DNA of 44,045 bases. Origin: Gloeocapsa sp. DLM2.Bin57. GTDB taxonomy: Bacteria; Cyanobacteriota; Cyanobacteriia; Cyanobacteriales; Gloeocapsaceae. Below, in pieces: positions 1 through 44,045 of this stretch (within the stretch, counting starts at the first letter, position 1; the number at the start of each line of letters is the position of its first letter). The notes below the pieces were generated by a model that was given only the letters and a program-made list of their open reading frames with translations, did no database searches and was not told the origin of the DNA. Location of the stretch: positions 1 to 44,045 of the forward strand of contig RECR01000046.1 in the NCBI GenBank assembly GCA_007693955.1. The letters run 5' to 3'. Made by a program: the position numbers and the translations under genes.

Positions 1-114
1 TAATTAAAAAAGTGGGGATGGGCATCGCCTCACTCAAAAACGGTCAATCATCTCTGAAGGTGAAAGACAAGAAGCCTACAGCGTAATCTTTGATTCGGTG
101 TAGGAGTATGTCAC
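1..114. repeat. Left terminal copy of a 114-bp inverted repeat
   Basis: Bases 1-114 match the reverse complement of bases 43932-44045 with two differences, at positions 56 (G versus T) and 81 (G versus T). Identity ends abruptly after the TCAC at 111-114. The simplest reading is that the contig stops in two members of a dispersed repeat, such as the edge of a mobile element. True terminal inverted repeats of a 44-kb element are unlikely, because the interior is ordinary chromosomal genes. I could not name the element. Confidence 0.9.
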
Positions 115-167
115 AACAAGTGATCAAAGGATTAATCGCTTTTGTTGACGATAATAAATAAGAAAAA
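44..167 (-). pseudogene. 3' end of an open frame sharing the repeat-encoded tail
   Basis: On the minus strand this stretch is open and ends with codons for GFLSFTFRDD and a TGA at 46-44. The last ten codons of the protein ending at 44002 read GFLSFTLRDD. Both tails lie in the terminal repeat. Upstream of the repeat (115-167) the frame stays open but the sequence no longer resembles the other copy. The open frame runs up to the divergent hpnA start and shows no clear start codon or ribosome site of its own. It is best read as a chance or decayed frame joined to the repeat, not a functional gene. Confidence 0.3.
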
Positions 168-1154
168 ATGACAATCAAAGCATTTGTTACAGGTGGAACA
201 GGTTTTATTGGCGCTCATTTAGTGAGACTATTATTAAATAAAGGTTATCAAGTAAAGGTTTTAGTACGTCGGGAAAGTAAATTAGATAACCTACAGGGTT
301 TACCAGTAGAAATAGTCACAGGTGAACTCAATAGCCCTGATTTACCTAGTTTAATGCAAGATTGTCAGGTGTTGTTTCATGTAGCGGCTCATTACTCTCT
401 TTGGAGAACAGAGCGATCACGACTATACCAGTATAACGTCTTAGGGACACGTAATGTTTTAGCCGCGGCTCGTGAGAGTAAAATTGACAGAGTCGTCTAT
501 ACTAGTTCAGTAGCTGCAATTGGTGTAGGGAAAGATGGTCAACCTGTCGATGAAACCTATCAAAGTCCTGTCGAAAAACTCATCGGAGATTACAAAAAAT
601 CCAAGTACTTTGCAGAACAAGAGGCTTATAATGCTATTAAACTAGGTCAAGATATCGTGATTGTTAACCCTAGTACTCCCGTTGGTGCGTTAGATTTAAA
701 ACCTACTCCCACAGGTGATATTATCCTACGCTTTTTACGTGGACAAATGCCCGCTTATGTCAATACTGGTTTAAATATCGTTGACGTCAAAGACGTAGCT
801 AGAGGACATCTGTTAGCCTTAGAAAAGGGAGTAAATGGCGATCGCTATATTCTCGGTAACCAAAATCTCACCCTGAAAGAATTATTAGCCACTCTCGCGC
901 AAATAACTGGTTTAAAACCACCTACGGTTACTATCCCTCTCTGGATACCCCTAACAGTAGCAACTATTGATGAATTTATACTCGCACCTCTAGGTAAAAC
1001 TCCTTCTATACCTCTAGATGGAGTCAAAATGTCAGCCCAATTAATGTACTATAATTGCCAAAAAGCCAGAGAAGTTTTAGGATTACCTCAGTCTCCTATT
1101 ACTAATGCTCTCACAGAAGCTGTTAACTGGTTTAAAGAACAAGGTTATTGTTAA
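168..1154 (+). CDS. hpnA: HpnA-type NAD-dependent sugar epimerase/dehydratase
   Basis: This 328-aa protein is an extended short-chain dehydrogenase of the family annotated as hopanoid-associated sugar epimerase. The Rossmann motif TGGTGFIG is at residues 8-15 and the catalytic pair is Y142-x3-K146 (YKKSK). Family knowledge: these cytosolic enzymes bind NAD(P) and act on nucleotide sugars or related carbonyl substrates; the exact substrate here cannot be read from sequence. The length is normal for the family. The ATG at 168 follows an A-rich stretch without a clear Shine-Dalgarno sequence. The stop codon lies 4 nt before the next gene's start, so the two are probably cotranscribed. No other hopanoid gene is in the window, so the link to hopanoids comes from family name only. 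Confidence 0.82.
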   Translation: MTIKAFVTGGTGFIGAHLVRLLLNKGYQVKVLVRRESKLDNLQGLPVEIVTGELNSPDLPSLMQDCQVLFHVAAHYSLWRTERSRLYQYNVLGTRNVLAAARESKIDRVVYTSSVAAIGVGKDGQPVDETYQSPVEKLIGDYKKSKYFAEQEAYNAIKLGQDIVIVNPSTPVGALDLKPTPTGDIILRFLRGQMPAYVNTGLNIVDVKDVARGHLLALEKGVNGDRYILGNQNLTLKELLATLAQITGLKPPTVTIPLWIPLTVATIDEFILAPLGKTPSIPLDGVKMSAQLMYYNCQKAREVLGLPQSPITNALTEAVNWFKEQGYC

Positions 1155-1158
1155 ATTT

Positions 1159-3792
1159 ATGACCAAGTCTTCCCTAAATAAATCCTTTAGACAATGGTTT
1201 AACTTTTCCCGCTTTGCTATTAAATATAAAAAATCTTTTATTGCTCTTTGGTTAGGTATAAGTATAGCAGGAATGTTAGCCTTTAGTTCCCTGCGTTATG
1301 ATTTATTTCCTGATATTAGTTTCCCTGTAGTTATAGTAACAGCAGAAGCACCTTTAGCAACGGTTATTGAAACAGAAACACAAGTAACCGAGATTCTAGA
1401 AACTAATTTAGCCTCCCTAAGTCATATAGATGAGATTTACTCTAGTACTTATGTAGGTCAAAGTGTGATAAACGTTCTCTTTGACGGGGGAACAGATTTA
1501 GACGCAGCAACTACAGAAGTAGAAAACCTTTTAGCACAAACATCTTATCCTGTTGAAACTGATATCAATATTTTCCCTATCGATTTAAACGAATCACCAG
1601 TAATTAGTTATGTCTTGATTAGTGAGGAAAAAACTCCTCAAGAATTAAAAACAATTGCTGAACAAAAAATCTTTCCTATTATTCAACAATTACCAGGAGT
1701 ACGTAAAATTAATGTCCTAGGTTTAGGCGAAAAAGTAGATAATTATTTTGCCACCAGAATTAGTTTTAATGGTGAAGAAGGCTTAGGTTTTCAAGTAGTT
1801 AAACGTCATGATACCAATACCCTAGAATTAGCTCAAGCAGTTGCAGCTAAAATCACTGCATTACAACCCCAATTACCAGGAATAAACATAGCGATCGCCG
1901 AAACCCAAGCCGATTATATCGAATCTGCGGTTCAAGCTACAATCAATGAGTTATTAATCGCTATTATCCTAGCTATAATCGTTATTTTCCTCTTTTTACG
2001 CAATTGGCGCGCTAGTTTAATTACCGCATTAAGTATTCCTATCTCACTCTTAGCAACTTTTATCGTAATGGCTATAGCTGGATTAAGTTTACAAACCTTA
2101 ACTTTACTGGCTTTAGCTTTAGTGATAGGGATTGTTATCGATGATTCGATTGTTGACGTAGAAAACATCGTCAGAGTCATTAATCAAGGGAAAAACCCCC
2201 AAGAAGCAGCGATTATCGCTACAGACGAAATCAGTCTCACCGTAACCGCTTCTACCTTAACTATAGCCGCTGTATTTATTCCCGTAGCCTTTATGGGGGG
2301 AACAGTAGGTAAATTCTTTCAACCCTTCGGTTTAACAGTATCTGCTGCGGTAATTTTCTCTCTCTTAGTAGCGCGAACTCTAGCTCCTAGTTTAGCAGTT
2401 CTGTGGTTAAAACCTCAGCCAACTAAAACTACTAAATCCATCGACGATTTAACCATCATTAAACTCTACCGTCGGGGATTGCGCTGGTGTTTACATCATC
2501 GACCTGTAGTTATGAGTATCGCTATTAGTAGTATGTTGTTAGGTATGGCGATTATTCCTTTGATACCCCAAGGGTTTATACCTCGTTTAGATAGGGGAGA
2601 ATTTAATATAATTTATACCGTTGCTTTACCTGAATTAGCTACTACTGGTGAATCAAGAGCAACAGAAACCGAAACCACCGATAATAGTGATTTAGACTGG
2701 TTAGGAAATATTCGCAGAGCACCAGAAAGATTCTTACTCAGAAGAACGATTAGAATGGGTAAAGAATTAGAAGCAGTAGTCTTAAATCATCCCGACGTAG
2801 AATCAGTCTTCACTATAGCAGGTATTCGCGGAGAACCCAATCGGGGTAAATTAGCGATTCAACTCAAAGAAAATCGGGAATCTGACACCATTACTGTTCA
2901 ATCTCAAATACGAGAATCTCTCCCTCAACTTAGAGACGTGACTACTAGTGTAGAAGATATTCCCTTTGTGCAAACTGAAGCAGAAAAACCCATACAATTA
3001 GCTATTCTAGGAGATGATCTTGATACATTATTACCAGTAGCTCAAGCAATTAAAACCCAAGCTCAAACTATACCAGGTTTAGTGGATATCGAAATCTCCA
3101 ACTCAGGAGAACAACTAATCGAACGTCTCAATGGTCAACGAGTTATCTATATCAGTGCTAATCTAGATTTAGCTCAAGGTTTAGAAAACGCGATCGTTAG
3201 TTTAGAAAGACAAGCTCAACCCCTCTTACCCATGGGTGTATCTCTACGACGTTGGGGAAGTGCAGATCATAGTAATCAAGTTGTAGGACGATTTGCCAGA
3301 GCCTTGATTTTAGCTATAATTTTAATGTTAATCGTCTTATGGTTTCTCTTTAGAAGATTATTAGAGCCTTTGGTCGTTATTCTCTGTCTCCCTCTGTCTA
3401 TGTTCGGTGCAATGTTAGGATTACTACTCACAGGTAGTGATTTTGGCATTATTTCACTAATTGGCTTCATTTTTCTGTTGGGATTATTGGATAAAAATGC
3501 TCTGTTGTTGATGGATTATACCAATCAATTGCGCGACGATGGACTCAGTCGAGAAGAAGCCCTAGTATATACAGGAGGAGTACGCCTACGCCCAATCGTA
3601 ATGACTACCATCTCTACCGTCTTGGGAATGATACCTATTGCTTTAGGGTGGGGTGCAGGTGCAGAATTAAGACAGCCAATGGCGATCGCTATTATGGGAG
3701 GTTTATTGAGTTCTTCTCTATTGAGTTTATTCGTTGTACCTGTTTTATATACTCTTCTTGAGGATTGGTGGAGTAAAAAACAACTAGAGTAA
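1159..3792 (+). CDS. RND-superfamily efflux permease lacking both docking subdomains
   Basis: This 877-aa inner-membrane transporter is of the AcrB/HAE1 type. The start at ATG 1159 is preferred over an upstream frame-extending TTG because it lies 4 nt after the hpnA stop. Transmembrane segment 4 keeps the proton-relay Asp pair (GIVIDDSIVDVEN). The second half keeps the relay Lys (LLDKNALLLMDY) and the RLRPIVMTT motif. It is about 150-200 residues shorter than AcrB-type pumps. The shortfall maps to two places: about residues 180-205, where VLGLGEK runs almost directly into RISFNGEE, and about 638-670. These correspond to the DN and DC insertions that form the funnel contacting the TolC-type channel. 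The porter subdomains and all membrane blocks remain. It may therefore work without a TolC partner, possibly on lipids, given hpnA upstream; that is inference. Confidence 0.85.
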   Translation: MTKSSLNKSFRQWFNFSRFAIKYKKSFIALWLGISIAGMLAFSSLRYDLFPDISFPVVIVTAEAPLATVIETETQVTEILETNLASLSHIDEIYSSTYVGQSVINVLFDGGTDLDAATTEVENLLAQTSYPVETDINIFPIDLNESPVISYVLISEEKTPQELKTIAEQKIFPIIQQLPGVRKINVLGLGEKVDNYFATRISFNGEEGLGFQVVKRHDTNTLELAQAVAAKITALQPQLPGINIAIAETQADYIESAVQATINELLIAIILAIIVIFLFLRNWRASLITALSIPISLLATFIVMAIAGLSLQTLTLLALALVIGIVIDDSIVDVENIVRVINQGKNPQEAAIIATDEISLTVTASTLTIAAVFIPVAFMGGTVGKFFQPFGLTVSAAVIFSLLVARTLAPSLAVLWLKPQPTKTTKSIDDLTIIKLYRRGLRWCLHHRPVVMSIAISSMLLGMAIIPLIPQGFIPRLDRGEFNIIYTVALPELATTGESRATETETTDNSDLDWLGNIRRAPERFLLRRTIRMGKELEAVVLNHPDVESVFTIAGIRGEPNRGKLAIQLKENRESDTITVQSQIRESLPQLRDVTTSVEDIPFVQTEAEKPIQLAILGDDLDTLLPVAQAIKTQAQTIPGLVDIEISNSGEQLIERLNGQRVIYISANLDLAQGLENAIVSLERQAQPLLPMGVSLRRWGSADHSNQVVGRFARALILAIILMLIVLWFLFRRLLEPLVVILCLPLSMFGAMLGLLLTGSDFGIISLIGFIFLLGLLDKNALLLMDYTNQLRDDGLSREEALVYTGGVRLRPIVMTTISTVLGMIPIALGWGAGAELRQPMAIAIMGGLLSSSLLSLFVVPVLYTLLEDWWSKKQLE

Positions 3793-3802
3793 GCCAATCC
3801 TC
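3760..3802 (+). terminator. Possible weak terminator spanning the RND stop codon
   Basis: GAGGATTGG at 3760-3768 is complementary to CCAATCCTC at 3794-3802, giving a 9-bp stem with a loop of about 25 nt that contains the stop codon. The run after it (CTTTAATT) is only mildly T-rich. It sits between two converging genes, where a terminator is expected, but the long loop makes this tentative. Confidence 0.3.
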
Positions 3803-3820
3803 CTTTAATTGTTCAGTTTG

Positions 3821-4561
3821 CTACTCTTGCTTTTGTATAAACCAAGCCACACCTCGACCAACTTCACCAAATTGTTCTAATTTTAAATTTGGATGATGTT
3901 CTAAGAAGTCATCAACAGCTTTTGTACAACCTTGAAATGATAAATAATCATCAAATTGAACATAACCACCATTGACTACACAAGGCCACCATTTCTCCAG
4001 ACACAAAACTGTAGGATCGTAAAAATCACAATCTATATGTAACAAAGCAACCTTTTCAACTGTAACATTAGGAAAAGTTTCATTAAACCAACCCTTATGA
4101 ATATGAATACGATCAGGAGAGATTGAAAGTTTTGTCATAATTTCCTGTACCCGTTTGGGACTTCCAACGACTTCACCTACCCATTTTTTTCCCTCCTCCC
4201 CATCTTCTTCTGTTGATTCTGGTAAACCCTCCCAGGCATCAAACAAGTGAATTGGACGTGCACTTTTTACTGTTCCAAAACCCATTAAAGCCGCTGTACC
4301 ACCATCTAGCACCCCACATTCTACTATTGCCCCTTCTATATTTTGATCTTCAATTATTTGGCTAAGCCGAATCAAGTTTTGTTGTCTGAAAGGATTAGAT
4401 TGTGTATAAGGAAAAACAGTCTTGTATGGTTCATCTAATTGTAAAGATTTGAGTTTCCATCTCTTTTGAATTCCTCTCAACCAAGGTTGTAATTTTTTAG
4501 GGATTAAAGGACGTAACCATTGATAGGATTGTTTTGGAGCTGATTGACCTTTTAATTCCAT
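3821..4561 (-). CDS. TylF/MycF-family SAM-dependent O-methyltransferase
   Basis: This 246-aa protein has the SAM-binding motif ECGVLDGGTA at residues 81-90, followed by IHLFDAWEGLP. The acidic motifs HIDCDFYD (175-182) and FDDY (203-206) are those used for divalent metal and catalysis in TylF and MycF. Known members methylate sugar hydroxyls on macrolides; cyanobacterial relatives often sit near glycosyltransferases and are thought to modify polysaccharide sugars. The gene faces the RND permease and is divergent from uvrA, with a 111-bp AT-rich spacer in which I see no gene. The substrate is unknown. The first 35 residues are basic and proline-rich and not part of the catalytic fold. Confidence 0.85.
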   Translation of the reverse strand: MELKGQSAPKQSYQWLRPLIPKKLQPWLRGIQKRWKLKSLQLDEPYKTVFPYTQSNPFRQQNLIRLSQIIEDQNIEGAIVECGVLDGGTAALMGFGTVKSARPIHLFDAWEGLPESTEEDGEEGKKWVGEVVGSPKRVQEIMTKLSISPDRIHIHKGWFNETFPNVTVEKVALLHIDCDFYDPTVLCLEKWWPCVVNGGYVQFDDYLSFQGCTKAVDDFLEHHPNLKLEQFGEVGRGVAWFIQKQE

Positions 4562-4672
4562 TGTATTTTATAGTTTCAATAAATTGATGGCATCAACAGT
4601 ACCATATTTCTCAAAAAAAATCTACAATAACCAAAAACGCAAGCAAATTTATTAAAATTTAATTATCTTTAC

Positions 4673-7486
4673 ATGATTTCCATCCGTGGTGCGAGACAGC
4701 ACAATCTGAAAAACGTTGATGTAGATTTACCCACTAATAGTTTAATCGTCTTCACAGGAGTATCAGGATCAGGGAAATCCTCTCTAGCTTTTGATACTAT
4801 CTTTGCAGAAGGACAAAGACGCTATGTAGAATCTTTGAGCGCATACGCAAGACAATTTCTGGGACAATTAGATAAACCAGAAGTAGATGCGATCGAGGGA
4901 TTAAGTCCGGCTATTGCTATTGACCAAAAATCCACCTCTCATAACCCACGTTCAACTGTAGGAACGGTTACAGAAATTTATGACTATTTGCGCTTATTAT
5001 TTGGAAGAGCAGGTGAACCCCATTGTCCCGAGTGCGATCGCTCTATAAGTCCCCAAACTATCGACCAAATGTGCGATCGCGTTATGGCTTTAGCCGATGG
5101 TACTAAATTTCAAATTCTCGCACCAATAGTCAGAGGAAAAAAGGGAACTCACCAAAAATTACTCTCTAGTTTGAGTAGTCAAGGATTCGTGAGAGTGAGA
5201 ATTAATGGAGAGGTTAAAGAATTAGCTACAGAAATTAACCTCAATAAAAATAAACAACACAATATAGAAATAGTTATCGATCGCCTGATTAAAAAACCCT
5301 CCATTAGAGAACGTTTAGCAGACTCTTTAACTACCTGTCTTAAACAAGGAGAGGGTTTAGCAATGATTGAAATAATCCAAACAGAAGAAGAAAATCAAGA
5401 GATACTCTTTAGTGAGAACTTCGCTTGTGTAGAACATGGTGCGGTTATGAGCGAACTATCACCGCGGTTATTCTCCTTTAACTCACCCTATGGCGCTTGT
5501 AGCAACTGTCATGGTTTAGGATATTTACCTACCTTCGCAACAGAATTAATCATCCCTAACCCTAATAAAACAGTAGCTGAAGCGATCGCCCCTTGGTCAG
5601 GGAAAGATAATGGTTATTATCTCGGTATTTTATATTATGTAGGACAAGCTTATAATTTTGAGTTAACTAATCTCTGGAAAGACTTAACCGCAGAACAACA
5701 ACAGATCATCCTTTATGGTAGCGAAGAAATTATCGAAATGTTCGATGAGAGAGGACATAGTTACGCGAGACGTTATCCTGGTGTGGTCAAAATCCTTAAT
5801 AAAACCTATCAAGAAAGCAATTCTGACGCTGTTAAAGAGAAATTAGCTAGATACATAGTCAATCAAACCTGTCCGCAATGTCAAGGTAAACGTCTCAAAC
5901 CAGAAGCATTAGCGGTACGTATAGGAGAATATCATATCAATGATCTAACTAGTGTCAACATTCGTCAATGTCAACAACTAGTCAGCAATCTAGATTTAAC
6001 ACCACGTCAGCAACAAATAGGAGAATTAGCTCTCAAAGAAATTCAAACCCGTTTACAATTTCTCATAGACGTTGGTTTAGACTATCTTACCCTCGATCGC
6101 TACGCCATGACCTTATCAGGAGGAGAAGCGCAACGAATCCGTTTAGCCACTCAAATTGGTTCAGGTTTAACAGGAGTACTCTACGTCTTAGATGAACCCA
6201 GTATTGGATTACACCAACGGGATAACGAGAGATTATTAACAACCCTAAAAAAACTACGAGATTTGGGTAACACTTTAATAGTAGTAGAGCACGACGAAGA
6301 CACCATCAGAAACGCCGATTATATCCTAGATATAGGACCAGGTGCAGGTATTCACGGTGGAGAAATCGTGGTTCAAGGTAATTTAGAAGACTTATTACAG
6401 TGTGAAGCTTCCCTAACTGGAGCTTATTTATCCCGACGTCGTGTGATTGAGATACCCTCCCAACGTAGAGAAGGTAACGGTAACTTTCTCAAGTTATTTA
6501 ACTGTCATCGTAACAATCTCCAACATATTGACGTAGAAATCCCCCTAGGTAAATTTGTCTGTATCACAGGAGTATCAGGCTCGGGAAAATCTACCCTAAT
6601 CAACGAGTTATTATATCCTGCACTACAACATTATTTAGGTGATCACGTACCCTTTCCCTCTGGGTTAGACAGTATCGAAGGTTTAGAAGCGTGCCGCTTC
6701 GCGGATACCTTCGGGATCGACAAAGTCATCGTTATTGATCAATCCCCCATTGGGAGAACACCACGCTCTAATCCCGCTACCTATACAGGAGTGTTAGACG
6801 TGATTAGAACTCTCTTAGCAGAGACGGTGGAAGCTAAAATCAGAGGTTATAAACCAGGACAATTTTCTTTTAATGTCAAAGGTGGACGTTGTGAAGCCTG
6901 TCGCGGACAAGGTGTCAACGTGATTGAGATGAACTTTTTACCCGATGTTTACGTACAATGTGACGTTTGTAAAGGAGCTAGATATAATCACGAAACACTG
7001 CAAGTAAAATACAAGAACCATTCCATAGCAGATATTCTCAATCTCAATGTAGAAGAAGCCTTAAACCTCTTTAGTAACATTCCCCGCGCGGTAAATCGTC
7101 TGCAAACCCTAGTAGATGTAGGATTAGGTTATATTCAATTAGGACAAAGCGCGCCAACTTTATCAGGAGGAGAAGCCCAACGCTTAAAATTAGCCTCAGA
7201 ATTATCCCGTCGCGCTACAGGAAAAACTCTCTATCTCATTGACGAACCCACTACGGGTTTATCTTTTTATGATACTCATCAGTTACTCAATGTCCTACAA
7301 AGATTAGTAGATAAGGGTAACTCCATAATTATCATTGAACACAATCTTGACGTTATTCGTGCAGCTGATTGGTTAATTGATTTAGGTCCTGAAGGAGGCG
7401 ATCGCGGTGGTCAAATCTTAGCGGTAGGTACTCCCGAAATGGTCTCTCAAAACCCCGCTTCTTATACTGGCAGTTATCTTCTTTAA
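4673..7486 (+). CDS. uvrA: Excinuclease ABC subunit A (UvrA)
   Basis: UvrA is the damage-sensing ATPase of nucleotide excision repair and works as a dimer with UvrB. The 937-aa protein has two ABC modules. The first has Walker A GVSGSGKSS (29-37), a CPEC zinc-binding pair near 118 and the signature LSGGEAQR near 480. The second has Walker A GVSGSGKST near 633, the CEAC...CDVC zinc finger from about 741 and a second LSGGEAQR near 828. One oddity is eight extra residues, CRFADTFG, between GLEA and IDKVIVIDQSPIGRTPRSNP, where UvrA proteins I know run straight through. The insertion keeps the frame and is described separately. The gene starts at the ATG at 4673, and ssb follows directly. Confidence 0.96.
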   Translation: MISIRGARQHNLKNVDVDLPTNSLIVFTGVSGSGKSSLAFDTIFAEGQRRYVESLSAYARQFLGQLDKPEVDAIEGLSPAIAIDQKSTSHNPRSTVGTVTEIYDYLRLLFGRAGEPHCPECDRSISPQTIDQMCDRVMALADGTKFQILAPIVRGKKGTHQKLLSSLSSQGFVRVRINGEVKELATEINLNKNKQHNIEIVIDRLIKKPSIRERLADSLTTCLKQGEGLAMIEIIQTEEENQEILFSENFACVEHGAVMSELSPRLFSFNSPYGACSNCHGLGYLPTFATELIIPNPNKTVAEAIAPWSGKDNGYYLGILYYVGQAYNFELTNLWKDLTAEQQQIILYGSEEIIEMFDERGHSYARRYPGVVKILNKTYQESNSDAVKEKLARYIVNQTCPQCQGKRLKPEALAVRIGEYHINDLTSVNIRQCQQLVSNLDLTPRQQQIGELALKEIQTRLQFLIDVGLDYLTLDRYAMTLSGGEAQRIRLATQIGSGLTGVLYVLDEPSIGLHQRDNERLLTTLKKLRDLGNTLIVVEHDEDTIRNADYILDIGPGAGIHGGEIVVQGNLEDLLQCEASLTGAYLSRRRVIEIPSQRREGNGNFLKLFNCHRNNLQHIDVEIPLGKFVCITGVSGSGKSTLINELLYPALQHYLGDHVPFPSGLDSIEGLEACRFADTFGIDKVIVIDQSPIGRTPRSNPATYTGVLDVIRTLLAETVEAKIRGYKPGQFSFNVKGGRCEACRGQGVNVIEMNFLPDVYVQCDVCKGARYNHETLQVKYKNHSIADILNLNVEEALNLFSNIPRAVNRLQTLVDVGLGYIQLGQSAPTLSGGEAQRLKLASELSRRATGKTLYLIDEPTTGLSFYDTHQLLNVLQRLVDKGNSIIIIEHNLDVIRAADWLIDLGPEGGDRGGQILAVGTPEMVSQNPASYTGSYLL
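6692..6715 (+). repeat. 24-bp in-frame palindromic insertion inside uvrA
   Basis: These 24 bases encode CRFADTFG and interrupt the conserved UvrA stretch GLEA|IDKVI. They contain the hairpin core CCGCTTCGCGG (stem CCGC/GCGG, loop TTC) and are clearly more GC-rich than the flanks. Exact boundaries could shift by a few bases. The pattern fits the small palindromic dispersed repeats known in cyanobacterial genomes. A related core, CCGCGACGCGG, occurs at 12142-12152. Confidence 0.65.
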
Positions 7487-7512
7487 CTGTTGGCTCTTCT
7501 CTCTGCTATAAT
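7483..7512 (+). promoter_or_regulatory. Candidate sigma-70-type promoter for ssb
   Basis: A consensus -10 box TATAAT lies at 7507-7512, and a partial -35 box TTAACT ends 18 bases before it. It overlaps the end of uvrA and lies about 30 bases upstream of the ssb start, with AAGGA at 7526-7530 as a possible ribosome site. ssb may therefore have its own promoter as well as read-through from uvrA. Confidence 0.45.
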
Positions 7513-7543
7513 AAGCTTAAATTACAAGGATAACAATTACAAA

Positions 7544-7915
7544 ATGGGATTAAATATAGTCAATATAGTCGGACGCGCGGGAATGGACCCGGAAATACGC
7601 TACTTTGAATCAGGAAGCGTCAAATGTAGGTTAACTATGGCGGTAAATCGCCCTACCAGTAAAGATGATGAACCAGACTGGTTTAATTTAGAAATTTGGG
7701 GAAAAACAGCTGAAATAGCAGGTAACTACGTGCGTAAAGGTAGTTTAATAGGGGTACAAGGAGCGCTCAAGATAGAGACTTGGAGCGATCGCAATACAGG
7801 TGAACCAAGATCTACACCAATAATTAGAGTTGATAGACTAGACTTACTAGGTTCAAAACGAGATAATGATCCTAGTCAAGTTAGTAACTTTAGTGCTGCT
7901 GAACCAGAATTTTAA
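7544..7915 (+). CDS. ssb: Single-stranded DNA-binding protein (SSB)
   Basis: This 123-aa OB-fold protein binds single-stranded DNA in replication, recombination and repair. MGLNIVNIVGRAGMDPEIRYF is the typical N-terminal strand of cyanobacterial SSBs, so the start is set at the ATG at 7544; an upstream in-frame extension would cover the promoter-like TATAAT. WFNLEIWGKTAEIAGNYVRKG and RVDRLDLLGS follow the family pattern. The C-terminus ends in AAEPEF, a short acidic tail of the kind that recruits repair proteins, without the long disordered linker seen in enterobacterial SSB. The gene sits just downstream of uvrA, which makes functional sense, and 8 nt before a glycosyltransferase gene. Confidence 0.92.
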   Translation: MGLNIVNIVGRAGMDPEIRYFESGSVKCRLTMAVNRPTSKDDEPDWFNLEIWGKTAEIAGNYVRKGSLIGVQGALKIETWSDRNTGEPRSTPIIRVDRLDLLGSKRDNDPSQVSNFSAAEPEF

Positions 7916-7923
7916 GCCTATTT

Positions 7924-9069
7924 ATGAGGTATGCCTTAGTACACGAATGGTTTACACCTAAAGCCACAGGAGGATCAGAATTAGTAGTCAAAGAGATTCT
8001 GCGTTATGTTGAGGCAGATATCTACGCCTTGATTGACTTTGAATCCAATAACCCTCAAAGCTATCTCTATCAGCGCCAGATAGGTACTACTTTCTTACAA
8101 AATTTCCCTTTAGCTAGTAGAGGAGTGCAAAAATATCTACCTCTACTACCCATAGCTATTGAACAACTAGACTTATCCCCCTATGATATTATTCTCTCTT
8201 CTTCTCACGCAGTAGCCAAAGGAATCTTAACTAATCCTCAACAACTGCATATATGTTATTGTCATACCCCAATGCGTTACGCTTGGGATTTAACCTTTGA
8301 CTATTTAGCCACCAATCCCGCAGGAAAAGCACCCCTAGGCATCATAACTCGTTATATTCTACATAGACTCAGAGAATGGGACGTTATCTCAGCTAATCGA
8401 GTTGATTATTTTATCGCTAACTCTCAACACACAGCTAGAAGGATTTGGCGTTGTTATCGTCGAGAAGCTAAGGTAATTTACCCTCCTGTCAATCTAGATA
8501 GATTCACTTTTGAACCTGTTAAAGAAGACTTTTTCCTCACGGTTTCCCGTCTAGTTAGCTATAAAAAAATTAGTTTAATCGTCGCAGCATTTAACCAACT
8601 CGGAAAACCCCTAGTAGTAATTGGCTCAGGACCTGAATTAGAGAAAATACGACAACTAGCTAAACCCAATATTAAGATTCTCGGTCCTCAACCTAACGAA
8701 ATTGTCGCCGAATATATGGCTAAAGCCAAAGCCTTTGTTTATGCAGCTTGTGAAGATTTTGGCATAGCTTTAGTAGAAGCCCAAGCCTGTGGAACACCTG
8801 TAATAGCCTATGCTAAAGGTGGAGCAACAGAAACAGTTATTGATAGACAAAAAGATTCTCTAACCGCTACAGGAATATTATTTCCCCAGCAAACTCCCGA
8901 GAGTTTAATTAGCGCGGTTAACCAGTTTTTAGAGGTAGAAACAGAGATTAAAGCCCAAAATTGCCGAGATCAAGCCCAAAAATTTAGTGCAGAAATCTTT
9001 AAAAAATGTTATACAGAATTCTTAGAAAGTTGTATCCAGCAATGGTCAACAACATTTTCTGGTAAATAG
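7924..9069 (+). CDS. GT4-family glycosyltransferase
   Basis: This 381-aa cytosolic or membrane-associated GT-B enzyme probably adds a sugar to a lipid-linked oligosaccharide. The N-terminal domain begins MRYALVHEWFTPKATGGSELVV, with the glycine-rich acceptor-side loop. The C-terminal nucleotide-sugar domain contains FFLTVSRLVSYKKISLIVAAF, the motif EDFGIALVEAQACGTPVIAY with the two donor-binding glutamates, and GGATETV. It starts 8 nt after ssb and is followed by a sugar-phosphate transferase, gmd and fcl, which suggests a surface polysaccharide role with GDP-fucose or a related donor. Donor and acceptor cannot be deduced from sequence. Confidence 0.88.
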   Translation: MRYALVHEWFTPKATGGSELVVKEILRYVEADIYALIDFESNNPQSYLYQRQIGTTFLQNFPLASRGVQKYLPLLPIAIEQLDLSPYDIILSSSHAVAKGILTNPQQLHICYCHTPMRYAWDLTFDYLATNPAGKAPLGIITRYILHRLREWDVISANRVDYFIANSQHTARRIWRCYRREAKVIYPPVNLDRFTFEPVKEDFFLTVSRLVSYKKISLIVAAFNQLGKPLVVIGSGPELEKIRQLAKPNIKILGPQPNEIVAEYMAKAKAFVYAACEDFGIALVEAQACGTPVIAYAKGGATETVIDRQKDSLTATGILFPQQTPESLISAVNQFLEVETEIKAQNCRDQAQKFSAEIFKKCYTEFLESCIQQWSTTFSGK

Positions 9070-9134
9070 ATCGTAATCAGACTCATCTGCATTTATGATC
9101 TAAAGATAAATAGTGTGTGGTGTGAAGGAATAAG

Positions 9135-9869
9135 ATGACTGTTAATAGCCGACTTATCTCCCTGAAGTTTATACCTGGATTTATCAAAGCGGGTCATCAA
9201 CCTCGCTTTAAATCAAGTAATAAGCGATCGGGTTTAATCTTAATAACTCAGCATGGGGACTTAACTAAACGTTTATTTGACATTATGTTTTCGCTGCTGG
9301 TACTAGTACTTTGTGCTCCATTATACATTTTACTAGCCTTACTAATTGCAATTAGTTCTCCAGGAGGAGTATTTTATATACAAGAACGCATTGGTAAAAA
9401 TCATCGACCCTTTAAATGTATTAAATTTAGGACGATGATACCCAACGCTGACCAGGTTTTAGAAGAAATAATCGCCCAGAGTCCTTATCTGAAACAAGAA
9501 TTTGAGGATAACTTTAAGCTAAAAGACGATCCGAGAATCACTCCCATTGGGAAATTTCTGAGAATGACCAGTTTAGATGAATTTCCCCAATTTTGGAACG
9601 TTCTTAAAGGTGATATGAGTGTAGTAGGACCTCGACCCCTAGTACCAGAAGAATTAGAAAGATACGGAAATCGTATTGATAAAGTTTTAACGGTTCGTCC
9701 TGGAATTACAGGATTATGGCAAGTATCAGGACGTAATGATATACCCTATCCCCAAAGAGTACAAATAGATGTTTACTACGCTAGTTATCATCATTGGTTA
9801 TTAGATTTGTGGATAATTGTAAAAACTATCGGCGTAATGATCTTTCCCCATAAAAATGGTGCTTATTAG
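9135..9869 (+). CDS. Undecaprenyl-phosphate sugar phosphotransferase (WcaJ/RfbP C-terminal type)
   Basis: This 244-aa initiating enzyme transfers a sugar-1-phosphate from a nucleotide sugar to a polyprenyl phosphate. It has a basic N-terminal region, then TKRLFDIMFSLLVLVLCAPL, the single membrane hairpin of the family, followed by the catalytic motifs FKCIKFRTM, MTSLDEFPQFWNVLKGDMSVVGPRP and RPGITGLWQVSGRN. It is the short form without the four-helix N-terminal bundle of full WcaJ or WbaP. AAGGA at 9125-9129 is well placed before the ATG. It lies in the polysaccharide cluster, so it probably primes synthesis of the chain that the neighbouring glycosyltransferases extend. Confidence 0.92.
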   Translation: MTVNSRLISLKFIPGFIKAGHQPRFKSSNKRSGLILITQHGDLTKRLFDIMFSLLVLVLCAPLYILLALLIAISSPGGVFYIQERIGKNHRPFKCIKFRTMIPNADQVLEEIIAQSPYLKQEFEDNFKLKDDPRITPIGKFLRMTSLDEFPQFWNVLKGDMSVVGPRPLVPEELERYGNRIDKVLTVRPGITGLWQVSGRNDIPYPQRVQIDVYYASYHHWLLDLWIIVKTIGVMIFPHKNGAY

Positions 9870-9937
9870 CTGACTCTCAATGGTTTAAACTTAACTTAAC
9901 CTATTAGAAAATAAAAGAGAGCGTAAAACAACAAATA

Positions 9938-10951
9938 ATGGTTACTAGTTCCAAAAGAGCATTAATTACTGGTATTACTGGTCAAGATGGTTCTTACTTG
10001 GCTGAATTACTTCTAGCCAAAGACTACCAAGTCCACGGTATAATTAGAAGAACATCGACTATTAATACCAGTCGTATTGATCATCTATATTTAGATCCTC
10101 ATCATCCCGAAGCAAGGTTATTTCTCCATTATGGAGATTTAACCGACGGGACAACCCTAAGAAGGATTATCGAAGAAATAGAACCCAACGAAATCTATAA
10201 TCTAGGTGCACAATCTCACGTTAGAGTAAGTTTTGACTCACCAGAATATACAGTAGATACCGTGGGAATGGGAACATTAAGACTACTAGAAGCAGTCAGA
10301 GACTATCAACATCGTACAAGTCAAGAAGTCCGCTTCTATCAAGCTAGTTCCTCAGAAATGTTCGGTAAAGTCCAAGAAATACCCCAGAAAGAAACAACCC
10401 CCTTTTATCCTCGTAGTCCCTACGCTTGTGGTAAAGTATATGCTCACTGGCAAACCGTTAACTATCGAGAATCCTATGGGTTATTTGCTTGTAGTGGGAT
10501 TTTATTTAATCATGAATCACCCCGTAGAGGCGAAACCTTTGTAACTAGAAAAATTACTAGAGCATTAGCAAAAATCGTCGCAGGAAAACAGAAAAAAGTC
10601 TATATGGGTAATCTCGACGCTAAAAGAGATTGGGGTTATGCTAAAGACTATGTCAACGCTATGTGGTTAATGTTACAACAACCAGAAGCAGATGACTATG
10701 TGATAGCTACAGGGGAGACTCACTCAGTTAAAGAATTCCTAGAGTTAGCCTTTGGTTATGTTAACCTGAACTGGTCAGACTATGTAGAATTTGACGAACG
10801 GTATCTACGTCCTACTGAAGTAGATTTATTGATAGGTGACGCTACTAAAGCTAGAGAAAAATTAGGTTGGCAATTGAGTGTAACTTTTCCTGAACTAGTA
10901 AAATTAATGGTAGAAGCTGACTTAGCAGCTTTGGGGATTAATCCTTATTGA
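9938..10951 (+). CDS. gmd: GDP-mannose 4,6-dehydratase
   Basis: Gmd converts GDP-D-mannose to GDP-4-keto-6-deoxymannose with bound NADP. The 337-aa protein has the nucleotide motif [13 protein letters not shown] (11-23), the family-specific [17 protein letters not shown], the catalytic Y162-x3-K166 (YACGK) and [20 protein letters not shown]. The length is slightly below the usual 350-370 residues but every core motif is present. It lies 9 nt upstream of fcl, the next enzyme in GDP-L-fucose synthesis. The intermediate could also feed GDP-rhamnose or GDP-perosamine, but the adjacent fcl favours fucose. Confidence 0.95.
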
Positions 10952-10960
10952 GAAATAATA

Positions 10961-11914
10961 ATGCAGGATTTAACTAACAAAAAGATTCTCGTTACAGGTG
11001 GTAATGGCTTCCTAGGACGTGAAGTAATAGCTCAATTAGTAACATCAGGAGCTAATCCCGCTCTAATTACTATACCGCGATCGCGTGATTGTGATTTACG
11101 AGTCTTAGCCAACTGTGAACAAGCGGTACAAAACCAAGACATTATCATACATTTAGCAGCGCATGTAGGTGGTATAGGTCTCAATCGCGCTAAACCCGCT
11201 GAGTTATTCCACGATAACTTAATCATGGGTGTACAGTTAATTGACTCTGCTTATCGTCTAGGAGTAGAAAAATTCGTCTGTGTGGGTACTATTTGCGCTT
11301 ATCCTAAGTTTACACCCGTTCCCTTTCGAGAAGATGACCTCTGGAATGGTTACCCCGAAGAAACCAACGCCCCCTACGGTATAGCCAAAAAAGCCTTACT
11401 AGTACAATTACAAGCCTATCGCCAACAATACGGGTTCAATGGTATCTACTTACTCCCTGTTAATCTCTATGGACCTGGTGATAATTTTAACCCTGAAAGT
11501 TCTCACGTTATCCCGGCCTTAATTCGTAAAGTCTATGAAGCCCAAATCAGAGGAGATAAATATCTACCAGTTTGGGGAGATGGAACACCTACCCGAGAGT
11601 TTCTCTACTCCACCGATGCAGCGAGAGGAATTGTCTTAGCTACCCAAAAATATAACGCTCCAGATCCTGTGAATCTAGGTACACACTATGAGATTGCTAT
11701 TAAAGATTTAGTACAGTTAATTTGTGAGTTGATGGAGTTTACAGGAGAGATTATCTGGGAAAGCGATAAACCCAATGGTCAACCCCGTCGCTGTCTGGAT
11801 GCTTCTCGGGCTTTAGAATCCTTCGGCTTTCAAGCTGAGGTTGATTTAAAACAGGGATTACAACAGACTATTGACTGGTATAGAGCTAATCCCGCATTGC
11901 TCATAAATTTATAG
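10961..11914 (+). CDS. fcl: GDP-L-fucose synthase
   Basis: Fcl (WcaG) epimerises and reduces GDP-4-keto-6-deoxymannose to GDP-L-fucose. The 317-aa protein has VTGGNGFLGR at residues 11-20, the HLAAHVGGIGLNRAKPAE block typical of this enzyme, the catalytic Y139-x3-K143 (YGIAK) and NLYGPGDNFNPESSHVIPALIRK. It follows gmd by 9 nt, so the pair is a complete route from GDP-mannose to GDP-fucose. It is the last gene of the plus-strand polysaccharide group; a 246-bp spacer with short hairpins follows. Confidence 0.95.
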   Translation: MQDLTNKKILVTGGNGFLGREVIAQLVTSGANPALITIPRSRDCDLRVLANCEQAVQNQDIIIHLAAHVGGIGLNRAKPAELFHDNLIMGVQLIDSAYRLGVEKFVCVGTICAYPKFTPVPFREDDLWNGYPEETNAPYGIAKKALLVQLQAYRQQYGFNGIYLLPVNLYGPGDNFNPESSHVIPALIRKVYEAQIRGDKYLPVWGDGTPTREFLYSTDAARGIVLATQKYNAPDPVNLGTHYEIAIKDLVQLICELMEFTGEIIWESDKPNGQPRRCLDASRALESFGFQAEVDLKQGLQQTIDWYRANPALLINL

Positions 11915-12160
11915 GCTCGTCCACAGCCGTTGGCACACCAGTTGCGATCGCCTTAATTATACTACAATAGCACTATGTACAAGGCACTCTTGCCTTCATG
12001 CAAAAGTAGATTAGTACTGGGTTTGATAACTTTAAAATGTCCTAATCTTAACTTGTAATGCTATATATATCGGAATCGCCCAGACGCTGATGGGCAGCTG
12101 AGTCTAGACGGTTCGAGGTCTGCAAGTGCTTCTCTAGTAAACCGCGACGCGGCGGCTAGA
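11915..12160. other. Intergenic spacer with GC-rich hairpin patch
   Basis: I see no complete gene here. It holds a HIP1 site near 11945 and a small hairpin AAGGCA-CTCT-TGCCTT at 11981-11996 without a T-run. A distinctly GC-rich patch from about 12071 contains GCCCAGACGCTGATGGGC (12078-12095) and CCGCGACGCGG (12142-12152). On the plus strand one frame stays open through the patch with no plausible start, so it could be the decayed end of a mobile element. GGTTCGAGG at 12110-12118 resembles a tRNA T-arm, but no acceptor or anticodon arm fits around it. Confidence 0.45.
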
Positions 12161-13348
12161 TCAATGATTCAATCCTTGACGAAGCAAATTAAGATAAAAA
12201 TCTAATTGTTGTTTAGCTAAAGCCAGATTAGTATATTTAGTCATTACCCTTTGATAACCTTTTGTGGCTAGAGTTTTGACTAAATCAGGTTCAGTTAACA
12301 GACGCTGTAAACAACTAGCTAAAGCTTTTGGATTTCCTTCGGGAAAAATAAGACCAGAATCGCCAATAACCTTGGGTATTTCCCCAGAATCAGAGCCAAT
12401 AACGGGAATTTGACAAGCCATAGCCTCAATTAACACATGACCAAATTGTTCTTTCCAACCTACAGCAGTAAGAGTTTTAAAGTTATAATCGGTTTGGGAG
12501 GGTAAGACTAAAACATTGAGAAGGTTGAGATAGTTAGGTACTTGCTCGTGGGGTACACTAGGCATAATAATTACTTTCTCAGCTATACCTAATTCTTGAA
12601 CTTGTTGTTTAATTTCAGCTTCTAAACTTCCTCTACCTAATAGTAGTAATTTCCAATGCTTAGACTCAAGGAGATTAACAGCTTCAAGCAGAGTAAGAAT
12701 ACCTTTTTCTTGAACAAATCTCCCTACAAAACCAATCACAAAATCTTCAGTTTGAATACCTAAACTAGTAGCTAAAGTAGGTTGAGGTTGAGGTTGAAAA
12801 AGTTGTTCATCTACGCCTAATTGAGGGATAATGGCGAGAGAATTAGTATAACCTTCTGTTTGTAGAATATCAGCGGCATCTTGATTACCCGCAAGCAAAC
12901 CATCAGTATGACGCAGATTATAGTTAAAGAGAGTAGTTAGAGGAAACTTAGTTTGATAGGGCAGATTCCACCAAGTAAAAAAGACATTTTTAGCTCGTAA
13001 ATTTAACAGTTGATTTAGAGTAATTAACTGTGCATAAGCCAGAGATTTTACTCCTAATTCGACTTGAATAATATCAGGTCGAAATTCTTTTAAAAGATTA
13101 ATAATAGCAGGATAAAAAGTTAGTAACCCCTGGTTATTTTCACTCCAGTTATGAACAGGTATTAAGCGAAAATTACCATCAAGCCAAGGGGTAGAGATGA
13201 TCCTTTGACTTTGAATACCACCAGGACGCCAAAATTTAGGTACGATAACAGTAACCTGATGTTCAGGTGCTAAATTAGCCAATAATCGCAGTTTAGTGCA
13301 ATTAAGCTTAACTATATAGGTATGACTAACTACGAGTATTTTTACCAA
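12161..13348 (-). CDS. GT4-family glycosyltransferase
   Basis: This 395-aa GT-B enzyme has N-terminal VKILVVSHTYIVKLNCTKLRLLA. Its C-terminal donor domain has FVIGFVGRFVQEKGILTLLEAV, LLLGRGSLEAEI, FGHVLIEAMACQIPVIGSDSGEIPKVIG with the EX7E-type glutamates, and a helical tail. It probably acts on a surface glycan together with the gmd/fcl group, although it is on the opposite strand and downstream of acnB. The start is read as TTG at 13348; the next in-frame Met would remove the first Rossmann strand. GGGAG lies 9 nt before that TTG, inside the 3' arm of a stable hairpin, so translation may be restrained. Confidence 0.87.
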   Translation of the reverse strand: MVKILVVSHTYIVKLNCTKLRLLANLAPEHQVTVIVPKFWRPGGIQSQRIISTPWLDGNFRLIPVHNWSENNQGLLTFYPAIINLLKEFRPDIIQVELGVKSLAYAQLITLNQLLNLRAKNVFFTWWNLPYQTKFPLTTLFNYNLRHTDGLLAGNQDAADILQTEGYTNSLAIIPQLGVDEQLFQPQPQPTLATSLGIQTEDFVIGFVGRFVQEKGILTLLEAVNLLESKHWKLLLLGRGSLEAEIKQQVQELGIAEKVIIMPSVPHEQVPNYLNLLNVLVLPSQTDYNFKTLTAVGWKEQFGHVLIEAMACQIPVIGSDSGEIPKVIGDSGLIFPEGNPKALASCLQRLLTEPDLVKTLATKGYQRVMTKYTNLALAKQQLDFYLNLLRQGLNH

Positions 13349-13356
13349 ATTAAGTA

Positions 13357-13377
13357 ACTCCCGTTAATAACGGGAGT
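13357..13377 (-). promoter_or_regulatory. Perfect hairpin between acnB and the glycosyltransferase gene
   Basis: ACTCCCGTT and AACGGGAGT form a 9-bp perfect stem around a 3-nt loop, 15 nt after the acnB stop codon. On the minus strand the following bases (TACTTAATTTGG) are only weakly T-rich, so termination would be partial. The GGGAG of the 3' arm is also the best ribosome-binding sequence for the TTG start at 13348. It can be read as an attenuator or as a structure hiding a ribosome site. Confidence 0.6.
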
Positions 13378-13392
13378 CTCCTGAATTGATGA

Positions 13393-15987
13393 TTAACTAA
13401 CCGTAAACAAATGTTGGTTAAATTTAGGCATATCTTCCCGAGGAATAACGCGCCCCTCATCTTCAAAATCAGGGATTTGATCGAAATTGAGGTAGCGGTA
13501 TAACTCAGGAGCAAAGGGATTGAGTTTAGACTCGACGATGTCGAGATATTCACTCTTACTAGGTATATAACCGAGTATAGCACAAACAGCCGCTAATTCA
13601 GCCGAGCCTAGATAGACGCGTGCACCTTTACCCATACGGTTATTAAAATTACGGGTAGAAGTAGAGAAAACCGTAGCATTATCATCCACACGAGCTTGAT
13701 TACCCATACAGAGGGAACAACCAGGCATTTCTGTGCGTGCACCAGCAGCAGCAAAAACGCCATAAATACCCTCTTCGCGCAATTGTTGTTCATCCATGCG
13801 AGTAGGGGGACAAATCCACAAGACGACTTGAGATTTAGCACCTTCTAAGACTTTAGCAGCAGCGCGATAGTGACCGATATTAGTCATACAAGAACCAATA
13901 AATACTTCATCGATGCGATCGCCTGAGCATTCTGAGAGTAATTTAACGTTATCGGGGTCATTAGGTGCAGCTAAAATAGGCTCTGTAATCTGATTTAAAT
14001 CTACTGCGATGATCTCGAGATATTCAGCATCAGCATCAGCCCTCATTAACTCAGGATTATTTAACCATTGTTCCATTTTAGCGATACGTCGCATCAGAGT
14101 GCGGGAATCTTCATAACCGCGAGCGATCATATTTTTCATCAAAGCGATATTAGAGCGCAGATACTCAGAGACGGTTTCTACCCCCAATTCGATAGTACAA
14201 CCTGCGCAGGAGCGTTCCGCGGTAGCGTCGGTTAATTCAAAAGCCTGCTCAACCTTCAGATCAGGTAAACCCTCCATTTCCATGATACGTCCTGAGAAGA
14301 CGTTGATTTTGTTCTCTTTAGAAACGGTTAATTTACCTTGCTGCATAGCTACATAGGGGATAGCGTTAACCACATCTCGTAGAGTAACTCCAGGTTGGAA
14401 AGTTCCTGTAAAGCGTACTTTAACCGATTCTGGCATATCTAGAGGCATAACACCTAAAGCAGCGGCAAAAGCCACTAAACCCGAACCCGCGGGGAAAGAG
14501 ATACCTAAAGGGAAACGGGTATGAGAATCACCACCAGTACCTACGGTATCAGGTAATAACATCCGATTCAGCCAAGAGTGAATAATCCCATCTCCCGGTT
14601 TTAAGGCTACCCCAGCACGAGTGGAGAAAAAGTCGGGTAATTCTTTATGGGTTGTGATGTCAACAGGTTTAGGATAAGCTGCGGTATGACAGAAACTTTG
14701 CATGACCAAATCAGCGCTAAAACCGAGACAAGCCAATTCTTTTAACTCATCCCGAGTCATTGGTCCTGTGGTATCTTGAGAGCCAACAGTAGTCATCACA
14801 GGTTCACAGGATGTGCCAGGACGAACTCCAGGTAAACCACAAGCTTTACCCACCATTTTTTGAGCGAGGGTAAAGCCTTTACCCGTATCTGTAGGAATAG
14901 AGGGGCGAATAAAGAGGGTACTAGGCTCTAATGCTAGAGCTTCGCGGGTTTTATCCGTGAGACTGCGTCCAATTAATAGAGGGATACGTCCACCTGCGCG
15001 CACTTCATCGAGGATAGTATCTGGTTTAAGGGTAAAGCTAGAGAGTAGTTGACCATTTTCGTCGGTAATTTCGCCCTTATAGGGGTAGATTTTGATCACC
15101 ATACCCGTTTCTAGCTGGTTCACATCGCATTCAATGGGTAAAGCGCCAGAGTCTTCCGCGGTATTAAAGAAAATGGGAGCTATTTTGCCACCTAATATAT
15201 AACCCCCAGAGCGTTTATTAGGTATATAAGGGATATCATTACCGATGTGCCAAAGTAGGGAGTTGATAGCTGATTTACGAGAAGAACCAGTACCCACTAC
15301 ATCTCCGACATAAGCCACGGGGTAGCCTTTAGTTTTAAGTTGAGCAATAGTAGCCAAACCGTCACTCATACGCGATTCTAGCATAGAGAGAGCGTGTAGG
15401 GGTATATCGGGACGAGTGGTAGCTTGAGTAGCGGGGGAGAGGTCGTCGGTGTTGGTTTCTCCTGGTACTTTAAAGACGGTTACGGTAATCTCTTCCGCTA
15501 GTTTAGGACGCGCAATAAACCAACTAGCCATAGCCCAGGCGTCTAGTACTTGTTTGGCGTAGGGGTTAGTTTCTGAGAGAGCGAGGATATCGTTAAAGAC
15601 GTCAAAAACCAGGATAGTTTTACTTAAAGCTGTGGTTGCACTTTTAGCAATATTACTATCTCTAGATTTGAGCAATTGTACCAGGGATTGGACGTTATAC
15701 CCTCCTACCATAGTTCCAAGTAGGTTGATCGCTCCTTGGGGGGAAATCAGAGGGCTGATGATTTCGTGATTAGCTATTCCTGTGAGGAATCCTGCTTTAA
15801 CGTAAGCTGCTTCATCTACTCCAGGGGGAACGCGATCGCGTAGGAGGGTGATTAACTCTTCTTCTTTCCCTTGGGGGGGATTTTCTAATAATTTACACAG
15901 TTCGGAGGTTTGAGCAGCATTAAGAGGTAAAGGAGGTATCCCCATCGCTTCTCGTTGTTGCGCTTGTTGATAATAATCTTCGAGCAT
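13393..15987 (-). CDS. acnB: Aconitate hydratase B
   Basis: AcnB isomerises citrate to isocitrate via cis-aconitate. The 864-aa protein begins with the HEAT-like B-type domain ([22 protein letters not shown]), then the swivel domain with [17 protein letters not shown], then the large catalytic domain. The [4Fe-4S] ligands are the Cys of [10 protein letters not shown] (near residue 700) and the two of [11 protein letters not shown] (near 756 and 759). The domain order and length are normal for type B, the form used in cyanobacteria. AAAGGAAA lies well placed before the ATG. It is 61 nt downstream of an RND transporter gene on the same strand and 44 nt upstream of a glycosyltransferase gene; neither suggests a metabolic link. 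Confidence 0.97.
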
Positions 15988-16048
15988 TTGTTAAGTTTCC
16001 TTTATTTTTTGTGTTCTTTTATTTTTACCTGTGTTTGTCTCAGGTTAG

Positions 16049-19000
16049 TTAAGATTTGCTGACTTGCATTTCTGATTTGAAGGGTTTTTCCGGGGGTTGA
16101 TCGTCATCAGAGAGGAATTTCTGTTCTAGGGTTTTAATGACGATATAGAGGTTAGGTACGAATAATAGACTCAGGATGGTAGAGACTAATAAACCGCCTA
16201 AAACCGCTGTTCCGAGAGTCCAACGACTGATTGAACCTGCTCCCGAGGCGATTAACAGGGGAAGAAATCCAAAGATAGAGGAAATCGCTGTCATAAGAAT
16301 AGGGCGTAAGCGTTGTTCTGCTGCGTAAACAGCTGCTTTAGTAATATCCATACCCAATTCTCTAGCTTGGTTAGCGAATTCTACAATCAGAATCGCGTTT
16401 TTACTCGCCATCCCAATCAGCATTACTAAACCAACTTGAGCGTAGATATTATTATTCAAAATGGGCCAAATTCCCGCACCTGGATTAATAGGAGCAGCTT
16501 GAATAAAAGTTGCTCGTAACCATATCCCCCCAAGTGCACCGAGAATCGCTAGGGGTACAGTGAGCATAATAATCAAGGGATCAATGTAACTTTCGTACTG
16601 GGCTGCTAAGACTAGGAATACTACCACAAAGCCTAGACCAAAGACAATCGGTGCTGCACCTGCTGAGAGAATCTCGTCGGCTGCGGTGTTAGTCCATTCA
16701 TAGCCAAAACCTGGTTGTAGAGTTTCTGCCATGACTTCTTCCATAACTGTGATGATTTGTCCTGAACTATACCCTGGTGCTGGAGCTACATTAAGTCTAA
16801 TCGCGGGATAAACGTTATAACTAGTAACGATGGGTGGATAATTGGTTTGTTCTACGGTAACTAGATTACTGAGTTGGATCATCTCACCGTTTTGAGAACG
16901 CACGTAAAATTTACTGATATCTGCGGGGTTACTGCGAAATTCTCCATCTGCTTGCACAAAAACTCGGTATAGTCTTCCATCTAAGACGAATTGGTTGACG
17001 AAACTCGCACCCATGTAGATTTGTAAGGTAGTCAAGATATCACTGATCAAGACGTTTTGTGCTCTAGCTTTTTCCCGATTGATTGTCGCTTCGAGAGTGG
17101 GAGTATTAAAGGTAAAGGTAGTAAAAGCCATCCCGATTTCTGGTCGTTGGTTAGCTGCGGCGATTACTCTTTGAGCGTTATCTATTAAAGCATCCATCCC
17201 GCGCGCTTCTCTGTCTTGAATCATTACTTCTGAGCCGCTGAAGTTACTTAAACCATCTACAGCTGGTGCGTTAGCTGCAAAAACTCGCGCTCCTGTGATA
17301 TTTTGGGCTAAACGTCTGTTTAAATCTCCTATAACGCCAAATACGGATTGTTTTGCTCCTACTCTTTCTTCCCATGGTTTGAGTTTAGTGAAGAATATGG
17401 CTTTGTTGCTATTAATCCCTTCAAAAGAATACCCCGCTACTCCCATGGCGTGTTCTATTTCCGGAACTGCCAAGACCTGTTTCATAACCTCTATATTGAC
17501 GTCGTTGGTGTAGTTGAGAGATACTCCCTCTGGTGCTTCTACAACCACGAAGAAATAACCTTGGTCTTCTTCTGGTATAAATCCTTGAGGTATAACACTA
17601 TATGTCCATCCTGTGAGAACTAACCCCGCGATAAATACTATCATAACGATGAGTTGAATTTTCGTTAAAGCTTCGATTAAGCGACGGTATCCCCCCTTGA
17701 CTAGGTCAAAACCTCGGTTAAATAGGTTAAAAAACCAGCCCAATGGACCTTTAGTTGGAGTAGGGGGATTCATGATCAGCGCTGACATCGTTGGTGAGAA
17801 ACTTAGAGCGTTAAAAGTGGAAAAAATCAGCCCAAATGATATAGTTAAGGCAAACTGTCTATATACTACCCCCGTTGTCCCTGGGAAAAAGGATACGGGA
17901 ATAAACACCGCTAGGAGTACTAGACTAGTAGATATTACCGCTCCTGATAACTCCTGCATCGCGTCTAAAGCTGCTTGTAGGGGTCGCATTCCCTGACTTA
18001 ATTTGTTGGCTACTGCTTCTACAATTACAATCCCGTCATCTACTACTAATCCTGTAGCTAGTACACAAGCAAAGAGGGTTAATTGATTCAGGGAGAACCC
18101 AAAGGCTTGTAGTCCAATCATTGAACCGATTAAAGCCACGGGAATAGCCACCGCAGGGATAATCGTGGTGCGCCAATCTTGCAAAAAAACAAATATTACT
18201 AATACTACCAAAGCGATCGCCTGCATCAGGGTGATGATTAGATCATTGATCGCTACCTCAATAAACAGGGTACTATCTAGTACGTTGGTAACCTTTAACC
18301 CTGGTGGGAATGTCTGTTCTAATTCTGCTAATCTAGCTTTCACCGCGTTAGCTGTTTCTAAAGCGTTAGATCCAGGTAACTGGAAGACGACAAAACCCAC
18401 CGCTGGTGTATCCCCGTCAAAGACTACTTTGGTGGCGTAGTTTTCTACCCCTAATTCTACTCTGCCGATATCTCTGACTCTAATCAGTGTTCCATCTGCA
18501 CCTGTTTGCACGATCAGGTTTTCGGCTTCGGTTACGTCACGAAAACGCCCTACTACTCTTAAGGGTATTTCAAACTGTTGATCAGATCCTGTGGGTTGTC
18601 TGCCTACTGCACCTGTACCTACTTCGATGTTTTGTTCTTGGATAGTTCTGACTACATCCTGTGCGGTTAAACCTCTACCTGCTAATTTATTAGGATCTAA
18701 CCAAAAGCGCATAGAATAATCAGCAGCACCAAAAGCGACTAAACTTCCTACCCCTTCGATCCTTCTAATTTCGTTCCAAATATATCTATCTACGTAGTTA
18801 TACATAAACACAGGGTCATAAAAGTATTCTCCCTGTGGGTTTTTTTCTGAATAAAAAGAATAAGCAAGGGTAACCGTTGGTGATTGAGCTTCTGTAGTTA
18901 CCCCTGTTGAGTTTACTACTGCTGGTAAACTAGACTGTGCTTGACTAACTCGGTTTTGTACTAATACTTGAGCAATGTTGCGATCTACTTCGGTGGGGAA

Positions 19001-19291
19001 ACTAACATTAATCGTGGCGTTACCGTTATTATCTGTATAGGAACTAATCCATCTGACGTTTTCTGTACCGTTGATTTCTCTTTCTAATACTGTGGTAACG
19101 TTATCTACGGTGGTTTTAGCGTCTGCACCGACGTAGTTGGCACTTACCCTAACCTGATTGGGGGCGATTTGTGGTAGCTTATCTAAGGGTAATACAGCTA
19201 CACAGATTGCCCCGATTAACAAGATTAGAATTGTACAAACCGTAGTTAATACTGGTCTTTTAATGAAAGGCGCTGCTAGGGATAGTAGCAT
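16049..19291 (-). CDS. Full-length RND efflux permease (AcrB/HAE1 type)
   Basis: This 1080-aa inner-membrane proton-driven drug or solvent exporter begins LAAPFIKRPVLTTVCTILILLIGAICV. The relay Asp pair lies in GLVVDDGIVIVEA and the relay Lys in IGMASKNAILIVEFANQ, followed by RLRPILMTAISS. Both docking insertions are present, for instance the block from MRFWLDPNKLAGRGLTAQDV on, in contrast to the short permease near the left end. AcrB-type pumps need a periplasmic adaptor and an outer-membrane channel. Neither is encoded in this window, so partners must lie elsewhere. The substrate cannot be inferred. Confidence 0.94.
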   Translation of the reverse strand: MLLSLAAPFIKRPVLTTVCTILILLIGAICVAVLPLDKLPQIAPNQVRVSANYVGADAKTTVDNVTTVLEREINGTENVRWISSYTDNNGNATINVSFPTEVDRNIAQVLVQNRVSQAQSSLPAVVNSTGVTTEAQSPTVTLAYSFYSEKNPQGEYFYDPVFMYNYVDRYIWNEIRRIEGVGSLVAFGAADYSMRFWLDPNKLAGRGLTAQDVVRTIQEQNIEVGTGAVGRQPTGSDQQFEIPLRVVGRFRDVTEAENLIVQTGADGTLIRVRDIGRVELGVENYATKVVFDGDTPAVGFVVFQLPGSNALETANAVKARLAELEQTFPPGLKVTNVLDSTLFIEVAINDLIITLMQAIALVVLVIFVFLQDWRTTIIPAVAIPVALIGSMIGLQAFGFSLNQLTLFACVLATGLVVDDGIVIVEAVANKLSQGMRPLQAALDAMQELSGAVISTSLVLLAVFIPVSFFPGTTGVVYRQFALTISFGLIFSTFNALSFSPTMSALIMNPPTPTKGPLGWFFNLFNRGFDLVKGGYRRLIEALTKIQLIVMIVFIAGLVLTGWTYSVIPQGFIPEEDQGYFFVVVEAPEGVSLNYTNDVNIEVMKQVLAVPEIEHAMGVAGYSFEGINSNKAIFFTKLKPWEERVGAKQSVFGVIGDLNRRLAQNITGARVFAANAPAVDGLSNFSGSEVMIQDREARGMDALIDNAQRVIAAANQRPEIGMAFTTFTFNTPTLEATINREKARAQNVLISDILTTLQIYMGASFVNQFVLDGRLYRVFVQADGEFRSNPADISKFYVRSQNGEMIQLSNLVTVEQTNYPPIVTSYNVYPAIRLNVAPAPGYSSGQIITVMEEVMAETLQPGFGYEWTNTAADEILSAGAAPIVFGLGFVVVFLVLAAQYESYIDPLIIMLTVPLAILGALGGIWLRATFIQAAPINPGAGIWPILNNNIYAQVGLVMLIGMASKNAILIVEFANQARELGMDITKAAVYAAEQRLRPILMTAISSIFGFLPLLIASGAGSISRWTLGTAVLGGLLVSTILSLLFVPNLYIVIKTLEQKFLSDDDQPPEKPFKSEMQVSKS

Positions 19292-19347
19292 ATTTTAATA
19301 ATTTTATCTATTTTAAGTAATCGACATTTTAACATATTCGCTTTAAT

Positions 19348-19725
19348 TCAGCTGAAAAAGTGTTGACGCAGGACATCCCAGGGAGAACAATACCAGTAGT
19401 CGATATGGGAGATAATTTGGTTATCGTTATTTAACAATAATTCACTTCTTCCTGATATGTTAATACGTGGTTGCCAAGGTAAAGGACTATTCCAGGATAA
19501 TGTCCATTCTGTATCTATCTGTTGCTCTTGACGTTTAATCTCATGTACATCTAGTTTGACATTACGAAACCATTTATCAATAAACTGGATCATGCTTTGA
19601 TAACGTGCTAAACCTCTAAATTCATTGAGAGGATCTTTAAAATAAACGTTGGCTGCGTAAATTGTATAATTTTGCTCTTGGGGAAATTTCTGATAATCTT
19701 GTTGTAGAATCTCGATGATATCCAT
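19348..19725 (-). CDS. DUF2358 (NTF2-like) protein
   Basis: This 125-aa protein matches the DUF2358 pattern common in cyanobacteria and plastids: an N-terminal helix (IIEILQQDYQKFP), then YTIYAANVYFKDPLNEFRG, FIDKWF and a C-terminal cone-shaped beta sheet with WTLSW and ISGRSELLLN. Members have an NTF2-like fold and no established enzymatic role. Its start lies 9 nt after the stop of the NTase-fold gene, so the two are probably one operon. It precedes the full-length RND gene by 56 nt. Confidence 0.8.
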   Translation of the reverse strand: MDIIEILQQDYQKFPQEQNYTIYAANVYFKDPLNEFRGLARYQSMIQFIDKWFRNVKLDVHEIKRQEQQIDTEWTLSWNSPLPWQPRINISGRSELLLNNDNQIISHIDYWYCSPWDVLRQHFFS

Positions 19726-19734
19726 AAAAATTGA

Positions 19735-20601
19735 TTAAGGTAATAAATGACTAGATAAACCCGATTGAATTATACCCTGCTGTAAACGTTCCTTAACCCC
19801 TAATCTTTCCCCCCATAACCCTAGGTAAGCAAAATCTAAACTCTCCCTTTGTAATTTTAGCACTCCTAAAACATCTCGCCATTGTTTTTCAGATTGATCT
19901 TGACCCATTTTCAACCAAAGCAACTTTTGTAAAATCGTATCTTCGGGACTACAAACATAAAAAGATGATTGACTTTTTTCAACCTGATATAACTGACGAC
20001 GGTTCATTTTGCTAACTGAAAACTCATCCTTCCCACTGATAAAAATAGCCGCTTTTTCTATCGTTTGTAAATGAATCATCTTAAATGAGGTCGTTATTCC
20101 CTGTATCGCTTCATTAACCGCTACCTCACTAATATAAAAATCAGGACTTAAAGCCTCAATTAATAATACACCTTGTTCGGGTTGAATATCAATCGCTAAA
20201 TCTAAAGACTGTGTAAATCTTACCTCACCTTGTAAAGAACTCGCCACCGAACCACTGACATAATAAGGAATGTTTAAACGTTCAAAAATAACCGATAACT
20301 GTTGAATTAACCATAAAGGATCTTCTAACATTAAATCACCTTGAAAATTAATCACCTGAGCTATTTTATCAGCAAAATTACCCCATCTTTTTTTGATATA
20401 TAATGACCTGAACTCAGTTTTAGATAGATGAGAATATTGATGATTAATTCCTAGTAAAATTAGGTTAGATGCTTTTTGATATAGCCTTTTCAATAAATTA
20501 AACTTTTGAGTTGACGACATTTCTCGCCAAAGTTGAAATTGTCTGAACTCCGCATCAATATCTGTATCTAAAGACTGAGTAATATAATCAGTAGTAATCA
20601 T
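19735..20601 (-). CDS. Nucleotidyltransferase-fold protein fused to a cyanobacterial N-terminal domain
   Basis: This 288-aa protein has two parts. Residues about 20-75 resemble a small helical module often found in cyanobacteria as a separate upstream gene (pattern ..LWREMSSTQKFNLLKRLYQ...LILLGI..). Residues about 100-260 look like a minimal nucleotidyltransferase fold of the AbiEii/MNT type: IPYYVSGSVASSLQGE with the Gly-Ser at 117-118, and SLDLAID at 132-138 for the metal-binding acids. CSPEDTILQKLLWLKMG is also typical of the family, followed by a short helical tail. Known relatives include toxins that nucleotidylate tRNA or partner proteins, but many are uncharacterised. Only one of the usual two N-terminal acids is obvious, so activity is uncertain. 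It is probably cotranscribed with the DUF2358 gene. Confidence 0.65.
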   Translation of the reverse strand: MITTDYITQSLDTDIDAEFRQFQLWREMSSTQKFNLLKRLYQKASNLILLGINHQYSHLSKTEFRSLYIKKRWGNFADKIAQVINFQGDLMLEDPLWLIQQLSVIFERLNIPYYVSGSVASSLQGEVRFTQSLDLAIDIQPEQGVLLIEALSPDFYISEVAVNEAIQGITTSFKMIHLQTIEKAAIFISGKDEFSVSKMNRRQLYQVEKSQSSFYVCSPEDTILQKLLWLKMGQDQSEKQWRDVLGVLKLQRESLDFAYLGLWGERLGVKERLQQGIIQSGLSSHLLP

Positions 20602-20800
20602 TTGTTGGGTAAATATCCCTCTTTAAATTTATTTAAGAACCTTATTTTTTTCAGTCAAGATAATTATAGTACATTTTCCCGTTGAACTTCAGATAACATT
20701 AAAGCTTCGAGGGTTGGCGATCTCACATTTTGCACCCAGAGAAATAAAAACCGTAATTATCCGATAAAATTGAATTTCTAGTACTATCCAAAGTCCAATC

Positions 20801-21418
20801 ATGAGTTTAAATTATCTCAGTTTTGCTCCTACTAATGGTAACCCCCCTCAAGGTTTACTAATTCTCTTACACGGTTGGGGTAGTAATCCCGAAGATATAG
20901 CTGGTGTCACTCCTTTACTAGATTTACCTGATTATCAGATTATCTGTCTAGAAGCTCCCTATCCTCATTATCAAGCTCCTGGGGGGAGAGCATGGTATGC
21001 TCTAGAAAGGGATGATTATCTAGGTTTGGATCAAAGTCGCCAACTTCTGCAAAATTGGTTAACCTCTCAAGAAAACATTACTGGTGTACCTTTAGAAAAG
21101 ACTATCTTAACTGGTTTTTCTCAAGGAGGTGCAATGACTCTTGATGTGGGTTTAAATTTACCTCTAAAAGGTTTATGCGTCTTGAGTGGTTATCTACATA
21201 GTGAACCGATTGTTAAACATGATTCCCCACCAGTGCTAATTATACACGGTAAACAAGATTTGGTTGTACCTATCACTATGGCACAACGCGCCAGAGATCT
21301 CTTAACTCAACTGGGTGTAAATATAGATTATCATGAGTTAAATATGGGACACGAGGTGGTAACCGAGGTTCTCATCAAGATGCAAAAATTTATCACCCAA
21401 AGCAATGATTACAGTTAA
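20801..21418 (+). CDS. Phospholipase/carboxylesterase-family alpha/beta hydrolase
   Basis: This 205-aa cytosolic serine hydrolase is of the acyl-protein thioesterase/carboxylesterase type. The oxyanion-side motif LLHGWGSNPED is at residues 23-33, the nucleophile elbow is GFSQGG (Ser near 107), the acid lies in GKQDLVVP and the His in GHEVV near the C-terminus. The length is typical. The stop overlaps the start of the DUF2555 gene by 14 nt, and coaBC follows, so the three are likely one transcript. The physiological ester is unknown. Confidence 0.87.
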   Translation: MSLNYLSFAPTNGNPPQGLLILLHGWGSNPEDIAGVTPLLDLPDYQIICLEAPYPHYQAPGGRAWYALERDDYLGLDQSRQLLQNWLTSQENITGVPLEKTILTGFSQGGAMTLDVGLNLPLKGLCVLSGYLHSEPIVKHDSPPVLIIHGKQDLVVPITMAQRARDLLTQLGVNIDYHELNMGHEVVTEVLIKMQKFITQSNDYS

Positions 21419-21617
21419 TTTAACTCCAGAAGCGATCGCCCTTTTAACCCCAGCTGACGTAGCTGATTTGGCTAAACGTCTAGAAAAAGATGACTATGGT
21501 AATCCCTTTGCCGCTTTAGAAGATTGGCATTTATTGAGAGCGATCGCTTTTCACCGAGAGGATTTAGTTGAACCCTATTTACATCTTCTCGATATCGAAG
21601 CTTATGACGAAGCTTAA
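21405..21617 (+). CDS. DUF2555 family small protein
   Basis: This 70-aa acidic protein is predicted to be mainly helical (TPEAIALLTPADVADLAKRLEKDDYGNPFAALEDWHLLRAIAFHREDLVEPYLHLL) and matches DUF2555, a family found in cyanobacteria. No catalytic motif or membrane segment is seen. It overlaps the esterase gene by 14 nt and ends 3 nt before coaBC, suggesting translational coupling. I do not assign a function. Confidence 0.8.
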   Translation: MITVNLTPEAIALLTPADVADLAKRLEKDDYGNPFAALEDWHLLRAIAFHREDLVEPYLHLLDIEAYDEA

Positions 21618-21620
21618 TTA

Positions 21621-22829
21621 ATGTTAAGCAACAAGAGGGTTTTAATCGGTATTGGGGGTGGAATCGCTGCTTATAAAGTCTGTGAGGTAATTTCTACCCT
21701 CTTTCAACAAGGTGCAGAAGTTAGGGTAATTCTGACTCAATCTGCACAACAATTTATTACACCAGTGACGATAGCTACCCTCAGTCGTCATCAAGCTTAT
21801 ACTGATGCTGATTTTTGGCAACCTCATCAACCTCGTCCTCTCCATATTAGCCTAGGGGAATGGGCTGATATCTTTTTGATTGCACCTCTAACAGCGAATA
21901 CTCTAGCTAAATTAACCCATGGTTTGGCTGATAATTTATTAACTAATACGGTTTTAGCTTCTACCTGTCCCATTTTAGTCGCACCGGCGATGAATACGGA
22001 AATGTGGTCACAAGTAACGGTGCAAAATAATTGGCAACAACTGCAAACTCTCTCCCGTTATCATAGTGTAGGACCAAATGCGGGTTTATTAGCTTGCGAT
22101 CGCCGGGGAACTGGTCGTATGGCTGAACCTATACAGATTATTAACTCTCTTCAATCTCTTCTCTACACTCAAGGTAAACGGGATTTACAGGGTAAGTCTA
22201 TCTTAATCAGTGCAGGAGGGACAAGGGAACATCTTGACCCTGTACGCTTTTTAGGTAACCCTTCTACTGGTAAAATGGGTATAGCTTTAGCTCAAGCTGC
22301 CCATTCTCGCGGTGCTAAGGTTACTTTAGTCCATGGTCCTATTACTAACGAGTTATTAAGTTTACTTCCCGATATATCTAGATTCGCTGTAGTCAGTGCA
22401 GCCGAAATGCGCGATCGCTTGCTAGAACTTTTTCCCCAACAGGATTGGTTAATTATGTCAGCTGCTGTAGGAGATGTCCAACCAGTGAGTTATTCTCCTG
22501 TGAAACTTCCTAAAGAGTCTTTACCTGAGCATTTAGCTTTACAACCTATACCTGATATCCTCTCAGAATTAGCCCAAGTTAAACAACCTCATCAGCTTTT
22601 AATCGGTTTTGCTGCTCAAACGGGAGAGATTATCCCACCTGCTTTAGCTAAGTTACAACGCAAGGGATTAGATGTCATCGTCGCTAATCCCGTAGATACT
22701 CTTAATGCGGGTTTTGGCACTGATACTAATCAAGGAGTTTTTTTAGATCGTCAGGGAAGACAACAACAGATTAAATCTTGTAGTAAATTAAAATTGTCTC
22801 ATCATTTGTTAGATTTTATTAGGGTTTAG
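21621..22829 (+). CDS. coaBC: Bifunctional phosphopantothenoylcysteine synthetase/decarboxylase
   Basis: CoaBC joins cysteine to phosphopantothenate (CoaB) and decarboxylates the product (CoaC) in coenzyme A synthesis. The 402-aa protein has the FMN-binding CoaC domain first ([10 protein letters not shown], then [20 protein letters not shown] and the signature APAMNTEMW). The CoaB domain follows, with [32 protein letters not shown] and VANPVD. The length is normal. It starts 3 nt after the DUF2555 gene and its end overlaps the converging secreted-protein gene by 4 nt. Confidence 0.96.
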
Positions 22830-23272
22830 TTAAAAGCAATGCCATAATAAGTTCTACCACTATTATCTTGCCAAGCACATAAAATACTTTCTGCGGTTAT
22901 TTCGCAAGCCCCAACGCCATTAACTGATTCTACATTACCATTATTGTGATCAACAATTAGATAACTTTCACTGTAATATCTTTTGCGTCTGACAAACCAA
23001 CTATCATGAGCAGAAGCATCTACATCATTAGAACTCATTTGTGGGATAAAAAACATATGATATACATTATCTGCAATGTAGTGAAAAGCAAAAGAATTGT
23101 TAACAGGATTATAGGTAAAGGTGACTTGACAATTATTAGACTTGCCAATTGGAGTAGCTAATTCACAAGAATTAATGCGAGGATTAAATGAGATAATATT
23201 GTCAGAAGCTAGGATGGGTTGAGAAGTAAGTAAGACTGTACCGATAGATAAAAAGGTGGTTAGTTTAAACAT
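22826..23272 (-). CDS. Unknown secreted protein with signal peptide
   Basis: I do not recognise this 148-aa protein. Residues 1-22 ([22 protein letters not shown]) form a typical Sec signal peptide with a cut expected after LASD or ILA. The mature part is short, rich in Asn and Tyr and probably beta-structured, with four Cys that could form two disulfides (SCEL, NCQV, ACEI, LCAW). It is the farthest of three small envelope-type genes downstream of the giant caspase/WD40 gene on the same strand, 121 nt after the nearest one, so shared transcription is uncertain. Confidence 0.6.
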
Positions 23273-23393
23273 GATAATTACTCCTAATGAAGGTTTTTAG
23301 CTAAGCTAATTAAGTTGATAACCCGATTATCTCTATTATTCAAATCAAAAGGAATAGTTGCAAAATCAAAATAAATAAAACTGATTATTCAGC

Positions 23394-23897
23394 TCAGAAA
23401 TCACGATCCAGTTGACGACAGATTAGCCAAGTTAGACATAGCCACAGTGCGGTAAAACCAATATCTACGATACCTACAAACAAGGTCATGATAACTAGTG
23501 CCCCCAAATCTGCGAACCACTTAGCTGACCAAGGATCGACTAACATCTGTAGCCAAGGTTCAAGCCAAATAACATACATTGCTAATATAAATAAAAACCA
23601 AACCAACTTTTTAATAATACTGCCGTTGACTCGAAAACAGACCAATAAAACAAGACATATCTGTAAAAAAATTACTAAATATTGAATGGGCTTAAAAGAA
23701 GACCACATAGCTCCTGTAAACCAAGGTAAGATTAACTCATAACCAAAATTATTTATATTTTGTTGCACTACAGGAGCAGAAGGAGAATTGAACTCATAAG
23801 AAATTTTCAGAGTGCACTTAGCAATAATCCACAAAACCCACAATTTTAGTAAAATACTTCGAGGCAATGATATCATCATAAATTTAAATCCTCTCAA
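23394..23897 (-). CDS. Unknown four-helix membrane protein
   Basis: This 167-aa protein has no family I recognise. Hydrophobic segments lie near residues 10-30, 70-87, 98-118 and 132-160, separated by short loops. A soluble loop of about 35 residues after the first helix (SYEFNSPSAPVVQQNINNFGYEL) probably faces the periplasm. The C-terminus is CRQLDRDF. Its start is 9 nt after the stop of the upstream coiled-coil gene, so these two are very likely one operon. In-frame Met codons at residues 7 and 8 could also serve as starts. Confidence 0.55.
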   Translation of the reverse strand: MRGFKFMMISLPRSILLKLWVLWIIAKCTLKISYEFNSPSAPVVQQNINNFGYELILPWFTGAMWSSFKPIQYLVIFLQICLVLLVCFRVNGSIIKKLVWFLFILAMYVIWLEPWLQMLVDPWSAKWFADLGALVIMTLFVGIVDIGFTALWLCLTWLICRQLDRDF

Positions 23898-23906
23898 TAA
23901 GTAGCG

Positions 23907-24329
23907 TTATTCTAATAAAAATATTTCTCTTTCTATCCTGTCTATTTGTTGACTATAATTACTCAAACGCATTCCATAGGAAGTTAAATTTGTAGCGACA
24001 ACATTACAATGCTGAAAGTTGTCAGGATTGAGACAGTAGTTAACACCAATCAGTCCTAAACCTAGTAATATTACTCTAGTATTGTCATCAATATTTTGTT
24101 CTAAAATACCTGCGAGTCCTCCTCCAGAAGCAATTACAGCGGCAGAAGCTTTAGGATTGGTTAGCATATATGCACCCATTTCTATTTGTAGGTTTTGTAT
24201 TTCTAATTCGTAATCTTCTAAACGCTGTCTTAATTGTTGAATTTGAGCACTATTATCAGCGATCGCTATGCTAGGATTTAAACAAGCCAAAGCACAGGTA
24301 ATACCCAATATCGTGTTTTTGAGACTCAT
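23907..24329 (-). CDS. Unknown exported coiled-coil protein with a C-terminal hydrophobic region
   Basis: This 140-aa protein begins with a signal peptide (MSLKNTILGITCALACLNPSIAIA). A heptad-patterned helix follows (QIQQLRQRLEDYELEIQNLQIEMGAYM), then a Gly/Ala-rich stretch and a hydrophobic segment (VILLGLGLIGVNYCL), then a second amphipathic helix to the end. No family is recognised. It lies 96 nt downstream of the caspase/WD40 gene and 9 nt upstream of the four-helix membrane protein. A membrane-associated partner role is possible but only positional. Confidence 0.55.
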   Translation of the reverse strand: MSLKNTILGITCALACLNPSIAIADNSAQIQQLRQRLEDYELEIQNLQIEMGAYMLTNPKASAAVIASGGGLAGILEQNIDDNTRVILLGLGLIGVNYCLNPDNFQHCNVVATNLTSYGMRLSNYSQQIDRIEREIFLLE

Positions 24330-24425
24330 TTGATTTAGTTTTCGCTTTTTGTGTGAATAAATATAAGATAATAGGCTTGTTAAGGAAAAAAAATAGGGTC
24401 TAAATCAAATTAAATCAAAATCCTT

Positions 24426-27400
24426 TTAACTATCTATACCATCGCAAATTTTTCTATCTTCTTCACTAAGATTGGGATTATAGGTTAAGTAGTCTCCTAT
24501 CCAGTTGCAGCCATTGATTAACAAAATATCTAAATCAGAGGTGAATAGAAAATTGTTTAGATTCCAGAGTTTTATTTCTCCATCAACGCTAGATGAAACA
24601 AGCACTTTACCATCAGGAGAAAAACTCACAGACATGACTCGATTATTATGTCCTTCCAAAGTTGTTAATAACTGACCATCGGTTGTCCAAAGTTTAATAG
24701 TTGTATCAGCGCTTCCTGTAGCTATTAAATCACTAGTAGGAGAGAAAGCAATGTCTGAAACTCTATCGGTATGTTCTCTCAAAGTTTTAATAAATGTTCC
24801 GTCTCTTTGCCAAAGTTTAACGGTTGAATCTTCACTAGCTGAAGCAATTAATTGACCATCAGGAGAGAAAATAACCTTCCAAATCCAATTACTATGTTGT
24901 CTCTCTAAAGTTTTAATTTCCTGACCCTCTTTAGTCCAAAGTTTGATATCATTATCTTTACTTCCCGTTGCGATGATCTCACCATCTGGACTAAAACTTA
25001 CTCCATAAACCGCGTCTTCATGACCAATCAATTGAGTAATAAATTCACCTTCTCTAGTCCATAAAATAGCAGTACTATCACCACTAGCAGTAACCAACAT
25101 TTGACTATCTCTACTCCAACTGAGATCTCTGATATAATCCTGATGTCGATCAAGGGTTGCGATGAGATTTCCTTGTCTATCCCATAGTTTAACAGTGGTG
25201 TCTCTCCCCGCACTCCCTGTAGCAATCATTGTACCATCTGGACTAAAACTAGCTACATTTGCCCCTTGATTATATTCTAGAGTTTTGACAAAAGTTCCAT
25301 CAGATGTCCAAAGAATAATGGTTTTTGGTTGTTGATCTTGGTTAGGGTTTTCATTCCAACTCGCTGATACTAACAATTCCCCATCAGGACTAAAATTCAC
25401 TGTCATTACCCTATTATCATCATGATGCTTTTCTAGAGTTTTAGGCATCAGACTAACCAAACTCCACAATCTCAGAGTAGAATCCCAACTAGCTGTAGCT
25501 AAGGTTTGACCATCAGGACTAAAATTAACACCTTTAACCTTAGCAGTATGTCCATTAAAAGTGTTTAGTAAAATACCGTCTCTAGTCCAAAGTTTAACGT
25601 TTTCATTGTCACCGTCACTGACTGTAGCTATCTTCTGACTATCATGACTAAAACTAACACGATTAACATTAGCTTGATGTTCTAAACGTTGTAACAAAGT
25701 ACCATCAGCTGTCCAAATTATAGCGGTATCGTCATCACTGACAGAAACTAATAGTTCACCATCCCGACTGAAACTAACATCTCTTACTCTTTCTGAGTGC
25801 TCTGTAAGGGTTTTGATAATAGTACCATCAAGAGTGAGTAAGTGAGTATTCCCATTTCCCAATGCAATAGCTATAATCTGACCATCAGGATTAAAACTAA
25901 CTCCCCAAACCTCTGTTTCTATGGGTATATCTTGAAGTAGAAGACCATCAAAACTCCACAATTTGACTGTACCATCTAAACTCACTGTAGCAAAGGTTTG
26001 ACCATCAGGACTAAAATTAATATCCATGACCCAACCTGTATGATTTGTCAAAGTTTTCGGTGATATATGCTCATTAAATCGAATACAGCGATCGCCTTCT
26101 AATTCTACACAATCAAGTTGCCAAATTTTGATAGTTTGATCGGAGCTAACCGTAACAATTTGTGTTCCGTCAGGAGAAAAACTAATGCTATTTACCCAAT
26201 TACGATGTCCTTCAAGATTTCCTACTAGTTTACCCTCGGTTGTCCAAATTTTCACAGTATGATCAGCACTAGCTGTAGCCATTAGTGTTCCATCAGAATT
26301 GAAACGAACATCTTCGAGTTTATCATTATGACCCTCTATACGATTAGATTCTCTGACTCCATAAATTAATTGTGGAAAAGCTTCTATTACCCTGGTTTGA
26401 GTATCCTTAGTGGCAAAATTCCACTTTTGCAGTCGCTGAAGCTCTTTCAAGGCTTTTACTCCTTCTACAACCGCGCTAAGACGCTGATTAAAAGCAAATT
26501 GAGCATTAGATAAAGCGATTTGAGCTTTAATTTCATTATTAGTTGCTTGGCGTAGTTGCCATAAGGTTGCTATTAAAGCCATTGAGATCAAGACAATAAA
26601 TCCTGTTACACTTCCTCTAAGCAAAAGTTTCCGACGTTTTCTAGCTCGAATACTAGCATTAATCAACTCCTGACTATTCGGACCAAGATAATTAGCATGG
26701 TTAAGATAAAATTCTTCATATTTTGCTAAAGCTCCTTTAGATAATAAAAAATCATCTTGTTTTCCATTGACTTTCCATTCATCTGCTTTGTGTTCAATTT
26801 CTTTAATAAAGCGATACTTTTGGCGATCGGTATCTAACCATTCTTTCAGTGTTTCCCAATCTTGTAAGATGATTTCATGGGCTATTTCTACCGTTGTTTT
26901 TTCTTGCTCTTGAGTAGCTGGATTATTTTCTTCTCTATTAACGACCACTAATCTAGCCTTAATTAACGCTTTTAAGGTAGAATCTAAAACATTTTTATAC
27001 TTATCAATTTGCAAGGTATATAGGGGAATACGATTGCGAGTTTCCTTATTCAACTCTTCCTTGTTTTTAGCCAAAAATACTAAGGAAAGAAAAATAAACT
27101 GAGCGCATTCTTTTTCATATTTATTTAATTTATCATAAGTTTCTTGAGCTTTATTACTCAAAAATTTGCCTAATTTACCAATATGCTTTTGATAATCTTG
27201 AAGAGTTAATTTTCCTTGACTACGCTTTTGCCATAATTCCTCTAAAGCGTATTGTAATAATGGTAAACTCCCTTCTGTTAATTCTTTTAATAGTAAAGCT
27301 ATTAACCCTTCTTCTACTTCTAATCCAACTTTTTGGGCTGGTTGGACAATCATTTGTCGATATTGTTCATCTTCTAGACGACAAGAAGGTACTAAAACTT

Positions 27401-29474
27401 GAGATTTACTAATCAGAGGAGCTAATTCACTCATTCTTAAACATTGATCTAAAAAATCACTTCTTAATGTTATAATTACTCGGAAAGACTCTCGTGTTTT
27501 TTTGATTGTTTCTAAGATAATGTTTAGAAAACTTTTTTTGTCTTTTTCTGCTGTTAAAGTAAATAATTCTTCAAATTGATCAATGACTAATATTGATATT
27601 TCTTGTGATTGTTGCTTTAACCAGTAGCTAAAAGAATCACTGTCTAAATTAGAATTATTTATTCCTAATGTTTTAACTAAGGTGCCTAAGGGATTATCAC
27701 CAGGAATAATTACCCAACACTGACAGGATTGATACTTGTTTAATGTGAGAGAAAATAACCCTTGAGTTAATAATTGTGGTATTACTCCTGCTTTGACTAC
27801 AGAAGATTTACCACTACCTGAAGCTCCTACTATACCTAAGAAATCAGTAGATTGAAATTTGTTAATAATCTCTCTGATTAATTCTTCTCGACCATGGAAA
27901 AAGTAAGCGTCATCTTGGTTAAAAGCCTGTAAACTTTTATAAGGACAAAGATTAAGAGTAAATACGTTATTATCAGAACGTTGTACTTCTACTGTTAAAA
28001 TTTCTCTTACTTCAAGAGAACCAGGTAACCATAATCTTAAGTTAAGATCAGATTGTGATTGACTCCATTGTTGTAATTGAGTAATTAATTCTATTAGCCA
28101 AAATTCTTTGTTTGATGTTCCAGCTATAGTTAAAATATTAATTAACTGATCAAGAAATTTGCGCTGATTAGATTCACTAGTAGTTGAAGTTATTAAACAT
28201 AAAGATTTATTCTGGTCAGGTTTGAAGATATTAGTTAAATCTTCAATTTGTCCATTTTCGTTAACAAGATCAGCAATCACTATAATTTCTTCAACTGGAG
28301 AAGTTCTTAATCTTTCTCCTAGCCAATTCAGATTAATTAGCTTGTTTTGCCCACATTTTAATTCAGATTCTCCCACTTGATTTAAGGTTATTGTTCCTGC
28401 TAAATAGAGGATAAATGTCTGTTGATTAGTTTCTAAATAGCTAGCTATTTTTTGTTCAAGTTGAGATTGCAAATAACAATATTCTACCTCAAAGTTACCT
28501 TTAGTTTTCAGTATTTTGCATAACTTTATCTGAGTTGCTGAGGAAGATAATTGATCAATTATTAAAGCTTTTCTCTGATTATACTGTTTAGCTAAGCCAA
28601 TCAATAAGTCTCTACCTCCTCCTCCTCTAATGATGGTTTGGGGAGTTTGAGAGATATTAACAGAAAAACGATTAACTTTTAATTGATTAGATGCTTTTTT
28701 TAGAGTTCCTCCTATACCCTTAGATACATCATTAACTCTAGCTATATTTTTTTTACATTCAATATATTTATAACTACTGTCTTTGACATAATAGAATAAA
28801 CTATCAGCACTTATTTGACCTTCAGGGTTAGCTGCTTTACCTTTTAAACCTTCAATCAAACAATAGGTGAATAAACCATGTTTTAGTTCAGGAATTTCCC
28901 AAGAACGTTCATTTTTATCACAAGAAAGCATTGCTGAAAAATCTTGACTTTGTTCTGCTTGCTCGTTCAAAATAACTAATAGTTGGCTTGTGGGATTTGG
29001 GTGATATTTATCTTGATATTGTTCTTGACAAGCGTCTAGCCAAACTAGTTGACGTTTTGCTTGACATTGTCTCAGTTCACCCAAAAGAGTATCTAATTTT
29101 AATCCCGTTGCTGCTAAATTAGCAAAATTTGTATCTGCTACACATAAAATTGGTCGATTATTATCCAGATAACCGTGTCCAGAAAAATAAAATAAAACTA
29201 GATCTTCTGGTTTAGCTTTGCGGAATATTTGAATACTTTCTAGAATATTTGATTGATTGGGAGACTTTTCACCTTCGTCATAAAGAGCAATTATTTCTGT
29301 TTGCCAAAATCCTGCTGTTGCTATTTTCAAGGTTTCTGCTAATGCTTTGCAATCCTTAGCACAATATCTCAAATTAGGGATTTGACTATCTTGATAAGAA
29401 TTAATACCTACTAAAACTAGCCAAAATTTAGCGTGAGTAATTTCCTCGACATTATGACTGGTTAAGTTTACCAT
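24426..29474 (-). CDS. Caspase-STAND NTPase-WD40 repeat protein
   Basis: This 1682-aa multidomain protein has a caspase domain at about residues 15-260, with the His of YFSGHG (100) and the Cys of WLDACQ (149). A second, apparently degenerate caspase-like stretch covers about 285-450. A STAND NTPase follows, with FFHGREELI, Walker A GASGSGKSS near 549-557 and Walker B SILVIDQFEELFT near 626. One membrane segment lies near 950-970 (VTGFIVLISMALIATLWQL). Fourteen WD40 repeats from about 1055 to 1650 would make two seven-bladed propellers. Proteins of this design are known from cyanobacteria and are proposed to act in signalling, immunity or regulated death: ligand binding by WD40, ATP-driven assembly, then proteolysis. 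ATG 29474 is chosen over GTG 29480 because AGG lies 5-6 nt upstream of it. The gene is AT-rich for the window, which may indicate transfer. Confidence 0.9.
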   Translation of the reverse strand: MVNLTSHNVEEITHAKFWLVLVGINSYQDSQIPNLRYCAKDCKALAETLKIATAGFWQTEIIALYDEGEKSPNQSNILESIQIFRKAKPEDLVLFYFSGHGYLDNNRPILCVADTNFANLAATGLKLDTLLGELRQCQAKRQLVWLDACQEQYQDKYHPNPTSQLLVILNEQAEQSQDFSAMLSCDKNERSWEIPELKHGLFTYCLIEGLKGKAANPEGQISADSLFYYVKDSSYKYIECKKNIARVNDVSKGIGGTLKKASNQLKVNRFSVNISQTPQTIIRGGGGRDLLIGLAKQYNQRKALIIDQLSSSATQIKLCKILKTKGNFEVEYCYLQSQLEQKIASYLETNQQTFILYLAGTITLNQVGESELKCGQNKLINLNWLGERLRTSPVEEIIVIADLVNENGQIEDLTNIFKPDQNKSLCLITSTTSESNQRKFLDQLINILTIAGTSNKEFWLIELITQLQQWSQSQSDLNLRLWLPGSLEVREILTVEVQRSDNNVFTLNLCPYKSLQAFNQDDAYFFHGREELIREIINKFQSTDFLGIVGASGSGKSSVVKAGVIPQLLTQGLFSLTLNKYQSCQCWVIIPGDNPLGTLVKTLGINNSNLDSDSFSYWLKQQSQEISILVIDQFEELFTLTAEKDKKSFLNIILETIKKTRESFRVIITLRSDFLDQCLRMSELAPLISKSQVLVPSCRLEDEQYRQMIVQPAQKVGLEVEEGLIALLLKELTEGSLPLLQYALEELWQKRSQGKLTLQDYQKHIGKLGKFLSNKAQETYDKLNKYEKECAQFIFLSLVFLAKNKEELNKETRNRIPLYTLQIDKYKNVLDSTLKALIKARLVVVNREENNPATQEQEKTTVEIAHEIILQDWETLKEWLDTDRQKYRFIKEIEHKADEWKVNGKQDDFLLSKGALAKYEEFYLNHANYLGPNSQELINASIRARKRRKLLLRGSVTGFIVLISMALIATLWQLRQATNNEIKAQIALSNAQFAFNQRLSAVVEGVKALKELQRLQKWNFATKDTQTRVIEAFPQLIYGVRESNRIEGHNDKLEDVRFNSDGTLMATASADHTVKIWTTEGKLVGNLEGHRNWVNSISFSPDGTQIVTVSSDQTIKIWQLDCVELEGDRCIRFNEHISPKTLTNHTGWVMDINFSPDGQTFATVSLDGTVKLWSFDGLLLQDIPIETEVWGVSFNPDGQIIAIALGNGNTHLLTLDGTIIKTLTEHSERVRDVSFSRDGELLVSVSDDDTAIIWTADGTLLQRLEHQANVNRVSFSHDSQKIATVSDGDNENVKLWTRDGILLNTFNGHTAKVKGVNFSPDGQTLATASWDSTLRLWSLVSLMPKTLEKHHDDNRVMTVNFSPDGELLVSASWNENPNQDQQPKTIILWTSDGTFVKTLEYNQGANVASFSPDGTMIATGSAGRDTTVKLWDRQGNLIATLDRHQDYIRDLSWSRDSQMLVTASGDSTAILWTREGEFITQLIGHEDAVYGVSFSPDGEIIATGSKDNDIKLWTKEGQEIKTLERQHSNWIWKVIFSPDGQLIASASEDSTVKLWQRDGTFIKTLREHTDRVSDIAFSPTSDLIATGSADTTIKLWTTDGQLLTTLEGHNNRVMSVSFSPDGKVLVSSSVDGEIKLWNLNNFLFTSDLDILLINGCNWIGDYLTYNPNLSEEDRKICDGIDS

Positions 29475-29621
29475 AAACACCTATGCTTAAGTCTGTTTGG
29501 TATAGAATAATACATTGTTAAGATTACACTTAATTTAAGTATAAAGCAGAAAAAATTAACTGTACAACTAGATTTTCAAAAATTTGCTACTATTTGATTA
29601 AGCAGCTATTAAAAAATAACC
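29475..29621. promoter_or_regulatory. Divergent intergenic region with a 13-nt palindrome
   Basis: This 147-nt AT-rich spacer separates the caspase/WD40 gene (minus) from the gene at 29622 (plus). It contains the interrupted palindrome ACTTAA-T-TTAAGT at 29528-29540, and a related half, CTTAAGT, at 29485-29491. Such a site could bind a dimeric regulator of both genes. In AT-rich DNA a chance palindrome is also plausible. Confidence 0.35.
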
Positions 29622-30539
29622 ATGATTTCTCTAGAGAAAGAATATTTAGACAAGATTGCTGAACAAATTTTTCCTACTCATGGTCGTTCTGAAAAACAAT
29701 ATGAACTCTTTAAAGAACGCTTTTATCCTAACAATTATCAATGCACTACTACTGAGATTGCCAAGGGATTATCCCAAAGGGATAGACAAGCAATAAACTA
29801 TGAAGGAGGATTACCACAAACTATTAAAGAAATCATCAAAAAAATCAACAATGTTTTTCGAGAAGAGTTAGAAGCAAATGGTATTACTGAAGATCAGATT
29901 GGTTGTGGAAAACAACAAGGTGAACCTGGGAGAAGATCAGCCCAAACAAAAAGTCCCTGGGAAATTGTTTATCAGTGGTTATGGGGTGATAAATATTCCC
30001 TTTGGTTGCAAGACTATATTTGGGAGAATTGGAAACAAACAGCCCAAACTAGTAGAAATTGGCTTGAATTTAGCCCTCTCTCTTCTGAATATGCTTCTAA
30101 AGGAATCAAGATTCCTCCTGGGATATCTAAGAAAAGAATCCCGGCTCATACTCCTTTAAATCTTAAGATTGAGATAGACTGTTCACAGAGTTATTTAATC
30201 CTTTTTAATCTTGGCAAAACCCTACAAGGTGAGATAACTAAATATTTAATTACACCTTCTCAAGCTTTTGCACCTCATTATCAGTTGAGAGACAAAAATC
30301 TTTTTATTCCTCAAGAAGATGCCTTGTGTGAAGATCTGCAATTTAACACAGAAGGAATAGAAGAATTCATGGCTATTGTTATTGATCGCCCCTTAAGCTT
30401 ACCTTGGTTAAATCCTAATTTAGAAGATCCTGCTTTTAAGTGGCAAGGTAAACATTTAGGACAACTTTGGGAAGAATTAAAGGGTGGACAATATCAATGG
30501 CAAATCTTTTATTGTGATGTAAATATAACTATTTTTTAA
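29622..30539 (+). CDS. Possible HTH plus DUF4384-like protein divergent from the caspase gene
   Basis: This 305-aa protein has no signal peptide. The N-terminal 80 residues are helical and include TTTEIAKGLSQRDRQ, reminiscent of helix-turn-helix segments in cyanobacterial conflict-system regulators. Residues about 95-165 are Trp-rich (WEIVYQWLWGDKYSLWLQDYIWENW). The C-terminal part from about 172, with IPAHTPLNLKIEIDCSQSYLILFNLG, LFIPQED and FMAIVIDRPL, follows the DUF4384 pattern, a domain often found with caspases, STAND proteins or kinases in bacteria. Shared divergent position suggests it is a partner or regulator of the caspase protein. Its last 11 nt overlap the end of the converging antiporter gene. 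Domain assignment is by eye and uncertain. Confidence 0.6.
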   Translation: MISLEKEYLDKIAEQIFPTHGRSEKQYELFKERFYPNNYQCTTTEIAKGLSQRDRQAINYEGGLPQTIKEIIKKINNVFREELEANGITEDQIGCGKQQGEPGRRSAQTKSPWEIVYQWLWGDKYSLWLQDYIWENWKQTAQTSRNWLEFSPLSSEYASKGIKIPPGISKKRIPAHTPLNLKIEIDCSQSYLILFNLGKTLQGEITKYLITPSQAFAPHYQLRDKNLFIPQEDALCEDLQFNTEGIEEFMAIVIDRPLSLPWLNPNLEDPAFKWQGKHLGQLWEELKGGQYQWQIFYCDVNITIF

Positions 30540-32586
30540 ATAAAGCTAAGGAACAATCAATCTGATTTAGTAAAGGAGATCCCCAATCACTAACAATAAT
30601 TCCTGGGGTAGGTTGAAAATCTGAGGCACTTAAGACGATTAAATCAAAAGATTGAGACATATTGACAATCACCCCAACGTGATCAGAATTAGAGATAACC
30701 TCTATATTAATTTCGTGAAGATTATCCTTAAGTAAATAATTGACAAACTCTGTTTTTAATTCCTCTTGTTTAGCCACAGAAATAGCACTAGGACAATGAT
30801 ATAAACAGGTAACTACTCCTTGGGTACTCATAGCTATTAATCGTGCAAATTTGATTAAATCTAACCCCTCGGGTGACATATCTGAGATAGGAACGAGAAT
30901 ACGTTTCAGGGTAACGGGTTGGCTTAATAACCGCATCACTACTACCTTACAATGACTAGAACGAAAAACTTGCTCAATGATGTTCCCTAGTAAACGAGAT
31001 CTAATGGTGTTTAGTTTTTGATAACCCATGAGAATCAAGTCAACGTCTCTTTCTCTAGCAGCGTAACAAATACCTAAAGCGATATCATTATCAATGCGTA
31101 AAATCAGTTTATGGTTGATACCTAGTTTTTGACTGGTTTCTGTGGCTTTGTCTAAGACTTTACGAGTCCTAGATAGGTTATCGGCAAATTTTCGCTCAGT
31201 TAAAAGTGTCGAGGAAGAAGAAGCGATCGCCAAGGGGAACACTCTACCACCACCTTGACTATTAACTAATAATCCCGCCATTTCGATTAAATAAGATTCT
31301 GTACCTGGATTATAAACAGGAACAATCACCTTTAAACTATTTTCTAAAGGGGCTGAATCGAAGTTAAACTCTAACTCTGGTTCTACTGGTGGATTAATTT
31401 TTTTGACTACTGCTAATTTACTGCCAAAACGTTGAGTTAGTACAGGACCTAAAGTAGAGGTAACCAACATTAAGACGATAACGCTATTAAATACCGCTTC
31501 TGTTAATAATCCTGCTTCTAAACCCACAAAAGCAGCAGCGAGGGTAGCGGCTACTTGTGGTAGAGACAGTGACCACATAGTTAAGGTTTCATCCCAACGA
31601 TAATGATAGATGATTTTGACTATAAATGCAGCGATAAATTTACTCCCACATAAACCCACTACTATGGCTAAAACTAAGCCAAAATCTTCTAGGAGAGTTT
31701 GGATAAATAGAGGTAAATTAATCAATAACCCCATACCAATGAAGAAAAAGGGGATAAATAATACTCCCCCGACAAATTCTACTTTTTCTTTAACTACGCT
31801 TTTGCCTAAGACATCATTGACAGCTAAACCAGCTAAAAATGCTCCCACTATATTCTCGATCTCAATCATTTGTGCTCCAACCGAAGCCAGAAACAAAGCT
31901 AATAAGGTAAAGAGAAATTGGTTTCCTTCTTCATTTCCCGTGCGCCGAAAATACTCTTTACCTAGACTATCTAAACCAAATAAAACTACTACCGAGTAAA
32001 CCCCTAATGCCGCGATTTGCAATACTAAACCCCACCAAGAAAACTCCCCTCGATGGATAGAGATACACACCGCTAATACTAATAAAGCGCCAATATCCGT
32101 AAAAATAGTCGCCCCAATGGTGACTGTAACCGCTTCGTTGCGTACTATTCCTAAACGTTGGGCAATAGGGTAAGCTAAGAGAGTATGAGAAGCCAACAGA
32201 GATCCTATTAAAATAGCTGCATTTAGTCCAAAACCAAAAAATAACCCGATAGAAATTCCCGTGATAATAGGTACAGTAAATGTGCTTAACCCGAAGGTTA
32301 TAGAATGATTCCGCGTGCGTCGAAAGGCTACTAAATCTATTTCTAGCCCTGCGATAAACATTAGGTAAATTTTACCTATATCTGAGAGTAATTTAATTGT
32401 TTCTGTCTTAGGATTGAGTAACCCTAAACCATTAGGTCCTAATAAAACACCAGCTAGTAATAACCCCACTAAACCAGGTAGTTTTATTTTTTCAAACAGT
32501 GGGGGTACAATTAAACTGGTAAGTAGGAGAATGGTAAAAGAAACAATTGGATTAGCTATAATTAATTCTTTGACTGTTTCGGTCAT
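30529..32586 (-). CDS. CPA2-type cation:proton antiporter with C-terminal universal-stress domains
   Basis: This 685-aa membrane protein exchanges a monovalent cation (Na+ or K+) for protons. The membrane domain spans about residues 1-400, with the family patterns LPGLVGLLLAGVLLGPNGLG, IYLMFIAGLEIDL and VGAFLAGLAVNDVLG. Residues about 420-685 form two universal-stress-protein-like segments (KVIVPVYNPGTESYLIEMAGLL and RILVPISDMSPEGLDLIKFARLIA), probably regulatory and cytosolic. The start is taken at the ATG at 32586 (MTETVKELIIANPIVSF); a GTG 30 nt upstream would add ten unlikely residues. Cyanobacterial NhaS-type antiporters have this architecture, but the ion cannot be decided here. Confidence 0.9.
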   Translation of the reverse strand: MTETVKELIIANPIVSFTILLLTSLIVPPLFEKIKLPGLVGLLLAGVLLGPNGLGLLNPKTETIKLLSDIGKIYLMFIAGLEIDLVAFRRTRNHSITFGLSTFTVPIITGISIGLFFGFGLNAAILIGSLLASHTLLAYPIAQRLGIVRNEAVTVTIGATIFTDIGALLVLAVCISIHRGEFSWWGLVLQIAALGVYSVVVLFGLDSLGKEYFRRTGNEEGNQFLFTLLALFLASVGAQMIEIENIVGAFLAGLAVNDVLGKSVVKEKVEFVGGVLFIPFFFIGMGLLINLPLFIQTLLEDFGLVLAIVVGLCGSKFIAAFIVKIIYHYRWDETLTMWSLSLPQVAATLAAAFVGLEAGLLTEAVFNSVIVLMLVTSTLGPVLTQRFGSKLAVVKKINPPVEPELEFNFDSAPLENSLKVIVPVYNPGTESYLIEMAGLLVNSQGGGRVFPLAIASSSSTLLTERKFADNLSRTRKVLDKATETSQKLGINHKLILRIDNDIALGICYAARERDVDLILMGYQKLNTIRSRLLGNIIEQVFRSSHCKVVVMRLLSQPVTLKRILVPISDMSPEGLDLIKFARLIAMSTQGVVTCLYHCPSAISVAKQEELKTEFVNYLLKDNLHEINIEVISNSDHVGVIVNMSQSFDLIVLSASDFQPTPGIIVSDWGSPLLNQIDCSLALFKK

Positions 32587-32720
32587 AAAGATTTTCTCAG
32601 GTGGCAAAAAAAGCACGGGATTATACTCTATAATATCACAATTGGTCTGGTAAAACTGAGTATGCTGTTACTTTATTCCCTAAAATTAGGTAACTTTTTT
32701 TATATTTATTTATTAAAATC

Positions 32721-32748
32721 TTGATATATTTTGCTATATTGTAATAAT
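32721..32748 (+). promoter_or_regulatory. Candidate promoter upstream of the 87-aa protein gene
   Basis: TTGATA at 32721-32726 is followed, after about 15 nt, by TAATAAT at 32742-32748, a plausible -35/-10 pair with slightly short spacing. The region is very AT-rich, so alternatives are easy to find. AAGGAA at 32799-32804 gives a good ribosome site 8 nt before the ATG at 32813. Confidence 0.35.
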
Positions 32749-32812
32749 CCCCTCAGATTGGTTAGTAAATCGGTTTAAATACAATTATTCCTAGTCTGAA
32801 GGAAACTGCACT

Positions 32813-33076
32813 ATGTCTGATTACTCTACTCCCGATGCTTTAGCAGTTGAACTACGTAGAGAACGTTCTATCCGTCGTACAGTAAAATTGTTAGAAGTTA
32901 AACGTAAAGAAATTCGTGCCGATTTACAACAGTTTGTGACTCATCTTGCTCTATTGTTACCCAATAGACCCGTTAAATCTGACCCAAAATTGCTCATCGA
33001 AGCAATGGAACGTCTCGGAGATGATGGGTTTGCGCAATTACTTAGCCAAATCTTGCAGGAACATCCCCCTGATTAA
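32813..33076 (+). CDS. Small conserved helical protein of unknown function
   Basis: This 87-aa basic protein is predicted to be almost entirely helical (VELRRERSIRRTVKLLEVKRKEIRADLQQFVTHLALLLPNRP, then LLIEAMERLGDDGFAQLLSQILQEH). I believe similar short proteins occur in other cyanobacteria, but I cannot name a family. The strong AAGGAA ribosome site and upstream promoter-like boxes support expression. It ends 18 nt before rlmN, so the two are probably cotranscribed; a role linked to RNA or the ribosome would be speculation. Confidence 0.7.
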   Translation: MSDYSTPDALAVELRRERSIRRTVKLLEVKRKEIRADLQQFVTHLALLLPNRPVKSDPKLLIEAMERLGDDGFAQLLSQILQEHPPD

Positions 33077-33094
33077 TCAATAAATAACGACAAC

Positions 33095-34129
33095 ATGACT
33101 AAAACTAGTACCAAATTATTAGGTAAATCTCTCCCTGAATTGACTACTTGGGTAGAAACACAAGGACAACCAAGTTATCGAGGTAAACAACTCTACGACT
33201 GGTTATATCATAAAGGAGCGCGATCGCTCTCGGAAATCTCGGTTTTCCCTAAACAATGGCGAGAAGAAATCGTCGATACTGCGATCGGTCGCTCCACTAT
33301 TCAACATTGTAACATAGCTCCTGATAAAACCCGTAAATATCTTTTAGGTCTCGAAGATGGTTTAATCGTGGAAACCGTTGGTATTCCTACTTCTAAACGC
33401 TTAACGGTTTGTGTTTCTACGCAAGTGGGTTGTGCAATGCAATGTGATTTTTGCGCTACTGGCAAAGGTGGATTTAAGCGTAATCTCAAAGCTTACGAAA
33501 TTATTGACCAAGTGCTTACTGTGCAAAACGACTTTAAGCGTCGGGTATCTCACGTAGTCTTTATGGGTATGGGAGAGCCATTACTCAACCTCAAAGAGGT
33601 TTTAGTGGCTTTGCGCTCGATTAATCAAGATATTGGGATAGGAGGGCGATCGCTGACTCTTTCTACTGTAGGTATTGTGGGTAAAATTAGGGAACTCGCC
33701 GAACAACGTTTACAGCTTACCTTTGCTTTGAGTTTACACGCACCTAACCAGGAGTTACGAGAACAACTCATCCCAACCGCGGTACACAATCCCCTAGGAC
33801 AACTATTAACCGAATCTAGGGAATATGTAAATATCACAGGACGTCGGGTAACCTTTGAGTATATCCTGTTAGCATCCGTCAACGATTTTCCCGCACAGGC
33901 CCAAGAATTAGCTAAGCTAATGCGAGGGTTTCAAAGTCACGTTAACCTGATTCCCTATAATCCTATCAGCGAAGCAGACTACCAACGTCCCGACAAACAA
34001 AGAGTCCAAGACTTTGTTGACATTTTAACAGAGAAACAGGTCGCTTTTAGTGTACGCTATTCGAGAGGTTTAGCAGCTAATGCAGCCTGTGGACAATTAA
34101 GAGCTTCTCAAGCTAGGAATGAGGCGTAA
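33095..34129 (+). CDS. rlmN: 23S rRNA/tRNA adenine-C2 methyltransferase RlmN
   Basis: RlmN is a radical-SAM enzyme that methylates A2503 of 23S rRNA and A37 of some tRNAs. The 344-aa protein has the [4Fe-4S]-binding motif C113-x3-C117-x2-C120 ([11 protein letters not shown]), [17 protein letters not shown] and the C-terminal [13 protein letters not shown]. The last contains the Cys that forms the methyl-adduct intermediate. The N-terminal accessory domain ([14 protein letters not shown]-like) is present. The length is normal. Its 3' end overlaps the converging zinc-ribbon gene by 17 nt. Confidence 0.97.
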
Positions 34130-34304
34130 ATATTAATCCTGGTGCATAAGCTTCCACTACTTTACCAGTGTGGAGACAACTGATCAGCAGATAATCACAT
34201 TTAGGACAGCTAGTCTGTACTATCTTGTTATCTAAAATAGTTTTTTGAGCTTGTGCACCACAATTAGGACAACAAACCTCAATTATTACTTGTGTCTTAG
34301 TCAT
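34113..34304 (-). CDS. Small zinc-ribbon protein
   Basis: This 63-aa protein has two CxxC knuckles, CPNC and CPKC, spaced about 18 residues apart, which would bind one zinc ion. A preceding CC (EVCCPNC) and a later Cys (ISCLHTG) are also present. Similar short zinc-ribbon proteins are common in cyanobacteria with no assigned role. The gene runs against rlmN with a 17-nt tail-to-tail overlap. It has an AT-rich upstream region shared with the divergent LpxB-related gene. Confidence 0.7.
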
Positions 34305-34485
34305 TTTTTTATTTTAAAATTGGCTCTAAAAGAGTTTTTCAACTGATAAGTATAGTTTAACAATCAATAATTACCTAGTCAACCTTGATCCCCATATCTT
34401 TAGATTTTATTAATATTTGTAGTTAAAATCAAAAAATAAAGACTATGTTAATATTGGTAACGATAAATTTAAAACCAACCAGAGA

Positions 34486-35658
34486 GTGTCTAAACGAATC
34501 TTATTTATCAGCAATGGTCACGGAGAAGATAACCACTCCTCCTATGTAATTAGAACCTTACAAGAACAAAGACCAGACCTAGAAATAGCAGCGATGCCCT
34601 TGGTAGGAGAAGGTAGGGCCTATAGGTCCCTAGATATTCCCATTATCGGACCTACTCAAGTAATGCCCTCGGGGGGTTTTTTTTATATGAATCCCCTACA
34701 CTTATTTAAAGACTTACAAGCAGGTTTAGTGGGGTTAACTTGGCGACAATTGCGCGCAGTCTTAGATTATGCGCCTAGTTGTGACTTAATCATGGCTACA
34801 GGAGACGTAGTTAGTCAATCCTTTGCTTATTTAACAGGGTTACCCTTTATTTCCTTTATTTCTTGTTTATCGAGTCTTTACGAAGGGAAATTAAACCTAG
34901 GCTTAATTCTGTGGCAGGTTTTACAATCATCACGATGTCAAGCCGTATTTACCAGAGATCTTTATACAGCCAAAGACTTACAACAACAGGGCTTAACTAA
35001 AACACAATTTGGAGGGATTCCCTCCTTAGATAGATTAATCCCCACAGGGAAAGACTTACAACTAGTAGCAGGACAACCCTTAGTAGCCTTATTACCAGGA
35101 TCTCGACCAGCTGAAGCTATCCGCAACTTTCGCTTACAATTAGACCTAGTCTTAGAAACAGTGAAGCTACCAGGAGGAGAAAAAATCAACTTTCGCGCCG
35201 CTTTAGTACCTGGGGTAATGAATGAACTAGAAGCGATCGCCTCTAGTCAAGGTTGGCAACATGAAAACGGTAAATTAACCAATGGTCAAGCCCAAGTTAT
35301 TTGTTATGCAGACGCTTTTAATGATATAATATGTAATTGCGATCTAGTAATCGGAATGGCCGGTTTAGCAGTAGATCAAGCCGTAGCAATAGGTAAAGCA
35401 GTGATCCAGATCCCAGGACCTGGACCACAATTTACCTATCAATTCGCCGAAGCCCAAACAAGATTACTGGGAATTTCAGTACAAACCATTGGGACTGAAC
35501 CTGCTACAGGAGAAACCCTTAAACAAGCAGCAGTAAGAATGTTAGAAACCCTAGCTGATACCGAATACCTAGCCAAATGTCGGGACAACGGTTTAGAAAG
35601 ATTTGGTTGTCAGGGAGCATCTTTAAGGATAACCCAAGCTATCAATGCTATAATCTAA
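34486..35658 (+). CDS. Lipid-A-disaccharide synthase-related glycosyltransferase
   Basis: This 390-aa protein resembles LpxB-like GT-B enzymes widely annotated in cyanobacteria. It begins with SKRILFISNGHGEDNHSSYV and has MATGDVVSQSFAYLTGLPFISF, LLPGSRPAEAIRN for donor binding, and GMAGLAVDQAVAIGKAVIQIPGPGPQFTYQFAEAQ. Many cyanobacteria are thought to lack standard lipid A, so the family name should not be read as a function; glycosylation of another lipid is possible. The start is GTG at 34486 with AGAG just upstream. It precedes cimA by 26 nt. Confidence 0.85.
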   Translation: MSKRILFISNGHGEDNHSSYVIRTLQEQRPDLEIAAMPLVGEGRAYRSLDIPIIGPTQVMPSGGFFYMNPLHLFKDLQAGLVGLTWRQLRAVLDYAPSCDLIMATGDVVSQSFAYLTGLPFISFISCLSSLYEGKLNLGLILWQVLQSSRCQAVFTRDLYTAKDLQQQGLTKTQFGGIPSLDRLIPTGKDLQLVAGQPLVALLPGSRPAEAIRNFRLQLDLVLETVKLPGGEKINFRAALVPGVMNELEAIASSQGWQHENGKLTNGQAQVICYADAFNDIICNCDLVIGMAGLAVDQAVAIGKAVIQIPGPGPQFTYQFAEAQTRLLGISVQTIGTEPATGETLKQAAVRMLETLADTEYLAKCRDNGLERFGCQGASLRITQAINAII

Positions 35659-35684
35659 AGTTTACTTAAATTTTTACCTAAATA

Positions 35685-37307
35685 ATGTATCAATCTGAAC
35701 AAATATTCCTTTATGACACAACATTAAGAGATGGAGCACAAAGAGAAGGTATCTCTCTATCCATAGAAGATAAATTGAGTATAGTAGCTAAACTAGACGA
35801 CTTGGGGATAAACTTTATTGAAGGAGGATGGCCCGGAGCAAACCCAAAAGATGAAGAATTTTTCAGGAAAGTCAGAGAAATACCCCTCAAACAAGCAGAA
35901 ATAGTGGCATTTTGTTCCACCAGACGCCCCCATAAACCAGTAGAAACAGATCCCTTACTCCAGGAAATAATCAAAGCAGAAACAAACTGGATAACTATCT
36001 TTGGCAAATCATGGGATCTCCAGGTAACTGAAGGTTTACAAACAACCTTAACCGAAAATCTCGGGATGATTAAAGATACCATCAAGTATTTACGCTCACA
36101 ACAAAAAAGGGTTATCTACGACGCCGAGCATTGGTTTGACGGTTATAAACATAACCCCGAATACGCCCTGTTAACCCTGAATAGTGCATTAGCAGCAGGA
36201 GCAGAATGGTTAGTTCTCTGTGATACCAATGGAGGAACTTTACCTTATGAAATTAAGCAAATCGTCACCGAAGTAGTAGAGAAATTAGGACAAGGTCAAA
36301 GAATTAATCTAGGTATTCATACTCACGACGACTCAGGAACAGCAGTAGCTAACGCTTTAGAAGCAGTTAGAGCAGGAGTAAGAATGGTACAAGGAACATT
36401 TAATGGTTATGGAGAACGTTGTGGTAATGCTAATCTGTGTACTGTGATACCCAATTTACAGCTAAAAATGGGTTATTCTTGCTTAGACAAACAAAAATTG
36501 ACAAAACTAAGCCAAATCAGCCGTTTGATTAGCGAAATAGTGAATTTAGCACCAGATGAACACGCTCCCTTTGTTGGACGTTCCGCTTTTGCTCACAAAG
36601 GAGGAATACACGTCTCAGCAGTGGAGCGCAACCCCTTAACCTATGAACACATAGAACCAGAAGTAGTGGGGAATACTCGTAGGATTGTTATCTCAGAACA
36701 AGCCGGATTGAGTAACGTTATTGCTAAAGCTCGTAGTTTTGGGATCGAATTGAAAAAAGAAGATGAAGCATCCAGAAAAATACTCACCCAACTAAAAAAC
36801 CTCGAAAGTCAAGGTTATCAGTTTGAAGCAGCAGAAGCAAGCTTTGAGTTGTTGATTAGACAAGCATTAGGGAAAAGAAAAGAAATGTTTCACCTACAAG
36901 GTTTCCAAGTCCATTGTGATATTTTTTCAGACTCAGGAGAAAACAACCCCAATAACGCTCTAGCAACGATTAAAGTAGCAGTAAACGGTAAAAATCTCCT
37001 GGAAGTAGCCGAAGGCAATGGACCAGTATCAGCCCTAGATGAAGCCCTACGCAAAGCTTTAGTAAAATTCTATCCTGAGATAGCTTCTTTTCACCTCACA
37101 GATTATAAAGTGCGTATATTAGATGGAGAAAAAGGAACAGCAGCAAAAACCCGAGTCTTGGTAGAATCAAGCAATGGAGAAGAACGTTGGACAACAGTAG
37201 GAGTATCAACTAATATATTAGATGCTTCCTATCTTGCGGTGGTGGAGGGAATCGAATACGGTTTACTATTAGCATCCTGTTCAAAACAACATAAAATAGC
37301 CAGTTAG
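35685..37307 (+). CDS. cimA: (R)-citramalate synthase
   Basis: CimA condenses pyruvate and acetyl-CoA to citramalate, starting a threonine-independent route to 2-oxobutyrate and isoleucine. The 540-aa protein has the DRE-TIM barrel metal and acceptor motifs DTTLRDGAQREG (11-22) and GIHTHDDSGTAVANALEAV, NGYGERCGNANL, and the C-terminal LeuA-type allosteric dimerisation domain (VAEGNGPVSALDEALRKAL). The EGGWPGANPKDEEFF region distinguishes this group from 2-isopropylmalate and homocitrate synthases. Full length, so probably active and feedback-regulated by isoleucine as in other family members. Confidence 0.93.
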   Translation: MYQSEQIFLYDTTLRDGAQREGISLSIEDKLSIVAKLDDLGINFIEGGWPGANPKDEEFFRKVREIPLKQAEIVAFCSTRRPHKPVETDPLLQEIIKAETNWITIFGKSWDLQVTEGLQTTLTENLGMIKDTIKYLRSQQKRVIYDAEHWFDGYKHNPEYALLTLNSALAAGAEWLVLCDTNGGTLPYEIKQIVTEVVEKLGQGQRINLGIHTHDDSGTAVANALEAVRAGVRMVQGTFNGYGERCGNANLCTVIPNLQLKMGYSCLDKQKLTKLSQISRLISEIVNLAPDEHAPFVGRSAFAHKGGIHVSAVERNPLTYEHIEPEVVGNTRRIVISEQAGLSNVIAKARSFGIELKKEDEASRKILTQLKNLESQGYQFEAAEASFELLIRQALGKRKEMFHLQGFQVHCDIFSDSGENNPNNALATIKVAVNGKNLLEVAEGNGPVSALDEALRKALVKFYPEIASFHLTDYKVRILDGEKGTAAKTRVLVESSNGEERWTTVGVSTNILDASYLAVVEGIEYGLLLASCSKQHKIAS

Positions 37308-37333
37308 CGTATTAAATAAATTGCCAAAAGCCT

Positions 37334-38995
37334 ATGAATGCTCTGCCTCAGACAACTATGCGTCGGTTAAAAAAAATTCCCCAAAACTCCAGCGTTTGGG
37401 AAGGCGATCGCCGTCCCTTGTCGGGGGTAGATCCAGATGAAAGCAATAGCCCTCAAGATAATCGGGAATGTATCATCTGGGTAGATGCGGTAGAAGGACA
37501 AGTCAGAGCCATGGATGTTGTCCCCGCAGAAATGGGATTAGAAGCAGTAGTCAGGACCTTATTACGAGGGATAGAAAATCCCCATGGTCCTGCTAAACCC
37601 TCTAGACCACAAAAAATCATCGTCCAAAATCGGGAAATACAATTCTTTCTGCGAGGAGCGATCCAAGACTTAGATATCAACGTAGATTACGTACCAGAAT
37701 TACCCCTGATTGATGAATTGTTTCGGACCTTTGAATTTGTGGAAGAGCCATCAGAAAATCAAATTTCTCCCCACAGTCAACAACTACTCCAGGAAATCGC
37801 TAATGAGATTTGGGAAGAATCCCCCTGGGATTTATTAGCTGACCACGATATCGTAGCTCTATCCATTAACCGCTGGGATATTACTACTCTCTACGCTTGT
37901 GTTATGGGTATGCTCGGTAAAAAATACGGCGTAATTCTCTACCGCTCCCTCGAATCAATGAAACAATTTCGCTCAGCGGTTTTATCAGAAGAATCCCTAG
38001 GACATCTAGAAAATGCTTTTTTAGGTCAGGATTGTTGGTTTTTAAGCTACGAACCAGCCCCTGATGAGTTCGACTTCGACGAGGATGACGATGATTTTGA
38101 CCTAGCTGATTTACCCAATGCGGCAATTATGCCTATGTATGGTAGTGTTCATCCACTCGAAGGTATTCGCCCTATCCAAGAGGAAGAAGAAGCTAAGGCT
38201 ATTTATCTGGGGTTAAAGGCTTTATTACAGTTTTACCGCAGTTCAACCAGTAAATTAAGTAAAGATACCATCGAAGCTATCGAAAAACGTCATAGGGTTA
38301 CCATTCCTCTAGGTGAAGATGACAAAGAAACCGTCTTAGTGACAGTGGCAACTATGCCAGAGGTAACCGATGAGTTATTAGAAATGCTCGAAGAAGCAGA
38401 ATTATCTCAAGCAACTCAACAGCAAGGCTTTGATTTTCCCATTAATCATGAATTAATGCTTGAAGAAGCTATCTATCGTCTCGATGTCTTCTCAGCAGAA
38501 CTCATTAGTAAACTTACTGAACGCACTCAAACTTATGTACAGGATCAAGAAAATTGTCCCACAGGTGATTTACCTATCTTTTTGATCCAAACTTCTCGCC
38601 CTAAAGCACAGAGTATGATTGAAACAATTCAACAAGCAGGGGGACTCAAGGGTATTTGTTTTACCAAAGGAGAGGATAGCTTCGCTGAGATTAGCTATGA
38701 TTTGGCGATCGCTCAAACCAACGACGGAGAACTCTATTTAATCGGGGAATTCTTTGCTGATGAGGATGAGGATGAGGATGAGGATGAATCTACACTCTTA
38801 AATTGGTATCAAGCTGCTGTAGCTAATCAGGGAAATTGTGGTATAGTTATTGCCATGGGCATCACTGGTAGTACTGCAGGTGACCCTCAATTAAAAGATA
38901 TGTTAGCCTTATTTCCCGTTAAGTTGTTAGATCCAGAAGAACTAGGTATAGGTATCTTAGAGTTAAACTTTGGTTTTTCTTTTGAAGAGGAGTAA
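37334..38995 (+). CDS. Large acidic cyanobacterial protein of unknown function (DUF6930-like)
   Basis: This 553-aa soluble protein has no enzyme motif I recognise. The N-terminal part (ECIIWVDAVEGQVRAMDVVPAEMGLEAVVRTLLRGIENPHGP...RPQKIIVQ) looks like the DUF6930-type module of cyanobacterial hypothetical proteins. A very acidic stretch lies near residues 235-255 (DEFDFDEDDDDFDLAD) and a pure Asp/Glu run near 476-485. The ATG at 37334 is used; a second Met at residue 9 is possible. The 3' end has GAGGAG, which serves as the ribosome site for the following beta-lactamase-fold gene starting 7 nt after the stop. Confidence 0.7.
   Translation: MNALPQTTMRRLKKIPQNSSVWEGDRRPLSGVDPDESNSPQDNRECIIWVDAVEGQVRAMDVVPAEMGLEAVVRTLLRGIENPHGPAKPSRPQKIIVQNREIQFFLRGAIQDLDINVDYVPELPLIDELFRTFEFVEEPSENQISPHSQQLLQEIANEIWEESPWDLLADHDIVALSINRWDITTLYACVMGMLGKKYGVILYRSLESMKQFRSAVLSEESLGHLENAFLGQDCWFLSYEPAPDEFDFDEDDDDFDLADLPNAAIMPMYGSVHPLEGIRPIQEEEEAKAIYLGLKALLQFYRSSTSKLSKDTIEAIEKRHRVTIPLGEDDKETVLVTVATMPEVTDELLEMLEEAELSQATQQQGFDFPINHELMLEEAIYRLDVFSAELISKLTERTQTYVQDQENCPTGDLPIFLIQTSRPKAQSMIETIQQAGGLKGICFTKGEDSFAEISYDLAIAQTNDGELYLIGEFFADEDEDEDEDESTLLNWYQAAVANQGNCGIVIAMGITGSTAGDPQLKDMLALFPVKLLDPEELGIGILELNFGFSFEEE
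38759..38788 (+). repeat. GATGAG hexanucleotide repeat within a coding region
   Basis: Four perfect GATGAG units and a fifth ending GAA encode alternating Asp-Glu in the acidic protein. Slippage here would change length by two residues per unit without breaking the frame. Confidence 0.85.
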
Positions 38996-39002
38996 AACGG
39001 CA

Positions 39003-40037
39003 ATGTTAAAACCTCTCAATCGCAATAATTCTGGTTTACCTCAACCTCTAGCTAAGTTTTGCGCTTATCTGAGTCGCTTAATGATCCTAGGGGTTGGGGT
39101 AGGAACTCTCACAGGGACAACTTTATCAGTAGTTAACCCCCAAAAATATCATCTCTCTGAGCTAAATTTATTCTCTATTCCATCTGCTGAAGTTAGCGAT
39201 CATAATCCTACCCCCGAATTAGGAGAAGAATTATTATTATTACAACAAAAACTAGAAACTTTAACGGCTAAATATCCTCAATTAGAAGCTACAGCATTTT
39301 TTATAGATTTAGATAACTACGCTTACGTTAACTTTAACGGTGATAGTACTATTTCGGCAGCTAGTACGATTAAAATACCGATTTTAGTTGCTTTTTTTCA
39401 AGACGTAGATGCAGGGAAAATTTATCTCGATGAACTACTGGTTATGGAGGAAAAACACCGCGCTGGTGGTTCAGGAAATATGCAGTTTCTAGGATCTGGT
39501 CAAAAATTTAGCGCCCTGAAAGTCGCTACCGACATGATGGTCACGAGTGACAATACGGCTACCAATATGATTATTGATCGTCTTGGTGGAGCTGAAGCAC
39601 TAAATCAACGTTTTCGAGACTGGGGTTTATCGGTAACAGCAATCCGTCAAGATTTACCAGATTTAGAAGGAACAAATACTACCTCACCAGAAGATTTAGT
39701 CTTGTTACTTAATCAAATCAGCGAGGGAAAATTAATCTCTCTACGCTCTCGCGATCATCTTTTGCGCATTATGACAGCGACTAAAAATAATAGTCTGATT
39801 CCCCAAGGTGTAGAAAGTAACGCTACTGTGGCTCATAAAACTGGTGACATAGGTTCAGTTTTAGCAGACGCGGGAATCGTGGATATACCCAACGGTAAAC
39901 GTTATTTAGTAGCAATTATGGTTAAACGTCCTCATAATGATCCCCAAGCGAGAACCTTAATTCAAGAAATCTCTCGCACAGGTTACCAACACTTTAAATG
40001 GTACGATCCTCGACCTTTAACTAACTCAGAAAATTAA
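39003..40037 (+). CDS. Class A beta-lactamase-fold serine hydrolase
   Basis: This 344-aa protein is predicted to be exported or membrane-anchored, with a hydrophobic stretch at about residues 25-45 (LSRLMILGVGVGTLTGTTLS). The catalytic motifs are S121-T-I-K124, S182-D-N184 and K279-T-G, as in class A beta-lactamases. A clear Glu166 equivalent in an ExxLN motif is not evident (EGTNTTSPEDL is nearest), so penicillin hydrolysis is uncertain; a peptidoglycan-related role is possible. ATG 39003 is preferred over an overlapping upstream ATG because AGGAG at 38988-38992 lies 10 nt before it. Confidence 0.85.
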   Translation: MLKPLNRNNSGLPQPLAKFCAYLSRLMILGVGVGTLTGTTLSVVNPQKYHLSELNLFSIPSAEVSDHNPTPELGEELLLLQQKLETLTAKYPQLEATAFFIDLDNYAYVNFNGDSTISAASTIKIPILVAFFQDVDAGKIYLDELLVMEEKHRAGGSGNMQFLGSGQKFSALKVATDMMVTSDNTATNMIIDRLGGAEALNQRFRDWGLSVTAIRQDLPDLEGTNTTSPEDLVLLLNQISEGKLISLRSRDHLLRIMTATKNNSLIPQGVESNATVAHKTGDIGSVLADAGIVDIPNGKRYLVAIMVKRPHNDPQARTLIQEISRTGYQHFKWYDPRPLTNSEN

Positions 40038-40050
40038 TTTAATTTGTCAT

Positions 40051-40164
40051 ATGAGAGTAAATGATACTTTTACCTACAAGCCCATAACAATTGATGATGA
40101 GGCAATTATAGGAGCAAATGTCTTAATTTATCCAGATGTTAAGATTGGGAAAAAAGCTATATAG
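40051..40164 (+). pseudogene. Remnant of a hexapeptide-repeat acetyltransferase
   Basis: A 37-codon frame (ATG 40051, TAG 40162-40164) encodes YKPITIDDEAIIGANVLI and YPDVKIGKKAI. This is the left-handed beta-helix pattern of WcaF/NodL-type acetyltransferases (PIxIGdxvxIGanvxIxpGvxIG). Family members are about 180-200 residues, so most of the gene is missing on both sides. The rest of the gap to 40258 is AT-rich and shows nothing else. The remnant lies just before a membrane acyltransferase gene. Confidence 0.6.
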
Positions 40165-40258
40165 CTTGTACTACTATAGAAGAAAAAAACCAGCTAATCT
40201 TGACTAACAAGTTTTACTTAATAATTACTACATATAAAGTTACCAGAAGAGCAAAAAA

Positions 40259-41209
40259 GTGAAACCCGAGAGAAACTATGGTATTGATTTAATTCGTGGT
40301 ATCAGCGTTTTTTATATAGTTAGTTATTGGCATCTTTTTAACTATACCCAAGCTTTTCGTGGTTACTATAATCCCTTTACTCACAATCTAACTCGTATTA
40401 TTTTAGCTAGTTTTGTTTTTATTTCTGGTTATTTAATTGCTAGTAAGAATTTGAAAATTAATTGGCAAAATATTATTACTTTTTGGCGCAAAAGATTGAT
40501 ACGTATTTATCCTCTTTATGCTTTAGCTTTATTACTTTTTTATTGGCAAGATATTGCTAATAGTCAGACTCTGATTAAAGCTGCTTTCCTTTTATCAATG
40601 TTTTTTCCTCCTGCGCCATATACTTTATGGTTTATTACCATGATTATGATTTTTTATTTGGTTGCGCCATTTTTACTTAAATACGCTAATAATCTAACTA
40701 TTTATCTAGTTTTAACTGGTTTATTGTGGTTAATTTTCTTATTTAAAGGCACTAGTGAGATATCCTTATATTTTCCTAGTTTTGCTTTAGCTATGTGGTT
40801 AAGAGCTAATCCAGGATGGTTAAACAAACTTCAACAACAACAATTTATTTTAACTATCATATTTGTGATTTTATTTGTCTTAAAAATAACTGGATACTTA
40901 ACTATGAAATGGCTAGGTATAGAAATATTTTTTATTAATCTTGGGGCAATCTTATTTTATTTGTATAGTTATCAAATTATGAACCGAGTAAAATATACGG
41001 GATTAATTGAGCAGATGAGTTACGTCAGCTTTGGTATGTATTTGTTTCATCGTCCTATTTTTTCTCTTACTAAATCTGTGTTTTTTCCTAGTAGTGAAAC
41101 AGCACAAGTAATTTATCTTCTAGGGGTGGCTTTACCCTTAACTATTATAATTAGTTGGTTAATACAAAAACTCTACGATCGCTTTGTTTTATCTTGGTTA
41201 AAGCCGTGA
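40259..41209 (+). CDS. Acyltransferase 3 family integral membrane protein
   Basis: This 316-aa protein has about ten hydrophobic segments and belongs to the OafA/NodX acyltransferase 3 family, which O-acylates sugars of surface glycans. The N-terminal GIDLIRGISVFYIVSYWHLF contains the conserved Arg and a His. FVFISGYLIAS, FWRKRLIRIYPLYALALL, PYTLWFITMIMIFYLVAP and YVSFGMYLFHRPIF are further family landmarks. It starts with GTG at 40259. The gene is very AT-rich compared with its neighbours and adjoins a broken acetyltransferase, which suggests a transferred or decaying glycan-modification segment. Confidence 0.87.
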   Translation: MKPERNYGIDLIRGISVFYIVSYWHLFNYTQAFRGYYNPFTHNLTRIILASFVFISGYLIASKNLKINWQNIITFWRKRLIRIYPLYALALLLFYWQDIANSQTLIKAAFLLSMFFPPAPYTLWFITMIMIFYLVAPFLLKYANNLTIYLVLTGLLWLIFLFKGTSEISLYFPSFALAMWLRANPGWLNKLQQQQFILTIIFVILFVLKITGYLTMKWLGIEIFFINLGAILFYLYSYQIMNRVKYTGLIEQMSYVSFGMYLFHRPIFSLTKSVFFPSSETAQVIYLLGVALPLTIIISWLIQKLYDRFVLSWLKP

Positions 41210-41278
41210 TATATTCCCACACTGATTCTTGCAAGTATATTGTCTGGTTTTTGTCTTCTGCCTTTTTAGCTAAAATAT

Positions 41279-41674
41279 ATGGTAAATCATTCATTATCTG
41301 AAAATATGAAAAATTGGCGTTGTGTAAAACTTTGTGGTGCTTGTTGTCATCTCGATCCAACAGATCGCCCTGATTTAGGTGACTATCTCTCTCCTCAAGA
41401 AATGGAACAATATTTAAATCTAGTAGGAGACGATGGTTGGTGCATTAATTTTGACCACTCTACTAGAGAATGTCGCATTTATGACGATCGCCCTCGCTTT
41501 TGTAGAGTAAAACCCGATATCTTTGCTGATATGTTTGGAGTAGAAGTGGCAGAGTTTAATGATTTTGCGATACAATGTTGTTTAGAACAGATAGAAGGGG
41601 TATATGGTGACTCTAGCCCCGAAATGTTTCGTTACCAACAAGCAGTGATCGATGATGACAGCTATACTAGCTAA
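41279..41674 (+). CDS. YkgJ-family cysteine-cluster protein
   Basis: This 131-aa protein has the cluster CVKLCGACCHL near the N-terminus, WCINFDHSTRECRIYDDRPRFCR in the middle and a later CC. These are the pattern of the YkgJ/UPF0153 family, thought to bind zinc or an iron-sulfur cluster; the biochemical role is unknown. The ATG at 41306 (MKNWRCVK) is an equally good or better start and would remove nine residues. Its last 23 nt overlap the phosphoribosyltransferase gene in another frame, indicating coupled translation. Confidence 0.8.
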   Translation: MVNHSLSENMKNWRCVKLCGACCHLDPTDRPDLGDYLSPQEMEQYLNLVGDDGWCINFDHSTRECRIYDDRPRFCRVKPDIFADMFGVEVAEFNDFAIQCCLEQIEGVYGDSSPEMFRYQQAVIDDDSYTS

Positions 41675-42296
41675 TCGTCAAGAAGCAGGAAGGTTATTAT
41701 CTCTACGCTTAGCTAATTATTATCAACAACCTGATCTAATCGTCTTGGGATTACCCCGAGGAGGTGTACCCGTAGCTGCGGCGATCGCCTCTAATCTGAG
41801 TTTACCTTTAGATATTTGTGTAGTCAGAAAATTAGGTGTACCTTCACATCCAGAATTGGCTATGGGGGCGATCGCTAGTGACGGGATTACGGTTCTTAAT
41901 CCTAGTATAATAGAATCTTGTCGGGTCACACCAAAAATGATTGAGGAGGTAAAAACTAGAGAATTACAAGAATTGCATCGTCGGGAACAACTCTATCGGG
42001 GAAATCGTCCCTATCCAAGCTTAGCAGAAAAAAAAGTGATTATCGTAGATGATGGTATCGCTACAGGTGCAACTATGGAAGCGGCGATTACCTCGGTTAA
42101 ACATCAACAACCTCAAGAGATAATTATCGCTACCCCTATTATCTGTGATAGAATCTTTTCTCAACTCCAATGCAAAGTAGATAGGATTATTTCTCTACTG
42201 AAACTTCAATCTCTTGATTCTATTAGTTATTGGTACGCTAATTTTAATCAAGTAACCGATGCTGAAGTCTGTCATCTACTCTCACAAACTAGCTAA
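41652..42296 (+). CDS. Phosphoribosyltransferase-domain protein
   Basis: This 214-aa type I PRTase-fold protein has the PRPP-binding motif VIIVDDGIATGATM at about residues 128-141 and an N-terminal LGLPRGGVPVAAAIA with the pyrophosphate loop. RKLGVPSHPELAMGAIA is typical of the subgroup often annotated as putative phosphoribosyl transferase, of unknown base specificity. A tandem ATG ATG forms the start, inside the end of the YkgJ gene. Its 3' end overlaps the converging diguanylate cyclase gene by 15 nt. Confidence 0.88.
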   Translation: MMTAILANRQEAGRLLSLRLANYYQQPDLIVLGLPRGGVPVAAAIASNLSLPLDICVVRKLGVPSHPELAMGAIASDGITVLNPSIIESCRVTPKMIEEVKTRELQELHRREQLYRGNRPYPSLAEKKVIIVDDGIATGATMEAAITSVKHQQPQEIIIATPIICDRIFSQLQCKVDRIISLLKLQSLDSISYWYANFNQVTDAEVCHLLSQTS

Positions 42297-43559
42297 AACC
42301 ACTCGATCTCTTCCTTCTGCTTTCGCTTGATACATAGCGATATCTGCGGTTTCGATTAATTCAGCTACGGTGTTTCCGTGTTCAGGAAAACAAGCTACCC
42401 CGATAGAAACGCTAATACTATATAAAGACTGTTTCCCACGGTTTACTCTGAGAGTTTTAATTTCATCTCGCATTTGTTCAACACGTTTAAGAGTATCTTC
42501 TAAACTAGCTCCCAATAATACGACTGTAAATTCTTCACCCCCATAACGACAGGGAATGTCTTCACCACGAATGTTGTGTTTGAGATAATTACCCAACTCC
42601 TTGAGTACCGCATCTCCCGCATCATGACCAAAGGTATCATTAAAATACTTGAAATGATCCACATCCAGCATAATTACGCTTAAAAATTGACCAGTACGTT
42701 TAACCCGACATAATTCTCTTTCTAAAGATTCGTTTAAATAGCGTCGATTGTATAACCCCGTTAATCCATCCCTGATACTTTCTTCCCGCAGTTTTTCTTT
42801 TAATTGTATATTTCCGATTCCTAAAGCAATTTGTCTGCTAGTGGCGATCGCTATTTCTTTTTTCTCTGGTGTTAAATGGGGGAGTTGATCATAATTTAAA
42901 GCTAACACCCCGATAATTTCTCCTAAAGCGATGAGAGGGATACATATATATGTTCCTTTAATTGGTTTCGCCCAATACTGACAAGATATTTCTGGTTGTT
43001 CATTTTCAATCAAATATACACTACCTTGACGTAAACAGATACAATCATGAGGAGTTAACACCGTTTGTGCATAACAATAGTCTCCCCAAGTGGCGATCGC
43101 TGTTAAATTTGTTTTCGATTCATTATAAATAAATACTCCTCCCGAGGTTTCAGGAAACATCTCGGGTAGGATTTTTTGGAGAACTTTTTTAGTTTCAGAA
43201 ACTTTAAAACAAATCTGTAATAAACTTCCTAAATTAACTAGTAAATTGAGATTATAATTACAGGTTTCTAAACTTTTACACTTATTAGCTATATCCTGAC
43301 AAGTTGGTTCTTTACTTAATAATTTATAATAATCTTTTTTAGTTTTTTCGAGAGTATAAACCGTTATTCCTAATAATATACCGAAGGATAAACAGGAAAA
43401 TGACAATAACCAAGGTAAATACTGATTAAGTTGTTTAATAGTTTCTGTTGACCACAGCCATGGTTGACTCAGTAGTAAGATAATAACAGTAACTCCACTA
43501 ACTATAAACCACGGTAAAGATTTTTCCCATAACTCCTTTATTTTCATTAATTTACTCAA
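42282..43559 (-). CDS. Membrane diguanylate cyclase with GAF and GGDEF domains
   Basis: This 425-aa protein is predicted to make cyclic di-GMP. Two membrane helices lie near residues 15-33 and 48-68, then a short coiled coil, a GAF-like domain (about 100-250) and a GGDEF domain (about 262-425). The active-site motif is GGEEF near 339. The inhibitory I-site RxxD (RGED) sits exactly five residues before it, so product inhibition is expected. The GAF domain has the motif LTPHDCICLRQG...ISCQYW with two conserved-looking Cys, as in many GAF-GGDEF proteins; the ligand is unknown. Confidence 0.93.
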   Translation of the reverse strand: MSKLMKIKELWEKSLPWFIVSGVTVIILLLSQPWLWSTETIKQLNQYLPWLLSFSCLSFGILLGITVYTLEKTKKDYYKLLSKEPTCQDIANKCKSLETCNYNLNLLVNLGSLLQICFKVSETKKVLQKILPEMFPETSGGVFIYNESKTNLTAIATWGDYCYAQTVLTPHDCICLRQGSVYLIENEQPEISCQYWAKPIKGTYICIPLIALGEIIGVLALNYDQLPHLTPEKKEIAIATSRQIALGIGNIQLKEKLREESIRDGLTGLYNRRYLNESLERELCRVKRTGQFLSVIMLDVDHFKYFNDTFGHDAGDAVLKELGNYLKHNIRGEDIPCRYGGEEFTVVLLGASLEDTLKRVEQMRDEIKTLRVNRGKQSLYSISVSIGVACFPEHGNTVAELIETADIAMYQAKAEGRDRVVLASL

Positions 43560-43726
43560 CTAAGTATATACCTTTAAGTGAATATAACAATTACAAGTAT
43601 TTCTGTCAACCATTATACCAAATAAACTTATCTTCAAATTGTTATAAAATAATTAAGAAATATAATTAGATTTAAAAATAAATTGAGTTATACTAGTAAT
43701 AATAGATTTAGATAAGGGCAAAAGCA

Positions 43727-44002
43727 ATGCCTAGCAAACGAGAATATCAAAAAAGAAGTCATAAGTCTCAAAAATCAGGTTGGATTTGGGGAGTTTTGCT
43801 GTTAGGAGTTTTAGGAGTAACGAATCATTATCGCAATTTCTCGACTCTTGATTTTTATGCAGTTAGTATCCCAGATATTACACCACCCAATTTAGCACCA
43901 GGTAATCAAGATTTTGTCAATATCGATTTCAGTGACATACTCCTACACCGAATCAAAGATTACGATGTAGGCTTCTTGTCTTTCACCTTAAGAGATGATT
44001 GA
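43727..44002 (+). CDS. Small membrane protein whose C-terminus is encoded by the terminal repeat
   Basis: This 91-aa open frame has a basic N-terminus (MPSKREYQKRSHKSQKS), one membrane segment (GWIWGVLLLGVLGVTNHY) and a soluble part to about residue 68 that I do not recognise. Codons from 43932 onward, ending GFLSFTLRDD and TGA, lie in the 114-bp repeat and match the left-end frame. The native protein is therefore probably truncated and given a repeat-derived tail by insertion of a mobile element. AAGGGC lies upstream of the ATG. Function unknown. Confidence 0.55.
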   Translation: MPSKREYQKRSHKSQKSGWIWGVLLLGVLGVTNHYRNFSTLDFYAVSIPDITPPNLAPGNQDFVNIDFSDILLHRIKDYDVGFLSFTLRDD

Positions 44003-44045
44003 CCGTTTTTGAGTGAGGCGATGCCCATCCCCACTTTTTTAATTA
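43932..44045. repeat. Right terminal copy of the 114-bp inverted repeat
   Basis: Reverse complement of bases 1-114 with two differences. It supplies the last 23 codons of the open frame ending at 44002 and then runs to the end of the window through GGCGATGCCCATCCCC. See the left copy for interpretation. Confidence 0.9.

Follow-up and report, generated by a model that had tools for sequence, protein, structure and literature searches.

The Apaf-1 apoptosome combines an NB-ARC domain, a CARD and a propeller sensor, with its caspase output in a separate chain. Cyanobacterial caspase-STAND-WD40 proteins have been listed for more than a decade as possible apoptosome analogues. Those designated cbMC-beta WD40(14) and NACHT-WD40 are cyanobacterial metacaspases, or orthocaspases (Jiang 2010, PMC2853523; Asplund-Samuelsson 2012, PMC3501461; PMC7475262; PMC8283722), and, according to the portions of these sources available to us, have a p20 domain with a His-Cys dyad, about 14 WD40 repeats and, in some, an NTPase. 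The same portions give no ligand, substrate or tested mechanism for any of them.

We analyzed a stretch of 44,045 nucleotides (the window), contig RECR01000046.1 of Gloeocapsa sp. DLM2.Bin57, whose draft genome amounts to 3.45 Mb. The window encodes a protein of this kind, and because caspase-(NACHT)-WD40 proteins of cyanobacteria were listed between 2010 and 2021 in the four sources just cited, its architecture cannot be called novel. What we add to a known architecture is a second caspase domain, the likely origin of that domain, and a link to a neighboring gene, here designated P305. The dead second caspase, its probable STAND-linked origin and P305 do not appear in descriptions of cyanobacterial metacaspase-WD40 proteins, as far as these were accessible, and the available text of PMC2853523, PMC3501461, PMC7159879, PMC7475262, PMC8283722, PMC6426788 and PMC8195603 holds no statement about a fusion of an active with a dead caspase ahead of a STAND domain. 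Three handles are thereby gained, namely a dead caspase of apparently separate descent located between the protease and the switch, a fast-changing sensor predicted to face outward, and a linked partner with a predicted cleavage point; with them a long-standing conjecture about cell death in bacteria can be tested.

Domain organization and a second caspase fold

The gene lies on the minus strand at 24426..29480, where the reading frame stays open for 1684 codons from a GTG at 29480 and encodes 1684 residues. An ATG at 29474 follows two codons past the GTG, and alignment of relatives places a conserved Met column of the family at residue 3, which favors the ATG as the start. Residues are counted here from the GTG, so that H102 and C151 are the H100 and C149 of the original prediction. 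That prediction had described one polypeptide carrying a caspase with an intact His-Cys dyad, a STAND NTPase with intact Walker motifs, a membrane segment and two predicted WD40 propellers, arranged by the logic of an apoptosome. The domain searches that it proposed returned caspase, nSTAND1 and WD40 matches, every claimed part was found, and the layout of protease, STAND switch and propeller sensor is real; the parts list was incomplete in that it missed a second caspase-like domain at about residues 296-500.

The active caspase (orthocaspase) domain spans residues 17-266 (29432 down to 28683, or 28683..29432 on the minus strand), as delimited by a match to Pfam model PF00656 (Peptidase_C14; residues 22-232, E 7.6e-20, 72.0 bits against a cutoff of 21.4) and by an AF2 model. 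Its catalytic codons are at 29175-29177 for H102 and 29028-29030 for C151, both on the minus strand. The NTPase, residues 513-909 (26754..27944, minus strand), matches nSTAND1 (PF20703) over exactly that range with an E-value of 5.6e-105 (352.5 bits, cutoff 27.1), and has Walker A as GASGSGKSS at 552 and Walker B as LVIDQFEE at 631. The family alignment has 76 rows of at least 1000 residues, window included, 9 of 84 family ORFs having been left out as shorter than 1000. H102, D149, C151, D43 and the Walker A lysine K558 are each present in all 76 rows, and the Walker B residue D634 in 75, the remaining row having an X; conservation of catalytic and Walker residues to this extent argues that the architecture is not a product of chance. 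The WD40 region (E 7e-128), residues about 1042-1640 (24561..26357, minus strand), contains 14 repeats by a profile built from the protein's own repeats. The same profile finds 14 in 43 of 72 full-length proteins (the 76-row set less a further four rows, window included), with a range of 8 to 17. A count of 14 suits the two seven-bladed propellers that had been predicted.

A propeller sensor, a STAND switch and a caspase output are common to this protein and to Apaf-1/NLR logic. The window protein differs from Apaf-1 in that its switch is nSTAND1 rather than NB-ARC, it lacks a CARD, its protease is part of the same chain, it spans the membrane, and its sensor is probably outside. Residues 1-1050, searched against Pfam as four pieces with matches admitted up to E 1, gave neither NB-ARC nor CARD, and the NTPase match is nSTAND1. 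The modeled active caspase aligns with metacaspase-4 (6w8r) at Z 22.5 and rmsd 2.6 over 218 residues. D43 and D149 fall on Asp residues of metacaspase-4 that we take to line its basic pocket, and the enzyme is predicted to cut after Arg or Lys.

A Pfam search of residues 266-510 matched no family. An AF2 model of residues 1-512, built from the 76-row alignment (pLDDT 84.8, pTM 0.82), nevertheless contains the caspase succession of strands and helices in two copies. Structure search with this model covered residues 3-297, and the middle domain (residues 290-500) was folded by AF2 alone (pLDDT 89.3) and compared separately. Its top matches were procaspase-6 (Z 17.8, rmsd 4.5, 192 aligned) and, tied with it, the human pseudocaspase c-FLIPL (Z 17.4, rmsd 2.9, 173 aligned); the best Foldseek match was MALT1, E 1.7e-6. 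At position 363, that of the catalytic His, the window protein has Thr, and one of the 76 rows has His there. At residue 405, one position away from that of the catalytic Cys, 56 of 76 rows carry Cys and the window protein carries Leu. The domain itself is present in all 76. A caspase fold with lost catalytic residues identifies a pseudocaspase, and we confidently predict from the AF2 fold, with structure and profile comparison, that residues about 296-500 (27981..28595, minus strand) form a second, catalytically dead caspase domain.

The placement of an active caspase beside a pseudocaspase recalls caspase-8:c-FLIPL, a likeness drawn from the fold match; here, unlike there, both caspases reside in one chain and are apparently of different descent. 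Another likeness is seen in the single-caspase nSTAND1-WD40 proteins L161 and L162, in which a caspase directly precedes nSTAND1 and is followed by a hydrophobic segment and WD40 repeats. They have only one caspase and it keeps its His and Cys motifs; this caspase is likely the counterpart of the dead domain in the window. EACC2 was rejected as a name for the middle domain. EACC2-caspase systems are defined, in the text available from PMC8195603, by an EACC2 domain N-terminal to the caspase; the order in the window is caspase, then caspase-like domain, and since the caspase begins at about residue 17 there is no room for an EACC2 domain before it. NCBIfam model NF047832 (EACC1-associated caspase system) scores 97.5 bits, below its cutoff of 140. 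Another mark of that system is an EACC1 gene, coding for a single TM helix, on the 5' side; the gene at that place in the window, P305, matches no family in Pfam or NCBIfam.

A proposed receptor-protease and the likely partner gene P305

We infer a single-chain transmembrane receptor-protease. The propellers would lie outside the cytoplasmic membrane, in the periplasm or, less likely, the thylakoid lumen, and would bind a protein or particle there. Binding would be signaled through a single helix to the nSTAND1 switch, which would exchange nucleotide and oligomerize in the cytoplasm, bringing N-terminal caspases together. The dead caspase may keep its old contact with STAND and link the switch to the active caspase acquired by fusion, in the manner of c-FLIP with caspase-8. 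The active caspase would then cleave a few targets after Arg or Lys, P305, cut in its linker, being the prime candidate, and the outcome would probably be a protective or suicidal response. The model as a whole, with outside propellers, STAND switch, coupling pseudocaspase and P305 cleavage, we put forward tentatively, at slightly under an even chance. Bolder, and in our judgment unlikely, is the reading of the protein as a transmembrane, one-chain "apoptosome" in which an ancestral STAND caspase has lost catalysis and turned into a built-in coupling partner for a more recently fused caspase of separate descent, and a fast-changing external sensor leads to cleavage of P305, from a family shared with TPR-CHAT proteases throughout cyanobacteria. 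If it were true, two caspase-superfamily receptors would use one protease-substrate axis, an arrangement not met in the available portions of the literature cited here.

P305, a protein of 305 residues, is encoded divergently from the giant gene at 29622..30539 on the plus strand. It has no match in Pfam, NCBIfam or PADLOC. Between its domains is a linker with a conserved Arg, here within G103-R104-R105. All eight of the closest loci (L073-L080) have a P305 homologue within 1.7 kb of the family gene, and on Stanieria plasmid pSTA7437.02, in surroundings that include toxin-antitoxin, NADAR and transposase genes, a homologue lies 2.2 kb from it; with the window, the linkage extends to ten genomes. 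The remaining 70 of 78 family loci, several of them truncated at a contig end, yielded no P305, and two further Stanieria copies of the family gene have no P305 close by. P305 is therefore not required by all family members.

Among 148 genomes searched, 32 encode P305 homologues, own genome included (5 of 38 matches were not fetched). Thirty P305 loci from beyond the closest clade were fetched, and in 23 of them a CHAT profile finds a match within 6 kb, and in fact within 2.2 kb, in each case downstream of the P305 homologue and on the same strand. The profile was built from seven of these 23 loci, for which Pfam confirms both TPR and CHAT. Four of the remaining seven loci show an apparent TPR-CHAT start, judged by eye, that is interrupted where the contig ends or the frame breaks; one stops at a contig edge, and two lack CHAT. 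CHAT genes are common, occurring in 143 of the 148 genomes; a rough control set of 20 further loci, 4-10 kb long (19 from caspase genes and one from a WD40 gene), yielded one CHAT. With ties to both caspase-STAND and TPR-CHAT proteases, P305 becomes a candidate substrate or regulator, and if it is a substrate the predicted site of cleavage is the inter-domain linker. Should it prove to be one, P305 would offer a single entry point into both caspase-type and CHAT-type signaling of cyanobacteria.

There is a serious possibility that P305 instead serves clan-CD proteases as an inhibitor, chaperone or adaptor. Small conserved neighbors are often regulators, and P305 accompanies two protease families that are differently built. 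The linker argues the other way, since its Arg is found in 9 of 9 caspase-associated copies as against about 4 of 10 aligned CHAT-associated copies (by eye), as expected of a tuned cleavage site. There is also a precedent against a regulator: according to the available portions of PMC10028731 and PMC11106740, the TPR-CHAT protease Csx29 of Craspase has a dedicated substrate, Csx30. Craspase resembles the window locus as a clan-CD protease with a dedicated partner. Homologues of P305 accompany TPR-CHAT genes; cleavage of P305 is a prediction.

Genomic context, distribution and propeller divergence

Directly downstream of the giant gene, at 23907..24329 on the minus strand, a 140-residue protein with a start that resembles a signal peptide by eye may be a secreted partner. 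Locus L074 carries a homologue of 168 residues downstream, and five of the eight closest loci carry a different secreted-looking family (signal peptides again judged by eye). In all eight, the next gene after the family gene encodes a 115-residue protein, P115, whose match to DUF4258 lies below cutoff; P115 is absent from the window. NCBIfam gave no match for P305, P115 or the secreted neighbors. PADLOC, applied to 17 other window proteins (of 41 other ORFs of at least 80 residues), matched only UvrA, through generic ATPase models, so no clear defense genes were seen among the 17 neighbors scanned. For the giant protein itself, PADLOC returns its candidate "caspase" model at E 3.7e-16.

The original prediction saw in the protein a candidate death or immunity effector; such a function is hypothetical. 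The same architecture could serve a regulator of stress physiology or development, in which limited proteolysis, for example of P305 or within a sigma-factor pathway, alters gene expression, a reading that we consider rather unlikely. Named genes around the window copy are mostly housekeeping genes. At 12 of 78 loci a sigma-factor-like gene lies within 4 kb of the family gene, and at 11 of 78 a DUF1822-like gene; Pfam confirms one representative of each. Sigma-factor and DUF1822 neighbors were described for EACC2-caspase systems, and a transcriptional output proposed for them, in the available text of Kaur et al. 2021 (PMC8195603). The EACC1 and EACC2 systems (Kaur 2020, PMC7159879; Kaur 2021, PMC8195603; both as available) also resemble the window family in having a constant caspase, variable C-termini and use of STAND, and they have sigma/DUF1822 neighbors in common with some distant relatives of the window protein. 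In the closest clade, however, a DUF1822 gene is found only at L078 and on the Stanieria plasmid, and no sigma gene is clustered. The near neighbors scanned in the window gave no match to either. Fast change of the propellers, patchy presence of the family and copies on plasmids fit conflict better than stress physiology or development.

Sequence change in the propellers far outpaces that in the catalytic parts. In a comparison of 2555 pairs, the mean identity of the propellers stays level at about 39% across caspase identities of 30 to 65%. This value is near the baseline of 32.5% against three sister proteins (see below), and it rises to 43% at caspase identities of 65-75 and 56% at 75-85.

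The N-terminal third of the protein finds a match at E 1e-10 in 77 of 148 genomes searched, own included, many of these being the caspase part alone, and 35 relatives of 1611-1864 residues were aligned with the window protein. In 84,980 species genomes, tblastn at E 1e-3 found 258 stretches encoding relatives of the N-terminal third, not all of them full-length. The best 80 of the 258 were kept and represent 78 loci; among these, all are cyanobacterial by title except one MAG labeled Gracilibacteria. No full-length copy was seen in the two other genomes from this genus, of which one is 77% complete. Relatives occur on three plasmid records, two from Stanieria cyanosphaera PCC 7437 and one from Rippkaea orientalis PCC 8801. 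A viral home for the family is unsupported: the 21 caspase matches in viral contigs are weak and partial, at 22-36% identity, and the furthest of them stops at residue 284 of a 560-residue query.

Side of the sensor and descent of the pseudocaspase

The strongest hydrophobic stretch of the protein (Kyte-Doolittle 2.09) falls between the ATPase and the propellers, where the membrane segment had been placed, at residues about 952-970 (26571..26627, minus strand) behind a stretch rich in Arg and Lys. A hydrophobic 19-mer (Kyte-Doolittle at least 1.6) occupies this site in every one of the 72 full-length proteins, the window protein among them, and in all 72 Lys and Arg are more numerous on its N-terminal side. 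Cysteine is found at 0.09 per 100 residues in the propellers against 1.44 in residues 1-940 of the same 72 proteins, and near the C-terminus 71 of the 72 carry a pair of Cys at a spacing of 16-27, in the window protein C1658 and C1679 (24444..24509, minus strand), which by this family pattern may form a disulfide. In a small control of five WD40 proteins from the same genome, two with no membrane segment contain 2.06 and 1.0 Cys per 100 residues, one apparently exported contains 0.0, and two with a membrane segment contain 0.34 and 0.79, the last, whose segment is N-terminal, being near the 1.0 of a protein that has none.

Charge bias and cysteine pattern together support a cytoplasmic protease and switch with the propellers outside, a consistent predicted answer to the question, posed with the original prediction, of which side the sensor faces. 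By the positive-inside rule and composition, the WD40 sensor probably faces the periplasm. An outward-facing WD40 region with a membrane segment was suggested before for such proteins, in the portion of PMC7475262 available to us. It is improbable that the segment does not span the membrane, or that the propellers are cytoplasmic, so that the sensor reads intracellular signals as Apaf-1 does. The segment is a single hydrophobic 19-mer with Kyte-Doolittle hydropathy as its sole measure, and low Cys in WD repeats could have other causes; against a cytoplasmic sensor stand the charge bias common to all 72 proteins, the contrast of 0.09 with 1.44 Cys per 100 residues, and the higher values of own-genome WD40 proteins that lack a membrane segment.

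The pseudocaspase profile matches the single caspases of nine other proteins, here called sister proteins, with E-values from 8e-10 to 4e-14. By BLAST, STAND lies directly behind the caspase in seven of the nine and does not appear in L166 and L168; Pfam confirms nSTAND1 in all five sister proteins tested. Seven of the nine sister caspases retain an SGHG motif, L166 and L169 being without SGHG or the catalytic His. In profile-profile comparison (hhalign), the pseudocaspase scores 122 against the sister caspases (E 4.6e-18), 54 against a 19-row outgroup profile (E 3.4e-7) and 48 against its own N-terminal caspase neighbor (E 2.2e-6). The N-terminal caspase is nearest the outgroup profile (305, E 1e-45), followed by the sister set (150, E 2.7e-22). 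As controls, 20 column shuffles against each of two targets, 40 comparisons in all, reached a maximum of 26.6, and the pseudocaspase scored 17.8 against the STAND profile and 16.1 against that of the following helical region.

In a tree of 36 rows, a split with support of 100/99 sets pseudocaspases, sister caspases, L194 and L196 apart from N-terminal caspases and nine outgroup rows. L194 and L196 are the only STAND-bearing proteins among the 19 of the outgroup, and both lie with the pseudocaspases; the N-terminal active caspase clusters with orthocaspases that have no STAND. The pseudocaspases sit on a long branch (2.18), which may have distorted their placement, and in a first tree, built with no outgroups, the sister caspases lay between the pseudocaspase and N-terminal groups. 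For both reasons, STAND-linked descent is well supported rather than final. Profiles and tree point to a fusion, in which an orthocaspase was joined to the N-terminal end of a caspase-STAND-WD40 receptor and the receptor's original caspase then decayed; the pseudocaspase is thus probably, to judge from sequence comparison, the former caspase of the STAND protein, inactivated after the fusion. That the middle domain is instead an internal duplication of the adjacent caspase, merely decayed and with no role in coupling, is very improbable, for while the two domains are directly adjacent and have the same fold and order of elements, profile scores and tree disfavor this origin, placing the middle domain with STAND-linked sister caspases and away from its neighbor, and its retention in all 76 rows and its occurrence in fusions with different C-termini speak against simple decay. 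Those fusions are shorter proteins, in which the caspase-pseudocaspase tandem occurs with GUN4 (L173 and L175, two of two tested) or with other repeats or C-termini (L170-L172 and L174), and the tandem accordingly behaves as a module.

Homologues of P305 and P115 away from the family gene

P305, the 305-residue divergent protein encoded beside the caspase-STAND-WD40 gene (the family gene), has homologues that appear to belong to a two-gene system of cyanobacteria: at 23 of 30 loci (L209-L218, L225-L244) the P305-family gene is followed by a CHAT gene in the same orientation. We found no name in the literature for a system built on such a pair. P115, the 115-residue product encoded after the family gene in its closest relatives, has a homologue at L223:6743-7087 near vWA and PP2C genes and, as judged by eye, a kinase-like gene, surroundings that we take to be, possibly, a TerY-type cluster.

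Caspase tandems and variant family loci

Six loci (L170-L175) encode a caspase and a pseudocaspase in tandem without a STAND domain; two of these tandems carry a C-terminal GUN4 domain, and inspection by eye shows short repeated segments with "GPIA" or similar in the other four. The catalytic His motif is also gone from two of the sister-set proteins (L166 and L169), whose single caspases resemble the pseudocaspase of the window protein, so this caspase type may have decayed more than once.

In Fischerella muscicola the family gene itself is broken (L074:9962-12268) into a 474-residue caspase part followed by a separate 272-residue STAND-like part; both P305 and P115 are still present. Sigma-factor genes, DUF1822 genes or both occur near twelve family members (L084, L088, L104, L107, L109, L119, L128, L140, L143, L146, L147 and L149), with tandem pairs of family genes at some of these loci. 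One further member (L130) lies on a contig labeled as a Gracilibacteria MAG, perhaps through a binning error.

Other genes of the window and its genome

The only further Peptidase_C14 match found in the window's genome lies in a 701-codon frame on contig C43 (L052, 44497-45279). Contig C66 of the same genome encodes a 1145-residue protein (L193:4960-8394) that combines WD40 repeats with a hydrophobic segment and was not matched in the search for caspases. Downstream of the family gene in the window, two small ORFs (23394-23897 and 22826-23272) have no Pfam match above cutoff; by eye, one is membrane-like and one has a signal-peptide-like start. Two overlapping plus-strand ORFs occupy 168-1154 and 1105-3792. 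The second matches RND permeases, and because its best-matching stretch begins only near model position 269, the pair may represent a split permease gene.
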